IMG/VR virus record: IMGVR_UViG_3300025131_000148
Location: 1 to 38,310 of that record
Strand: one strand, 5' to 3'
DNA length: 38,310 nucleotides
Origin: a virus
Positions 1 to 38,310 of the stretch are shown piece after piece; the first letter of the stretch is position 1, and every line of letters starts with the position of its first letter. A program made the translations under genes and the position numbers. The notes under the pieces are model-generated. The model searched no databases. It saw only the letters and a list, made by a program, of their open reading frames with translations, and had not been told where the DNA came from.

Positions 1-1884
1 AAAATAACAATAGCAGCTAAAGAATTAGCTAAAGATGGTCTTATACCATTAGCAGATGTATCTAGAACATTAAAGAATTTTCTATCTTCAGGTTTGGATA
101 TACCAAAAGCTATAGAGTTATTTAAATCTTTTAGAAATGCTGCAGCATTCAATCGTCAAGGACAATTAGATTTAGCATCAGCAATTGCTAGAGCATCAGA
201 TGGTTTTAAAAACCGTTTATCTATATTAGTTGATAATGTTGGTCTTACTGAAAATTTAAGTCAAATTGAAAAAAGATTTCAAAAAGAAACTGGTAAATCA
301 ACTAAAGCAATGACAGAACAACAAAGATCATTTGTTCTAGCTAATGGTTTGATTAAAAATGCTGGTAGGTTTACAGGAGATTATAATAGATTATTAGCTA
401 CTTTTAGTGGTAGATTATCAGAAGTTGGTGGTAGGTGGAAGTTCTTTTTAGCGGCTTTAGGTGATACTGTTACAGAAAGTAAAGTAGCACAAAAGTTTTT
501 AGGTGATTTAGCTGCTATTTTAAAGACAATGGAAGTATTAGTAAAAAGTAATAGTAAATTATTAGGTGATGTATTTGTTAGTTCTTTACTTGTTTTAGCT
601 AATACTGTTGGTATTCTAGCAGTACAATTTTTAAACTTATTTAATGTTTTTAAGAAGATTAAAGACGCAACTTTAGATTTTGGTACTAATAAATTTAAAC
701 AAGATTTAGTTCTTGCTGGTAGAGAAGTTGAAAGATTAGAAAATAAAATAAAACAATTACGTGATATACAATCTAAAAAAGATGTTAAATCACCAGGAAT
801 AACTAAGGCTATAGAAAGATTTGAAATAAGTAAAGATTTTGAATTACGTGAACAAAAAAGATTAAGTGGTTTATTAGAAAAATCATCAACACCATTTGAT
901 CAATTAAGTATTGGTTTAAATGAATTAAATAAAACTATTAAAGATTTAATAGAAAAAACTAGTTTAAAAGGTGCAGGTGTTAAAGGTAAATCATTATTAA
1001 CTACAGGAGCTACTGCTGTAGATAAAGTAACACCAAAACAAAATCTTTTTGAAGGATTTAGTTTAAAAGGTAAAGCTGCTAAAGGTGTATTAAGTTTACT
1101 TAGTGGTACAGGTGAACAAGCAGCTTTAGGTGCATTAGGTCAAATACCAGGATTTGGTCCTGTATTAGCTTTTCTTGCTAGAGGTCCAGAAGAAGTAAGA
1201 GCTTTTATTAAAGAATTTATAGAAAGTGTACCAGATATAATACAAGCTATAGTAGAATCATTACCAGTAGTAATTGAAGAATTAGCAGCAGCTATGCCCA
1301 GAATAGTAAATGCATTAGCTAAGAGATTTAGTGATCCTAGTTTTATAGCTAGATTAGCTAAAGCTTTTGGTACAGCTATGATAGAAGGTGCTAAGAATTT
1401 TACTGAAGAACTTGTAAAAGGTGCTCCTAGATTTATTGAAGAATTAATTAAAAAACTTGGTGAAGCATTTGGTAAGATAGGTACTGGTGGTTTTCTTAGT
1501 GGTGGTTCTAGTGGTATAGGTGGTGCATTAAAAAGTTTTACGTTTGCATCAGCTATTGGTGGTGGTGTAGGTGGTGCTGCTAGTGCTGCTGGTTCAGTAT
1601 TTAAATCATTAGGATTTGCTAAAGGTGGTCAAGTAAAAATACCAGGATTAGCTAATGGTGGTGTAGGTGAAGTACCACAAGGTAATCCTTCTGATGGTTT
1701 TTTAGCTAGATTACAAACAGGAGAATTAACTATAACTAGAGATACTAATAGAAAACTAGATGATTTCTTAGATGCACAAGCTGGTACTGGTGGTGCAGAA
1801 CAAGTAGTAAAAGTTGAAACTACATTAAATGAAAGAACACTTGTAGATACAATTATTAGACTTCAACGTAATGGACAAATATAA
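1..1884 (+). CDS. Tape measure protein, C-terminal part (5' end outside window)
   Basis: The frame is open from the first base, so the 596 residues readable from an internal TTG at 94 are only the C-terminal part. The protein would set tail length and occupy the tail tube. Visible features are long helical stretches, a hydrophobic segment near LVLANTVGILAVQFLNLF, an Ala/Gly-rich hydrophobic zone near residues 355-370, and a Gly/Ser-rich tract (about 485-520) before a short folded C-terminus. The stop overlaps the next gene's ATG (TAATG), as expected for a tail operon. Called from composition, position before distal tail genes and helical character; no specific motif exists for this family. 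Confidence 0.75.
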   Translation, partial: KITIAAKELAKDGLIPLADVSRTLKNFLSSGLDIPKAIELFKSFRNAAAFNRQGQLDLASAIARASDGFKNRLSILVDNVGLTENLSQIEKRFQKETGKSTKAMTEQQRSFVLANGLIKNAGRFTGDYNRLLATFSGRLSEVGGRWKFFLAALGDTVTESKVAQKFLGDLAAILKTMEVLVKSNSKLLGDVFVSSLLVLANTVGILAVQFLNLFNVFKKIKDATLDFGTNKFKQDLVLAGREVERLENKIKQLRDIQSKKDVKSPGITKAIERFEISKDFELREQKRLSGLLEKSSTPFDQLSIGLNELNKTIKDLIEKTSLKGAGVKGKSLLTTGATAVDKVTPKQNLFEGFSLKGKAAKGVLSLLSGTGEQAALGALGQIPGFGPVLAFLARGPEEVRAFIKEFIESVPDIIQAIVESLPVVIEELAAAMPRIVNALAKRFSDPSFIARLAKAFGTAMIEGAKNFTEELVKGAPRFIEELIKKLGEAFGKIGTGGFLSGGSSGIGGALKSFTFASAIGGGVGGAASAAGSVFKSLGFAKGGQVKIPGLANGGVGEVPQGNPSDGFLARLQTGELTITRDTNRKLDDFLDAQAGTGGAEQVVKVETTLNERTLVDTIIRLQRNGQI

Positions 1885-3011
1885 TGGCAGCTATAGACAA
1901 TCATAGAATTAGATTTATGAGTAATAACTTGATTAGTCTTACTGTACCTAGTTTTACTTATAGTTCAGAAAAAACAGGATTTGAAGCTAATAATGCTTTA
2001 AATAACTTTAGATCAGAGATATGGAAGCCTACAGGACATTTTGAAATAACTTCGTCTAATAATAAAATATATATTAATGATGGTGGTGCTGTAACAATAA
2101 CATTAACTGCTGCTAGTTATACTACTCCTGATTTACTAGCTACACATATTCAAACACAACTTAATGCATCTAGTTCTAATTGGACTGTATCTTATTCAGC
2201 AACTACATATAAATTTACTATATCTAATACAGGATCAGTAACATTAGTTCTTACATCAACTACTAATGCAGCATGGGATACAATAGGATTTACAGGTGCT
2301 AGTGATTTAGTAGGTACTAGTTTTACTGCAACAGAACAACGTAATCATACAGAAGAGTTTTTAAAATTTGATTTGGGCTACCAAGCAGAGATAGATTTTC
2401 TCGGTGTTATTGGAAGTATTTCCTCAGTTTTTTTGTTATCTTCCTCCGCTACAGTAACACTTGAAGGAAATAATATTGATGATTTTAGTAGTCCACCCTT
2501 CTCTGAAACTGTCTCAGTGACGGAGAAGGGCATCTTTAACTTCTTTGATAATAGTTCAGATAACAGATATAGATTTTGGAGATTAAAAATAGAAGATAAA
2601 TTTAATTTTGGTGGTCCTGAAGGTATAGAAATAGGTAATGTTTATATGGGTTCTTATGAAACATTTACAGCACGTAATGTTGGTAAGTCTTTTCAGATAC
2701 AAGAATTTGATCCTTCATCTATATCTGAATCTCAATCAGGTGTTATCTTCTTTGATAAAAGAACTAAGTATAGAGTTATGAATTCTTTACCATTTTTTGC
2801 ATTAGATCAAACTAGTAGAGAAACATTACAAGATGTATTTGAAGATGTTGGTAAGACTACACCATTCTATGTTTCTATTGACCCACAATTAAGGATAAGC
2901 ACAGATATAGAAGATTTAACAATGTTTGGTGTGTTTACTGATAGTCCTACTTTTAGTCATATAGTTAATGGTTTATTTAGTACAACTCTTAAAATAAGGG
3001 AATTAGTCTAA
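1884..3011 (+). CDS. Distal tail / baseplate-type protein
   Basis: 375 aa, first gene after the tape measure, so by position a distal tail or tail-tip protein. It is rich in Ser/Thr/Asn beta-strand segments; residues about 50-150 look like an inserted carbohydrate-binding or Ig-like beta domain, while the C-terminal 100 residues (from about FFDKRTKYRV) look like the conserved tail fold. TAATG overlaps link it to both neighbours. Codon choice shifts around 2378-2560 (more C-ending codons such as CTC and TCC), which may mark a recombined segment. Family not recognised with certainty. Confidence 0.55.
   Translation: MAAIDNHRIRFMSNNLISLTVPSFTYSSEKTGFEANNALNNFRSEIWKPTGHFEITSSNNKIYINDGGAVTITLTAASYTTPDLLATHIQTQLNASSSNWTVSYSATTYKFTISNTGSVTLVLTSTTNAAWDTIGFTGASDLVGTSFTATEQRNHTEEFLKFDLGYQAEIDFLGVIGSISSVFLLSSSATVTLEGNNIDDFSSPPFSETVSVTEKGIFNFFDNSSDNRYRFWRLKIEDKFNFGGPEGIEIGNVYMGSYETFTARNVGKSFQIQEFDPSSISESQSGVIFFDKRTKYRVMNSLPFFALDQTSRETLQDVFEDVGKTTPFYVSIDPQLRISTDIEDLTMFGVFTDSPTFSHIVNGLFSTTLKIRELV
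2496..2530 (+). other. Perfect 8-bp stem-loop inside the distal tail gene
   Basis: CCCTTCTC (2496-2503) pairs perfectly with GAGAAGGG (2523-2530) around a 19-nt loop that itself contains ACTG-TCT-CAGT. It lies in the GC-richer patch of the gene. It is stronger than most structures in this AT-rich sequence but encodes ordinary residues, so a role is unproven. Confidence 0.4.
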
Positions 3012-3481
3012 TGGCTTTTAATCAATTTAATAAAATTAAAATAGTAAATGTATTTGAGAGTGATGAAACTCTTGAGATGGGTAGAATACAATTATCTGCT
3101 AATGGAGAGTTAAAACATATTAGAGCAGAATTACATATACATGGTAATCTATCTGGTGGTGAGAAAGTTAGATGTAAGATAGGTCTTACTAGTGATGATA
3201 CAGCTCCTTATGCTACTTCAGATTGGGTAGTGTTAACAACATTTGATACTTCAGATGGTACTGATGATTTTATTGGTTGGTTAAGATTTGATTTTGATCG
3301 AGAAAATGTTAATAGTAATGAAAATTATTATGTATGGATTGAATCTGATAGTTATACTAGAAATGCAGATACTTTTTATATAGCAATGGTTTTAGACCAT
3401 CCTTATGCTACATATTCATCTGTTGATAGTCCAGCATTAACAACATTTGGTATGCAAGTATTTACCTTTGTAGAGAGTTAA
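3011..3481 (+). CDS. Small virion-associated beta protein, tail region
   Basis: 156 aa, starting on the TAATG overlap with the preceding tail gene. The sequence alternates hydrophobic and polar residues, with motifs such as SDWVVLTTFDTSDGTDDF and WLRFDF, typical of a beta-sandwich. No signal peptide or membrane segment. Its place between two tail genes suggests a tail-tip or adhesin accessory protein. I do not recognise the family. Confidence 0.55.
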   Translation: MAFNQFNKIKIVNVFESDETLEMGRIQLSANGELKHIRAELHIHGNLSGGEKVRCKIGLTSDDTAPYATSDWVVLTTFDTSDGTDDFIGWLRFDFDRENVNSNENYYVWIESDSYTRNADTFYIAMVLDHPYATYSSVDSPALTTFGMQVFTFVES

Positions 3482-3485
3482 TAAA

Positions 3486-5504
3486 ATGGCTAATGAGTTT
3501 TCTACACGCAAAAGTAATCCAGCTAGTAAGAAGTTTAATTTAGTTAGACTACAAGTAGCTAGAGAAGTAGGAGCGAGTTTAGTACTAGATAGTGGTACTA
3601 CTTATACACATACTTTTCATGTTAATGAAGTAGAAAAAGTTGTAGTAGATGGTACTACTTATACAGAAGTATCGAGTTCACCATCTTCAACACAATATAT
3701 ATTTGATGAATCAACTAAGTTATTAACTATTAATTTAGGAGCAGCGTATTCAGCACAACAAGTTGTAGTATTTTACTTTTTGTTCTATACTAAGGATGAA
3801 TCTAGAATAGCTCCTGAAACACCAACAGATTCTAGTTCGGCAGATAGAATATGGAGTCCTAGAATACTTAATCCTCCTAAAACTACTGTAGACTTTAAAA
3901 ACATAACTGATGGTAAATTACAATTCGGATCATCAGCTTTACGATTACATAACCAAGATCATGATTTCGAACAATACCTTACTGATGAAGATTCGTTTGC
4001 TAATAAAGAAGTCACCATTTGGACAGCTCTTGATGATGCTGAACATGTACAAATATCTTATAAGGGTAAAATATCCAGACTTACAGTTAGTGAAGAAGTT
4101 ATTATTGATTTTGACGATAATCTTGCACTTCTTGATCAGACTTTTTTCAGCAATGGTTCTTACCTTTCATCGACTTTTAACTCTTCTAAGTTCAGCACTA
4201 TGGACCGTTCTAAGGAAAATGAACCTATAAGAAAATTATATTCAGAAGTAACTACATATTCTGTAGTAGAACAAGACGTAACAAAATTATTATATAAATT
4301 ATCATCAAGTAAAATGTTAGAAGCTGTTTGTACCGATTTCGATGATGAAATTACAACTTCTAATAATAGAGAGTGGGGTACAATACTTTCAGAAGGAGAT
4401 AATGGTGATCAAACGGATACCGTTCAAGCGGTTAGCAATCCATCAGGGACAGATTACACACTGGTTACGTATTCATCGGGTAAAAAATTTAGAATTGGTG
4501 ATACCTTACTTATTGATGGTACTCACCGTGTACAAGTGTGGAATGTTGAAGCTAGTGGTGACGCATCCAACACATTTAGATGTACTTATAATGCATCTAT
4601 TGCTACTTCTCAGTCTATCTCACGTAAAGGAGTATCTGCTGTTGTTATTAGACAAAACGATACAGATTATTACCCATTATATGATAGAGACTATTCCCTT
4701 TCGGTTGGGACCAATGATGCCATTTTAATTACATTTGGCAATAATTTTGAAGCAACATTAAGTATGTCAATACTTGATCCTAATGCTGATAAAGTTAAAT
4801 TTAGAGCATGGGCGGATACAGGTAAAAGCGTTCAACATGGTGATGTTATAGAAGATGTATTATCCACATTAAATTTTGATGTTAATGCTGCATCTATTAC
4901 TGCAGCTAATGGTACTAGTTTAGATACTAATTTTTATATACCTTATATTAATGATCCGGTATTTCCTACATTTGGTAATGTAATAGAATCTATACTTAGA
5001 TCAACTTTAGGTTATTTAACTATTAATACTGATCTTGAAATAGAATACGCTTTACTTAATACGCCTAGTCCTGGTGCTACAGATACAAGAGACGATAATG
5101 ATATACTTAAAGAAACGTCCGAAATTAATATTGACTATAGTTTTTTATATAATTCTATCACTCCTATTAATAGCCATGATATTATTGAACTAGATTATAC
5201 TAATGTTGGTTTTGAATCTAATAAAGCCACATATCTTCATGAAGTCAAAAGAAATAGAGAGTTTAATCATGTATTAACTAGTCCGGATAGGACACAACAG
5301 GTTATTAATTTAATTAGTGAAAGAAAGATACAATACATATATAAGATAAAATCTAAGGATTTAGATAGTATTGTAGGAGATGATTACGAATTATCAGGTA
5401 TTTCCCTACCCGGAGATGCCAGTTCGAAAGATGTTACAATATTAGAGATTGAGAAACAACCTGAAGAAACTATTATTATATCTTCAGATTTATTAGGATT
5501 ATAA
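3486..5504 (+). CDS. Large tail-tip / baseplate hub-like protein
   Basis: 672 aa, the largest complete tail gene here. The N-terminal 110 residues look like a small beta domain (repeated TTYTH and TTYTEV strands). Residues about 120-220 (RIWSPRILNPPKTTVDF, then a domain rich in D and W) resemble the layout of tail-tip hub proteins, and the C-terminal part ends in a mixed alpha/beta fold. It sits where the central tail-tip protein of a siphovirus is expected. Other long frames inside it (about 3910-4230 and 4342-4728) are shadows. Stretches at about 3926-4230 and 4320-4820 use more C-ending codons than the flanks, suggesting mosaic origin. Confidence 0.55.
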   Translation: MANEFSTRKSNPASKKFNLVRLQVAREVGASLVLDSGTTYTHTFHVNEVEKVVVDGTTYTEVSSSPSSTQYIFDESTKLLTINLGAAYSAQQVVVFYFLFYTKDESRIAPETPTDSSSADRIWSPRILNPPKTTVDFKNITDGKLQFGSSALRLHNQDHDFEQYLTDEDSFANKEVTIWTALDDAEHVQISYKGKISRLTVSEEVIIDFDDNLALLDQTFFSNGSYLSSTFNSSKFSTMDRSKENEPIRKLYSEVTTYSVVEQDVTKLLYKLSSSKMLEAVCTDFDDEITTSNNREWGTILSEGDNGDQTDTVQAVSNPSGTDYTLVTYSSGKKFRIGDTLLIDGTHRVQVWNVEASGDASNTFRCTYNASIATSQSISRKGVSAVVIRQNDTDYYPLYDRDYSLSVGTNDAILITFGNNFEATLSMSILDPNADKVKFRAWADTGKSVQHGDVIEDVLSTLNFDVNAASITAANGTSLDTNFYIPYINDPVFPTFGNVIESILRSTLGYLTINTDLEIEYALLNTPSPGATDTRDDNDILKETSEINIDYSFLYNSITPINSHDIIELDYTNVGFESNKATYLHEVKRNREFNHVLTSPDRTQQVINLISERKIQYIYKIKSKDLDSIVGDDYELSGISLPGDASSKDVTILEIEKQPEETIIISSDLLGL

Positions 5505-5505
5505 T

Positions 5506-6498
5506 ATGGGTGAAATAAAAACTTTAGAATTTTCTGATGCAACAGCAGTAACAGCACCAACAGATACAACAGATTACATAGCATTAAATAAACGTAATGG
5601 TACTACTGCTCCAACAGTTAATGAAGATAGTGATGATGGTTATGCTGTTGGTTCTATATGGTCTGATACCACTAATGGTAAAGATTATATATGTCAAGAT
5701 GCTACAGTAGGTGCAGCAGTATGGACACAGTTTGCACCAGCATCAGCACCAGCATCAAGTATAGTTTCTAAAACTACAACATATACAGTTACTACTGCTG
5801 ATGATATTATTGATGCTGATACATCAGGTGGCACATGGACATTAACTCTTTATACTGCTGTTGGTAATGGTGGTAAGAAGATAATAATCAAAAAGACTAC
5901 TTCAGATTCAAATACTCTAACTGTTGATGGTAATTCTAGTGAAACAATAGAAGGTAGTACTACAGTACCTATTACAGATGAAAATGAATTATTAGAAATA
6001 GTATCAGATGGTAGTAATTGGGAAATTATTAATAGAACTAAAAAGATTGTTTATGAAGAATTAGTTGGTACTAGTGGTCCACATACAACAGTGATGCCAG
6101 GAGATGATACTATACCTCAAAATACAGAAGGTACAGAAATATTAACAGCAACAATAATTCCTGGTGCTGGTGTATCAGAAGTATTAGTAGAAGTAGTTGG
6201 TTCTATTGCTGAAACAACAAATGTTAGTAATACTTTAACTGCTGCATTATATCAAGATTCTACAGCAAATGCAATAGATGCTAAATCATGTGGTCAAAGT
6301 GGCGACAATAATGATCAACGTGGTGAATATACAATAAGAACAAAAATAAGTGTAACAGTTGGTACATCAACAACATTTAAATTACGAATAGGTGGTAATA
6401 ATGGATCAACTCAATTATATGCTAATAGATATTTTACTAATGTTGGTGGTACATTAGGAGCAATAATGGTTACTTCAATGACAATAATAGAACTATAA
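5506..6498 (+). CDS. Tail fibre / receptor-binding-like protein
   Basis: 330 aa, Thr/Ser/Gly-rich with beta-strand repeats and almost no long helices. Residues about 40-75 (VGSIWSDTTNGKDYICQD, then VWTQF) match the short segment common in phage fibre proteins where a structural repeat ends in a W-x-Q/F turn. Residues about 88-170 look like a beta-helix or beta-prism segment (TTYTVTTADD to DGSNWEIINR), also frequent in fibres. The C-terminal half resembles a globular tip. It starts 2 nt after the previous gene stop. A fibre or tip spike is the likely role; receptor unknown. Confidence 0.65.
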   Translation: MGEIKTLEFSDATAVTAPTDTTDYIALNKRNGTTAPTVNEDSDDGYAVGSIWSDTTNGKDYICQDATVGAAVWTQFAPASAPASSIVSKTTTYTVTTADDIIDADTSGGTWTLTLYTAVGNGGKKIIIKKTTSDSNTLTVDGNSSETIEGSTTVPITDENELLEIVSDGSNWEIINRTKKIVYEELVGTSGPHTTVMPGDDTIPQNTEGTEILTATIIPGAGVSEVLVEVVGSIAETTNVSNTLTAALYQDSTANAIDAKSCGQSGDNNDQRGEYTIRTKISVTVGTSTTFKLRIGGNNGSTQLYANRYFTNVGGTLGAIMVTSMTIIEL

Positions 6499-6508
6499 GG
6501 ATTTAATT

Positions 6509-6859
6509 ATGCATAAGAATGCTTTAATATTACGTAAAGGTAAACAAATATATTTACAACAATTTTTACATCTAGAAGATAATGATGAACTTATATGTAA
6601 ATGTGACTTAACAGAAGAAGAACAGGAATATATAGATGCGTTTTATCTTAATATAGATGGTGAATTATGTATAGATGAAGTTATTAAACTACAATGTATA
6701 CAAAAGTGTGAATTACAAAAACGATTAGATAATATAAGGGATAAACGTAAACAAGTATATCCTTCAATAGAAGATCAACTTGATACTATATATCATGAAG
6801 GTTTAGAAGCTTGGAAATCACAAATTAAAGCAGTAAAAGATAAGTATCCTATAAGGTAA
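6509..6859 (+). CDS. Fibre-associated protein, possible assembly chaperone
   Basis: 116 aa, directly after the fibre gene. The C-terminal third (YPSIEDQLDTIYHEGLEAW, then DKYP) is a motif often seen in small proteins encoded next to phage tail fibres, some of them fibre-assembly chaperones. The N-terminal half is acidic and contains four Cys. An AAGGAT ribosome binding site precedes the ATG. Role inferred from position and that motif only. Confidence 0.5.
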   Translation: MHKNALILRKGKQIYLQQFLHLEDNDELICKCDLTEEEQEYIDAFYLNIDGELCIDEVIKLQCIQKCELQKRLDNIRDKRKQVYPSIEDQLDTIYHEGLEAWKSQIKAVKDKYPIR

Positions 6860-6863
6860 TATA

Positions 6864-7088
6864 ATGAGTGATAAAATAGATAAGATATACGATAAACTAT
6901 GCGACATTCATGAAGATATGGGTAATATTAAGTCTAATCAAGAGAATCAAGGTGAAGAGATAGATAGGCTTAGAAGTCTAACAGTTAAAAACTCTTCATT
7001 TATATCTAGATTTAAGGGTGCTTTAGGTATATTTAGTAGTGCAGGTTTAATAGCTGGTATTAAGTATATATTCTTTAATGATCAATAA
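6864..7088 (+). CDS. Small coiled-coil membrane protein (holin/XhlA-like architecture)
   Basis: 74 aa: a charged helical N-terminus (residues 1-40) followed by one hydrophobic segment (about 50-70, FKGALGIFSSAGLIAGIKYI). This is the architecture of XhlA-type or DUF-type phage membrane proteins placed after tail genes, often near lysis. It is the last gene of the plus-strand tail operon and ends exactly where a minus-strand gene ends. A function in lysis is inference. Confidence 0.5.
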   Translation: MSDKIDKIYDKLCDIHEDMGNIKSNQENQGEEIDRLRSLTVKNSSFISRFKGALGIFSSAGLIAGIKYIFFNDQ

Positions 7089-7217
7089 TTATTTATCCTT
7101 CTTAAGCTTAATTTTATACCATCTAGCCATATTCATACCAGGAGTTACATCCACATCAATCCTATAATTACACATGAGATCAAATATCTTACCCATTATT
7201 TTTACCCAATCAAACAT
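7089..7217 (-). CDS. Hypothetical 42-aa protein, last gene of the minus operon
   Basis: ATG preceded by AGGAATGATAT, a usable ribosome binding site, then 42 codons and TAA abutting the convergent plus-strand gene end at 7088. It starts MFDWVKIMGK and ends in a basic tail. No recognisable domain; amphipathic N-terminus. Supported by ribosome binding site and neat packing only. Confidence 0.4.
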   Translation of the reverse strand: MFDWVKIMGKIFDLMCNYRIDVDVTPGMNMARWYKIKLKKDK

Positions 7218-7235
7218 ATATCATTCCTGTAAGAG

Positions 7236-7322
7236 TTAACCATAAGTAGCTAATATATAGTAATCAACACAACCTAATAAACCCACAATCAAAACTAATA
7301 TAACCCTTATATAAACATCCAT
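7236..7322 (-). CDS. Possible 28-aa lipoprotein or membrane peptide
   Basis: Twenty-eight codons: MDVYIR, a hydrophobic run, then LLGC, which fits a lipobox, leaving a ten-residue mature tail. Its ribosome binding site is weak and it overlaps one copy of a direct repeat. Several other tiny membrane proteins in this operon make it plausible, but it could be a chance frame. Confidence 0.3.
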   Translation of the reverse strand: MDVYIRVILVLIVGLLGCVDYYILATYG

Positions 7323-7407
7323 TCTAAGCTATCTCACGTCCATTCTAAGCCATCCTAAGTACCTACCCTATACCCTACTATGGGTGAGTAATATGGCTTC
7401 TTAGAAT
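7318..7407. repeat. Direct and inverted repeats, possible bidirectional terminator
   Basis: TCCATTCTAAGC occurs twice, at 7318 and 7339, exactly 21 bp apart. The second copy also forms a long imperfect hairpin: ATTCTAAG-CCAT (7342-7353) pairs with ATGG-ctt-CTTAGAAT (7393-7407). This lies between convergent transcripts and could stop them, though no T tract follows closely. The 21-bp spacing also fits paired protein sites on one DNA face. Confidence 0.4.
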
Positions 7408-7420
7408 CGATTTAAACGCT

Positions 7421-7648
7421 TCATTTCCACTCTATTTCAGGTAAAGTGCTGTAATAACACTGATTACCTCTACCCTTATGTCTTTTTAGTATGTTAGCTT
7501 GTATCATATCTCTTACAATAGTACGTGTTCTTTTAGGAGTTAATCCTATTATTCTTGATATCTGTAGTGGTGATTGATATGGTGCATCTTTGATATAATG
7601 AAATATCTTAAATCTAATAGGTGATAGTTCTATCTCTTTATTAGTCAT
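7421..7648 (-). CDS. Winged-helix DNA-binding protein
   Basis: 75 aa with a MarR/IclR-like winged helix-turn-helix over residues about 10-68: helix RFKIFHYIKDA, then LQISRIIGLTPKRTRTIVRDM as the helix-turn-helix and KRHKGRGNQCYYS as the wing. Small enough to be a dedicated phage regulator. ATG is preceded by AAGGAAT and overlaps the upstream zinc-ribbon gene by 4 nt, so the two are translationally coupled. It is a candidate for binding the shared operator motif seen at phage promoters, but nothing in the sequence proves this. Confidence 0.75.
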   Translation of the reverse strand: MTNKEIELSPIRFKIFHYIKDAPYQSPLQISRIIGLTPKRTRTIVRDMIQANILKRHKGRGNQCYYSTLPEIEWK

Positions 7649-8157
7649 AGTATATTCCTTATCTTCTTAATCTTACTTAAATGAAAGTTACAACATTTTC
7701 TACTACAATAGTTATTATCACCCATTAATGCTTGGAATGATTTACGCTTAAAGAAGTTACCACATATACACTTGAAATACCAATACTTACTACGCCATTT
7801 ATCATATCTAAATACGGGTAATATACCATATAGATGTTCTACCTTTTTAAACTCTTTATATGCATCTCTTTTAAATCTTTCAGTTTGGCATTTACTACGT
7901 ACTTCAGGAGTAAGTAGATTAAGATATAATTGATTATTATAACAATGCTTACATTTAGTAACATTCTTATATAGTAATGCTGATTCATCAGCACATTTAA
8001 TATGACCACATGAACACTTTACAAACCATTTATATGTATAACTATTATTACTTAACTTTCTATCTGTTCTTCTTTGTTTTCTGAATACTGGTAGGACACC
8101 TATATTTTTAGCTGCTAATCTTTCATACGTTTTAGTTAAGTTTTTAACTATTCCCAT
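7645..8157 (-). CDS. Tandem zinc-ribbon protein, internally duplicated
   Basis: 170 aa made of two copies of one module. Each has GVLPVFR or GILPVFR (about residues 19-25 and 110-116), then a Trp/Lys-rich strand, then a C-x-C-G...C-x-x-C or C-x-C-G...C-x-x-x-C-C zinc site (KCSCG...CKHC; KCICG...CSRKCC). Such ribbons bind nucleic acid and appear in phage antitermination proteins and as DNA-recognition parts of homing endonucleases, but no nuclease motif is visible. The 4-nt overlap with the winged-helix gene suggests joint function. Confidence 0.6.
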   Translation of the reverse strand: MGIVKNLTKTYERLAAKNIGVLPVFRKQRRTDRKLSNNSYTYKWFVKCSCGHIKCADESALLYKNVTKCKHCYNNQLYLNLLTPEVRSKCQTERFKRDAYKEFKKVEHLYGILPVFRYDKWRSKYWYFKCICGNFFKRKSFQALMGDNNYCSRKCCNFHLSKIKKIRNIL

Positions 8158-8314
8158 TTGTTAATATTACCAAGCTAAAGACATTTAATAACATGATTAT
8201 TGATGTAGTTATAAAAGTAGTTACATAATATTTAGTTTTATTATCTAAACCGCCCATTATAGCAAAATAAATAGATATATTAAGCATTAATACAAAACAA
8301 ATAAACATATTCAT
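8144..8314 (-). CDS. Small two-helix membrane protein (56 aa)
   Basis: Starts with AGAGGAT ribosome binding site and ATGA overlap with the upstream gene. Two hydrophobic segments are evident: residues about 3-20 and 32-52, separated by the polar loop GGLDNKTK. Its 3' end overlaps the zinc-ribbon gene start by 14 nt. Family unknown; architecture would suit a holin-like or membrane-modulating peptide. Confidence 0.5.
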   Translation of the reverse strand: MNMFICFVLMLNISIYFAIMGGLDNKTKYYVTTFITTSIIMLLNVFSLVILTNGNS

Positions 8315-8469
8315 TCTTTATCCTCTAATTTTTTTATTCTCTTACTTATTTTTTTAATCATTCTTATCCTATCATCATAGAAGGTATGCGAAGAAGTTCT
8401 TATAAAAGTTTTAATTAATCTAATAGCTCTCTTTAAGTACTCAATCTCTTCTTCTATCTCACATGACAT
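8311..8469 (-). CDS. Hypothetical 52-aa charged helical protein
   Basis: Begins MSCEIEEEIEYLKRA and continues as a highly charged helix with a basic C-terminus (KKISKRIKKLEDK). GAGG lies about 10 nt upstream. It overlaps the lipoprotein gene before it by 16 nt and the membrane gene after it by 4 nt. No known family; likely coiled coil. Confidence 0.45.
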   Translation of the reverse strand: MSCEIEEEIEYLKRAIRLIKTFIRTSSHTFYDDRIRMIKKISKRIKKLEDKE

Positions 8470-8624
8470 ATAGCTGATGCCTCATTACCTGATGTACCCG
8501 CTTTTATCATTCTCTCTACACAATTTCTAAAATCCTGTATCTTTAATGGTGGTAATGGTACTAAACTACAGCCACTAATTAAGATCAGTATTATGAATAA
8601 GTTGATATTCTTTAATATATTCAT
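8454..8624 (-). CDS. Small lipoprotein, possible o-spanin (Rz1-like)
   Basis: 56 aa with an N-terminal hydrophobic signal and a clear lipobox (LISGC, Cys19), followed by a Pro-rich stretch LVPLPPL. Rz1-type outer-membrane spanins are short Pro-rich lipoproteins whose genes overlap or are embedded in the i-spanin gene. Here the start lies inside the upstream 92-aa gene, which is strongly helical but lacks an obvious membrane anchor. The spanin call is inference; the lipoprotein call is direct. Confidence 0.55.
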   Translation of the reverse strand: MNILKNINLFIILILISGCSLVPLPPLKIQDFRNCVERMIKAGTSGNEASAICHVR

Positions 8625-8853
8625 TTAATTCCTTTAATTTATTATTTAAAACAATAGTTTTATCTAACATCTTTTTACAACTATCCATCATAACTTTATT
8701 AGTAATCTTAGCCCTTTCTAATGGATCAGTTATATTTTCTAATGCTTTGTCTACTTTCTTTTGTAATTGTTTTAATTCTGGGTGCTTTTTTAAATAGGCA
8801 TCTTTTTCTTTTTCTAATCTAGCTATTTTTTCTTTATCTATTTTATTAGCCAT
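8575..8853 (-). CDS. Coiled-coil hypothetical protein
   Basis: 92 aa, almost entirely predicted helix with heptad-like hydrophobic spacing and many Lys/Glu (starts MANKIDKEKIARLEKEKDAY). No transmembrane segment, so it does not match a standard i-spanin even though a lipoprotein gene begins inside its 3' end. It overlaps the gene before it by 8 nt. Confidence 0.5.
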   Translation of the reverse strand: MANKIDKEKIARLEKEKDAYLKKHPELKQLQKKVDKALENITDPLERAKITNKVMMDSCKKMLDKTIVLNNKLKELNEYIKEYQLIHNTDLN

Positions 8854-9112
8854 TATCTTCTACCGGATAAAATTGTGTATCATCTAATAAATCTTTATGC
8901 GTCTGTGACATTATATTAATATTAACTATAAATACAGTCCAATATTTTACAACTTCAGTTAACCACCATAAAGTATGACCCACTAGCCTATACCTAATAC
9001 CCACTTCATCTATATATTCTACATTATCTTTTAGATCATCAAATTTAATATGACTAACTGGTACTGTTATTTTAATACCTGTGGGAGATATATAAGTTTT
9101 AGTATCACTCAT
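8846..9112 (-). CDS. Hypothetical 88-aa protein
   Basis: Small soluble-looking protein (MSDTKTYISPTGIKITVPVS) with a central hydrophobic patch (VVKYWTVFIVNINIM). It overlaps the ClpP-like gene before it by 4 nt. The motif IRYRLVGHTLWWL suggests a small beta domain, but no family is recognised. Confidence 0.45.
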   Translation of the reverse strand: MSDTKTYISPTGIKITVPVSHIKFDDLKDNVEYIDEVGIRYRLVGHTLWWLTEVVKYWTVFIVNINIMSQTHKDLLDDTQFYPVEDNG

Positions 9113-9750
9113 TCAAGTATCTTATCAATTAAATTTAACTTAAGTCCTTCTTCCATATTATAGGTTCTATCATATATTTTAGATTTGTTATACCATTCTT
9201 TATAAGGGATACCTATCTTATTTGCTTCAATTCTAGCTAAATTTAGCATATGAATACTAACTGCATTATAATTACTACCACCACCTCTATGAACAAATAA
9301 TAAACCACCCTTTAAACCAATTCTATTAGTGCAAGTTTGCAATATAGTAAATGCTATACTACCAGCATTAGCAACATAACAATTAATTTCAATACCTTTT
9401 CTTTTGATTGTATTCATAAAATTTATCAATCCTAAACCAGTTTGTATATATCCACCATTAGAATCAATTAAAATATTTATTTTTTTTTCTTTAATTTGAA
9501 ATAAGGATATATTAGAGTCTAATAAATTATAAAAATTATCACCATTAGTGCTTAGAAAATAATCATTAACTGTACTATGCATAGGTGGTAATTTACTAAT
9601 AATTCTATGTTGTATTTTAGGTTCAATTACATTATAGTAAGTTCTTAATATTCCTGTATATAATGTAGAAGTTATATACAAACAAGCAAATAAATTAATA
9701 CCAACCAATAAAGGTAATAAAAATAGTTTATTTATTTTGTCTAAATTCAT
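9109..9750 (-). CDS. Membrane-anchored ClpP-like serine protease
   Basis: I start at MNLDKINK (GGAAGTG upstream); earlier in-frame starts lie inside the previous gene. The 213-aa protein has a transmembrane segment at about residues 9-33, a linker with ISKLPPM (51-57), then a ClpP (S14) fold: oxyanion DSNGG (96-100), nucleophile Ser131 in AGSIAF, His154 in LLFVHRGG, Asp194 in YDRTY, and the family end LIDKIL. The triad is complete, so an active protease is expected, held at the inner membrane. ClpP-like phage proteases often mature capsids, but this gene is far from the head genes. The ISKLPP linker recurs in the membrane partner of the other ClpP-like protease. Confidence 0.8.
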   Translation of the reverse strand: MNLDKINKLFLLPLLVGINLFACLYITSTLYTGILRTYYNVIEPKIQHRIISKLPPMHSTVNDYFLSTNGDNFYNLLDSNISLFQIKEKKINILIDSNGGYIQTGLGLINFMNTIKRKGIEINCYVANAGSIAFTILQTCTNRIGLKGGLLFVHRGGGSNYNAVSIHMLNLARIEANKIGIPYKEWYNKSKIYDRTYNMEEGLKLNLIDKILE

Positions 9751-9949
9751 GACCACACTTCCTAAATAAATCTTCATCTTGTAAAAGAGTTCTTTCTTTA
9801 TATAATACTTTACGCTCTTTATTAATTGTATCATTAACACATTTAATTATTGTATTAGTACATGTTTTTTGTTCTGCTGTTAATTGTTGTGTATTTGGTT
9901 GAATACCGCATGTGAACATTAATACGGTAATCATTGCTGGTGTAAACAT
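9728..9949 (-). CDS. Small exported cysteine-containing protein
   Basis: 73 aa with start chosen at ATG after a strong GGAGGAAAAT site. Residues 1-16 form a short signal-like hydrophobic stretch ending in Cys14 (VLMFTCGIQ), which only loosely fits a lipobox. The rest is charged, with three more Cys. It is the first gene after its own promoter and overlaps the membrane protease gene by 23 nt, so the two are probably co-expressed. Confidence 0.5.
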   Translation of the reverse strand: MFTPAMITVLMFTCGIQPNTQQLTAEQKTCTNTIIKCVNDTINKERKVLYKERTLLQDEDLFRKCGHEFRQNK

Positions 9950-9968
9950 AATTTTCCTCCGATTAGGT

Positions 9969-9997
9969 ATACTAGCACGTTTTGTGCGTTGCGTCAA
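9969..9997 (-). promoter_or_regulatory. Sigma70-like promoter with operator-like motif, internal to minus operon
   Basis: On the minus strand: -35 TTGACG, 17-nt spacer, -10 TAGTAT, then the ribosome binding site of the gene starting at 9949. The -35 and spacer contain GACGCAACGCACAA, one of six related motifs in the window. This gives the protease/lipoprotein segment a separate, probably repressible, start point. Confidence 0.6.
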
Positions 9998-10009
9998 ATA
10001 TTATTTTTA

Positions 10010-10234
10010 TTAAGATGTTGAATCGGTAAATATCTCATTTATTTTAAATTCTTCTATTATCTCTATCTTGTCTATTCTTCTCTGTATCACTAAATTATCT
10101 TCACTCTGTATTAATACATGACTATTAGGTTTATATGTTTTAGGATGTATTAAATGAAAGAACTTTAAAAAATTACCAATCTTCTCTACTTTAGGTTCAT
10201 TAAAATTAATATACTCATAATATTTAATCTTCAT
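10010..10234 (-). CDS. Hypothetical 74-aa protein
   Basis: Starts MKIKYYEYINFNEPK and overlaps the exonuclease gene before it by 11 nt. Mixed alpha/beta composition with no membrane segment or recognisable motif. It is the last gene before the internal promoter at 9969-9997. Confidence 0.45.
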   Translation of the reverse strand: MKIKYYEYINFNEPKVEKIGNFLKFFHLIHPKTYKPNSHVLIQSEDNLVIQRRIDKIEIIEEFKINEIFTDSTS

Positions 10235-10769
10235 TTAGTACAACCCCTAATTTAGTTCTAATAGCTACCACTACATCCATAGCATCTTCAACAGCATTAT
10301 GTGTAACAGTACCATTATTTATATGATTATTTATTTCTGTTAAATTGGGAATATAACCAAACTCTTCAAAATACATACTACCTGGATCAAGTATCCTATG
10401 CTTGAATCTATCAATTTTAAACCCATGCATCTTTAACCAAGGGATATCAAAACCTGCTGCATTCTTACCTGCTACAGTTATCCTTTTATCTGGAGATACT
10501 TCATCTAGGAATGATTTAAATTCAGCAGCAGCTACATGTGGCGGTACTCCTTCTTTATTACATTCAATCATAAGATCAGCATTCATTTGAAGTGCTATAT
10601 AACCACCAAATATAGGTTCTGGATTTCTAATCACAATACGTTTAGTCTTTAAATCTTCTAATGGTGTTACTAGATCATCCCATATCATACCTATTTCAAG
10701 TATGAAACCTTTATCTGGTGTTAGATTAGTAGTTTCAATATCAAGTGATAAATAAGGTTTATATCCCAT
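10224..10769 (-). CDS. DEDDh 3'-5' exonuclease (RNase T/DnaQ-like)
   Basis: 181 aa with all exonuclease motifs: ExoI SLDIETT (Asp10, Glu12), ExoII GKNAAGFDIPWL (Asp108), ExoIII THNAVEDAMD (His157, Asp162). This is the DEDDh superfamily that trims single-stranded 3' ends of DNA or RNA with two metal ions. The length fits a stand-alone exonuclease such as phage DnaQ-like or RNase T-like enzymes. The polymerase here has its own proofreading domain, so this enzyme probably acts in recombination, repair or RNA turnover. Confidence 0.85.
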   Translation of the reverse strand: MGYKPYLSLDIETTNLTPDKGFILEIGMIWDDLVTPLEDLKTKRIVIRNPEPIFGGYIALQMNADLMIECNKEGVPPHVAAAEFKSFLDEVSPDKRITVAGKNAAGFDIPWLKMHGFKIDRFKHRILDPGSMYFEEFGYIPNLTEINNHINNGTVTHNAVEDAMDVVVAIRTKLGVVLNED

Positions 10770-10975
10770 TATCTTCTTCCTTTACCGAATCTTGATCGGT
10801 TGTTGTTTCTTTCTCTGTTTGCTGTATCAAGGCTTTTAATGCTAACACAACTAACGTCCCTTCTAGTATTAGACACATAATCATGACTCCTACAGTATTC
10901 AGCGGCTAAATTACCCACTGACATGGCAAATAATAAACCTTTAATGTGTAATGCTATTAGTACTGTCGTAAACAT
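10769..10975 (-). CDS. Hypothetical small protein with N-terminal hydrophobic segment
   Basis: 68 aa: a moderately hydrophobic first 24 residues, then a polar, Arg-rich tail (NRERNNNRSRFGKGRR). GAGAGAA lies upstream. The start is inside the preceding gene (35-nt overlap). It ends on the exonuclease start (TAATG-type junction). The basic tail could contact nucleic acid. No family recognised. Confidence 0.4.
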   Translation of the reverse strand: MFTTVLIALHIKGLLFAMSVGNLAAEYCRSHDYVSNTRRDVSCVSIKSLDTANRERNNNRSRFGKGRR

Positions 10976-11702
10976 ATATTTCTCTCATGTTTTTGAGTAT
11001 AGGATTATTTAAATTATCTTTCTCACCATTAGTAGTTATATATCTAGTGAATATATCTACCCATGGGATTTTACCATGTGCTATTGATAGCATCATTTCA
11101 CACATACAAGAAAATAAAGCACCATTAAACTGTATAAACTTATTTGGATGTATCATCATCGTTCTTAGTCTTAACCACCATAAACACTTCCCTGATGTTT
11201 TTCTTTGTGTCCCTAAACAAGTAAATAAGGAAGATAATCCCAATACCCAAGATAGGCAGTAACTCCATTTTTTCTCCTTCATAATTGAATAAAATATAAT
11301 CTCAGTATGTCTTAACCATCTATTGTTCAAACCTAAAGCATACCTTAACTTTCTATACCAAGGAGAATTATCTTCTAAAGCTTTAGTATTATTCCAGACT
11401 ACAGTAGGTAAAAACATATAACTTTTATCTTTTAATAGGTAATAAAGAATATATAATCCTGTCATATTATCATGACTAAAATGCACTGAGGGATTATTAT
11501 TATCTATAGGATTAGGGTCAAACCAAATAATATTATCTACCCTATTTACAATATTTCTTATATTTAATTGATCATCAGCAGTTAAATATCCTTTCTTTAT
11601 ATACTCACTTAACCAATATTCAGTAGTAAATAATACACCATTCTCAGTAGGCTTATCTTTTTCTATTAAAACTAAACCTATACTATCAAAATAACAACTC
11701 AT
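10941..11702 (-). CDS. Conserved-looking hypothetical protein
   Basis: 253 aa, aromatic-rich (many Trp and Tyr), with motifs VHFSHDNMTGLYILYYL and NGALFSCMCEM and a hydrophobic middle (YCLSWVLGLSSLFTCLG) that may enter the membrane. The HFSHDN...Y pattern could hint at an enzyme but I do not recognise it. Tight overlaps with neighbours on both sides. Confidence 0.5.
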   Translation of the reverse strand: MSCYFDSIGLVLIEKDKPTENGVLFTTEYWLSEYIKKGYLTADDQLNIRNIVNRVDNIIWFDPNPIDNNNPSVHFSHDNMTGLYILYYLLKDKSYMFLPTVVWNNTKALEDNSPWYRKLRYALGLNNRWLRHTEIIFYSIMKEKKWSYCLSWVLGLSSLFTCLGTQRKTSGKCLWWLRLRTMMIHPNKFIQFNGALFSCMCEMMLSIAHGKIPWVDIFTRYITTNGEKDNLNNPILKNMREIYVYDSTNSITH

Positions 11703-11802
11703 AAACTAATCTCACAATAAAAAGTATCATAAATAAACTTAATAAAAAGTACCATATTTGCCATAATACATCACACCAATCATCATCATCATCTTTAAAC
11801 AT
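11686..11802 (-). CDS. Small single-helix membrane protein (38 aa)
   Basis: MFKDDDDDWCDVL followed by a long hydrophobic helix (about residues 13-37). An upstream in-frame ATG at 11814 would add MDGI; I prefer 11802 because GGATGGGAT lies before it and it overlaps the previous stop. The five consecutive Asp ahead of the helix are unusual. It overlaps the next gene by 17 nt. Confidence 0.4.
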   Translation of the reverse strand: MFKDDDDDWCDVLWQIWYFLLSLFMILFIVRLVYELLF

Positions 11803-11923
11803 TATCCCATCCATAACCATAGTGACATGAATCATCAAATTCATCACCTAATTCATATAGAGCATGTGGTTTATCATGTTCAAACCAATCAAATTCTGTA
11901 TATTCTGTATCTTCTGGCATCAT
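11795..11923 (-). CDS. Hypothetical 42-aa acidic protein
   Basis: Starts in an ATGA overlap with the ClpP-like gene stop, so it is coupled to that gene. Very acidic (MMPEDTEYTEFDWFEHDKPH), ending in an aromatic stretch. A DNA-mimic-like composition, but too short to claim a role. Confidence 0.4.
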   Translation of the reverse strand: MMPEDTEYTEFDWFEHDKPHALYELGDEFDDSCHYGYGWDNV

Positions 11924-12642
11924 TTAACCTTTACTAATTCATCCCAATCATACTTACCATTAGCACCAAAAACTTCATCAGCTAAACCATATTTAACAGT
12001 TTCTTCAGCAGTAAGATATACATCATGTTTATCCTTCATTGTTTCAATAAGCCAATCATATATATGTAATTTAGTTTTACCCTTCCATTTACCAGACTTA
12101 TACATAATATCAGCATATATATTAAGCATTCTTTCTTGATTCTTAGTTTCTTCTTCAACTTCAGTTAATAATCTTCTATAACTATTATCATTAAGAGCTA
12201 AACAAATCATACCTTCATGAAACATAAATCTAGAAGTTGGTACCATCACACGCTTATCAGCAGCTTGAAAAAATATACTCGACATTGATCTAGCATGTGT
12301 CCAATTAACTATTACAACATCATTAGGACATGATTTAATAGCATCATATATAGCCATACCATACATCCAATCACCACCACATGTCATAGAATGAATAACA
12401 ATAGTTTTATCACTTCTTGATTGGAGTATTTGTATATTCTTTATAAAGGTAGTAGTCATTTTATAGTCTACTCCTGGTTCATCTTCACATTCTTCTATAA
12501 CAGTACCAAAATTACCATGCAGATAAATATTATTACCTTTTATATCAATACCTAATTCATGTATTTGTGATACCGGATCATCTGTATTATATTGTAATGT
12601 TTTAGATAAATTATGTGTATAATCTTCTTTTATATCACTCAT
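11920..12642 (-). CDS. ClpP-like serine protease, coupled to a membrane partner
   Basis: 240 aa from MSDIKEDY, whose ATG shares a base with the preceding stop (TAATG). S14 signatures: oxyanion region SMTCGGD (85-91), nucleophile Ser119 in HARSMSS, His142 in RFMFHEGM, Asp207 in KHDVYLTAEE, then KYGLADEVF, matching the ClpP end motif. The triad is intact. There is no membrane segment; the gene just upstream supplies one. ClpP-type peptidases normally assemble as rings and cut unfolded peptides, or act as phage prohead proteases. Distance from head genes and the membrane partner argue for a different role here. Confidence 0.82.
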   Translation of the reverse strand: MSDIKEDYTHNLSKTLQYNTDDPVSQIHELGIDIKGNNIYLHGNFGTVIEECEDEPGVDYKMTTTFIKNIQILQSRSDKTIVIHSMTCGGDWMYGMAIYDAIKSCPNDVVIVNWTHARSMSSIFFQAADKRVMVPTSRFMFHEGMICLALNDNSYRRLLTEVEEETKNQERMLNIYADIMYKSGKWKGKTKLHIYDWLIETMKDKHDVYLTAEETVKYGLADEVFGANGKYDWDELVKVK

Positions 12643-12938
12643 TATAATTGCCCTAAATAATACCAACTATTACTTTCTGATTTTTCAATAAAATTATTAG
12701 GTAGTGGTGGTAATTTTGATATAACTATTTCTTCAAAATATTTCGACCAATATACAAATTGTGGTTCACGTGGTTTATATTCTATAACTTCTTTAGACTT
12801 ACTATTTAATATATTCTCTATCTTCTTCATTTGATATCTTCTAAACATCTTCCTAATGAAACCAATACCAAATAAAATAGAACCTACTACACTAACAGCT
12901 ATAATAACTACAATTAAAGCAAACAATTGAAACTCCAT
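12642..12938 (-). CDS. Membrane partner of the ClpP-like protease
   Basis: 98 aa from MEFQLFALI, preceded by GGGGTGG. A transmembrane helix covers residues about 4-28, then a basic stretch (RKMFRRYQMKK), then ISKLPPL (73-79) near the C-terminus. The same ISKLPP motif follows the transmembrane segment of the fused protease at 9109-9750, so this gene looks like the detached anchor/linker of that architecture. The stop overlaps the protease start, so the two are made together. Confidence 0.65.
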   Translation of the reverse strand: MEFQLFALIVVIIAVSVVGSILFGIGFIRKMFRRYQMKKIENILNSKSKEVIEYKPREPQFVYWSKYFEEIVISKLPPLPNNFIEKSESNSWYYLGQL

Positions 12939-12939
12939 A

Positions 12940-13794
12940 CTACCACCCCAAGGAAAATGAATTAACATCATTAATCAAATCCTTCACATTAACATCAACA
13001 TAAATATCCATAGTGATATTAACGGATGAATGTCCTAATATTTTACTTAAGTGAACTATATTACCACCGTTCTTAATGTAGTGGGTAGCAAATGTATGTC
13101 TGAAGTCATGAAACCTAATGGGTTCTAAACCTAGTTCTTTACAGTCTCTTCTCAAGTAATGATTAGTAAAATTATTAACATCTATATCCCATATCAAATC
13201 ATGACTACCAGGGATCAAGATAGACTCGATAATCTTCATGCATTCCTTAGTAATAGGTACTTTACGCATTTTCGATGACTTAGTACTACCTATATTATCA
13301 CCTGATTTCGTACCTCTAACCAGTATGTAAAACTCGCTCTTAGACACGTCTATATGCCTCATAGAAGCGATTTCTCCTAAACGCATACCAGTGTATAGGG
13401 CAACTAGATAGAAGGGCTTAAAATGGACGTGAGACCCCTTAAAACGCATAATTTGATGCAGGTCTAAAGGTCTAATTTCTCTTTTATCTCCTTTAATGAA
13501 TTTTAAACTAGTTAGAGGGTTATCTTCTAGATACTTTAATTCTACTGCTTTATTGATTAATATCTTAAAACAGTTTAGAATCTTATTAATTGTAGAAAAG
13601 CCTAAATCCCTGGCTTTAAGATTCATCCTGAAGTCTACCCCATCCTTGTAAGTTAAACTGGTGAGAAGTTTTGTACCAAGCAAGGGGTTAATGTGGTTGA
13701 AGCATATAGAGCTATAGCTTCTGATGGTCGAGGATTTGCATTCTAATGCAACTATATTATCTAACCAAAATTGAGTAAATTGATTAATCTTCAT
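12940..13794 (-). CDS. int: Tyrosine recombinase / phage integrase
   Basis: 284 aa. Residues 1-100 are a SAM-like core-binding domain (Phage_int_SAM type); 105-284 are the catalytic domain with Arg138 (YTGMRLGE), a Lys near 173-179, HDFRH (His229, Arg232), GHSS (His255) and Tyr265 (MDIYVDV). All catalytic residues are present. No extra arm-binding domain is obvious, so it is a compact integrase. It overlaps the PhaR-like gene by 4 nt. This makes the phage probably temperate. The best attP candidate by position is the non-coding block 14052-14178. Confidence 0.9.
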   Translation of the reverse strand: MKINQFTQFWLDNIVALECKSSTIRSYSSICFNHINPLLGTKLLTSLTYKDGVDFRMNLKARDLGFSTINKILNCFKILINKAVELKYLEDNPLTSLKFIKGDKREIRPLDLHQIMRFKGSHVHFKPFYLVALYTGMRLGEIASMRHIDVSKSEFYILVRGTKSGDNIGSTKSSKMRKVPITKECMKIIESILIPGSHDLIWDIDVNNFTNHYLRRDCKELGLEPIRFHDFRHTFATHYIKNGGNIVHLSKILGHSSVNITMDIYVDVNVKDLINDVNSFSLGW

Positions 13795-14051
13795 TCATTA
13801 ACCTTTATACAGTTTTCAATCAAATATAATAATGTTTGTTCTACTTCATCTCTATTAACTATTTTACCTGCTTTAAGTAATACTTGAGTAAGTGTCTCAA
13901 TAGTAATATCTACACCATCAGTATCACGTTTAACTAGTATGTCATGATCATCTTGTATTCTAAGAGCTAAGTCTTTGAGTGTGATATAACCCTTACCAGT
14001 TAAGTCATATAGTTTACGGTTACACATGAATTTCTTTATCTTTAATTTCAT
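13791..14051 (-). CDS. PhaR-type (PHB_acc_N) DNA-binding protein
   Basis: 86 aa. Residues about 5-60 match the DNA-binding domain of polyhydroxyalkanoate regulators PhaR: KKF...NRKLYDLTGKGYITLKDLAL, then DGVDITIETLTQVLLK, parallel to the family pattern N-R-x-L-Y-D-T...Y-I-T-L-x-D-L-A...G-x-D-[IL]-T...L. PhaR has an extra C-terminal PHA-binding region; this protein stops after about 25 more residues. A clear AGGA site precedes the ATG. Overlap with int suggests it is a recombination-directionality factor or a regulator of lysogeny, rather than of PHA storage. Confidence 0.7.
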   Translation of the reverse strand: MKLKIKKFMCNRKLYDLTGKGYITLKDLALRIQDDHDILVKRDTDGVDITIETLTQVLLKAGKIVNRDEVEQTLLYLIENCIKVNE

Positions 14052-14059
14052 AATATCCT

Positions 14060-14139
14060 AAAAAAGAGAAGGGTATAGCTTATAAGTTCACGTAACTTTA
14101 CTATTCCTAGAATAACGTGGTTTCTAGTCAACCCCTTCT
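14060..14139 (-). ncRNA. Structured leader: three-way junction with complementary loops, then U6
   Basis: On the minus strand AGAAGGG (14139-14133) pairs with CCCTTCT (14073-14067). Inside are two hairpins: CTAGAA/TTCTAG (stem 107-112 with 122-127 of 14xxx, 9-nt loop) and ATAG...CTAT enclosing AAGTT/AACTT (5-nt loop). The loops hold CACGT and ACGTG, a perfect 5-bp loop-loop match. The closing stem is followed by C and six U, then the AGGA site of the PhaR-like gene. The arrangement looks like a riboswitch or attenuator. Alternative: DNA sites for the integrase, since CTAGAA-9 bp-TTCTAG resembles a recombinase core. Confidence 0.55.
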
Positions 14140-14178
14140 TAAATAATCCCTCACAACACGTAGGAAGCTTCAACAGGA

Positions 14179-16440
14179 TTAAATTATTTCTTCTAATAAT
14201 TCTTTATTGTTCTTAAGAGTATAGTCTGGAATAATTCCAATGTCAAGAATATTCTCAAATATCTTTAAAGATTTATAAAGTCTTGACACATAATGCATTG
14301 GATCATGATCACCAGTATAATTCTCTTCTAATGTAAGAGTACCTTCATTATTTCTGTATAAATATACTTTATCTTCTAAATTAATAATCTTATCTTTACA
14401 AGCATTCCTAACATCTAAAGCTATCTTATCTTGATTCTCTAATACAGCCTTAGTAATAGTCTTTTTAACACACCAAGGAGTAATAGGTTCTTCTTTAGTA
14501 CCTATCTTGAATACTCTCCTAAGATACTTATGGTATAAATGAAACACTTGATCTTGTTTCTTCTTTAAGAATAATCCTAGTATTTCCTTCTTAAACTCCA
14601 TGCATATCTTCTCTACTTTTTGATCTTTAATAGATGACCCTTTAAATACAAACTTCTTACCATCTTCAGTATATGCATAGTTCTTAGTCTTTAAAACTAT
14701 TTCTCTTTTAATCCTACCCATATCCTTAGTATCAAATTCCCAATTGATTAAAGGACCAAAATCTTCATGTACTGCTTCTTGTATTTCATCTAATAGTTCT
14801 TGACACTCTTCATCAGTAAACTTCTTACCATTAGGTTTACAAAAACTAGTACTATCAGTATCAGCATTTACAATATTAAAGTAATCCTTTTTCTCTGAAG
14901 CATCTACAGTATATCTATATTGTACTGTTTGTTCACTATCTAAATAGAATTCACCACCAGTAAATATATCAGTAGCATGATTTAATATATCTCTACCATG
15001 TTCTGTTACTTTAGATGCATGATACATACTATTAAAATGTAATCCTGGTGCACCTAAGAAACCATAGAAGCTATTAATAACAATCTTCTGTGCTGATTGT
15101 AATGCATCATAGTAAGGATCATCAGTTTCTTTAAATATTTTCTTATTCTTTAATCTTTCATCAGTAAATATATTAATGAAGATCAACATTTGTTTTAATG
15201 GGTCTTTTTCAGGACTATATATCTCAAAATGTCTCATAATAGATGGGTAAAGACTAGCAACATCTATCTTAAATACATTATCGTATATTCCAGGTTTACC
15301 ATAAGAAAATGCACCTTGAAAATTCTCTTTATCATCCGGTGCTGGTATAGAATGACCTTGTGATAAATACGTTCTAATCATTAAATTGTTTATCTGTGAA
15401 CCTGATGCAGATACTAGTACTTCACCAAATGTCTTAGGTATTGATCTAGTAAGGTAGAAGTAAGCAGGGCACATAAGATCAAATAAAGCTAATGCATCAT
15501 CGCCATCATCAGTACAGTACTTCTTAATCTTCTCACGTTCTTCAGGTATATGCCAATTCTGACCAATCAATGCAGCATCATAGAATATTCTACCTTTCTT
15601 AACTAAACCTTCAACTTCTATGATATGTTTCAATCTAAAGTTTTCATACTTCTTAGGTACTGCGTCATAGTCCATAGCTAAAAACCATGTATCTACTAAC
15701 TCTCTACCAAATATCTTTAGTTTTGGATATGCTATAGACCTTGAACCATCAAATCTTTTTTGTGAAGGTCTTTTAGGTTCTATAATAGCCGAACCATCTC
15801 TACCTAAACGAATACTAGCTTTATACTTAGTTTTCATTACATGGATCATATAAGGTAAATCATAAGTATAAATATTATGTCCACACATAAATGTTGGGTT
15901 CATATCTCTTACCCAAGCACTCCAGCAATCAATCATATCTTCTGAATTTTTAAATTCATCTAAACTAAATCTTTTCTTAGTTATTTTACCATTCTTTCTA
16001 AGAGTATTAGCTATACAGAATACTTCTGAATCATCATCAAATCTTAAACTAGCAGCTTCTATATCAAAACCTAGTACAGATACATCTTTAGGAGCTAACC
16101 CTTTAAACATGGTGAATCCATCTCTAAGTATAGCCATTTCTTTTAAATTATAAGGATACCAATACTGATCACGCTTTTTAAATATTTGTTTAGTTTTCTC
16201 TTTAAATTCTTCATGTGAATCAGTTTTCCAAACATGATCAAAGAATAGATCACCTTTTAACTTATCCATGTTGGAATGACCTATAGCTGATAGTATCCAG
16301 TAGTCCATAGGATACTCTTCAATTTCTACTTTACCATTTATTTCTTTAAAGAGTATTACATTATCATCTTTAACTTCTACTGATACTATGTGTTCAGTAG
16401 AATCATGACCATAAAGTAATTCTTCATTAGTTAACTTCAA
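14179..16440 (-). CDS. Family B DNA polymerase with proofreading exonuclease
   Basis: 753 aa. Exonuclease motifs: ExoI FDIEA (Asp126, Glu128), ExoII GHNIYTYDLPYM (Asp194), ExoIII YCTDDGDDAL (Tyr308, Asp312). Polymerase motifs: A DVASLYPSI (Asp393), B KIVINSFYGFLG (Lys452-Gly460), C NADTDST (Asp527, Asp529). All catalytic residues are present. No TPR insertions typical of protein-primed enzymes are evident, so RNA-primed synthesis with the primase and helicase upstream is likely. The start is TTG with a strong GGAGGGAG site; no in-frame ATG lies nearby. A tRNA-like fold sits just upstream. Confidence 0.95.
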   Translation of the reverse strand: MKLTNEELLYGHDSTEHIVSVEVKDDNVILFKEINGKVEIEEYPMDYWILSAIGHSNMDKLKGDLFFDHVWKTDSHEEFKEKTKQIFKKRDQYWYPYNLKEMAILRDGFTMFKGLAPKDVSVLGFDIEAASLRFDDDSEVFCIANTLRKNGKITKKRFSLDEFKNSEDMIDCWSAWVRDMNPTFMCGHNIYTYDLPYMIHVMKTKYKASIRLGRDGSAIIEPKRPSQKRFDGSRSIAYPKLKIFGRELVDTWFLAMDYDAVPKKYENFRLKHIIEVEGLVKKGRIFYDAALIGQNWHIPEEREKIKKYCTDDGDDALALFDLMCPAYFYLTRSIPKTFGEVLVSASGSQINNLMIRTYLSQGHSIPAPDDKENFQGAFSYGKPGIYDNVFKIDVASLYPSIMRHFEIYSPEKDPLKQMLIFINIFTDERLKNKKIFKETDDPYYDALQSAQKIVINSFYGFLGAPGLHFNSMYHASKVTEHGRDILNHATDIFTGGEFYLDSEQTVQYRYTVDASEKKDYFNIVNADTDSTSFCKPNGKKFTDEECQELLDEIQEAVHEDFGPLINWEFDTKDMGRIKREIVLKTKNYAYTEDGKKFVFKGSSIKDQKVEKICMEFKKEILGLFLKKKQDQVFHLYHKYLRRVFKIGTKEEPITPWCVKKTITKAVLENQDKIALDVRNACKDKIINLEDKVYLYRNNEGTLTLEENYTGDHDPMHYVSRLYKSLKIFENILDIGIIPDYTLKNNKELLEEII

Positions 16441-16445
16441 ATCTC

Positions 16446-16459
16446 CCTCCGCTAAGAGA
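16446..16459 (-). promoter_or_regulatory. Ribosome binding region, 14-mer shared with the HD gene
   Basis: TCTCTTAGCGGAGG on the minus strand precedes the polymerase TTG start. The identical 14-mer precedes the HD phosphohydrolase start (21929-21942). It includes an extended Shine-Dalgarno core and probably explains efficient initiation at a TTG. Confidence 0.5.
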
Positions 16460-16462
16460 AGG

Positions 16463-16549
16463 TCGGTGTGGTGGGATTTTAACCCACGCTCTCTACTGTT
16501 CTGTTTTTATAGCCTAGGCGTAGCGACTTAAACACTTGTCCACACACCG
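16463..16549 (-). tRNA. tRNA-like element with abnormal anticodon region
   Basis: Minus strand: acceptor stem CGGTGTG/CACACCG (7 bp, perfect) with discriminator A, TG linker, D-arm GAC-10 nt-GTC, stem CTAC/GTAG, five-nt variable region AGAGC, and T-arm GTGGG-TTAAAAT-CCCAC (5 bp, 7-nt loop). The anticodon hairpin has a 23-nt loop instead of 7, so no anticodon can be assigned. The D-loop lacks the GG pair and the T-loop has A where C56 belongs, losing the usual elbow contact. No CCA follows (CCT). It may be a decayed tRNA, a tRNA mimic or a processing signal between the nuclease and polymerase genes. Confidence 0.5.
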
Positions 16550-16554
16550 ATTCG

Positions 16555-17739
16555 TTATTTCTTTTTTCTTTCTGGTACTATAAACATATCTAACTCTTTA
16601 GATGTTTTATCACCCCAACATTTTTCATGATCAAAATAATCACACTTACCATACTTACCTTCACAAGATACTAGATTATGATTAAATCTTTTATTCTGTA
16701 TATCCATTATAGCTTGATCAGCAGTACACACAATCATCTCTTGTACTTCATAAGGTATTCTATCTTTTATTAATTGAGTTGTTGCTTCAAAATCTATAGA
16801 TATATTAAACATACCTTTACATCTCTTACCCTTAACATCTTCAGGACATGTAGCATGTCTAGATTCACAAATAACACCGCACTCTCTGCAAGTTCTAACA
16901 GTATTCTTGTTTATCTTCTTATTCATTACAGCATAAGCAGCATATTCTAGTTGTTCAACATAACAATATAGACCTAATTGTGGTGATATTCTAACAGATT
17001 CTTCTTTATATTCATATCTACTAGATTTATTATCTAATACATATAAATACTTTTCACCCTTAAACTTTACAATAACATCTATGTAACATAGTAATATATG
17101 CCCTTCTTCATTCTTAACCTTAACTTCTTTTTGAACATGAATTACCTTTTCTATTAAAGGATAAATATCTCTATAGTAAGCATTAATCATTAAGTATGCT
17201 CTATGTCTACAACAACCCCAATTAACAGCTTGGAAGAACTTCCTTTCAGTAGGCATTAGTTTCTTTAATGCCTCATGTCTAGTTAATCCTTTACCACCAT
17301 AATCAATAGTACGAGTATACATACCAAACTTTTTATTAATAGCTTCAAACCATTCTAAAGGTTCACGATTAGATTTAAGTTCTGCACTTAATTCAACTAA
17401 GTCTTGTAATTCATCATCATCAATAAGATCAAGGTCTAAATCATACTTTTTGTAATCAATCCAGGTGCATGTTTGTAATTTAGTTGGTACATAATGAATG
17501 TTCTGATTAGACCATCTTTTATCAAACATATCTAACGCTAGTTCAAGGGCATCTTCTTTTCCGTGATTAATCAACATCATATTTAAGGCATCATCTAAAG
17601 CTGAACCAAACAATAATGCTGAACCTACCCATTTAGACCTTAATCTTTTGATATAGTGATTCTGATATTTAAAACCACATTCCTGTAATTTCATATTAGC
17701 AGAATGACTTACTTGTATTTTCTTAGTCATCGAATTCAT
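16555..17739 (-). CDS. PD-(D/E)XK nuclease, RecB/Cas4-like
   Basis: 394 aa. The N-terminal SHSANMKLQECGFKYQNHY and FGSALDDALN motifs, then YIDVIVKF (Asp) and YVLDNKSSR (Asp-x-Lys, motif III) followed by PQLGLYCYVEQL, match the RecB-family/PDDEXK_1 pattern. It has a four-Cys zinc ribbon (CRECGVICESRH, then CPED...C) and a C-terminal Cys cluster (CEGKYGKCDYFDHEKCW) that could bind an iron-sulfur cluster, as in Cas4/AddB-like enzymes. It probably resects double-strand ends for the ERF annealing protein encoded upstream. An alternative ATG is at 17730. Confidence 0.75.
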   Translation of the reverse strand: MNSMTKKIQVSHSANMKLQECGFKYQNHYIKRLRSKWVGSALLFGSALDDALNMMLINHGKEDALELALDMFDKRWSNQNIHYVPTKLQTCTWIDYKKYDLDLDLIDDDELQDLVELSAELKSNREPLEWFEAINKKFGMYTRTIDYGGKGLTRHEALKKLMPTERKFFQAVNWGCCRHRAYLMINAYYRDIYPLIEKVIHVQKEVKVKNEEGHILLCYIDVIVKFKGEKYLYVLDNKSSRYEYKEESVRISPQLGLYCYVEQLEYAAYAVMNKKINKNTVRTCRECGVICESRHATCPEDVKGKRCKGMFNISIDFEATTQLIKDRIPYEVQEMIVCTADQAIMDIQNKRFNHNLVSCEGKYGKCDYFDHEKCWGDKTSKELDMFIVPERKKK

Positions 17740-18058
17740 CAGTCACATCTGTACATTGATTTTCATTCTCAAGATTAATAACTATATTATTAAGTACATT
17801 ATCCGGTGCTTTATCATTAGGATCAAAAATGGAGATAGTACTTAATTCAAATATCTGTTCAAATTTTTCACTATCTTCATCAGTGACTTCAAAAAGTATT
17901 CTACCTCTAGGTATAAAAGCTTTACCCTTTTTAGGTTTATATTCTTCAGCCATTGCTATAAATGCACCATTATCACCATCAATAATACTACCTAGATTAG
18001 CAAAATCTTTTTCTTTTTCATCTTTCTTTTTACTACCACGTTTCTTTTTTCTAGCCAT
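17723..18058 (-). CDS. Hypothetical protein, replication cluster
   Basis: 111 aa: Lys-rich first 18 residues (MARKKKRGSKKKDEKEK), a folded middle (KAFIPRGRILFEVTDED) and an acidic end. It overlaps the nuclease start by 17 nt and abuts the preceding gene with a GGAGAGGAATA site. Position between ERF and nuclease suggests a recombination accessory; no family recognised. Confidence 0.45.
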   Translation of the reverse strand: MARKKKRGSKKKDEKEKDFANLGSIIDGDNGAFIAMAEEYKPKKGKAFIPRGRILFEVTDEDSEKFEQIFELSTISIFDPNDKAPDNVLNNIVINLENENQCTDVTDEFDD

Positions 18059-18393
18059 TATTCCTCTCCTTCACCATTAGTAGCTACTAAATCTACTTCT
18101 GATTCATCATTACTTTCTTGATCAATAACTTCAGTATTTTCTTCAACTGAAGCATCACTTCTAGATACTTCTTCTTTAACTTTATTAGCAGCAATCATCT
18201 TCTGTTTATCAGCTTCTCTTTGTGCTTGTTTTTCATCAGCTAATCTTTTCTCATTACGAAAACATCTAAAAGCTGAAGTCATTGAAGAATCTTTTAGAAA
18301 TTGATCACGTATAGCAATTTCATTTTCTAATCTCTCTAAATTCTTAACTCTCTTTTCTTCTTCTGTTAATTCTTTAATCTGTCCTTTTGTCAT
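18058..18393 (-). CDS. Hypothetical coiled-coil protein, replication cluster
   Basis: 111 aa. Residues 1-85 are predicted long charged helix (EEEKRVKNLERLENEIAIRD); the last 30 are acidic and probably disordered. GGAGGATTAA precedes the ATG. No enzymatic motif; could be an adaptor or ssDNA-binding accessory. Confidence 0.45.
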   Translation of the reverse strand: MTKGQIKELTEEEKRVKNLERLENEIAIRDQFLKDSSMTSAFRCFRNEKRLADEKQAQREADKQKMIAANKVKEEVSRSDASVEENTEVIDQESNDESEVDLVATNGEGEE

Positions 18394-18489
18394 TTAATCC
18401 TCCAAATAGAATTTATTATCAATTATATGTATCTTAGAATGTGGTGTAATAAACTCCAATACACCTATTTCATTCGTTCTAAAATCCAC
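18394..18489 (-). CDS. Short frame after ERF gene: separate GTG gene or +1 frameshift tail
   Basis: After the ERF stop at 18479, an overlapping frame encodes a protein-like segment, VDFRTNEIGVLEFITPH then KIHIIDNKFYLED, ending at the next gene. It could start at GTG 18489 with AAGG about 10 nt upstream, or be reached by a +1 shift in the Lys/Arg-rich end of ERF. The upstream part of this frame is a Lys-rich shadow of ERF and is not coding. Confidence 0.35.
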   Translation of the reverse strand: MDFRTNEIGVLEFITPHSKIHIIDNKFYLED

Positions 18490-19159
18490 CCCTTTTACGC
18501 CTTTTCTTAGATTTTTTATTAGATTTCTTCTCTTCTTCATCATCTCCATTATCTTCTTCTGTTTCATCATTATCTTTCTTTTTATTTCTTCCTCTACCTT
18601 TTCCTTTACCACGCTTTTGGAAGCTATCGGTTGAATCATCATCTTCTGATTCTTCTGTATCATCTTCTGGTTCTTCTTCTGTTTCTTTTTTTCCTCTTTT
18701 TTTCTTTTTTGTTGTTTTCCCATTACTAGAACCTTTAGAAGATGAATAACCTTTACCTCTACCTACAGCACTTTCACCATCATCATCTTCGTCTTGAATA
18801 TTTAACAATGATTTAACTAAGTATCTCCTAAAGTATGTAATAGCTGCACCAATCTTTTGTGCATCTTCGAGATCAGGTATCTTTAATGAAGCAGAAATAT
18901 AAGAACCTTCTTCATCCATTAATATAGCTTCTAAAATATTAACAAAATCTTCAGATAATTCTTTAGCTTCAGGAGGTATAATTAATCTAAAACCATGTTT
19001 TTTTAATACAGGTTTAAGCATATCAAGGAGTGCATTCAAATCAGCATAATTACTTTTAAAGTAAGGATTTTCTGCATCTTTCTCTAACTTCTCTACTTCA
19101 TCTAATACTTTAAATAGATTTGGGTAGAAATCTTCTGTCATTGTTTCGCTACTTTTCAT
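18479..19159 (-). CDS. erf: ERF-family single-strand annealing protein
   Basis: 226 aa. Residues about 30-60 (NPYFKSNYADLNALLDML, then LKKHGF) and 107-135 (IGAAITYFRRYLVKSLL, then EDDDGE) are the two signature blocks of the Erf family, which binds ssDNA and anneals complementary strands. The last 90 residues are a Lys/Glu/Ser-rich disordered tail, a normal trait for DNA-binding annealing proteins. It works with the nuclease encoded downstream and probably circularises or concatenates phage DNA. AGGAGCATATTA precedes the ATG. Confidence 0.88.
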   Translation of the reverse strand: MKSSETMTEDFYPNLFKVLDEVEKLEKDAENPYFKSNYADLNALLDMLKPVLKKHGFRLIIPPEAKELSEDFVNILEAILMDEEGSYISASLKIPDLEDAQKIGAAITYFRRYLVKSLLNIQDEDDDGESAVGRGKGYSSSKGSSNGKTTKKKKRGKKETEEEPEDDTEESEDDDSTDSFQKRGKGKGRGRNKKKDNDETEEDNGDDEEEKKSNKKSKKRRKRGGF

Positions 19160-20064
19160 TAATATGCTCCTTTACGCTTACCAGTTTGTTTAGGTTTAGG
19201 GTTCATAAGTTTATTTATAGTAGGTAACATTCTTCTATTATGTTCATCAGGATCAAAGAAACATCTATAAGTATAATCAGGTAAATTAACAATCATATTA
19301 TCACAATTAGCATCATGACCATCTTGACAGCATACAGGACATTGAACATTAAAACTACTACCACTACCATCAACTTCTAAATATTCTTCTACATACCATT
19401 GAACTAAATCTTCTCTAACTAAATCGCCATCATGAGTAGTCTTTGTTTTAGCTCTCTTTTTTTTACGCAACTCTGTTCTTCTTTTTGCTGTATTCAACAT
19501 TCTTACCTTGATAATGTTTGGTGATGTAATCCAATCTTCAAATACTTTATTAGGTATACGTTTATTAAGTTCTAGAAGCTTCTGTTCCACTTCACCCCTA
19601 AAACAAAATGGTAAACGTGAGTATCTTACTTGACATTTATTAGCTGAATCACAATTAGTTAACTCTTGTATAAAGTTAAAATATATTAAATACTCTTTAT
19701 AAGTTAACGCTTGTTCTAAGCTAATAATGTAATGTATACTCTTACCTCCACTATATACTGCACTAGTATACGGTATTTCTAATTCTTTTACAAGCTTTTT
19801 CTGTTCTTCAATTGAAATATCATCAAATTCTATCATAATATTACGGTATAAGCCTTTACTATTATCTTTCTTTCTTGACTTTTGATCACCACTAGCTGGA
19901 TGTAATACAAAGAATACTCCTATATCACTACCAAAACCCGATAGATGATCATAATCCCAATACTGTATAGGACATGATGAAGGATAACCTTTAACTCCAT
20001 TGTTTATCCAGATACAATCATTTTGATCAAAGATAGTAAATATAAAATCTTTAATAGTTGACAT
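19159..20064 (-). CDS. AEP (PrimPol-type) DNA primase
   Basis: 301 aa. Catalytic AEP features: NIMIEFDD (Glu79, Asp81) and YSGGKSIHYI (SGGKSIH at 105-111), the acidic and S-x-H motifs of archaeo-eukaryotic primases in phages and plasmids. A basic linker (residues about 190-215) leads to a C-terminal CPVC...C zinc module (about 236-275). No helicase domain is fused. It lies between helicase and ERF genes, start and stop overlapping, and would prime the family B polymerase. Confidence 0.78.
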   Translation of the reverse strand: MSTIKDFIFTIFDQNDCIWINNGVKGYPSSCPIQYWDYDHLSGFGSDIGVFFVLHPASGDQKSRKKDNSKGLYRNIMIEFDDISIEEQKKLVKELEIPYTSAVYSGGKSIHYIISLEQALTYKEYLIYFNFIQELTNCDSANKCQVRYSRLPFCFRGEVEQKLLELNKRIPNKVFEDWITSPNIIKVRMLNTAKRRTELRKKKRAKTKTTHDGDLVREDLVQWYVEEYLEVDGSGSSFNVQCPVCCQDGHDANCDNMIVNLPDYTYRCFFDPDEHNRRMLPTINKLMNPKPKQTGKRKGAY

Positions 20065-20909
20065 TAAAATGCACCATCTCTTTTCTTTTGTTTCTTAGGA
20101 GTATAATCATCCATTTCTTCTACAAACTCAAAATTATCAGTATAACTATCGTAACTAAACTTAGTATATCTTTTATAACCACTATCACCAGAATATCTAT
20201 ACTTTTGTACTTCTAAAATAGTATATTTACCATCTCTAAAAGATTGAACTACATGAGTACATGGCTGAACTGTATTAGACGCATCTTTATTAGATTCACC
20301 TGCTAATGCTCCTGGTACACTATACCCCTGTTGAATAAGAACAATTGGTGGATAATCTTTTTCACTAATAACTAAAGGTTTAAACTCTTTTACCATTTCT
20401 GGTAGATAATCATAAGCTTTACGTCTATCATTACCTTCAGTCATTGTACAATAAGTAATATTATCAAAGAAAATTATATCAGGTCTAAAATCTTCCATAG
20501 CAGCTATTATCAATCCTGGTACTTTATCATAATATTCTAATTCATCTGTATCTTCTAAATCTATAATGTAACAATAATTAAGAACACGTTCTAATATCTC
20601 TTCTTCACTCATTTTAGGATATTCTTTTCTAAATGAATCTAATATCTGTTGTTCGATACTAGACTTTAATTCTTCATTAGAAAATATAAGAGACTTTCTT
20701 TTAAATCTGATACATTCTTTAACACATTGTCTAACCCATGTAGTCTTACCTACACCAGAACCTGCATTAAAAATAAACAATGAATTAGGGTGTATCTTAA
20801 CACCCCAATCATCATTAAATATAGATACAGATTTATCTAATTTTTGACGTTGAATTTTAATAGAACTTAATCGTTCTTCAACATCCTTTTTAGAAATGTT
20901 AAAAGTCAT
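20064..20909 (-). CDS. Replicative helicase, DnaB/RecA-like (SF4)
   Basis: 281 aa, only the RecA core. Walker A GSGVGKT (50-56), Walker B with PDIIFFDNITYC near residue 136, a Gln-containing motif (VLIQQGYSVPG, SF4 motif 3) and an Arg-rich strand KYRYSGDSGYKRYTKF at the end. It lacks the DnaB N-terminal domain, so loading may depend on the primase encoded next (overlap of the stop and start). It unwinds the replication fork. Confidence 0.82.
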   Translation of the reverse strand: MTFNISKKDVEERLSSIKIQRQKLDKSVSIFNDDWGVKIHPNSLFIFNAGSGVGKTTWVRQCVKECIRFKRKSLIFSNEELKSSIEQQILDSFRKEYPKMSEEEILERVLNYCYIIDLEDTDELEYYDKVPGLIIAAMEDFRPDIIFFDNITYCTMTEGNDRRKAYDYLPEMVKEFKPLVISEKDYPPIVLIQQGYSVPGALAGESNKDASNTVQPCTHVVQSFRDGKYTILEVQKYRYSGDSGYKRYTKFSYDSYTDNFEFVEEMDDYTPKKQKKRDGAF

Positions 20910-20910
20910 A

Positions 20911-21357
20911 TTATTTTTTATTAGTTAATTCTAAATCATCTGTAAACTTAACAAAATCATGTGCTGCTTCTAAAGATATTTCTAGAAACTTTTTACGATT
21001 ATCAGGAGATGAAATTGGTCTACCTTGTGTTGCTAATGAACAAAAAATATGAAATGCACGTTCTTTAATTTCACTTACTCTTTGTGTTAATTTTTGTTTA
21101 GCCATTGCTACTTTTTGTTTGGCTATAGCTTCTTCTTGCATTCTTTTAGCTGCTTCATTTAATGTTTTTTCTACTTCTTCTTTAGTTGGTTCATTACTTA
21201 CTACTTCAGGTTCTTTTGTTTCTTCTTTAGTAGCTGTTTCTTGGTTAGTATCTTCTTTTAAACCTTGATCACTATTATCAACAGTAACTTTTGGTGTACT
21301 ATCGACCTTAGTTTCTTCTTGTTTATTTGCTACAGGATTAGTTCTTTTTCTGCTCAT
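20911..21357 (-). CDS. Disordered/coiled-coil hypothetical protein
   Basis: I start at MSRKRTNP (21357) because GGAGGAAATA sits just before it. The first 55 residues are Thr/Glu-rich and disordered; the middle is a long charged helix (EVEKTLNEAAKRMQEEAIAK); the C-terminal 45 residues look folded (AFHIFCSLATQGRP). It overlaps the HD gene by 20 nt. A helicase loader or ssDNA-binding accessory is possible by position only. Confidence 0.45.
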   Translation of the reverse strand: MSRKRTNPVANKQEETKVDSTPKVTVDNSDQGLKEDTNQETATKEETKEPEVVSNEPTKEEVEKTLNEAAKRMQEEAIAKQKVAMAKQKLTQRVSEIKERAFHIFCSLATQGRPISSPDNRKKFLEISLEAAHDFVKFTDDLELTNKK

Positions 21358-21922
21358 TATTTCCTCCATAATTAATATCAGTTAATGCCTTACTAATTAA
21401 AGCACCTATACTTGGTGCAGATAATTGTATATCGCCATCTACATTTCTTAAAAATTCTATACATTCAGGTAATGAACTATCTCTAAAATGACTATTACCT
21501 TCTTGTATCTCAAAACACATTGTTATTAATAGTTCTAATACATCAGCTATTTTAACTATTATACTTTCTATTGATGTATCATAATGTGCTTCGAATTCTT
21601 TTACTATATATTCAGGTGCTTTAATTATTTTAGTTAATGCACTTAGTTCTGCTTCCTTCAATACTTCAGGAGTAAAACATTCATACTTATATGGTTTAGG
21701 TACATCACCCACTACTGCTTCAGGTAAATCATGATTTAAAGCTCTAATTAATAATCTGTCCCAAAAGATAGTATAACCAGCAGCTTCTAATTCTTTACCT
21801 ATAACAGTACATAATTGTGCTACCCTAAAAGAATGATCACCAACAGAATAAGGTGAATTAAGAGTTTTACCTAAGAATCTTTGAACATTACATAGCCTAC
21901 AGCTATATGTATAAAATTTCAT
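21338..21922 (-). CDS. HD-domain phosphohydrolase, YfbR-like
   Basis: 194 aa with His30 (GDHSFRV), the His64-Asp65 pair followed by LPEAVVGD, and a distal Asp in KIADVLELL, the metal-binding set of YfbR-type 5'-deoxynucleotidases. Such enzymes convert dNMPs to nucleosides or, in some phages, hydrolyse dATP. N-terminal Cys residues (SCRLCNVQR) are unusual. The start has a strong site, CTTAGCGGAGGAAG. With the diphosphohydrolase-like gene just upstream it forms a nucleotide-pool module. Confidence 0.72.
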   Translation of the reverse strand: MKFYTYSCRLCNVQRFLGKTLNSPYSVGDHSFRVAQLCTVIGKELEAAGYTIFWDRLLIRALNHDLPEAVVGDVPKPYKYECFTPEVLKEAELSALTKIIKAPEYIVKEFEAHYDTSIESIIVKIADVLELLITMCFEIQEGNSHFRDSSLPECIEFLRNVDGDIQLSAPSIGALISKALTDINYGGNNEQKKN

Positions 21923-21942
21923 TAACTTCCTCCGCTAAGAGA

Positions 21943-22098
21943 TTATTTAGACATTAATTTAACGCCTATAGTAAGTATTGCAGCACCAATCCAGTATAAT
22001 GCATTAGGTACTTTATGTAAATATATATTTGCTAATCCTAATAAAAAATATATAACAATTAATATTTTAGGCATCCATGATTCAAATTGTTCAATCAT
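21943..22098 (-). CDS. Small two-helix membrane protein (51 aa)
   Basis: ATG lies in an 8-nt overlap with the previous stop. Two hydrophobic segments: about residues 10-26 and 33-47, with a short polar loop LHKVPNA. It lies between two nucleotide-metabolism genes. No family recognised. Confidence 0.5.
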   Translation of the reverse strand: MIEQFESWMPKILIVIYFLLGLANIYLHKVPNALYWIGAAILTIGVKLMSK

Positions 22099-22468
22099 TT
22101 ATTTTCCTAAACATACGATTATCTAATTTATCATATATACCATTATCAAGATAATGAAGTATAAAAGCTATATTACAAGCAACATGCGCTAATACATGCT
22201 CACCTGTATCTTTATCATAATCATCACCATTCTTAAAATCTTCTATATGTCTTTCAAGATTACCAACTAGACCATTCAAATCAAGACCTTTCATCCAATT
22301 AGCAGTACCATCTTCATTATCTGGATATTTCTTAGATGCTTTTTGTAATACTCTAGCAATATGGTTACTAATAGATGTAGGTACTCTTTGAAGTTCTAAC
22401 TTACCATCAGACCAACGTAAAGCACCATCTTTTACTTTATTATTATTAGTCTCTCTGTTTTCCGACAT
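22091..22468 (-). CDS. dATP/dGTP diphosphohydrolase-like protein (DUF5664 type)
   Basis: I start at MSENRETN (AAGGA 9 nt upstream). Family features: KDGALRWSDGKLELQRVP near the start, then KYPDNEDGTANWMKGL, LVGNLERHIEDFKNG and DTGEHVLAHVACNIAFIL, which match the conserved small domain annotated as a dATP/dGTP diphosphohydrolase domain in many phages. The acidic residues in ERHIEDF and the His pair in GEHVLAH likely bind metal. It would remove particular dNTPs and shape the pool used by the polymerase. Confidence 0.7.
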   Translation of the reverse strand: MSENRETNNNKVKDGALRWSDGKLELQRVPTSISNHIARVLQKASKKYPDNEDGTANWMKGLDLNGLVGNLERHIEDFKNGDDYDKDTGEHVLAHVACNIAFILHYLDNGIYDKLDNRMFRKIND

Positions 22469-22748
22469 TTTCATCATCCTTGACTTTAAAATAGTTTTTA
22501 CGTTTAGCCCACTTCTTCCTATCTTCTCTAGACATACGTTTCTTATGAAATAATCTAGTAGCTGATCTATTTATAGGAGCTATATCAACAGTACATTCTT
22601 TAATATCACACCAATAAGGTTCAGCATATTCTGAAATAATAGTACCAGTATTCTTAGTATCTAATTCACCTGTTAAATTACCTTCTTTATCCTTTAATGG
22701 AATATGATGTAATATTGTAAATTTTGGAGTTTGTTTATTTTTTACCAT
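22446..22748 (-). CDS. Hypothetical basic protein
   Basis: 100 aa. Beta-rich first half (KFTILHHIPLKDKEGNLTG, GTIISEYAEPYWCD) and a strongly basic end (RLFHKKRMSREDRKKWAKRK). It overlaps the next gene by 23 nt. The basic tail could bind nucleic acid. Unknown family. Confidence 0.45.
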   Translation of the reverse strand: MVKNKQTPKFTILHHIPLKDKEGNLTGELDTKNTGTIISEYAEPYWCDIKECTVDIAPINRSATRLFHKKRMSREDRKKWAKRKNYFKVKDDENVGKQRD

Positions 22749-22929
22749 TTTTTCTTATCCTAGTATTAATAATTTCTGGATTGATAGTATTAAATCTAGG
22801 TTGTTTAATAGGTATACGTAATATCTTATTCTTAATACTGATAGTATCACCTATCTTTTTATCTTTACATACTTGTACAAAATCATGATGTTTATTTATT
22901 TTATTATTTCTCAAAATAATATTTCTCAA
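22735..22929 (-). CDS. Hypothetical small protein, probable TTG start
   Basis: No ATG fits this frame. A TTG at 22929 has AAGG six bases upstream and overlaps the preceding gene by 26 nt; a second TTG lies at 22914. It encodes about 64 residues, basic, with KIGDTISIKNKILRI in the middle suggesting a small beta barrel. The start region is a perfect 15-bp tandem repeat. Confidence 0.4.
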   Translation of the reverse strand: MRNIILRNNKINKHHDFVQVCKDKKIGDTISIKNKILRIPIKQPRFNTINPEIINTRIRKNGKK

Positions 22930-24745
22930 AATAATCCTTTGATATAGTCCATTCACCAAATATATTATTTATCAATTGTCTACTACCATTAGGGAATTCT
23001 AATAAGCATGTTTGCATCCAAGTACTAGCACCTTCTAGATAACCAATCTTATCAGCATCTAAATAACTACATGTACCTACTCTAAATACATCCCTCCAAA
23101 TACCAGGAGAGTGACTATGACCAGCATTACATGGACCATAAGCTTTTTCTAAAGCAGGTAAACCGGGACTACGTGAACCATTAAGACCTAAATGACCATG
23201 AACACCATTTTCTATTCTACCTGATGGCTTAAAAGAATCAGTTAACTTAAGCCATATAATTTTATCAGCATTATCTATACCAATATACTTTTCAAAAGCC
23301 CATTGTATAGCATTCCAACCATCCATTACTTTATCAGCTAATTTAAGAGCTAAATGAAAGTTTTCTGCTTCATCTACAAATCTACAAAATTCTAAATATT
23401 GATATAAGAAATGATCATGATTACCATAAATATATACAATTCCTTCTGTATCCCAACTAAGAAGTTCTTCCATTTCTTCAGCACAAGCTATAATTTCATC
23501 ACTAAGAGATAATAAACCTTGAGAAGCCTTTTTAGCCTTAGTTATACTTTTACCTCTATCATGATAAGAAATAGATGTACCATTAAAGAAATCTTCTACA
23601 GATAGATATTTAGGAGATGTAAGATTACATATTTCTTTAAATACACCTTTAGCTACTGGATCAGTTTCAGTAACATGATAATCAGGTAATCTTAATAATA
23701 CTGGTTTTACTTCATCAATTTTACCAGAAGCATGATACTTTTTGTTAATATCACAGAATGCGCCCGTTTTAGGTTCTGCTTGAATTTGTCTGAAATGAAA
23801 TACTTTATTATCTTTAACTTCAACTATTATAGCTCCTAGACAATGATCATGTGTTGCTATATATCCTAGTCTTTCAGACATATACCTTTCTGTTCTATAT
23901 TGTGGTTCTGTTATAGCACCAGTAGTCATTAATGCATGAGTCATTTGTTTATTATTACCTTGAGTAACATGTTCTAGAAATTGTTTAGGTGAAGCTAATA
24001 TCATACTACCTTCACGTTGAGCTATTCTAGATAATCCTGTTAATGGTAATAATTGTTTTGCTTGTAATTTAATAGTTGAAAGAAATAGATTATCATTTAA
24101 CTTAAGGTCTTTAAATACTATATTTTCATCTCTTAAACAATCATCTAAACGCCATTTCTTATTAGTATCACTCATTCTAGCAGGATCACTACAAGGTAAT
24201 ATCATAAGTTCTGCATTTCTATCATCACAATAAGTTCTAATAGCTTTATAAAATCCTTTATGGATATCACAACCTGTAACTGCTGTAGTTATAATAAATA
24301 TATTAGTACTTTTAGCTGTTTTTTTAAGTTCTTTAAATTCTTTAGATGTAAATAATGTTTCATCAAGTATATGTTCAAAGGCTTCTGGATGTTCTTTTCT
24401 TAATAATTGTTCAAATTTAACTATACCACCATACCAATCTTGAATACTAAAACCATTCTTAATCTTAGTAAATTCATGTTTAGTTGGCATTCTAGAATTC
24501 TTTTTAATAAATAAACAAGTATCTTCTATTAATTTTAATTTAGCTTCTTTATGTTTTTTATCTTTATCCATTGCAGATAAATCATAATCATTTTTATATC
24601 TATTAATTGTATTAGATACAGCATTATTAGTTAATAATATATGAAATTTACCATTAAATTTATTTCTTATTTCTGATATAGTAAAATTATTAGCATACCA
24701 TTCCATTATCCAATCAATTTGTTTTTCTGTGTAATTATGTGCCAT
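22904..24745 (-). CDS. Calcineurin-like metallophosphoesterase with N-terminal helix-turn-helix
   Basis: 613 aa. Residues about 5-55 look like a helix-turn-helix (TISEIRNKF, NNAVSNTINRY). The middle (about 145-330) has KSTNIFIITTAVTGCDIHKG and TTGAITEPQYRTERYM. The C-terminal third carries phosphoesterase motifs GNHDHF, VHGHLGLNG and NAGHSHSPG, typical of two-metal Mre11/calcineurin enzymes. The layout resembles my recollection of T5 A1-type proteins, which act in early DNA transfer and host DNA breakdown; this is inference. It probably cuts DNA or a nucleotide. Confidence 0.65.
   Translation of the reverse strand: MAHNYTEKQIDWIMEWYANNFTISEIRNKFNGKFHILLTNNAVSNTINRYKNDYDLSAMDKDKKHKEAKLKLIEDTCLFIKKNSRMPTKHEFTKIKNGFSIQDWYGGIVKFEQLLRKEHPEAFEHILDETLFTSKEFKELKKTAKSTNIFIITTAVTGCDIHKGFYKAIRTYCDDRNAELMILPCSDPARMSDTNKKWRLDDCLRDENIVFKDLKLNDNLFLSTIKLQAKQLLPLTGLSRIAQREGSMILASPKQFLEHVTQGNNKQMTHALMTTGAITEPQYRTERYMSERLGYIATHDHCLGAIIVEVKDNKVFHFRQIQAEPKTGAFCDINKKYHASGKIDEVKPVLLRLPDYHVTETDPVAKGVFKEICNLTSPKYLSVEDFFNGTSISYHDRGKSITKAKKASQGLLSLSDEIIACAEEMEELLSWDTEGIVYIYGNHDHFLYQYLEFCRFVDEAENFHLALKLADKVMDGWNAIQWAFEKYIGIDNADKIIWLKLTDSFKPSGRIENGVHGHLGLNGSRSPGLPALEKAYGPCNAGHSHSPGIWRDVFRVGTCSYLDADKIGYLEGASTWMQTCLLEFPNGSRQLINNIFGEWTISKDYFEKYYFEK
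22905..22934. repeat. Perfect 15-bp tandem duplication
   Basis: TATTTCTCAAAATAA occurs twice in a row, without mismatch, in the overlap between the phosphoesterase 3' end and the next gene's start. It encodes a repeated YFEK in one frame and ILRN in the other. The length keeps both frames open. Confidence 0.75.
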
Positions 24746-25162
24746 TTATTTATTCCCTTTATCACGCATATCAAAAACTATTAATTCATCTCTAACATCT
24801 ATATGAGTAAACGTATTATATCTACCTATAGTTATATTTAAATCTCTTTGATTCATTATTAAATATTCTTGCACTTCAAATGCTGATACACCTATAACTT
24901 GTATATCACAAGCAAAACCATTCAAATGTTGACTATTAATAGCACCACTAATATCTTTATTATATCTAAAACATCTATAAGCAGATGTTATTTTAATACA
25001 TTCTTTAAAGTAATTTCTTATTACTTGTAAAACCACTAATAATTCTTCTGTAATATAAGTTTGACTGCATTCAAGATAAGCACAATTACAATGAAATTCA
25101 TTAAGATTGAAATTCTTAGTTAACTGCTTCTTTTCATTTTTATTATAAGTATGTAATAACAT
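24746..25162 (-). CDS. M15 family peptidase, endolysin
   Basis: 138 aa. Zinc-binding and catalytic motif SQHLNGFACDIQ (His79, Asp86) and HIDVR (His120) match the Peptidase_M15_3 / VanY-like fold; ITSAYRCFRYN just before is the usual lead-in. It should cut peptidoglycan cross-bridges at lysis. The length is typical of single-domain endolysins; no signal peptide. A 41-aa membrane protein is encoded immediately upstream and may help release it. Confidence 0.82.
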   Translation of the reverse strand: MLLHTYNKNEKKQLTKNFNLNEFHCNCAYLECSQTYITEELLVVLQVIRNYFKECIKITSAYRCFRYNKDISGAINSQHLNGFACDIQVIGVSAFEVQEYLIMNQRDLNITIGRYNTFTHIDVRDELIVFDMRDKGNK

Positions 25163-25169
25163 AATTTCT

Positions 25170-25295
25170 TTAAAAGATTGAAAGTAAAATCAACATTACC
25201 ATAATATATAAAATAGTACAATGAAAAAATGCAAGGTTTAAAGAAAATATTTGCATACCAATATAAATACCAATAGTTAAACGTAATATACCCAT
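25170..25295 (-). CDS. Small hydrophobic protein next to the endolysin (41 aa)
   Basis: Starts on a TAATG overlap with the preceding gene and ends 8 nt before the endolysin start. Nearly all hydrophobic, with two possible short helices (about 6-22 and 25-41). Size and position fit a pinholin or holin-like peptide, but the sequence has no diagnostic motif. Confidence 0.5.
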   Translation of the reverse strand: MGILRLTIGIYIGMQIFSLNLAFFHCTILYIMVMLILLSIF

Positions 25296-25576
25296 TACTT
25301 TATTCCTATTATTTTATTTAATCTATCTTTAGTACGTTTATGATCTTTTACTTCATTATTATAATACTTCATTATACGCTGTAATTCATGTTTTAATGCT
25401 AAGACTTCCATTGATGTATTATTCTCTGTATCAAATTTAGCACGTTTATCAAAATAAGTGATTTCATAAGTATTAAGTACATTATTAATAACTCTAGAAG
25501 TATATAACTTTCTTTTCTTAAAGTTAATTTCTAATATTGTGGTTTGTTTTGGTAGTCTTTTTTTAAACATATACAT
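25295..25576 (-). CDS. Hypothetical 93-aa protein
   Basis: Basic protein (MYMFKKRLPKQTTILEINF) with a helical C-terminal half (VLALKHELQRIMKYYNNE). GGAG stands 7 nt before its ATG and the start overlaps the previous stop (TAATG). No recognised family. Confidence 0.45.
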   Translation of the reverse strand: MYMFKKRLPKQTTILEINFKKRKLYTSRVINNVLNTYEITYFDKRAKFDTENNTSMEVLALKHELQRIMKYYNNEVKDHKRTKDRLNKIIGIK

Positions 25577-25656
25577 TATTTAGCTCCTAATGAATCATAT
25601 TCTTCTAAATCTTCTTCTTCAAAATAATCTTCTGGTTTAATAACTAAACTAATCAT
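25576..25656 (-). CDS. Possible 26-aa acidic peptide
   Basis: MISLVIKPEDYFEEEDLEEY..., ending in a TAATG overlap with the next gene. The very acidic middle and precise junction suggest a real translated peptide or a coupling leader. Ribosome binding site weak. Confidence 0.3.
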   Translation of the reverse strand: MISLVIKPEDYFEEEDLEEYDSLGAK

Positions 25657-25671
25657 TAATTCTTTTTCGCC

Positions 25672-25749
25672 TTAACTTAAATCATCTCTACAAGCAATAA
25701 ATAATACTTGTGCTTTATTTGGTTTTAATCTTTTAGTATTCTTTTCCAT
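25672..25749 (-). CDS. Possible 25-aa peptide
   Basis: MEKNTKRLKPNKAQVLFIAC..., starting inside the lysozyme-like gene's 3' end. GGATGAAAAA precedes the ATG. Too short for a family call; coupling leader or minor gene. Confidence 0.28.
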   Translation of the reverse strand: MEKNTKRLKPNKAQVLFIACRDDLS

Positions 25750-26087
25750 TTTTTCATCCTTTGTTTTACTTTATTATAATATCGTCTATTCTTTTCAGTA
25801 CAATAACCAGCATTATAAGCTGATATCATACAATATTCACTACCATATCTTTTATATTGCCATTGTAAATACTTACCAGCTACTAATGCATTATTGTAAT
25901 GGTTATTCAAGTCTAAATAACTTAATCCAACTTGTACTGCTGCTATTCTTTTAACTTGGCATATACCCTTACTTTTACCATTATCACCAAATCTAGGATT
26001 GAAATCACTTTCAGTACTACATAACCCTATTAATAAATAAGGATTAAGACCTATCTTTAATGCTGCTTTTATAATACTAATAATCAT
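25725..26087 (-). CDS. Lytic transglycosylase / SLT lysozyme-like protein
   Basis: 120 aa from an ATG in ATGA overlap with the previous stop. SLT features: LIGLCSTESDFNP with the catalytic Glu in STESDFN, then GKSKGICQVKRIAA (the GxxQ block), a pair of helices with NNALVAGKYLQWQ, and ISAYNAGY near the end. All core positions of the SLT fold are present but the domain is short. It lies in the same operon as the M15 endolysin, so this phage encodes two peptidoglycan enzymes on the replication strand. Confidence 0.78.
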   Translation of the reverse strand: MIISIIKAALKIGLNPYLLIGLCSTESDFNPRFGDNGKSKGICQVKRIAAVQVGLSYLDLNNHYNNALVAGKYLQWQYKRYGSEYCMISAYNAGYCTEKNRRYYNKVKQRMKKWKRILKD

Positions 26088-26206
26088 ATACAATCAAATC
26101 TCTTTTTAGATTCATCAGCTAAAAGAAAACCTATTAAAAATGGTAATAAAATTAATCCAAAACTTCCTATTATTATAGTAGTAATAATAAAACTTATTAA
26201 TCTCAT
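26084..26206 (-). CDS. Small membrane protein before the lysozyme (40 aa)
   Basis: ATGA overlaps join it to the genes on both sides. A long hydrophobic region (residues about 4-29) precedes a short charged tail (DESKKRFD). Position directly before a lytic transglycosylase suggests a signal-anchor or holin-like partner. Confidence 0.5.
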   Translation of the reverse strand: MRLISFIITTIIIGSFGLILLPFLIGFLLADESKKRFDCI

Positions 26207-26760
26207 ATCACTTCCTTTTTACAATTACTACATACTTTAAAAGCTATAGGATCATGCATACCATTAGGATATACAAAATTAGTCTTTATATTAGGTTTAT
26301 CACAACACTTACCAGATGGTATATTACTTCTTAATACATCTTTAACTTCTTCACCAACCATTTTATCAAATTCATTTATTAAATCATCTTGTACTAATTC
26401 TAATTCTTCATTTTGAAAAGATTGTATCATTCTATCTCTTTTAATAACATATTCAAATGGTTTATTATTAGGTATAATTGCATCTATAATACCCATTTTA
26501 TTAAACCATAAATTTTGTTGTACTAATATTTTTACTTGATCACCTACTTTAAAGTCTTGTACTAATTCAAATTTATCATTATTTTTAATACTTTTAGAAT
26601 CAAAATATAAATAATTATTTAATACTTTAATCTCAAATAAACCAACACTAGGATTTAAACATTCAAATATATCACCCTTTTCAAATTCAACAGGACCACA
26701 AATAAAACTTTCAATACACTTTATTCTATCACCTATATTAATCTTACTAGGATAAATCAT
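26203..26760 (-). CDS. Hypothetical beta-rich protein with Cys motif
   Basis: 185 aa. Two KOW/SH3-like segments are suggested by INIGDRIKCIESF...FEKGDIFECL and FKVGDQVKILVQ. The C-terminus has CCDKPN...CSNCKK, a possible zinc knuckle. AAGGTGAT ribosome binding site. Unknown family; a nucleic-acid binding role is possible. Confidence 0.45.
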   Translation of the reverse strand: MIYPSKINIGDRIKCIESFICGPVEFEKGDIFECLNPSVGLFEIKVLNNYLYFDSKSIKNNDKFELVQDFKVGDQVKILVQQNLWFNKMGIIDAIIPNNKPFEYVIKRDRMIQSFQNEELELVQDDLINEFDKMVGEEVKDVLRSNIPSGKCCDKPNIKTNFVYPNGMHDPIAFKVCSNCKKEVI

Positions 26761-26945
26761 ATCATCACCTTATTTACTTCATTAAAGATAAACTTCCAAT
26801 TTAAGTTAGTTGAATAATCATTAGTATGATATATCCAATCTAAGAATAAATCCAATAACTCAATATAATCCTTGCATTCTTTTACATCTTCTTTGGGTAT
26901 ATTCAAATTGATATACTTAATGATTTTCTTTTCTTCACTAAACAT
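26757..26945 (-). CDS. Hypothetical 62-aa protein
   Basis: MFSEEKKIIKYINLNIPK..., helical, aromatic-rich end. Good AAGGATAAATA site and a 4-nt overlap with the next gene. No family recognised. Confidence 0.45.
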   Translation of the reverse strand: MFSEEKKIIKYINLNIPKEDVKECKDYIELLDLFLDWIYHTNDYSTNLNWKFIFNEVNKVMI

Positions 26946-26948
26946 TAT

Positions 26949-27368
26949 TTATCCTTGAAAGAAGTTATTATCTTGTAATACTTGTAAATTATCTTCAATT
27001 TCAGTAATTTCATTTAATCTTCTTTCATTAGTTGATTTTCTGGTTCTCGGTTTATTAATTTGTCTATTTAACTCTTTAATAGCTTCTAATAAATCATTTT
27101 TAACTTGATGTGGTTTATCTAAACTAGAAGTAGTATTTCTTAAATTAAGATCAAATTTATAATCTAATAATGATTTACATTGATTTTGGTGTTTAACTGT
27201 ACTTGAACTATAATAAGAACTATTAAATACAGTCAAACCGCTATCTAATTTAGTATAATACAACCACCAACTATAAGACCACGCTTTATTCTCATTAAGA
27301 TTGATTACATTATTACCATTGTAATTCTTGTAAATATCAGCTTGTTTAAAATACTTTAAACCTTTCAT
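26949..27368 (-). CDS. Hypothetical 139-aa protein
   Basis: Strong AAGGAG site. The first 90 residues are rich in Asn/Tyr/Ser (WSYSWWLYYTKL, NSSYYSSSTVKHQNQ); the remainder is a predicted helix pair (LLEAIKELNRQI, NEITEIEDNLQVLQ) with an Arg/Lys linker. Unknown family. Confidence 0.45.
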   Translation of the reverse strand: MKGLKYFKQADIYKNYNGNNVINLNENKAWSYSWWLYYTKLDSGLTVFNSSYYSSSTVKHQNQCKSLLDYKFDLNLRNTTSSLDKPHQVKNDLLEAIKELNRQINKPRTRKSTNERRLNEITEIEDNLQVLQDNNFFQG

Positions 27369-27371
27369 AAT

Positions 27372-27563
27372 TTACTCCTTTATTGTTAAGTCTTTAATAC
27401 CAAAATATCCTTTATTTAAAATACTATCTTTTATAAACAATTTCTTTTTATCTTTAAACTTATTAAAAGTTGTACCTATAGTATCTTTTAATCTAAAAAT
27501 TCTATTATCTTCTGTTTCAACCAACATTTTATGTTTATGACAATAAATAATACTTAATATCAT
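27372..27563 (-). CDS. Hypothetical 63-aa protein
   Basis: Starts directly after the previous stop. Beta-rich with a His/Cys start (IIYCHKHKMLVE) that could hold a metal, then FRLKDTIGTTFNKF. Near-leader position in the operon. Unknown family. Confidence 0.42.
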   Translation of the reverse strand: MILSIIYCHKHKMLVETEDNRIFRLKDTIGTTFNKFKDKKKLFIKDSILNKGYFGIKDLTIKE

Positions 27564-27698
27564 TTAATACCCCCAATCAGTTACTACAATTACTTTATGT
27601 TGTCTTACTTCTTTTGTCATTAATCTAGGGCATCCAAATATTTGCACACCTAAGCAAAAGAAGAAGATTAATACTATAAAATGTTTAATAGATTGCAT
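27564..27698 (-). CDS. Small membrane or lipoprotein (44 aa)
   Basis: MQSIKHF, a hydrophobic run (about 8-21), then IFGC at 20-23, which loosely fits a lipobox, and a short polar mature part (RLMTKEVRQHKVIVV). Sits between two small early genes with no spacing. Unknown function. Confidence 0.45.
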   Translation of the reverse strand: MQSIKHFIVLIFFFCLGVQIFGCPRLMTKEVRQHKVIVVTDWGY

Positions 27699-27905
27699 TT
27701 ATACCTCACAAATACTAAAAATATAACCATAAAATTCAATTGTATTTTTATCTTCTATATTACCATTTTCTTCTTTATCATTAAAATATTTAGATATATA
27801 ATTTAATGCTGCTTCTTCTAAATTATTTCCTTTATTTTCTAATATAGTTTTACCTATAAAATCTTTTTCAAGACAATGTAAAGTAAATTTAAATGTTTTT
27901 TGCAT
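27699..27905 (-). CDS. First gene of the minus operon, hypothetical 68 aa
   Basis: MQKTFKFTLHCLEKDF..., alpha/beta, soluble. Directly downstream of the minus-strand promoter at 27944-27972, so probably expressed immediately after infection. Small early proteins next to the main promoter often take over host functions, but nothing here identifies one. Confidence 0.5.
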   Translation of the reverse strand: MQKTFKFTLHCLEKDFIGKTILENKGNNLEEAALNYISKYFNDKEENGNIEDKNTIEFYGYIFSICEV

Positions 27906-27943
27906 TTTAATCTCACTCGTTTTAATGTTTATTTAATCATTTC

Positions 27944-27972
27944 ATTATATATCGCAATGCGAAATAAATCAA
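27944..27972 (-). promoter_or_regulatory. Main minus-strand promoter with operator-like dyad
   Basis: Minus strand: -35 TTGATT, 17-nt spacer, -10 TATAAT (perfect). The spacer centre is CGCATTGCG, an inverted repeat related to the motif at other phage promoters. It would drive the 20-kb minus operon starting at 27905. A repressor bound here would block RNA polymerase. Confidence 0.7.
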
Positions 27973-28007
27973 GTATTATTTTAATTTATTTGATCATCAT
28001 TTTATGC

Positions 28008-28036
28008 TTGACAAATGTTGTGCGATGCATCATAAT
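28008..28036 (+). promoter_or_regulatory. Plus-strand early promoter with operator-like motif
   Basis: -35 TTGACA (consensus), 17-nt spacer, -10 CATAAT. Spacer positions 28018-28031 hold TTGTGCGATGCATC, whose reverse complement GATGCATCGCACAA matches the shared motif. It faces away from the minus promoter 36 bp off, giving a divergent switch region. Confidence 0.75.
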
Positions 28037-28071
28037 AAAGATAGATAAACAATTAAATAAAGGAGTTAATC

Positions 28072-28449
28072 ATGCAACAAGTAAAAGAATTTGAGGTTTA
28101 TTTTAGTTTTCAATCTATAACTGAAGATAGTGCAATAAATGGTAATTTTGCTAGACAAGGATGGGCGCATTTCAATGGATGTAATTTAGAAGAAGATTGT
28201 GATTTAGATTTTAATATACCTGTTGGAAAATGGACTAAACCAGAAAAGAGAGTAGTTAAAACTGAAGATGATATTGAATTTACATTAAAAGAATTATTAG
28301 ATAGAACTATATATTATTATGAATCTAATGTTGAACCAGAAGAACTATCTATTAATGATGATATTGATTGTTATGGTTGTGATCCTGATATAAATTTAAC
28401 TACAGGTGAAGAAGTATATTATTGCGCTCATATAAAGAGATTAAAATAA
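28072..28449 (+). CDS. Early hypothetical protein, plus strand
   Basis: 125 aa, strong AAGGAG site 6 nt before ATG. Acidic (MQQVKEFEVYFSFQ...), with several Cys near the end (CYGCDPDIN...YYCAH) that might hold zinc. First gene after a consensus-quality promoter opposite to the main operon, the location of cI/cro-type or immediate-early genes, but no DNA-binding fold is seen. Confidence 0.55.
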   Translation: MQQVKEFEVYFSFQSITEDSAINGNFARQGWAHFNGCNLEEDCDLDFNIPVGKWTKPEKRVVKTEDDIEFTLKELLDRTIYYYESNVEPEELSINDDIDCYGCDPDINLTTGEEVYYCAHIKRLK

Positions 28450-28471
28450 TCATTAACCTGGGGGGTATAAA

Positions 28472-28723
28472 ATGGTATTAATACGATTAACAAGCGACAA
28501 TTTCGACAATCAATTATGTACTGTTGATGCATATGTAGCAATTGTACTAACAATGAGTACTGGTGATCATGCAACACATAAGGCTGAAGTAGTGGTGTGT
28601 CCTGATTTTAAGAGTCCATATCATGATAGTAATAAAGAGATATTGACAATGGCTGATATCAATGGTGGTGATGAGTTTATTGAATGTGATGAGGATAAAG
28701 GTTGGATGGCTGATGCAGCATAA
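28472..28723 (+). CDS. Early hypothetical protein 2
   Basis: 83 aa preceded by a very strong GGGGGG site 6 nt from ATG. Acidic, soluble (SDNFDNQLCTVDAYVAIV; GGDEFIECDEDKGWMADAA), with codon use that includes more GTG and ATC than neighbours. No family recognised. Follows the first early gene by 22 nt. Confidence 0.5.
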   Translation: MVLIRLTSDNFDNQLCTVDAYVAIVLTMSTGDHATHKAEVVVCPDFKSPYHDSNKEILTMADINGGDEFIECDEDKGWMADAA

Positions 28724-28740
28724 TATATTAACTCAATATA

Positions 28741-28796
28741 GGGGTGCATCCACAGCACCCCATTAAGACACAAATATTTGTCTCATTTTATGAGAC
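28741..28796. terminator. Cluster of two hairpins and a palindrome after the early genes
   Basis: GGGGTGC-atccaca-GCACCCC (28741-28761, 7 bp), the palindrome ACAAATATTTGT (28769-28780) and GTCTCA-tttta-TGAGAC (28780-28796, 6 bp). The first lies 17 nt after the plus-strand early stop. No run of T follows in the plus direction; read on the minus strand the GC hairpin is followed by TATATTG. It is probably a transcription end point for one or both strands. Confidence 0.5.
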
Positions 28797-28845
28797 TATA
28801 TAATATACGTACAATATCCGTACCCTTCTAACACTATATTAATGA

Positions 28846-29145
28846 TTATTCAATAATTGGATTAAGTTCATATGAAACACGTGTTCTAAGGTACCTGAGA
28901 GGCTGTGTGAGCTGTTCTAATAGGAAATAGGTAGTAAGGTATACCCCCCCTATTCTGACACGCTTAGAATCGATCCTCGACATCCAAAAACAGGTTATCA
29001 ATAACATAGAGATTATTACAATATAGCAAGTATACAATATACCCATGTAGGTGTAAGTAGTTGTTTTAATAGACCGGGTACCCCACACCTCTAAATGGTT
29101 GAAATAAGAAAGTTGTACTCCTTCCCTTATCCACAAGAAAGACAT
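28846..29145 (-). CDS. Doubtful 99-aa membrane-protein frame in control region
   Basis: Open frame MSFLWIREGVQLSYF... with a hydrophobic helix near MGILYTCYIVIISMLLITCF. The ribosome binding site is poor (AGG) and a -10-like TATAAT overlaps the ATG. Base composition is less AT-rich than the real genes. It may be coding, or it may be a chance frame in a regulatory or RNA-encoding segment. Confidence 0.25.
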   Translation of the reverse strand: MSFLWIREGVQLSYFNHLEVWGTRSIKTTTYTYMGILYTCYIVIISMLLITCFWMSRIDSKRVRIGGVYLTTYFLLEQLTQPLRYLRTRVSYELNPIIE

Positions 29146-29155
29146 TATAACCTAT

Positions 29156-29226
29156 AACGCACTGCACAACTAATTGAGTATTATTTTACAGAGAAATGTT
29201 ATGTAATGTTATAATGCAATGCACAA
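29156..29226. promoter_or_regulatory. Two operator-like motifs in the gene-poor region
   Basis: AACGCACTGCACAA (29156-29169) and AATGCAATGCACAA (29213-29226) are the closest pair of the shared motif family, 57 bp apart. The second lies in the spacer of a possible minus-strand promoter (TTATCA, 16 nt, TATAAC). They may be repressor or initiator sites at the edge of the control region. Confidence 0.55.
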
Positions 29227-29307
29227 GATTGATAATGCACTAGTTTGGTTCTTTTTGGTTATATTTAATTTATTGGGATCAATATTGAGCTGAATAGATT
29301 TGATCTA

Positions 29308-29435
29308 AAGCAGTATACTGCTTATACAAGCAGTTTTTGACTACTGCTTTTGACTAAGCTACTGCTTCTAACAATTTATTTAATAGCTAAACGTGTTCTG
29401 CTTTAGAAGCTACATGAACTGCTTGGGTACTGCTT
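29308..29435. repeat. Iteron-like array of TACTGCTT / AAGCAGTA
   Basis: Eight copies of (N)ACTGCTT or its complement lie within 128 bp: a perfect 16-bp palindrome AAGCAGTATACTGCTT (29308-29323), an inverted copy at 29328, and direct copies at 29342, 29360, 29396, 29417 and 29428. Spacings include 18 and 36 bp. No gene overlaps. Such arrays serve as replication origins or multi-site operators; which one is not shown. Confidence 0.6.
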
Positions 29436-29515
29436 AAATCTAACTGAGTTTTTATGAACTTATTCTATTTTAACGAAAACCAAATTCGGCGTCAAGTCTA
29501 ATTTATAAAAAAATC

Positions 29516-29544
29516 TTGATTTCTAGGAATTTTAAGTATATATT
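29516..29544 (+). promoter_or_regulatory. Promoter for the GIY-YIG-like gene
   Basis: -35 TTGATT, 17-nt spacer, -10 TATATT, followed by GGGAGA and ATG at 29562. Unlike the other promoters it has no copy of the GC-rich operator motif, so it may be constitutive or controlled by the array just upstream. Confidence 0.5.
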
Positions 29545-29561
29545 AGTTTAGGGAGATTTTT

Positions 29562-30014
29562 ATGCTTAAGTATAACGAATTAAAATTGTGTAGAAGTTTT
29601 CAAAAATGTACAGAATATTATGGTGAAGATATAGATCAATTAAATAAGACATTTTTAACTAATAGATTAAAAAAGGCTAAATACTTTTATATAGTACAAT
29701 TTGATCAAGGGATTAAAATAGGAATTACTGGTGGAGGTAATAGTAACAGATTAGATGTTTATTTTAAGCCTTGGTGTAAAAACATTAAGAAGGTTTATGT
29801 TATTGAAAATTCTAGATTATTCACTTGTTTTAAACAAACAGAGAAGATATTAAAAAAAGAATTTAGTGGTATAACAGAGAGATATTCTTCAGAATTCTTT
29901 TATGGTATGACTATATCTAATTATACTATTGATTATATTAAGAATATTCTAATATCAGTTATAGAAGATAAGAATACCAATAACATACCTTATGATAATA
30001 AATTTACTAAATAA
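29562..30014 (+). CDS. T5orf172/MUG113-type GIY-YIG-like nuclease
   Basis: 150 aa. YFYIVQFDQGIKIGITGGG (about 42-60) followed by an Arg, then EKILKKEF and ERYSSEFF match the T5orf172/MUG113 branch of the GIY-YIG superfamily (pattern Y-I...I-K-I-G-x-[ST]...R...E...F...E-W/F-F). Catalytic Tyr, Arg and Glu candidates are visible. It sits alone behind its own promoter, just before the late operon. It could be a DNA nuclease for host DNA, recombination or homing; a helical end (DYIKNILISVIE) follows the domain. Confidence 0.62.
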   Translation: MLKYNELKLCRSFQKCTEYYGEDIDQLNKTFLTNRLKKAKYFYIVQFDQGIKIGITGGGNSNRLDVYFKPWCKNIKKVYVIENSRLFTCFKQTEKILKKEFSGITERYSSEFFYGMTISNYTIDYIKNILISVIEDKNTNNIPYDNKFTK

Positions 30015-30078
30015 CTAATGACACAATTAATTATTAATATTCCCTAATTTTTAAATAACTTAGAATATCATATTTTTA

Positions 30079-30107
30079 TTGACATGACGCATTGCATCTA
30101 AAATAAT
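30079..30107 (+). promoter_or_regulatory. Late-region promoter with operator-like motif
   Basis: -35 TTGACA (consensus), 17-nt spacer, -10 AATAAT. The spacer carries GACGCATTGCATCT (30086-30099), a member of the shared motif. It points at a short hairpin RNA and terminator, then the packaging and capsid genes. Confidence 0.72.
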
Positions 30108-30113
30108 CTGTGT

Positions 30114-30214
30114 TATGTCGCAAAAACTGTGGTATAGTATTTATAAGTTATCGGGTTGCTCCGGTAATAAAATAAGTGCACATTTTAGCCTTGGTTTCGA
30201 CCAGGGCTTTTTTT
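30114..30214 (+). ncRNA. About 100-nt hairpin RNA between promoter and terminator
   Basis: The predicted transcript starts about 7 nt after the -10. It contains TTATCGG-gttgct-CCGGTAA (30148-30167, 7 bp with one G-U) and ends at a strong terminator. No open frame with a ribosome binding site is present. This equals the arrangement of lambda 6S RNA at pR'. It could act in trans, or be just the leader released before antitermination. Confidence 0.55.
30187..30214 (+). terminator. Rho-independent terminator before the late operon
   Basis: AGCCTTGG-tttcga-CCAGGGCT (8 bp, one G-U) followed directly by seven T. It is the best terminator in the window. No promoter is seen between it and the packaging genes, so reading through it must be regulated. 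Confidence 0.85.
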
Positions 30215-30231
30215 ATGGTAGAGTGTAGATT

Positions 30232-30327
30232 ATGGATATGAATTTTACAATAGCAGATTATGCAGTTATGTTCTTTCTAGCACTAGCTGTTTGGGTAATC
30301 TTAATAACTACAGGTAAGAAAAAGTAA
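30232..30327 (+). CDS. 31-aa membrane peptide
   Basis: MDMNFTIADYAVMFF..., a single hydrophobic helix (about 10-27) and a KKK tail. Its TAA overlaps the next gene's ATG. An ATG two codons later is also possible. Weak ribosome binding site. First frame after the terminator; could be a leader peptide or small membrane effector. Confidence 0.42.
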   Translation: MDMNFTIADYAVMFFLALAVWVILITTGKKK

Positions 30328-30863
30328 TGCCTAGAAGTAAGAAAGAGAATCAACCAGATTCAGTAGAAGCAGAACTTGAACGTAACAAGAAGGCTGGTGG
30401 TGGTTTTCAGAAAGGTAATAAGTTAGCATCTAAATCTGTAAAAGATTCTGCAAATATAAAAAAAGGAGTCGATAAGGAAATACTTAATAATCCTAAATCT
30501 ACTGTAGCGGAGGTTTTAGGACAAATGAATCTTAACGCAGCTAATGAGATGGTTAAAGCTGCTAGACGTATTAAAAACCCACTAGATAAGTTTAAAGCCT
30601 TCAGAGATATAACTGAGTTTGTTGAAGGTAAGAGAAAGTCAGTCGATATCAAGCTTAATAAAACAGAAGAAAAGTTCATTAACATTACATATAAACCCAT
30701 GGCTTCCATTGAAGATACACCTAAACGTAAACCTTTAATGAAAGTTGTGGAAGCTGAATATAAAAAATTAAAAAAGGAAATCGATAATGAGATTTCAGAA
30801 GAGATACAAGATGAAATTATTAGCAAAAATAAAAGTAAATCTAGAAGCGATGAATCCAAATAA
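30327..30863 (+). CDS. Putative terminase small subunit
   Basis: 178 aa. GGGFQKGNKLASK near residue 25 and a helical core (VLGQMNLNAANEMVKAARRI, KFKAFRDITEFVEGK) match the kind of small packaging proteins encoded before TerL. The C-terminus is charged coiled coil. It precedes TerL by five small genes; the GNK basic motif is seen in several phage TerS-type proteins. Confidence is moderate because no diagnostic motif exists. Confidence 0.5.
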   Translation: MPRSKKENQPDSVEAELERNKKAGGGFQKGNKLASKSVKDSANIKKGVDKEILNNPKSTVAEVLGQMNLNAANEMVKAARRIKNPLDKFKAFRDITEFVEGKRKSVDIKLNKTEEKFINITYKPMASIEDTPKRKPLMKVVEAEYKKLKKEIDNEISEEIQDEIISKNKSKSRSDESK

Positions 30864-31218
30864 TGCCTATAAAGCTAGAGGTATTAGAAAGGGTGGTAGA
30901 GTAATGGCTATGATGTATTTATCTAAAGAAGGAAAAGATTATAAAGAATTAATTAAGGCTGAAGCAGAAAAGATAATGAAAGATAAAGAACCTTATGATG
31001 GTCCTGTATTAGCTAGATCATATTGGACATTTGGTACCAGAAGAAGAAAAGATTTACCTAATACTGGTAAGCTTGAATATGATTCACTTAATGGTATTGT
31101 CTATGATGATGATTCACAAATAGTTACAGAAGAGAAGTATAAAATTTATGATAAAAATAACCCTTCAATTGTTATAGAATTATATGCTATACCAGATTAT
31201 GAAGATTGGGAATTCTAA
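30811..31218 (+). CDS. rusA: RusA-family Holliday junction resolvase
   Basis: I start at MKLLAKIKV (30811), overlapping the previous gene by 53 nt; this gives 135 aa, near the 120-aa RusA size. Signature: RRRKDLPNTGKLEYDSLN, then GIVYDDDSQI and a last strand SIVIELY, which match RusA (D...N...K...D-[AS]-L-N-G...DDSQ). The acidic residues in DDDSQI and EYDSLN are the catalytic set. It resolves branched DNA before packaging. Confidence 0.85.
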   Translation: MKLLAKIKVNLEAMNPNNAYKARGIRKGGRVMAMMYLSKEGKDYKELIKAEAEKIMKDKEPYDGPVLARSYWTFGTRRRKDLPNTGKLEYDSLNGIVYDDDSQIVTEEKYKIYDKNNPSIVIELYAIPDYEDWEF

Positions 31219-31385
31219 TGAAAATATCAAAAGAAAGTATTTGTTTAAATATTGCTAACTTATTACCAGCAAGAATAAAATTATGGTGTTTTATTTTAGT
31301 TTATGGTGAAGATGGTCTTGGTCCATGTGAAGTTTATAAACAAAAATATGAGTATTTTAATAAAAAACATAAATTAAATATGTAA
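31218..31385 (+). CDS. Hypothetical 55-aa protein
   Basis: ATG overlaps the resolvase stop (TAATG). MKISKESICLNIANLLPAR with a hydrophobic centre (KLWCFILVYG) and a basic end. Three Cys. No family recognised. Confidence 0.45.
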   Translation: MKISKESICLNIANLLPARIKLWCFILVYGEDGLGPCEVYKQKYEYFNKKHKLNM

Positions 31386-31411
31386 CAGTAGAGGTAGTTA
31401 TCAATTACGAT

Positions 31412-31615
31412 ATGCAAACTAAATTAGTTTTAAAAACTCTCCAAAAGTATCCTGAGTTTAGATTTACTTTAATAGCTTTTAGGACTAAATGGGTAAGACA
31501 TGATTATAGATGTGAGTGGATTGTAATTAAAGGTCAACCGATAGCAGATAAAGTCATAAGAGATTTAGATTTAGAAGGTTATAGATTTATAGAAGGACAT
31601 AGGTTAACGTTATGA
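31412..31615 (+). CDS. Hypothetical 67-aa protein
   Basis: Basic, soluble: MQTKLVLKTLQKYPEFRF then RHDYRCEWIVIKG. It ends in an ATGA overlap with the holin gene. GAGG lies rather far from the ATG. A small beta-sheet domain is likely; unknown role. Confidence 0.45.
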   Translation: MQTKLVLKTLQKYPEFRFTLIAFRTKWVRHDYRCEWIVIKGQPIADKVIRDLDLEGYRFIEGHRLTL

Positions 31616-32007
31616 GTATATTTGGTATAATATGGGGTAGTATTACAGGATTATTTTCTAGTGCTAATGAAATAGTCGATAATGTTCATACTTCTGAAGA
31701 AGAGAAACTTCAACTTAGAAATGGATTAGCTACTATACATGCGAGTGTTCAGAAGGAATTCCTTAGTCTAGAAGCTGAAGTAATTAAATTACAACATGAA
31801 ACAGAAATGGCTGAAATTAAATCTAGTTCATGGTTTAGACAAAATTGGCGACCATGTTGTGCTGTTGGTATAACCATTACTATTATTATATTATCTTTTA
31901 TGAATATCCCAGTACCAGAACAACTTTCACAATTAGCTAATGTATTCCTTCCAACTTACGCTTTAGCTAGAACAGCAGAAAGTATTGTACCAAAAATGAA
32001 GAAGTAG
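31612..32007 (+). CDS. Holin, three-helix GTA/phage type
   Basis: 131 aa. An amphipathic start (MSIFGIIWGSITGLF), a long charged helix (EEEKLQLRNGLATIHAS...EMAEIKSS), then SSWFRQNWRPC, the signature W-R-P block of the GTA_holin_3TM family, followed by transmembrane helices AVGITITIIILSF and PEQLSQLANVFLPTY. It forms inner-membrane holes that release the endolysin. The peptidoglycan enzymes themselves are on the other strand. Confidence 0.75.
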   Translation: MSIFGIIWGSITGLFSSANEIVDNVHTSEEEKLQLRNGLATIHASVQKEFLSLEAEVIKLQHETEMAEIKSSSWFRQNWRPCCAVGITITIIILSFMNIPVPEQLSQLANVFLPTYALARTAESIVPKMKK

Positions 32008-32012
32008 GATTT

Positions 32013-32192
32013 ATGACTGCTAAAACTAAATTAGAAGAATATCACGTAGATTCAACTATAAGAACACTTTATGATAGAAAAGAAAAAGTATATCTAGCTT
32101 ATGTAGAAGATGATTATGGTCAAATGGTAGCAGCTTCTCATGGTAAAACCCCAAGAGCAGCAGTTAAACAATTAATCAAAGATTGGTTTTAA
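32013..32192 (+). CDS. Hypothetical 59-aa protein
   Basis: MTAKTKLEEYHVDSTIRTL..., a small alpha/beta protein ending KQLIKDWF. The TAA overlaps the TerL start. The block from VYLAYVEDDYGQMV to HGKTPRAAVKQLI looks like a beta hairpin followed by a helix. Conserved-looking but unknown. Confidence 0.5.
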   Translation: MTAKTKLEEYHVDSTIRTLYDRKEKVYLAYVEDDYGQMVAASHGKTPRAAVKQLIKDWF

Positions 32193-33424
32193 TGGAAGAA
32201 ACAGTAAATCTATATCCACATCAACACGCTTTTTTATGTTCTGATGCATATGTTACAGCATTAATAGGTGGTATTGGTTCTGGTAAAACATGGAGTGGTG
32301 CGCATTTTGTTATTCAACGTATTCAAGAAAATCCTGAGACTATGGGTTTTATAGGAGCTAATACTGTTACTCAATTACAAGATGCAACACTTAAAACTCT
32401 CTTTGACGAATTTGAAAGATTCGGTATTAAATATAGTTATAATAGATTATCAGGAATGATAGAGTTACCACAATTCTCTTATAGAGTAGGTGATGCTATA
32501 AGACCTGCTAAAATTAAAGCAGCTTCACTTGAAAACTTTAACGCATTGCGTGGTCCTGAATATGGATGGGCATGGTTGGATGAAACTAGAGATACAAAAG
32601 AAGAAGCTTTTGATGTTATCCTTGGTAGACTTAGATGTAAAAGATCAAAGAAGATATTAGTTAAGATATCAACATCACCATCAGGTTATAATTGGCTTTA
32701 TGATAGATTACTTGGTAAGAATAAACTAGACGATGTTGTTGTTATTCATGCTGGTACTAGAGATAATCTTTCTTTACCTAAAAATTATATTAAGTCTCTT
32801 GAAAAAAACTATGATGCTAAATTTGCTCAACAGGAATTAGATGGTAAATTTATTAATTTAACTGCTGGTAAGGTCTATCATGCATTTGATCGAGAAATTC
32901 ATGTTCAAGAGAAAAAACTATATAATTTAAAACCTAAAGCTGGTGTTGATTTTAATATTGAGAAAATGAGTGGTATAGTAGCTGAGATTCAAGGTAGACA
33001 TGTTCATGTTTATCGAGAATATACTGATTTAGAAAATAGTTATGCTTTAGCTGCTCATATGGATAAAGATTTACATGGTAATTGTGATATAGTACCAGAT
33101 TCAACAGGTAAGGCACGGAAAACTAGTAGTAAGAAAACGGATCATCAAATACTTAAAGATAGAGGGTTTGATATTGTAAGGTGTCGTAATCCTTTTATTG
33201 AAGATCGGTGGAATACTGTAAATAGGCTATTACAGGAGGGGTATTTGACATTTAGTCCTGATTGTGTAAATCTCATAGAAGAATTAGAACGTGCTGATTT
33301 AGAACACGCAAGTAAATCTGAAGGAAAATATTACCATATAACTGTTGCATTAGGATATTTATGTTACAAATATTTTCCATTACGTGTTCGATCAGATAGA
33401 AAATCAAGTGTAAGGATTTGGTAA
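32192..33424 (+). CDS. terL: Terminase large subunit
   Basis: 410 aa from ATG in the TAATG overlap. ATPase: Walker A GGIGSGKT (26-33), Walker B WAWLDE (Asp130, catalytic Glu131), coupling motif STSPSG (160-165). RNase H-like nuclease: GVDFN (Asp253), DIVPDSTG (Asp303) and a C-terminal acidic/His block (ELERADLEH...YHITVALGY). All elements of an active packaging motor and headful/site nuclease are present. Sits before the portal gene as expected. Confidence 0.95.
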   Translation: MEETVNLYPHQHAFLCSDAYVTALIGGIGSGKTWSGAHFVIQRIQENPETMGFIGANTVTQLQDATLKTLFDEFERFGIKYSYNRLSGMIELPQFSYRVGDAIRPAKIKAASLENFNALRGPEYGWAWLDETRDTKEEAFDVILGRLRCKRSKKILVKISTSPSGYNWLYDRLLGKNKLDDVVVIHAGTRDNLSLPKNYIKSLEKNYDAKFAQQELDGKFINLTAGKVYHAFDREIHVQEKKLYNLKPKAGVDFNIEKMSGIVAEIQGRHVHVYREYTDLENSYALAAHMDKDLHGNCDIVPDSTGKARKTSSKKTDHQILKDRGFDIVRCRNPFIEDRWNTVNRLLQEGYLTFSPDCVNLIEELERADLEHASKSEGKYYHITVALGYLCYKYFPLRVRSDRKSSVRIW

Positions 33425-34968
33425 TGCCTAGTTTAGCAGATACAGAATTTTTAAAAAGAATTAAAGCACATATTGAAAAAAACACACCAAGAATTTTAGA
33501 TGATCAGGTTATTTTTTCTGTATTAGAAGAAAATATAAGACCACACGTAGTCAATAAATTAAAAAAGGAAATTATAAGTGAAAGGGCTTTAAGGATTTCA
33601 TGTGAACGTATTCCTCCTATTAATATTTTTAAGCTTGTAAACAAGCGTCTTAGTAAAATCTATTCAGATGCACCTATTCGGAAAACTGAAAAGAAATCCG
33701 ATCAAGAAATGATACGTTTATATGAATCTAAAGCTCATTTTAATTCTAGAATGGCGGCTTCTAATTCAATGACTAATGCACAGAAAAGATCAGCATTAGA
33801 ACCTTATTTAGATAAAGGTAAAGTTAAAATAAGAGTTATACCAGCTAATCAATTTTTAGTTTATAGTGAAGATAAAATTAATGAACTTAATTTACAAGTT
33901 TTTATTAAATTTGTTGGTTCTATTAAAAAAACAGAAAATATTGATAGAGGTAAAACTATAGAAACAACAGTAGGTTTATTTCATTTATATACAGATACAG
34001 AATTTTTAATTATGGATGGTAGTGGTACACCTAGATTTGATTTGATGAAAAATAAACAAGGTAAATCATTAAAGTTAAAAAATGGTGTTGGTATTAATCC
34101 TTTTGGAAGAATACCTTTTACTTATGTTAACACTTCTGAATATAAGTTATTACCAGTAGCTAATATTGATGATGTTGAATTATCACTTTTGATTTTAGTT
34201 CTTCTTACAGATTTAAATTATGCTACTAAGTATCAAGCTCATTCTATGATCTATATGATAAATGTAGATACTAGAAAAATAGATATGAATCCTGATGCAA
34301 TACTCGATCTTAAATCAGATGGTTTAGATGGTGAAAAGTCAGAAGTAGGTACTGTTAATCCAGAAATTGATATTAAAGGTACTTTAGAATTATTAGCTTC
34401 TACTCTTAAATTATATTTAGAATCTAAAGGTTTACAAGTTGATGTTAATTCTTCTATTAAATCTAATAAGGCTACTTCTGGTGTACATGAAGTTATTAAA
34501 AATGCTATGTTAGTTGAAGAAAGAAAAGATCAGATTGAATTATTTAAGGAAGTAGAAGAAGATTTATGGGAAATAATAGCATTAAGACATAATGCTTTAC
34601 GAAATAATGGTAAGTTAAAAGGTGATTTTAAAGAAGGTAGTTTTAGTAAAGATTTTGAAATGTCTATTCATTTTGCTGAACAAAAACCTGTAGTATCCAG
34701 AAGAGATAAAGGTTTAATGCTTCAAACTGAAGTAGATGCAGGTCTTACTTCTCTTGAATCAGCTATTAGAGAATTACATCCAGAAAAAGATGATGATGAA
34801 ATTAAAAGAGAAATAGAACTTATTAAAAAAGAAAAAAAAGAACAACAAACATTAGAAACACAAATTAAATTTAATGATAATAATAAAAAACTTCAAGAAG
34901 ATAAAAGGAATAAGGTAGGAAGTAATGCCAATTCAACATCACAAAACGAGAATCCGAATAGACGATAG
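33424..34968 (+). CDS. Portal protein
   Basis: 514 aa from ATG in the TAATG overlap with TerL. Size, position and architecture fit the SPP1 gp6-like portals: helical start (DTEFLKRIKAHIEKN), VNKRLSKIYSDAPIR, beta wing (VKIRVIPANQFLVYSED), NPFGRIPFTYVNT and a long C-terminal helix region with coiled coil (DDDEIKREIELIKKEKK). It forms the dodecameric DNA channel at one head vertex. Confidence 0.88.
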   Translation: MPSLADTEFLKRIKAHIEKNTPRILDDQVIFSVLEENIRPHVVNKLKKEIISERALRISCERIPPINIFKLVNKRLSKIYSDAPIRKTEKKSDQEMIRLYESKAHFNSRMAASNSMTNAQKRSALEPYLDKGKVKIRVIPANQFLVYSEDKINELNLQVFIKFVGSIKKTENIDRGKTIETTVGLFHLYTDTEFLIMDGSGTPRFDLMKNKQGKSLKLKNGVGINPFGRIPFTYVNTSEYKLLPVANIDDVELSLLILVLLTDLNYATKYQAHSMIYMINVDTRKIDMNPDAILDLKSDGLDGEKSEVGTVNPEIDIKGTLELLASTLKLYLESKGLQVDVNSSIKSNKATSGVHEVIKNAMLVEERKDQIELFKEVEEDLWEIIALRHNALRNNGKLKGDFKEGSFSKDFEMSIHFAEQKPVVSRRDKGLMLQTEVDAGLTSLESAIRELHPEKDDDEIKREIELIKKEKKEQQTLETQIKFNDNNKKLQEDKRNKVGSNANSTSQNENPNRR

Positions 34969-35506
34969 ATATGATGCTATACAGCGTTCATCTATTGCAT
35001 CTGAATTAATTTCAGTTATTAGGATTCGTACTGATAAAGGTCAAGGTGTATCTGGTAATCCTGGTTCACAAGGCACATTTGAAGGCACTAAAAGTTTTCC
35101 TGGTTATTCAAAAGATTATATAGAATCTAAGGAATTCAAATTAGCAGGTAAAAGTTCAGCTAAAGTTAATTTAAAATTGAGTAGTTCTATGATGAATAGT
35201 CTTAAACTTTTAAATCATGGTCCTGGTTTTATTGATATTGGTTATGAATCTGGTAGTAAAGAAAATGCTAAAGCTGAAGGTAATATAATTGGTAGTTATG
35301 GAAGAAATGCTAATGCTTCTAAAGCTAGAAATTTTCTTGGTATAACAGGTAGTGAATTACAAGCAGTTTTGGTTAATTTTCCATTACCTAGAGATAATAG
35401 ATTACAAGCATTAGCAGCTTTAGGTGTAATTGGTTTATTAACAGAAGATAGTGAAGATAAAGAGTTTTTTCTAGATTTAGATATTAATAATTTAAGAGAA
35501 AGTTAA
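34925..35506 (+). CDS. Head-tail connection or virion accessory protein
   Basis: 193 aa, overlapping the portal end by 44 nt, with AAGG before the ATG. Motifs TKSFPGYSKDYIESKEFKLA, KVNLKLSSSMM and GNIIGSYGRN recur in small virion proteins encoded after portals in aquatic phages. The next gene has related short stretches (RKGKGV, NLTRSGQL), so the two may form a neck pair. Probable neck or minor head protein. Confidence 0.55.
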   Translation: MPIQHHKTRIRIDDRYDAIQRSSIASELISVIRIRTDKGQGVSGNPGSQGTFEGTKSFPGYSKDYIESKEFKLAGKSSAKVNLKLSSSMMNSLKLLNHGPGFIDIGYESGSKENAKAEGNIIGSYGRNANASKARNFLGITGSELQAVLVNFPLPRDNRLQALAALGVIGLLTEDSEDKEFFLDLDINNLRES

Positions 35507-36028
35507 ATGGAAGCAGAACAACAACTCAAATTAATAATAGATAGTATTAAACAATCTGTTGATAATTCTTTATCTACTACAAATATGAAAAAATTAGCAG
35601 TAGATGCAGCTCAAAATGTTAAAACTAGAACTAGAAAGGGTAAAGGTGTTAATAGTTTGGGTGGTAGTGAAAAACAATTACCTTCATTAGCTGAAAATAC
35701 AGTTAAAAGACGTGAAAGTCTTAAAAGAAGGAGTAAATTAAACTTTAATACTACCCCTAAAAAGTCTAATTTAACTCGAAGTGGTCAATTAACATCTGAT
35801 ATTATGGGTACTTCTACACATAAAGCCAATGGTCAAGTATTTATTGATTCTGGTAGAAGAAATCAATTTTCAGGTAAAAGTAGTAGTGAAGTAGCAAAAG
35901 AAGTAGAAGATATAGGTTTTAAGTTCTTTAATTTTAGTAAACGAGAAGTCTTAAGTATTGTAAAAGATTATGGTTTGATATTATCAAAAGAAATTGTTAG
36001 AATCTTAAATAGGATAAAATCTCAGTGA
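35507..36028 (+). CDS. Neck / minor head protein, HK97 gp10-like
   Basis: 173 aa. N-terminal helix (EQQLKLIIDSIKQSVDNSL), then DAAQNVKTRTRKGKGVNS, KRRSKLNFN and NLTRSGQLTSDIM, a layout similar to HK97 gp10-type tail completion proteins (K-R-T...G-x-L-x-x-S). It starts directly after the previous stop. It likely helps join head to tail. Confidence 0.55.
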   Translation: MEAEQQLKLIIDSIKQSVDNSLSTTNMKKLAVDAAQNVKTRTRKGKGVNSLGGSEKQLPSLAENTVKRRESLKRRSKLNFNTTPKKSNLTRSGQLTSDIMGTSTHKANGQVFIDSGRRNQFSGKSSSEVAKEVEDIGFKFFNFSKREVLSIVKDYGLILSKEIVRILNRIKSQ

Positions 36029-36043
36029 GATTAGGAGAAAAAC

Positions 36044-36679
36044 ATGGAAGATAACAAAGAAAATGCCAGTGGCAAAAATTCAGATGCCAGTGGCAATGAA
36101 GAAAAAGAGAAAGAGAATAACTCTGTAGCTTATGATACTTATTCTAGAACACTTTCTGAAGCTAAAAAAGAAAAAAGTAAAAGAAGGGAATTAGAACAAG
36201 AATTAAATGCTATGAAGGCTAGAGAAGAAGCTGAAAAAAAAGCTAAACTTGAAGAAGAAGGTAAGCATAAAGAACTTAATGCTGAACTTCGAAAAGAAGT
36301 AGATACTGAAAAAGAGAAAAATATTAATATGCAAAATCGTATTAATAATAGTTTCAAAATTCAAGCTTTTAAAGATGCTTTACCTAATAAACTAGGAAAT
36401 GAAGATTTTCTTTCTTTTGTGAAACTTGATAAAATTGAGATAGATGAATCAAATATTGTAAATGCGGAGTCTGTAAAAGTTGAAGTAGATAGATTTATGA
36501 GTCAATATCCTCAATTAATTCAAAATGATGGCGATGAATTGCCTGGTGATGGTCCTAAAGATTTAAGTAGTGATTTAATTACTGAAGAACAATGGAAGGC
36601 ATTACCATTAAAAGAACAAAGAGCACGTATGCAAGAATTCAGAAAAGCTGAAGCAATACGTGATAAACAAAAATCTTAG
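36044..36679 (+). CDS. Scaffolding protein
   Basis: 211 aa, immediately before the capsid gene. Extremely charged coiled coil (residues about 35-105: AKKEKSKRRELEQEL and similar), an acidic linker and a small basic helical C-terminus (EEQWKALPLKEQRARMQEFR), which is how scaffolds bind coat protein. No protease motif is fused. Two near-identical DASG/NASG turns at the N-terminus derive from a repeated TGCCAGTGGCA. Confidence 0.82.
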   Translation: MEDNKENASGKNSDASGNEEKEKENNSVAYDTYSRTLSEAKKEKSKRRELEQELNAMKAREEAEKKAKLEEEGKHKELNAELRKEVDTEKEKNINMQNRINNSFKIQAFKDALPNKLGNEDFLSFVKLDKIEIDESNIVNAESVKVEVDRFMSQYPQLIQNDGDELPGDGPKDLSSDLITEEQWKALPLKEQRARMQEFRKAEAIRDKQKS

Positions 36680-36693
36680 TGAGGTAACAAAAA

Positions 36694-37572
36694 ATGGACA
36701 GTCCAAGTGATGTTGCAAACCAAGTAAAAAAGTTCTGGTCTGATATTTTTGAAAAAGAATTAAGAGAAGATACTCTTTTACCGGGTCTTGTATCAAGAGA
36801 TTACGAAGGTGAAATTAAACAAAAAGGTGATACAGTATATGTAACACAAGTAAATGCTGCTAGTGGTGAAATTAGAGATATCGGTACTGATTCTGATTCT
36901 TTTACACCAGAAGCACTTAGTGTACAACGTATTTCAATTACTGTTAATAAAAGAATAGTAGCGTCTTATGAATTTGAAGATTTAATGGATATTCAAACAC
37001 AATTAGATAAAGAAAATCCAGAAATTCTAGCATCTCTTAAGTTTGCTGTAGAGAAGCAATTAAATGATTATTTGTATACATTAGTAGCTCCTTCTAGTTC
37101 TGCACCTGATCATACTACAGCTAGTGTTACTGATTTTAATCTAGCTCAACTTTCTGCACAAAGAATTTTAGCAGCACAAGCTAAGTGGAATAAACTTAAG
37201 CCTTGGTATTGTTTGCTAGACCCTGTTTATTATGGTGATGTTCTTACTGATACCACATTATCTAATGCTGATTTTGGTGGTACTGATGCTCCAATAATTG
37301 CAGGTCAAGTTTCTTTACGCAGGATGGGTTTTAATATTCTTGAAGATAATTCAGATGGTATTTTAACTATTTCAAGTGCTGATAGTGCAGATTGTGCTTT
37401 ATTGTTTCATCCTGACTTCATGCACCTTGTAATGGGTGAACCAAGATTTAAAATATCTGATCTTCATTCTAATAAACAATTTGGTTTTGTACTTTCTGTT
37501 GATATGTTAATTGGCGCAGCACTCGGTAACGATGGCGCTAAAAAACATATTACTGTACAAAATAACGCTTAA
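36694..37572 (+). CDS. Major capsid protein
   Basis: 292 aa. N-arm (DVANQVKKFWSDIFEKEL), E-loop with YEGEIKQKGDTVYVTQV, spine helix (YEFEDLMDIQTQLDKENPEI), P-domain and A-domain (FNILEDNSDGILTIS, FGFVLSVDMLIGAALG). It resembles HK97-fold coat proteins of the P22-coat/phi29-like groups without a protease-cleaved leader. Strong gene position after scaffold. Forms the icosahedral shell. Confidence 0.85.
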   Translation: MDSPSDVANQVKKFWSDIFEKELREDTLLPGLVSRDYEGEIKQKGDTVYVTQVNAASGEIRDIGTDSDSFTPEALSVQRISITVNKRIVASYEFEDLMDIQTQLDKENPEILASLKFAVEKQLNDYLYTLVAPSSSAPDHTTASVTDFNLAQLSAQRILAAQAKWNKLKPWYCLLDPVYYGDVLTDTTLSNADFGGTDAPIIAGQVSLRRMGFNILEDNSDGILTISSADSADCALLFHPDFMHLVMGEPRFKISDLHSNKQFGFVLSVDMLIGAALGNDGAKKHITVQNNA

Positions 37573-37587
37573 TAAAGGAGGTATAAA

Positions 37588-38004
37588 ATGTCATTAAGTG
37601 ATAAAAGGACACTTTCTGCTCCTGGTTATAATGCGGAAGAATTAGTTGTAATAGAATATGATTTTGCTGAAGATGGTGGTGCTACTGGTGATTACGATAT
37701 CATAGAGAATGGAGGTACAGATAATATGCTAATTGAATTAGATCATATTCATGCTGAAACAGCAGTTACATCTGCTGGTGATCCTACATTAGATATTGGT
37801 AAAGGTGATGGTGGTACTGAAATTGCTTCAGATATTCTTAAAGCAGAATTAGCAGCAGATTCAATAGTATTACCAGATACAGCAGGTACTAAAATAGTTC
37901 TAGCAAATGGAGAAAAATGTGTTTTAGGAATTGAGGTAGCAGCAATAACTGCTGGTAAATTCCACATGACTTTCAAAATACAAAGAGCTAAATTTGATAC
38001 TTAA
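37588..38004 (+). CDS. Probable capsid decoration or head-fibre protein
   Basis: 138 aa behind an excellent AAAGGAGG site. Beta-rich (ELVVIEYDFAEDGGATGDY, MLIELDHIHAETAV, FHMTFKIQRAKFD), Gly/Asp-rich loops. The fold suggests a jellyroll or immunoglobulin-like decoration protein that caps capsomers. Position after the capsid gene supports this. Family not recognised by sequence. Confidence 0.6.
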   Translation: MSLSDKRTLSAPGYNAEELVVIEYDFAEDGGATGDYDIIENGGTDNMLIELDHIHAETAVTSAGDPTLDIGKGDGGTEIASDILKAELAADSIVLPDTAGTKIVLANGEKCVLGIEVAAITAGKFHMTFKIQRAKFDT

Positions 38005-38018
38005 ACTTAAAATGCCCT

Positions 38019-38052
38019 TGGTGGAGGGTTTAAAAATATCCACCACCCTTTT
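38019..38052 (+). promoter_or_regulatory. Hairpin before the last virion gene
   Basis: TGGTGG (38019-38024) pairs with CCACCA (38040-38045), leaving AGGG in the loop, followed by CCC and TTTT next to the next ATG. The only Shine-Dalgarno-like GGAGGG lies in the stem and loop, about 24 nt upstream. It may be a weak terminator or may limit translation of the next gene. Confidence 0.4.
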
Positions 38053-38310
38053 ATGGATACAAGAATAATATTTTCAGATAATTCAACACTAGAAGATATC
38101 ACAATTAATGCTAATGATTATCATAGTGGTAGTGATGATATTGCTTTTGTTGCCGCTGATGATAAATTATTTATAGGGTCATATTTACCTTTTAATCATC
38201 TCTATATTAAAATGGGTTCTAATGTAAACGCTAATGCTAGTGTTATGACTATTAAATATTGGGATGGTTCTAATTTTAGAGAAGTAGCAGAATTGATAGA
38301 TGAAACAAAA
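38053..38310 (+). CDS. Virion protein, N-terminal part (3' end outside window)
   Basis: Open frame to the window end (86 codons): MDTRIIFSDNSTLEDITIN..., then SYLPFNHLYIKMGS and MTIKYWDGSNFREVAEL. The last block is typical of beta-sandwich structural proteins in the head-tail region. No close Shine-Dalgarno; see the hairpin before it. Probably a neck or head-tail protein. Confidence 0.55.
   Translation, partial: MDTRIIFSDNSTLEDITINANDYHSGSDDIAFVAADDKLFIGSYLPFNHLYIKMGSNVNANASVMTIKYWDGSNFREVAELIDETK

Follow-up and report, generated by a model that had tools for sequence, protein, structure and literature searches.

The virus record studied here (38,310 bases, 29% GC, not marked complete), the whole of which we call the window, carries a compact operon on its minus strand. 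Its order is family B DNA polymerase, integrase, the small membrane protein C, the protease B, small genes, a DnaQ-like exonuclease and a second protease, A. The features on which our analysis relies are the following.

14179..16440, minus strand: family B DNA polymerase, the start of the replication/ClpP region (PF00136, 68.3 bits)
12940..13794, minus strand: tyrosine integrase, upstream of C (PF00589, 87.5 bits)
12642..12938, minus strand: protein C, a 98-residue single-helix membrane protein (hydropathy 3.03, flank charges -1/+5)
12702..12722, minus strand: ISKLPPL of C, residues 73-79 (A-C local alignment)
11920..12642, minus strand: protein B, a 240-residue soluble-type ClpP homologue (PF00574, triad, Foldseek)
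10224..10769, minus strand: DnaQ-like exonuclease, encoded between A and B (phrog_192, 40.8 bits)
9109..9750, minus strand: protein A, a 213-residue ClpP-fold serine protease with an N-terminal membrane helix (PF00574, triad, AlphaFold2, Foldseek)
9580..9600, minus strand: ISKLPPM of A, residues 51-57, part of a juxtamembrane linker modelled with low confidence (translation; pLDDT below 50 for residues 43-63)
32183..37572, plus strand: head module, consisting of terminase, portal, two small genes, a scaffold-like 211-residue protein and a P22-type coat protein

The coordinates, lengths and triads given for both proteases by the first-pass annotation were found as it had them, and so was their assignment to the ClpP family (S14). 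Against the curated Pfam cut-off of 20.2 bits for PF00574, B scores 69.1 bits and A, which is very diverged, 24.1 bits; in alignments with solved ClpPs the catalytic residues of both coincide, the triads being S131/H154/D194 in A and S119/H142/D207 in B. The structure predictions that had been called for point the same way: the AlphaFold2 models, made from 15-17 aligned sequences, are of moderate confidence (mean pLDDT 77 for A and 74 for B), and when they were compared with solved ClpPs by Foldseek the top 50 matches were all ClpP in each case (E about 6e-9 for A, 2.3e-10 for B). Both proteins resemble ClpP in fold, Ser-His-Asp site and glycine-rich GG motif, and each departs from it in its own manner. 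A has a membrane helix at residues about 9-35 (19-residue Kyte-Doolittle maximum 2.22) and lacks, in both alignment and model, the roughly 10 residues after the active-site His that make up the ClpP handle strand. B has no membrane helix (maximum at most 1.13), a long N-terminal extension, a long handle helix in its model and an insert after the active-site His, its His-Asp spacing being 16 residues longer than in E. coli ClpP. The presence of a helix in A and C and its absence from B agree with what had been described. A starts with an ATG 7 nt past AGGAAG, and the charges flanking its helix leave the membrane side ambiguous. We also considered A as a lipoprotein (LFAC) and rejected this, as by eye an Asn four residues before the Cys breaks the standard lipobox pattern.

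Scanning viral contigs with A, B or C singly gave no true relative (one locus from the B scan, L003, was a chance match within an unrelated scaffold-like protein), and relatives were therefore sought through the polymerase, which was aligned with two Salinibacter phage polymerases before viral contigs were scanned. This gave 14 loci (L012-L025), 11 of them at 34-47% identity in the best segment. Six of these 11 closest relatives encode a ClpP above the Pfam cut-off, every one of them located on the same strand within the polymerase region; in the other five, some of which are fragments, none was detected. The ClpP is soluble in L012 and L021 and anchored in L013, L016, L017 and L020, where it lies just downstream of the polymerase and consists of 260-291 residues, the ClpP domain coming after a hydrophobic segment or helix at the N-terminus. 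In these four a small membrane protein precedes the anchored ClpP, and 3' of it come a small coiled-coil membrane protein and a protein that starts with a signal-like segment and has a hydrophobic stretch at its C-terminus. The same downstream order accompanies an anchored ClpP in L040, while in L041, a 157-kb contig, an anchored ClpP sits between ribonucleotide reductase and polymerase III genes (neighbours named from their translations). The genes downstream of A differ from this two-gene membrane cassette. L013, L016, L017, L020 and L040 each have an AAA+ gene. We saw no AAA+ unfoldase among the proteins of our record, which is not marked complete. Of the anchored relatives, L013 and L016 have the strongest charge bias (6-7 basic residues ahead of the helix against 1 behind it), which predicts that their ClpP domain should lie outside. 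Since anchored ClpPs recur in related phages, the anchor of A is no fluke, and the membrane-anchored phage ClpP turns out to be a recurrent form.

Ser and His are invariant over all aligned ClpP members, as A shares with the anchored ClpPs, its counterparts in having an N-terminal helix ahead of a ClpP domain and in being encoded in a polymerase or nucleotide-metabolism region. These relatives differ from A in having Glu or Asn as third triad residue, where A and B have Asp, in their full handle and in their place in the tree. In a ClpP tree of 26 rows, the anchored phage ClpPs group together in a clade (95/99), to which an Opitutae protein with a hydrophobic N-terminus also belongs. A stands outside this clade on a long branch without a settled place, as does the ClpP of L012, and the anchor of A may for this reason represent an event separate from that of the anchored clade. 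B pairs with the ClpP of L021 (89/81), which is also its best relative (30% identity, E 3e-20).

It could be argued that A and B are in decay or are cargo, with no function under selection. The strong divergence of A (24 bits) would fit such a view, as would the failure to detect a ClpP in five of the 11 close relatives, fragments included, and the apparent ClpP C-terminal remnant in the L012 record, a sign that loss occurs. However, triads, helix and ribosome sites are intact in both genes and the Ser and His have been kept throughout the relatives, and we consider neutral decay highly improbable.

A more familiar role for a phage ClpP is in the head, and some of our data could be read in this way. 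The top PHROG matches bear the name "head maturation protease", B scores 57.7 bits with the NCBIfam profile Clp_rel_HeadMat (a tie with the 57.5 bits of cellular ClpP), the outer node that places B near the head proteases exists, albeit weakly (61/88), and the record holds no S78 or S49 protease that could act instead; nor did any ClpP-bearing record. One or both proteins could then be head-maturation proteases displaced from the head genes. Gene order and coat type speak against this. Both genes belong to the polymerase/integrase operon, which is separated from the portal and coat genes by about 20 kb or more, and no protease gene is found between portal and coat or elsewhere in the head module, whereas in all four curated head cases that we examined (Pika, 2638A, phi2 and Harrison) the ClpP gene lies between the two. 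The coat match starts as early as residue 6, which would leave no N-terminal scaffolding domain of the coat protein to be removed, and the coat gene is preceded by a scaffold-like gene of its own. In the L012 record, which has the same coat family, the ClpP is likewise far from the coat gene. A membrane anchor such as that of A would also be out of place on a head protease. In the tree the curated head-maturation ClpPs, which have the S14 domain in common with A and B, form a clade of their own (99/95) with A and B outside, the outer node of B being the weak one given above. The profile scores taken alone are compatible with displaced head proteases, but coat type and gene order are hard to reconcile with them, and we regard this as very unlikely. 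Our findings support a non-capsid role for A and B, in line with the first-pass annotation, which had called prohead maturation unlikely on the grounds of distance.

The relationship between B and C deserves separate consideration, as the first-pass annotation had proposed that a single anchor module was split or fused once and that A and B might form one complex. Stated in full, C would be the split-off anchor of B, and A and B would assemble into one hetero-complex on one membrane face. C has a pronounced membrane helix (19-residue Kyte-Doolittle maximum 3.03) and no family match in profile searches other than a sub-cut-off match to DUF4083. The hexapeptide ISKLPP is indeed common to A and C and falls at a similar place after the helix in each; when the comparison is restricted to the juxtamembrane residues 37-75 of A, the local score was equalled in only 12 of 5000 shuffles. 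It is, however, the sole clearly shared part: with the C tail set against all of A past its helix the score was equalled in 91 of 5000, and beyond the six residues A and C give no convincing alignment. The proposal of one anchor module therefore falls on the very point that had been named as refuting it. The motif was not found elsewhere of note in the related records scanned, and we rejected it as a conserved docking or processing motif since it is missing from every one of them. Loosely similar strings (SMLPD/SLLPE) occur in L013, L016 and L017. In the model of A the ISKLPPM stretch falls where pLDDT is below 50, and the motif has no predicted structure. The overlap of the C stop with the B start (TAATG) is equally real; it is uninformative because 15 of the 17 operon junctions overlap. 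A fusion of C and B by frameshifting was also considered, and by eye there is no classical slippery heptamer near the overlap.

Comparison with other phages weakens the idea of a shared anchor further. Co-occurrence of the anchor gene and the ClpP gene had been suggested as a check, and no C-like gene lies next to the B relatives L021 and L012. A small membrane gene upstream of the ClpP in Mycobacterium phage Pound was considered as a parallel to C and set aside; Superphikiman has an RNA ligase at this position, and the Pound arrangement is therefore not conserved. The orientation of C is also at odds with that of the anchored ClpPs: C is strongly basic past its helix (0 basic residues before, 5 after), which predicts a cytoplasmic tail, opposite to the charge bias of L013 and L016, whose ClpP domain should be outside. 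As to the complex itself, solved ClpP1/ClpP2 entries demonstrate that hetero-ClpP rings exist, but A and B have no similarity in BLASTP, take different places in the tree, and A is devoid of the handle segment that belongs to the ClpP ring-ring interface. Taken together, these results do not sustain the split or fused anchor, and a membrane-tethered pair of this kind seems to us quite unlikely.

Based on the observed folds, triads, A helix, gene context and recurrence in relatives, we infer that A and B are independently acquired phage ClpP-type serine proteases that are made with the replication genes and are probably active, a reading drawn from sequence and predicted structure to which, with the roles in full as proposed below, we give a probability of about 0.55. 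The activity, assembly, membrane side and substrates set out here are predictions, and the substrate class suggested in the first-pass annotation (envelope, defence or superinfection proteins) is a guess. B would be a ClpP homologue, soluble and cytoplasmic, which in this phage group accompanies the family B polymerase region. As no recognised AAA+ unfoldase was found on the contig (not marked complete), B most likely would work with host ClpX/ClpA, or else alone on loosely folded proteins and peptides. A would be a single-pass membrane-anchored protease that acts with no ATPase, in the manner of SppA/SohB with a ClpP Ser-His-Asp site, and in the course of infection it would trim or remove membrane or exported proteins of the host. 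C might tether B to the inner face, or might not.

In a rival reading, B would be an accessory subunit that joins the host ClpP ring or imitates it, and thereby redirects or blocks host ClpXP, with A acting separately. Pseudomonas ClpP2, which is among the best structural and sequence matches of B, forms mixed rings with ClpP1, and the failure to find an unfoldase in the phage would suit such a subunit; the longer His-Asp spacing of B (by 16 residues) and its long N-terminal extension may on the other hand hinder mixing, and on balance we think this unlikely. Returning to two independently acquired proteases, we can tentatively extend this reading to a tailed-phage envelope proteolysis module, in which an anchored ClpP acting outside the cytoplasm and free of ATP is encoded beside the polymerase with small membrane partners, and which here would coexist with a cytoplasmic ClpP possibly tethered to the inner face by a small membrane protein of its own. 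This wider proposal is speculative. Defence-system models gave 0 matches in this record.

Databases already contain many phage ClpPs that are soluble and non-capsid. Those of mycobacteriophages Pound, Henry and Bongo, of Escherichia phage 121Q (gp464) and of Vibrio phage Va1 likewise lie amid DNA-metabolism or other non-head genes, and about 300 records, from mycobacteriophages and Arthrobacter phages, match Pound gp150. Unlike A, those examined have no N-terminal membrane helix, and their identity to A and B is low; the anchored form is a new variant. Cellular proteases of the ClpP class that are held at the membrane include SppA/SohB (S49) and NfeD1b/YqeZ, and these resemble A in having a ClpP-like domain at the membrane. 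They use a Ser-Lys dyad, whereas A and B have Ser-His-Asp, and the record has no match to PF01343 (S49). NfeD1b and YqeZ have been described as cellular membrane ClpP-class proteases, with the ClpP domain at the N-terminus in NfeD1b (PMC2636767). One phage clpP has been listed as an auxiliary gene with a prohead role cited (PMC5964084). The open-access literature searched yielded no account of a phage ClpP anchored in the membrane.

In conclusion, the membrane-anchored phage ClpP is a real oddity, and one that recurs. Profile matches usually give ClpP homologues of phages the label "head maturation protease", and our results on gene context and phylogeny identify a group of phage ClpPs, membrane-anchored forms included, that is not easily read as head proteases. 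If active, the anchored ClpPs would have the host envelope as the target of their proteolysis, and they are candidates for envelope remodelling or for the exclusion of other phages. That related phages carry similar anchored copies suggests that these proteins are a little-noticed tool with which phages cut host proteins at the cell envelope.

Around the anchored ClpP (N-terminal membrane helix plus ClpP domain) of the PolB-related viral contigs, a cassette is conserved, with equivalents of the L016 segment in L013, L017, L020 and the further viral contig L040. Loci outside the window are listed here:
L016:17227-18888, conserved cassette with anchored ClpP
L013:13674-14648, conserved AAA+ ATPase (PF00004, 50 bits), with equivalents in L016, L017, L020 and L040
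L042:5497-6693, bacterial (Opitutae) ClpP-like protein
L012:39-473, small membrane-helix ORF, then an ORF with likeness to the ClpP C-terminus

A small membrane protein precedes the anchored ClpP in L013, L016, L017 and L020, and was not seen in the L040 cassette. The protease is followed by a coiled-coil protein with an N-terminal helix and by a signal-peptide-like protein carrying PYTG/PFTG..LLP. In the tree, the anchored phage ClpPs form one group with the Opitutae protein, which has a long coiled coil and a hydrophobic N-terminus. In L012, whose ClpP is soluble, the likeness of the second ORF is limited to the ClpP C-terminal end (HMM search, E 0.024), and the pair is possibly what remains of an additional, anchored ClpP whose core was deleted.

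The following features belong to the window:
window:8454-8853, predicted lipoprotein gene (56 aa, LISGC lipobox), with the upstream coiled-coil gene overlapping it by 50 bases
window:11686-11847, gene for a small protein (53 aa, strong membrane helix at the C-terminus)
window:1-94 and 38004-38310, the two termini of the record, which cut through tape-measure-like and head/tail genes

The 53-aa gene lies directly downstream of the 240-aa soluble-type ClpP homologue, so that small membrane genes flank the latter on both sides. Because its opposite ends both break off within these genes, the window appears to be an almost complete circle, permuted and lacking a tail segment.

No counterpart of the relatives' AAA+ ATPase was found between the polymerase and ClpP genes of the window. 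In the phages with the cassette this gene sits with the polymerase on one side and the anchored ClpP on the other, and its product could possibly be an unfoldase partner, if ClpP were cytoplasmic.

Follow-up and report, generated by a model that had tools for sequence, protein, structure and literature searches.

A candidate structured 5' leader upstream of a PHB_acc_N-domain and tyrosine integrase gene pair in a virus genome

Introduction

What role is played by the short gap that separates the DNA polymerase gene from a small regulator-like gene and a tyrosine integrase gene in a virus genome of the IMG/VR collection? The record was analysed as a whole (38,310 bases; G+C 29%), and this entire stretch of DNA is referred to as the window. 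RNA control of integrase is known in a few phages, sib retroregulation in lambda being one example. A first-pass annotation of the window had described the gap as a riboswitch-like leader in which a three-way junction with kissing loops is coupled to a terminator and a ribosome-binding site. The reading preferred here is that the gap is transcribed into a presumptive structured 5' untranslated leader, which would control the two-gene operon of the PHB_acc_N-domain protein and the tyrosine integrase; a probability of roughly 0.45 is assigned to this reading. If it is true, the decision to integrate would be set in a different way, by a folded 5' leader whose loops touch each other ahead of an integrase operon.

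Genomic context and transcription of the leader

Terminase, portal and head genes are located at the right of the window and tail-like genes at the left. The replication block is encoded on the minus strand and includes primase-like and helicase-like proteins and a family B DNA polymerase (14179-16440), whose stop codon borders the leader. On the same strand, the polymerase gene is followed by the leader (14052-14178, from the polymerase stop to the start of the next gene), the PHB_acc_N-domain gene, the tyrosine integrase gene and overlapping downstream genes. Two Clp-protease-fold proteins (PF00574; 11920-12666 and 9109-9840, minus strand) are encoded in the early-side block, distant from the head genes. 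The minus strand also carries a gene for a 613-aa protein (22904-24745) that resembles DNA transfer protein A1 of the T5 type (phrog_1745, E 9.5e-78); in other respects the 38-kb genome is not T5-like.

The first gene after the leader (13791-14051, minus strand) encodes a small protein of 86 aa with the DNA-binding domain of PHB/PHA accumulation regulators (PF07879, E 1.7e-11; 44.4, above the cut-off of 25). This domain is shared with the PhaR polyhydroxyalkanoate regulators (TIGR01848/PF07879), but the phage protein is very short and reaches only 29 bits against the PhaR equivalog model TIGR01848 (cut-off 109.45), and it is not an assigned PHA regulator. Comparison of the PHB_acc_N profile with solved structures gave no credible relative, the best matches being designed proteins, and the predicted structure of the protein (mean pLDDT 60.5, from 4 sequences) was too poor for use. 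The second gene (12940-13794, minus strand) encodes a tyrosine integrase of 284 aa (PF00589, E 1.1e-24; phrog_1). Alignments to solved integrases verified the presence of the catalytic residues and revealed no arm-binding domain; the score against a XerA-like model was below the cut-off. The stop of the PHB_acc_N gene and the start of the integrase gene overlap in the sequence ATGA, and the integrase gene's own ends overlap the neighbouring genes.

A small coding gene within the leader was considered and rejected. The only open reading frame of at least 20 aa, a 41-aa frame at 14048-14173 that extends without a stop to the ATGA of the following gene, has a codon score of -0.41. An equally low score is found in just 0.4% of 452 in-frame windows and an equally high one in 25% of 1356 off-frame windows; the frame thus scores like off-frame DNA. 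The 3' end of the polymerase gene contains a promoter-like site, TTGACA-N17-TATACT (14218-14246, minus strand; 11/12 consensus matches), which is located 40 bases ahead of the leader and is the best of 9 in the region 13700-14700. Since the whole window contains 3 sites this good against 3.85 expected in simulations (about 0.015 per 300 nt on a single strand), the match by itself does not prove a promoter; what makes the site an attractive candidate is where it lies and on which strand. Transcription from this site would start near 14211 and would provide a 5' UTR of approximately 160 nt for the PHB_acc_N and integrase genes. The earlier designation of the gap as a leader of these genes was upheld in that it is non-coding, directly precedes both genes and is probably served by a separate promoter. 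Within the spacer of the promoter-like site lies the near-palindrome GGAATTATTCC (14240-14224, minus strand), a possible operator that is at the same time polymerase coding sequence.

Structure of the leader

All stems and loops named in the first-pass annotation were located in the sequence, within a 73-nt domain on the minus strand (14067-14139). The closing stem P1 consists of 7 perfect base pairs between AGAAGGG (14133-14139) and CCCUUCU (CCCTTCT in the DNA; 14067-14073). It encloses the hairpin P2 (14107-14127), which reads CTAGAA-[ACCACGTTA]-TTCTAG in the DNA and CUAGAA-ACCACGUUA-UUCUAG in the RNA and has a perfect 6-bp stem, and the P3 arm AUAGU-A-AAGUU-[ACGUG]-AACUU-AUAA-GCUAU (14075-14104), in which an inner hairpin with 5 perfect base pairs (AAGTT-[ACGTG]-AACTT, 14084-14098) is extended by ATAGT/GCTAT. 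The loop elements CACGU in P2 (14115-14119) and ACGUG in P3 (14089-14093) are, as had been described for CACGT and ACGTG, perfectly complementary, and the palindrome ACGT is contained in both loops. A third ACGUG copy in the upstream part of the leader (14157-14161) is a possible competitor for the CACGU loop. P1 is followed by a C, a run of six U (14060-14065) and an AGGA motif (14056-14059) that is likely to be the ribosome-binding site of the PHB_acc_N gene. These three elements had been annotated correctly apart from their spacing: AGGA abuts the T-run instead of standing four nt further on, and the four-nt gap separates AGGA from the ATG (14051).

The three-way junction can be drawn as it had been described; the claim that the RNA simply folds in this way was not confirmed, and a nested fold ties with it. 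For the 73-nt domain, the energy minimum (-16.2 kcal/mol) is a nested fold in which CACGU and ACGUG form an ordinary helix; the three-way junction reaches -16.1 kcal/mol without any kissing energy, a gap of 0.1 kcal/mol. In the ensemble of the whole UTR, calculated with a model that cannot represent kissing loops, pair probabilities were 0.83-0.99 for P1, 0.14-0.20 for P2, 0.15-0.19 for P3 and 0.74-0.79 for the nested CACGU/ACGUG stem. The folding programs used cannot decide between the two forms because kissing loops are not scorable by them; the balance would tip towards the three-way junction if a 5-bp kiss came at a moderate cost. The combination of a 9-nt loop with a 5-nt loop, all five bases of which take part in the kiss, is tight and counts against kissing. 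In folding energy, both the domain (z -1.28, equalled or bettered by 23 of 200 shuffles) and the whole leader of 161 nt (z 0.31; 120 of 200) are ordinary.

A short AT-rich gap could also have acquired a pair of small inverted repeats and 7 matching base pairs by chance, unselected and merely resembling an RNA domain. Such an origin would be consistent with the ordinary energy and the tied fold, and the ACGT palindrome in both loops eases their complementarity. To assess how often chance yields the arrangement, a scan was employed that required a closing stem of 7 bp or more, two hairpins each with a perfect stem of 5 bp or more, and loops that match each other over 5 bases. The arrangement was found once in the window, at the leader, and in 1 of 240 block-shuffled genomes; none of the 240 contained it when one hairpin was required at 6 bp. 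The same scan detected no instance in 617,226 bases of real phage and MAG DNA from 79 loci, which remained of 104 after 25 duplicates of stretches already kept had been dropped. Given both hairpins, P1 has a p value of about 0.008 and the loop match one of about 0.006. All these figures flatter the leader, since the limits of the scan were set on the leader itself after the fact. Three-way junctions without a loop match are common (P1 of at least 6 bp; mean of 5.8 per shuffled genome and 4.0 per genome-length in the real loci), which again favours chance, while the scarcity of the full arrangement in shuffled and real DNA and its place in one of the few non-coding gaps, right before control genes, speak against it. 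The arrangement of stems and complementary loops is seldom given by chance; it is real, somewhat improbable and in a sensible place, and a purely accidental origin is judged to be somewhat unlikely.

Comparison with known RNA elements

Purine riboswitches are built from a closing stem, a three-way junction and two hairpins whose 7-nt loops are in contact. In the fold that can be drawn for it, the leader would resemble this family (RF00167) in its closing stem, three-way junction, two hairpins with complementary loops and presumed position in a 5' UTR. It differs in its short junctions (5, 2 and 1 nt) without the conserved core, in its loops, which measure 9 and 5 nt and match over 5 bp where the family has two 7-nt loops, and in its location upstream of phage control genes. 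A search of the region 13950-14300 returned no Rfam family at E values up to 10, in agreement with the earlier statement that the element is not a purine riboswitch by sequence. At the gathering score of Rfam 15, the whole window yielded only a tRNA elsewhere, and the leader was assigned to none of the RNA families tested. A tRNA match of 46.9 bits in Rfam is found between the nuclease and polymerase genes (16463-16549, minus strand); 23 nt lie between its anticodon stem strands versus 9 in the model, and ARAGORN made no call.

The C and six U that follow P1 raise the question of whether the domain ends the polymerase transcript as a large branched intrinsic terminator, or yields a stand-alone RNA of about 150 nt ending at the U-run. 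A scan for a G+C-rich hairpin with a short loop followed by a T-run detected no terminator-like site at 13700-14700, with a loop limit that excludes branched stems. Unlike usual terminators, the closing stem encloses 59 nt and its pairs beside the T-run are rich in A-U, and a ribosome-binding site directly follows the U-run. Such a terminator or small RNA is very improbable, and the terminator-like stem of the first-pass annotation was not retained. Positive evidence for ligand sensing was likewise not obtained, which leaves both the riboswitch and the terminator parts of the first reading unsupported.

A structured leader as a switch for the operon

According to the preferred reading of a structured 5' leader, transcription would start within the end of the polymerase gene and the nascent RNA would form P2 and P3, whose loops could kiss via CACGU and ACGUG. 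P1 would then close the domain beside the U-run and the ribosome-binding site. This closure would compete with an earlier pairing of the P1 5' strand (GGGG) with the upstream UCCU (14175-14178, minus strand); once P1 is closed, the freed UCCU would pair with AGGA, so that the ribosome-binding site could be switched between an open and a closed state. The leader would thereby set the amount of the DNA-binding protein and, through the ATGA overlap, that of the integrase. We infer the existence of the RNA, the kissing of its loops, and the direction and trigger of the switch.

Stepwise folding predicts this order of events: the 5' strand of P1 stays paired to UCCU upstream until CCCUUCU is made, after which P1 forms and UCCU pairs with AGGA (pair probability 0.89-0.92). 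Blocking the P1 3' strand raised the unpaired probability of AGGA from 0.05-0.07 to 0.18-0.42, and the mean openness of the initiation region barely moved (0.35 to 0.38). A special hiding of the ribosome-binding site was considered and not retained as evidence: AGGA is paired in the model, yet the initiation region (-14 to +3) is of average openness (0.49) and ranks 31st among 49 genes of the phage. The region is no more hidden than that of other genes. Owing to the average openness and the small mean change upon blocking of P1, the switch mechanism is to be regarded as a proposal and not as a result. A further-reaching version, in which the leader would belong to a new class of pseudoknotted three-way-junction RNA switches that pass a cue (a metabolite, a protein or the phage dose) on to the PhaR-like regulator and the integrase and thus help to decide between integration and lysis, is quite improbable.

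The leader as a DNA site

The block might instead act as DNA, either as attP, with CTAGAA-N9-TTCTAG as the crossover core, or as a binding region of the integrase or regulator, with AAGTTCACGTAACTT as the operator. Integration would then part the promoter from the PHB_acc_N and integrase genes, or the proteins would repress their own operon. No other non-coding gap lies closer to the integrase than the block, which is 257 bp from the intact gene with one small gene between. CACGT is present in 3 copies within 73 bp, compared to 35 when both strands of the whole 38-kb window are counted. Integrases without an arm-binding domain need only a short core site, and because the integrase appears to belong to this type, a short core in the block is possible. 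Several observations argue against a DNA site. The 21-bp core was absent as an exact match from genome_contigs, a set of one genome for each of 84,980 species outside which the host may lie. Imperfect palindromes like the core are nothing special in this AT-rich window (best score 8/11, with 536 scores of 8 or more), the leader contains no direct repeats resembling arm sites, and AAGTTCACGTAACTT and its dyad have no other copies in the window beyond chance. In addition, neither P1 nor the fit of the two loops is explained by attP or an operator. The search for the XerD half-site of dif gave 4 matches with one mismatch, fewer than expected by chance, and none of them in the leader. The DNA site is considered unlikely; if the block were attP, it would point to where an uncultured phage lineage integrates.

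In KplE1-type integrase control attL overlaps the intS promoter, and att regions that overlap integrase promoters are described as widespread (PMC2951348). The likeness to the present locus lies in a regulatory stretch directly upstream of the integrase with a possible role in recombination; the differences are that the leader also precedes the PHB_acc_N gene and that its candidate mechanism is RNA-based as opposed to protein binding. An RNA leader and attP could coexist, in which case the promoter and the operon would be separated upon integration.

Search for relatives of the leader

The structured leader proposed here was searched for in other genomes. No counterpart of the leader DNA was found among 50,697 phage and 72,556 plasmid records, and scans with the single PHB_acc_N, integrase and polymerase proteins gave no homologues. 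The titles and abstract beginnings listed in literature searches named no such RNA before a phage integrase. Polymerase alignments yielded 14 and 53 loci, plus 3 in genome_contigs, mostly at 33-47% identity. Neither the PHB_acc_N protein nor the integrase was found by tblastn in the 17 loci L002-L018, and the PHB_acc_N protein occurred near the polymerase in 1 of the 69 loci L002-L070 (L033). The integrase was detected in 4 of 45 records with a related polymerase, namely 2 of 43 virus records and both MAGs. The phages found to have a related polymerase appear to lack the module of leader, PHB_acc_N gene and integrase gene.

A covariance model of the 73-nt domain was built from one sequence, entered twice, and the following negatives are weak because such a single-sequence model has little power: nothing significant was obtained in 51 of 70 loci and the window, in all 45 records with a related polymerase, in 13 sources scanned without filters (L077 and L083 being excluded as a near copy and an overlap) or in 15 further-scanned loci, where the best score was 18 bits (E 0.041, L113). 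One of two patterns derived from the element had no match in the viral collections. The loose pattern GGTTGA-N6-ACCACGTTA matched 15 stretches, several of which are copies of each other; these are taken as chance matches since the 3' side complements the P2 5' strand in none of the 15. PHB_acc_N (PhaR-type) domains were observed in 8 of the 45 records with a related family B polymerase (G005, G008, G009, G021, G028, G033, G034 and G043), and G009 and G021 contain two such domains each.
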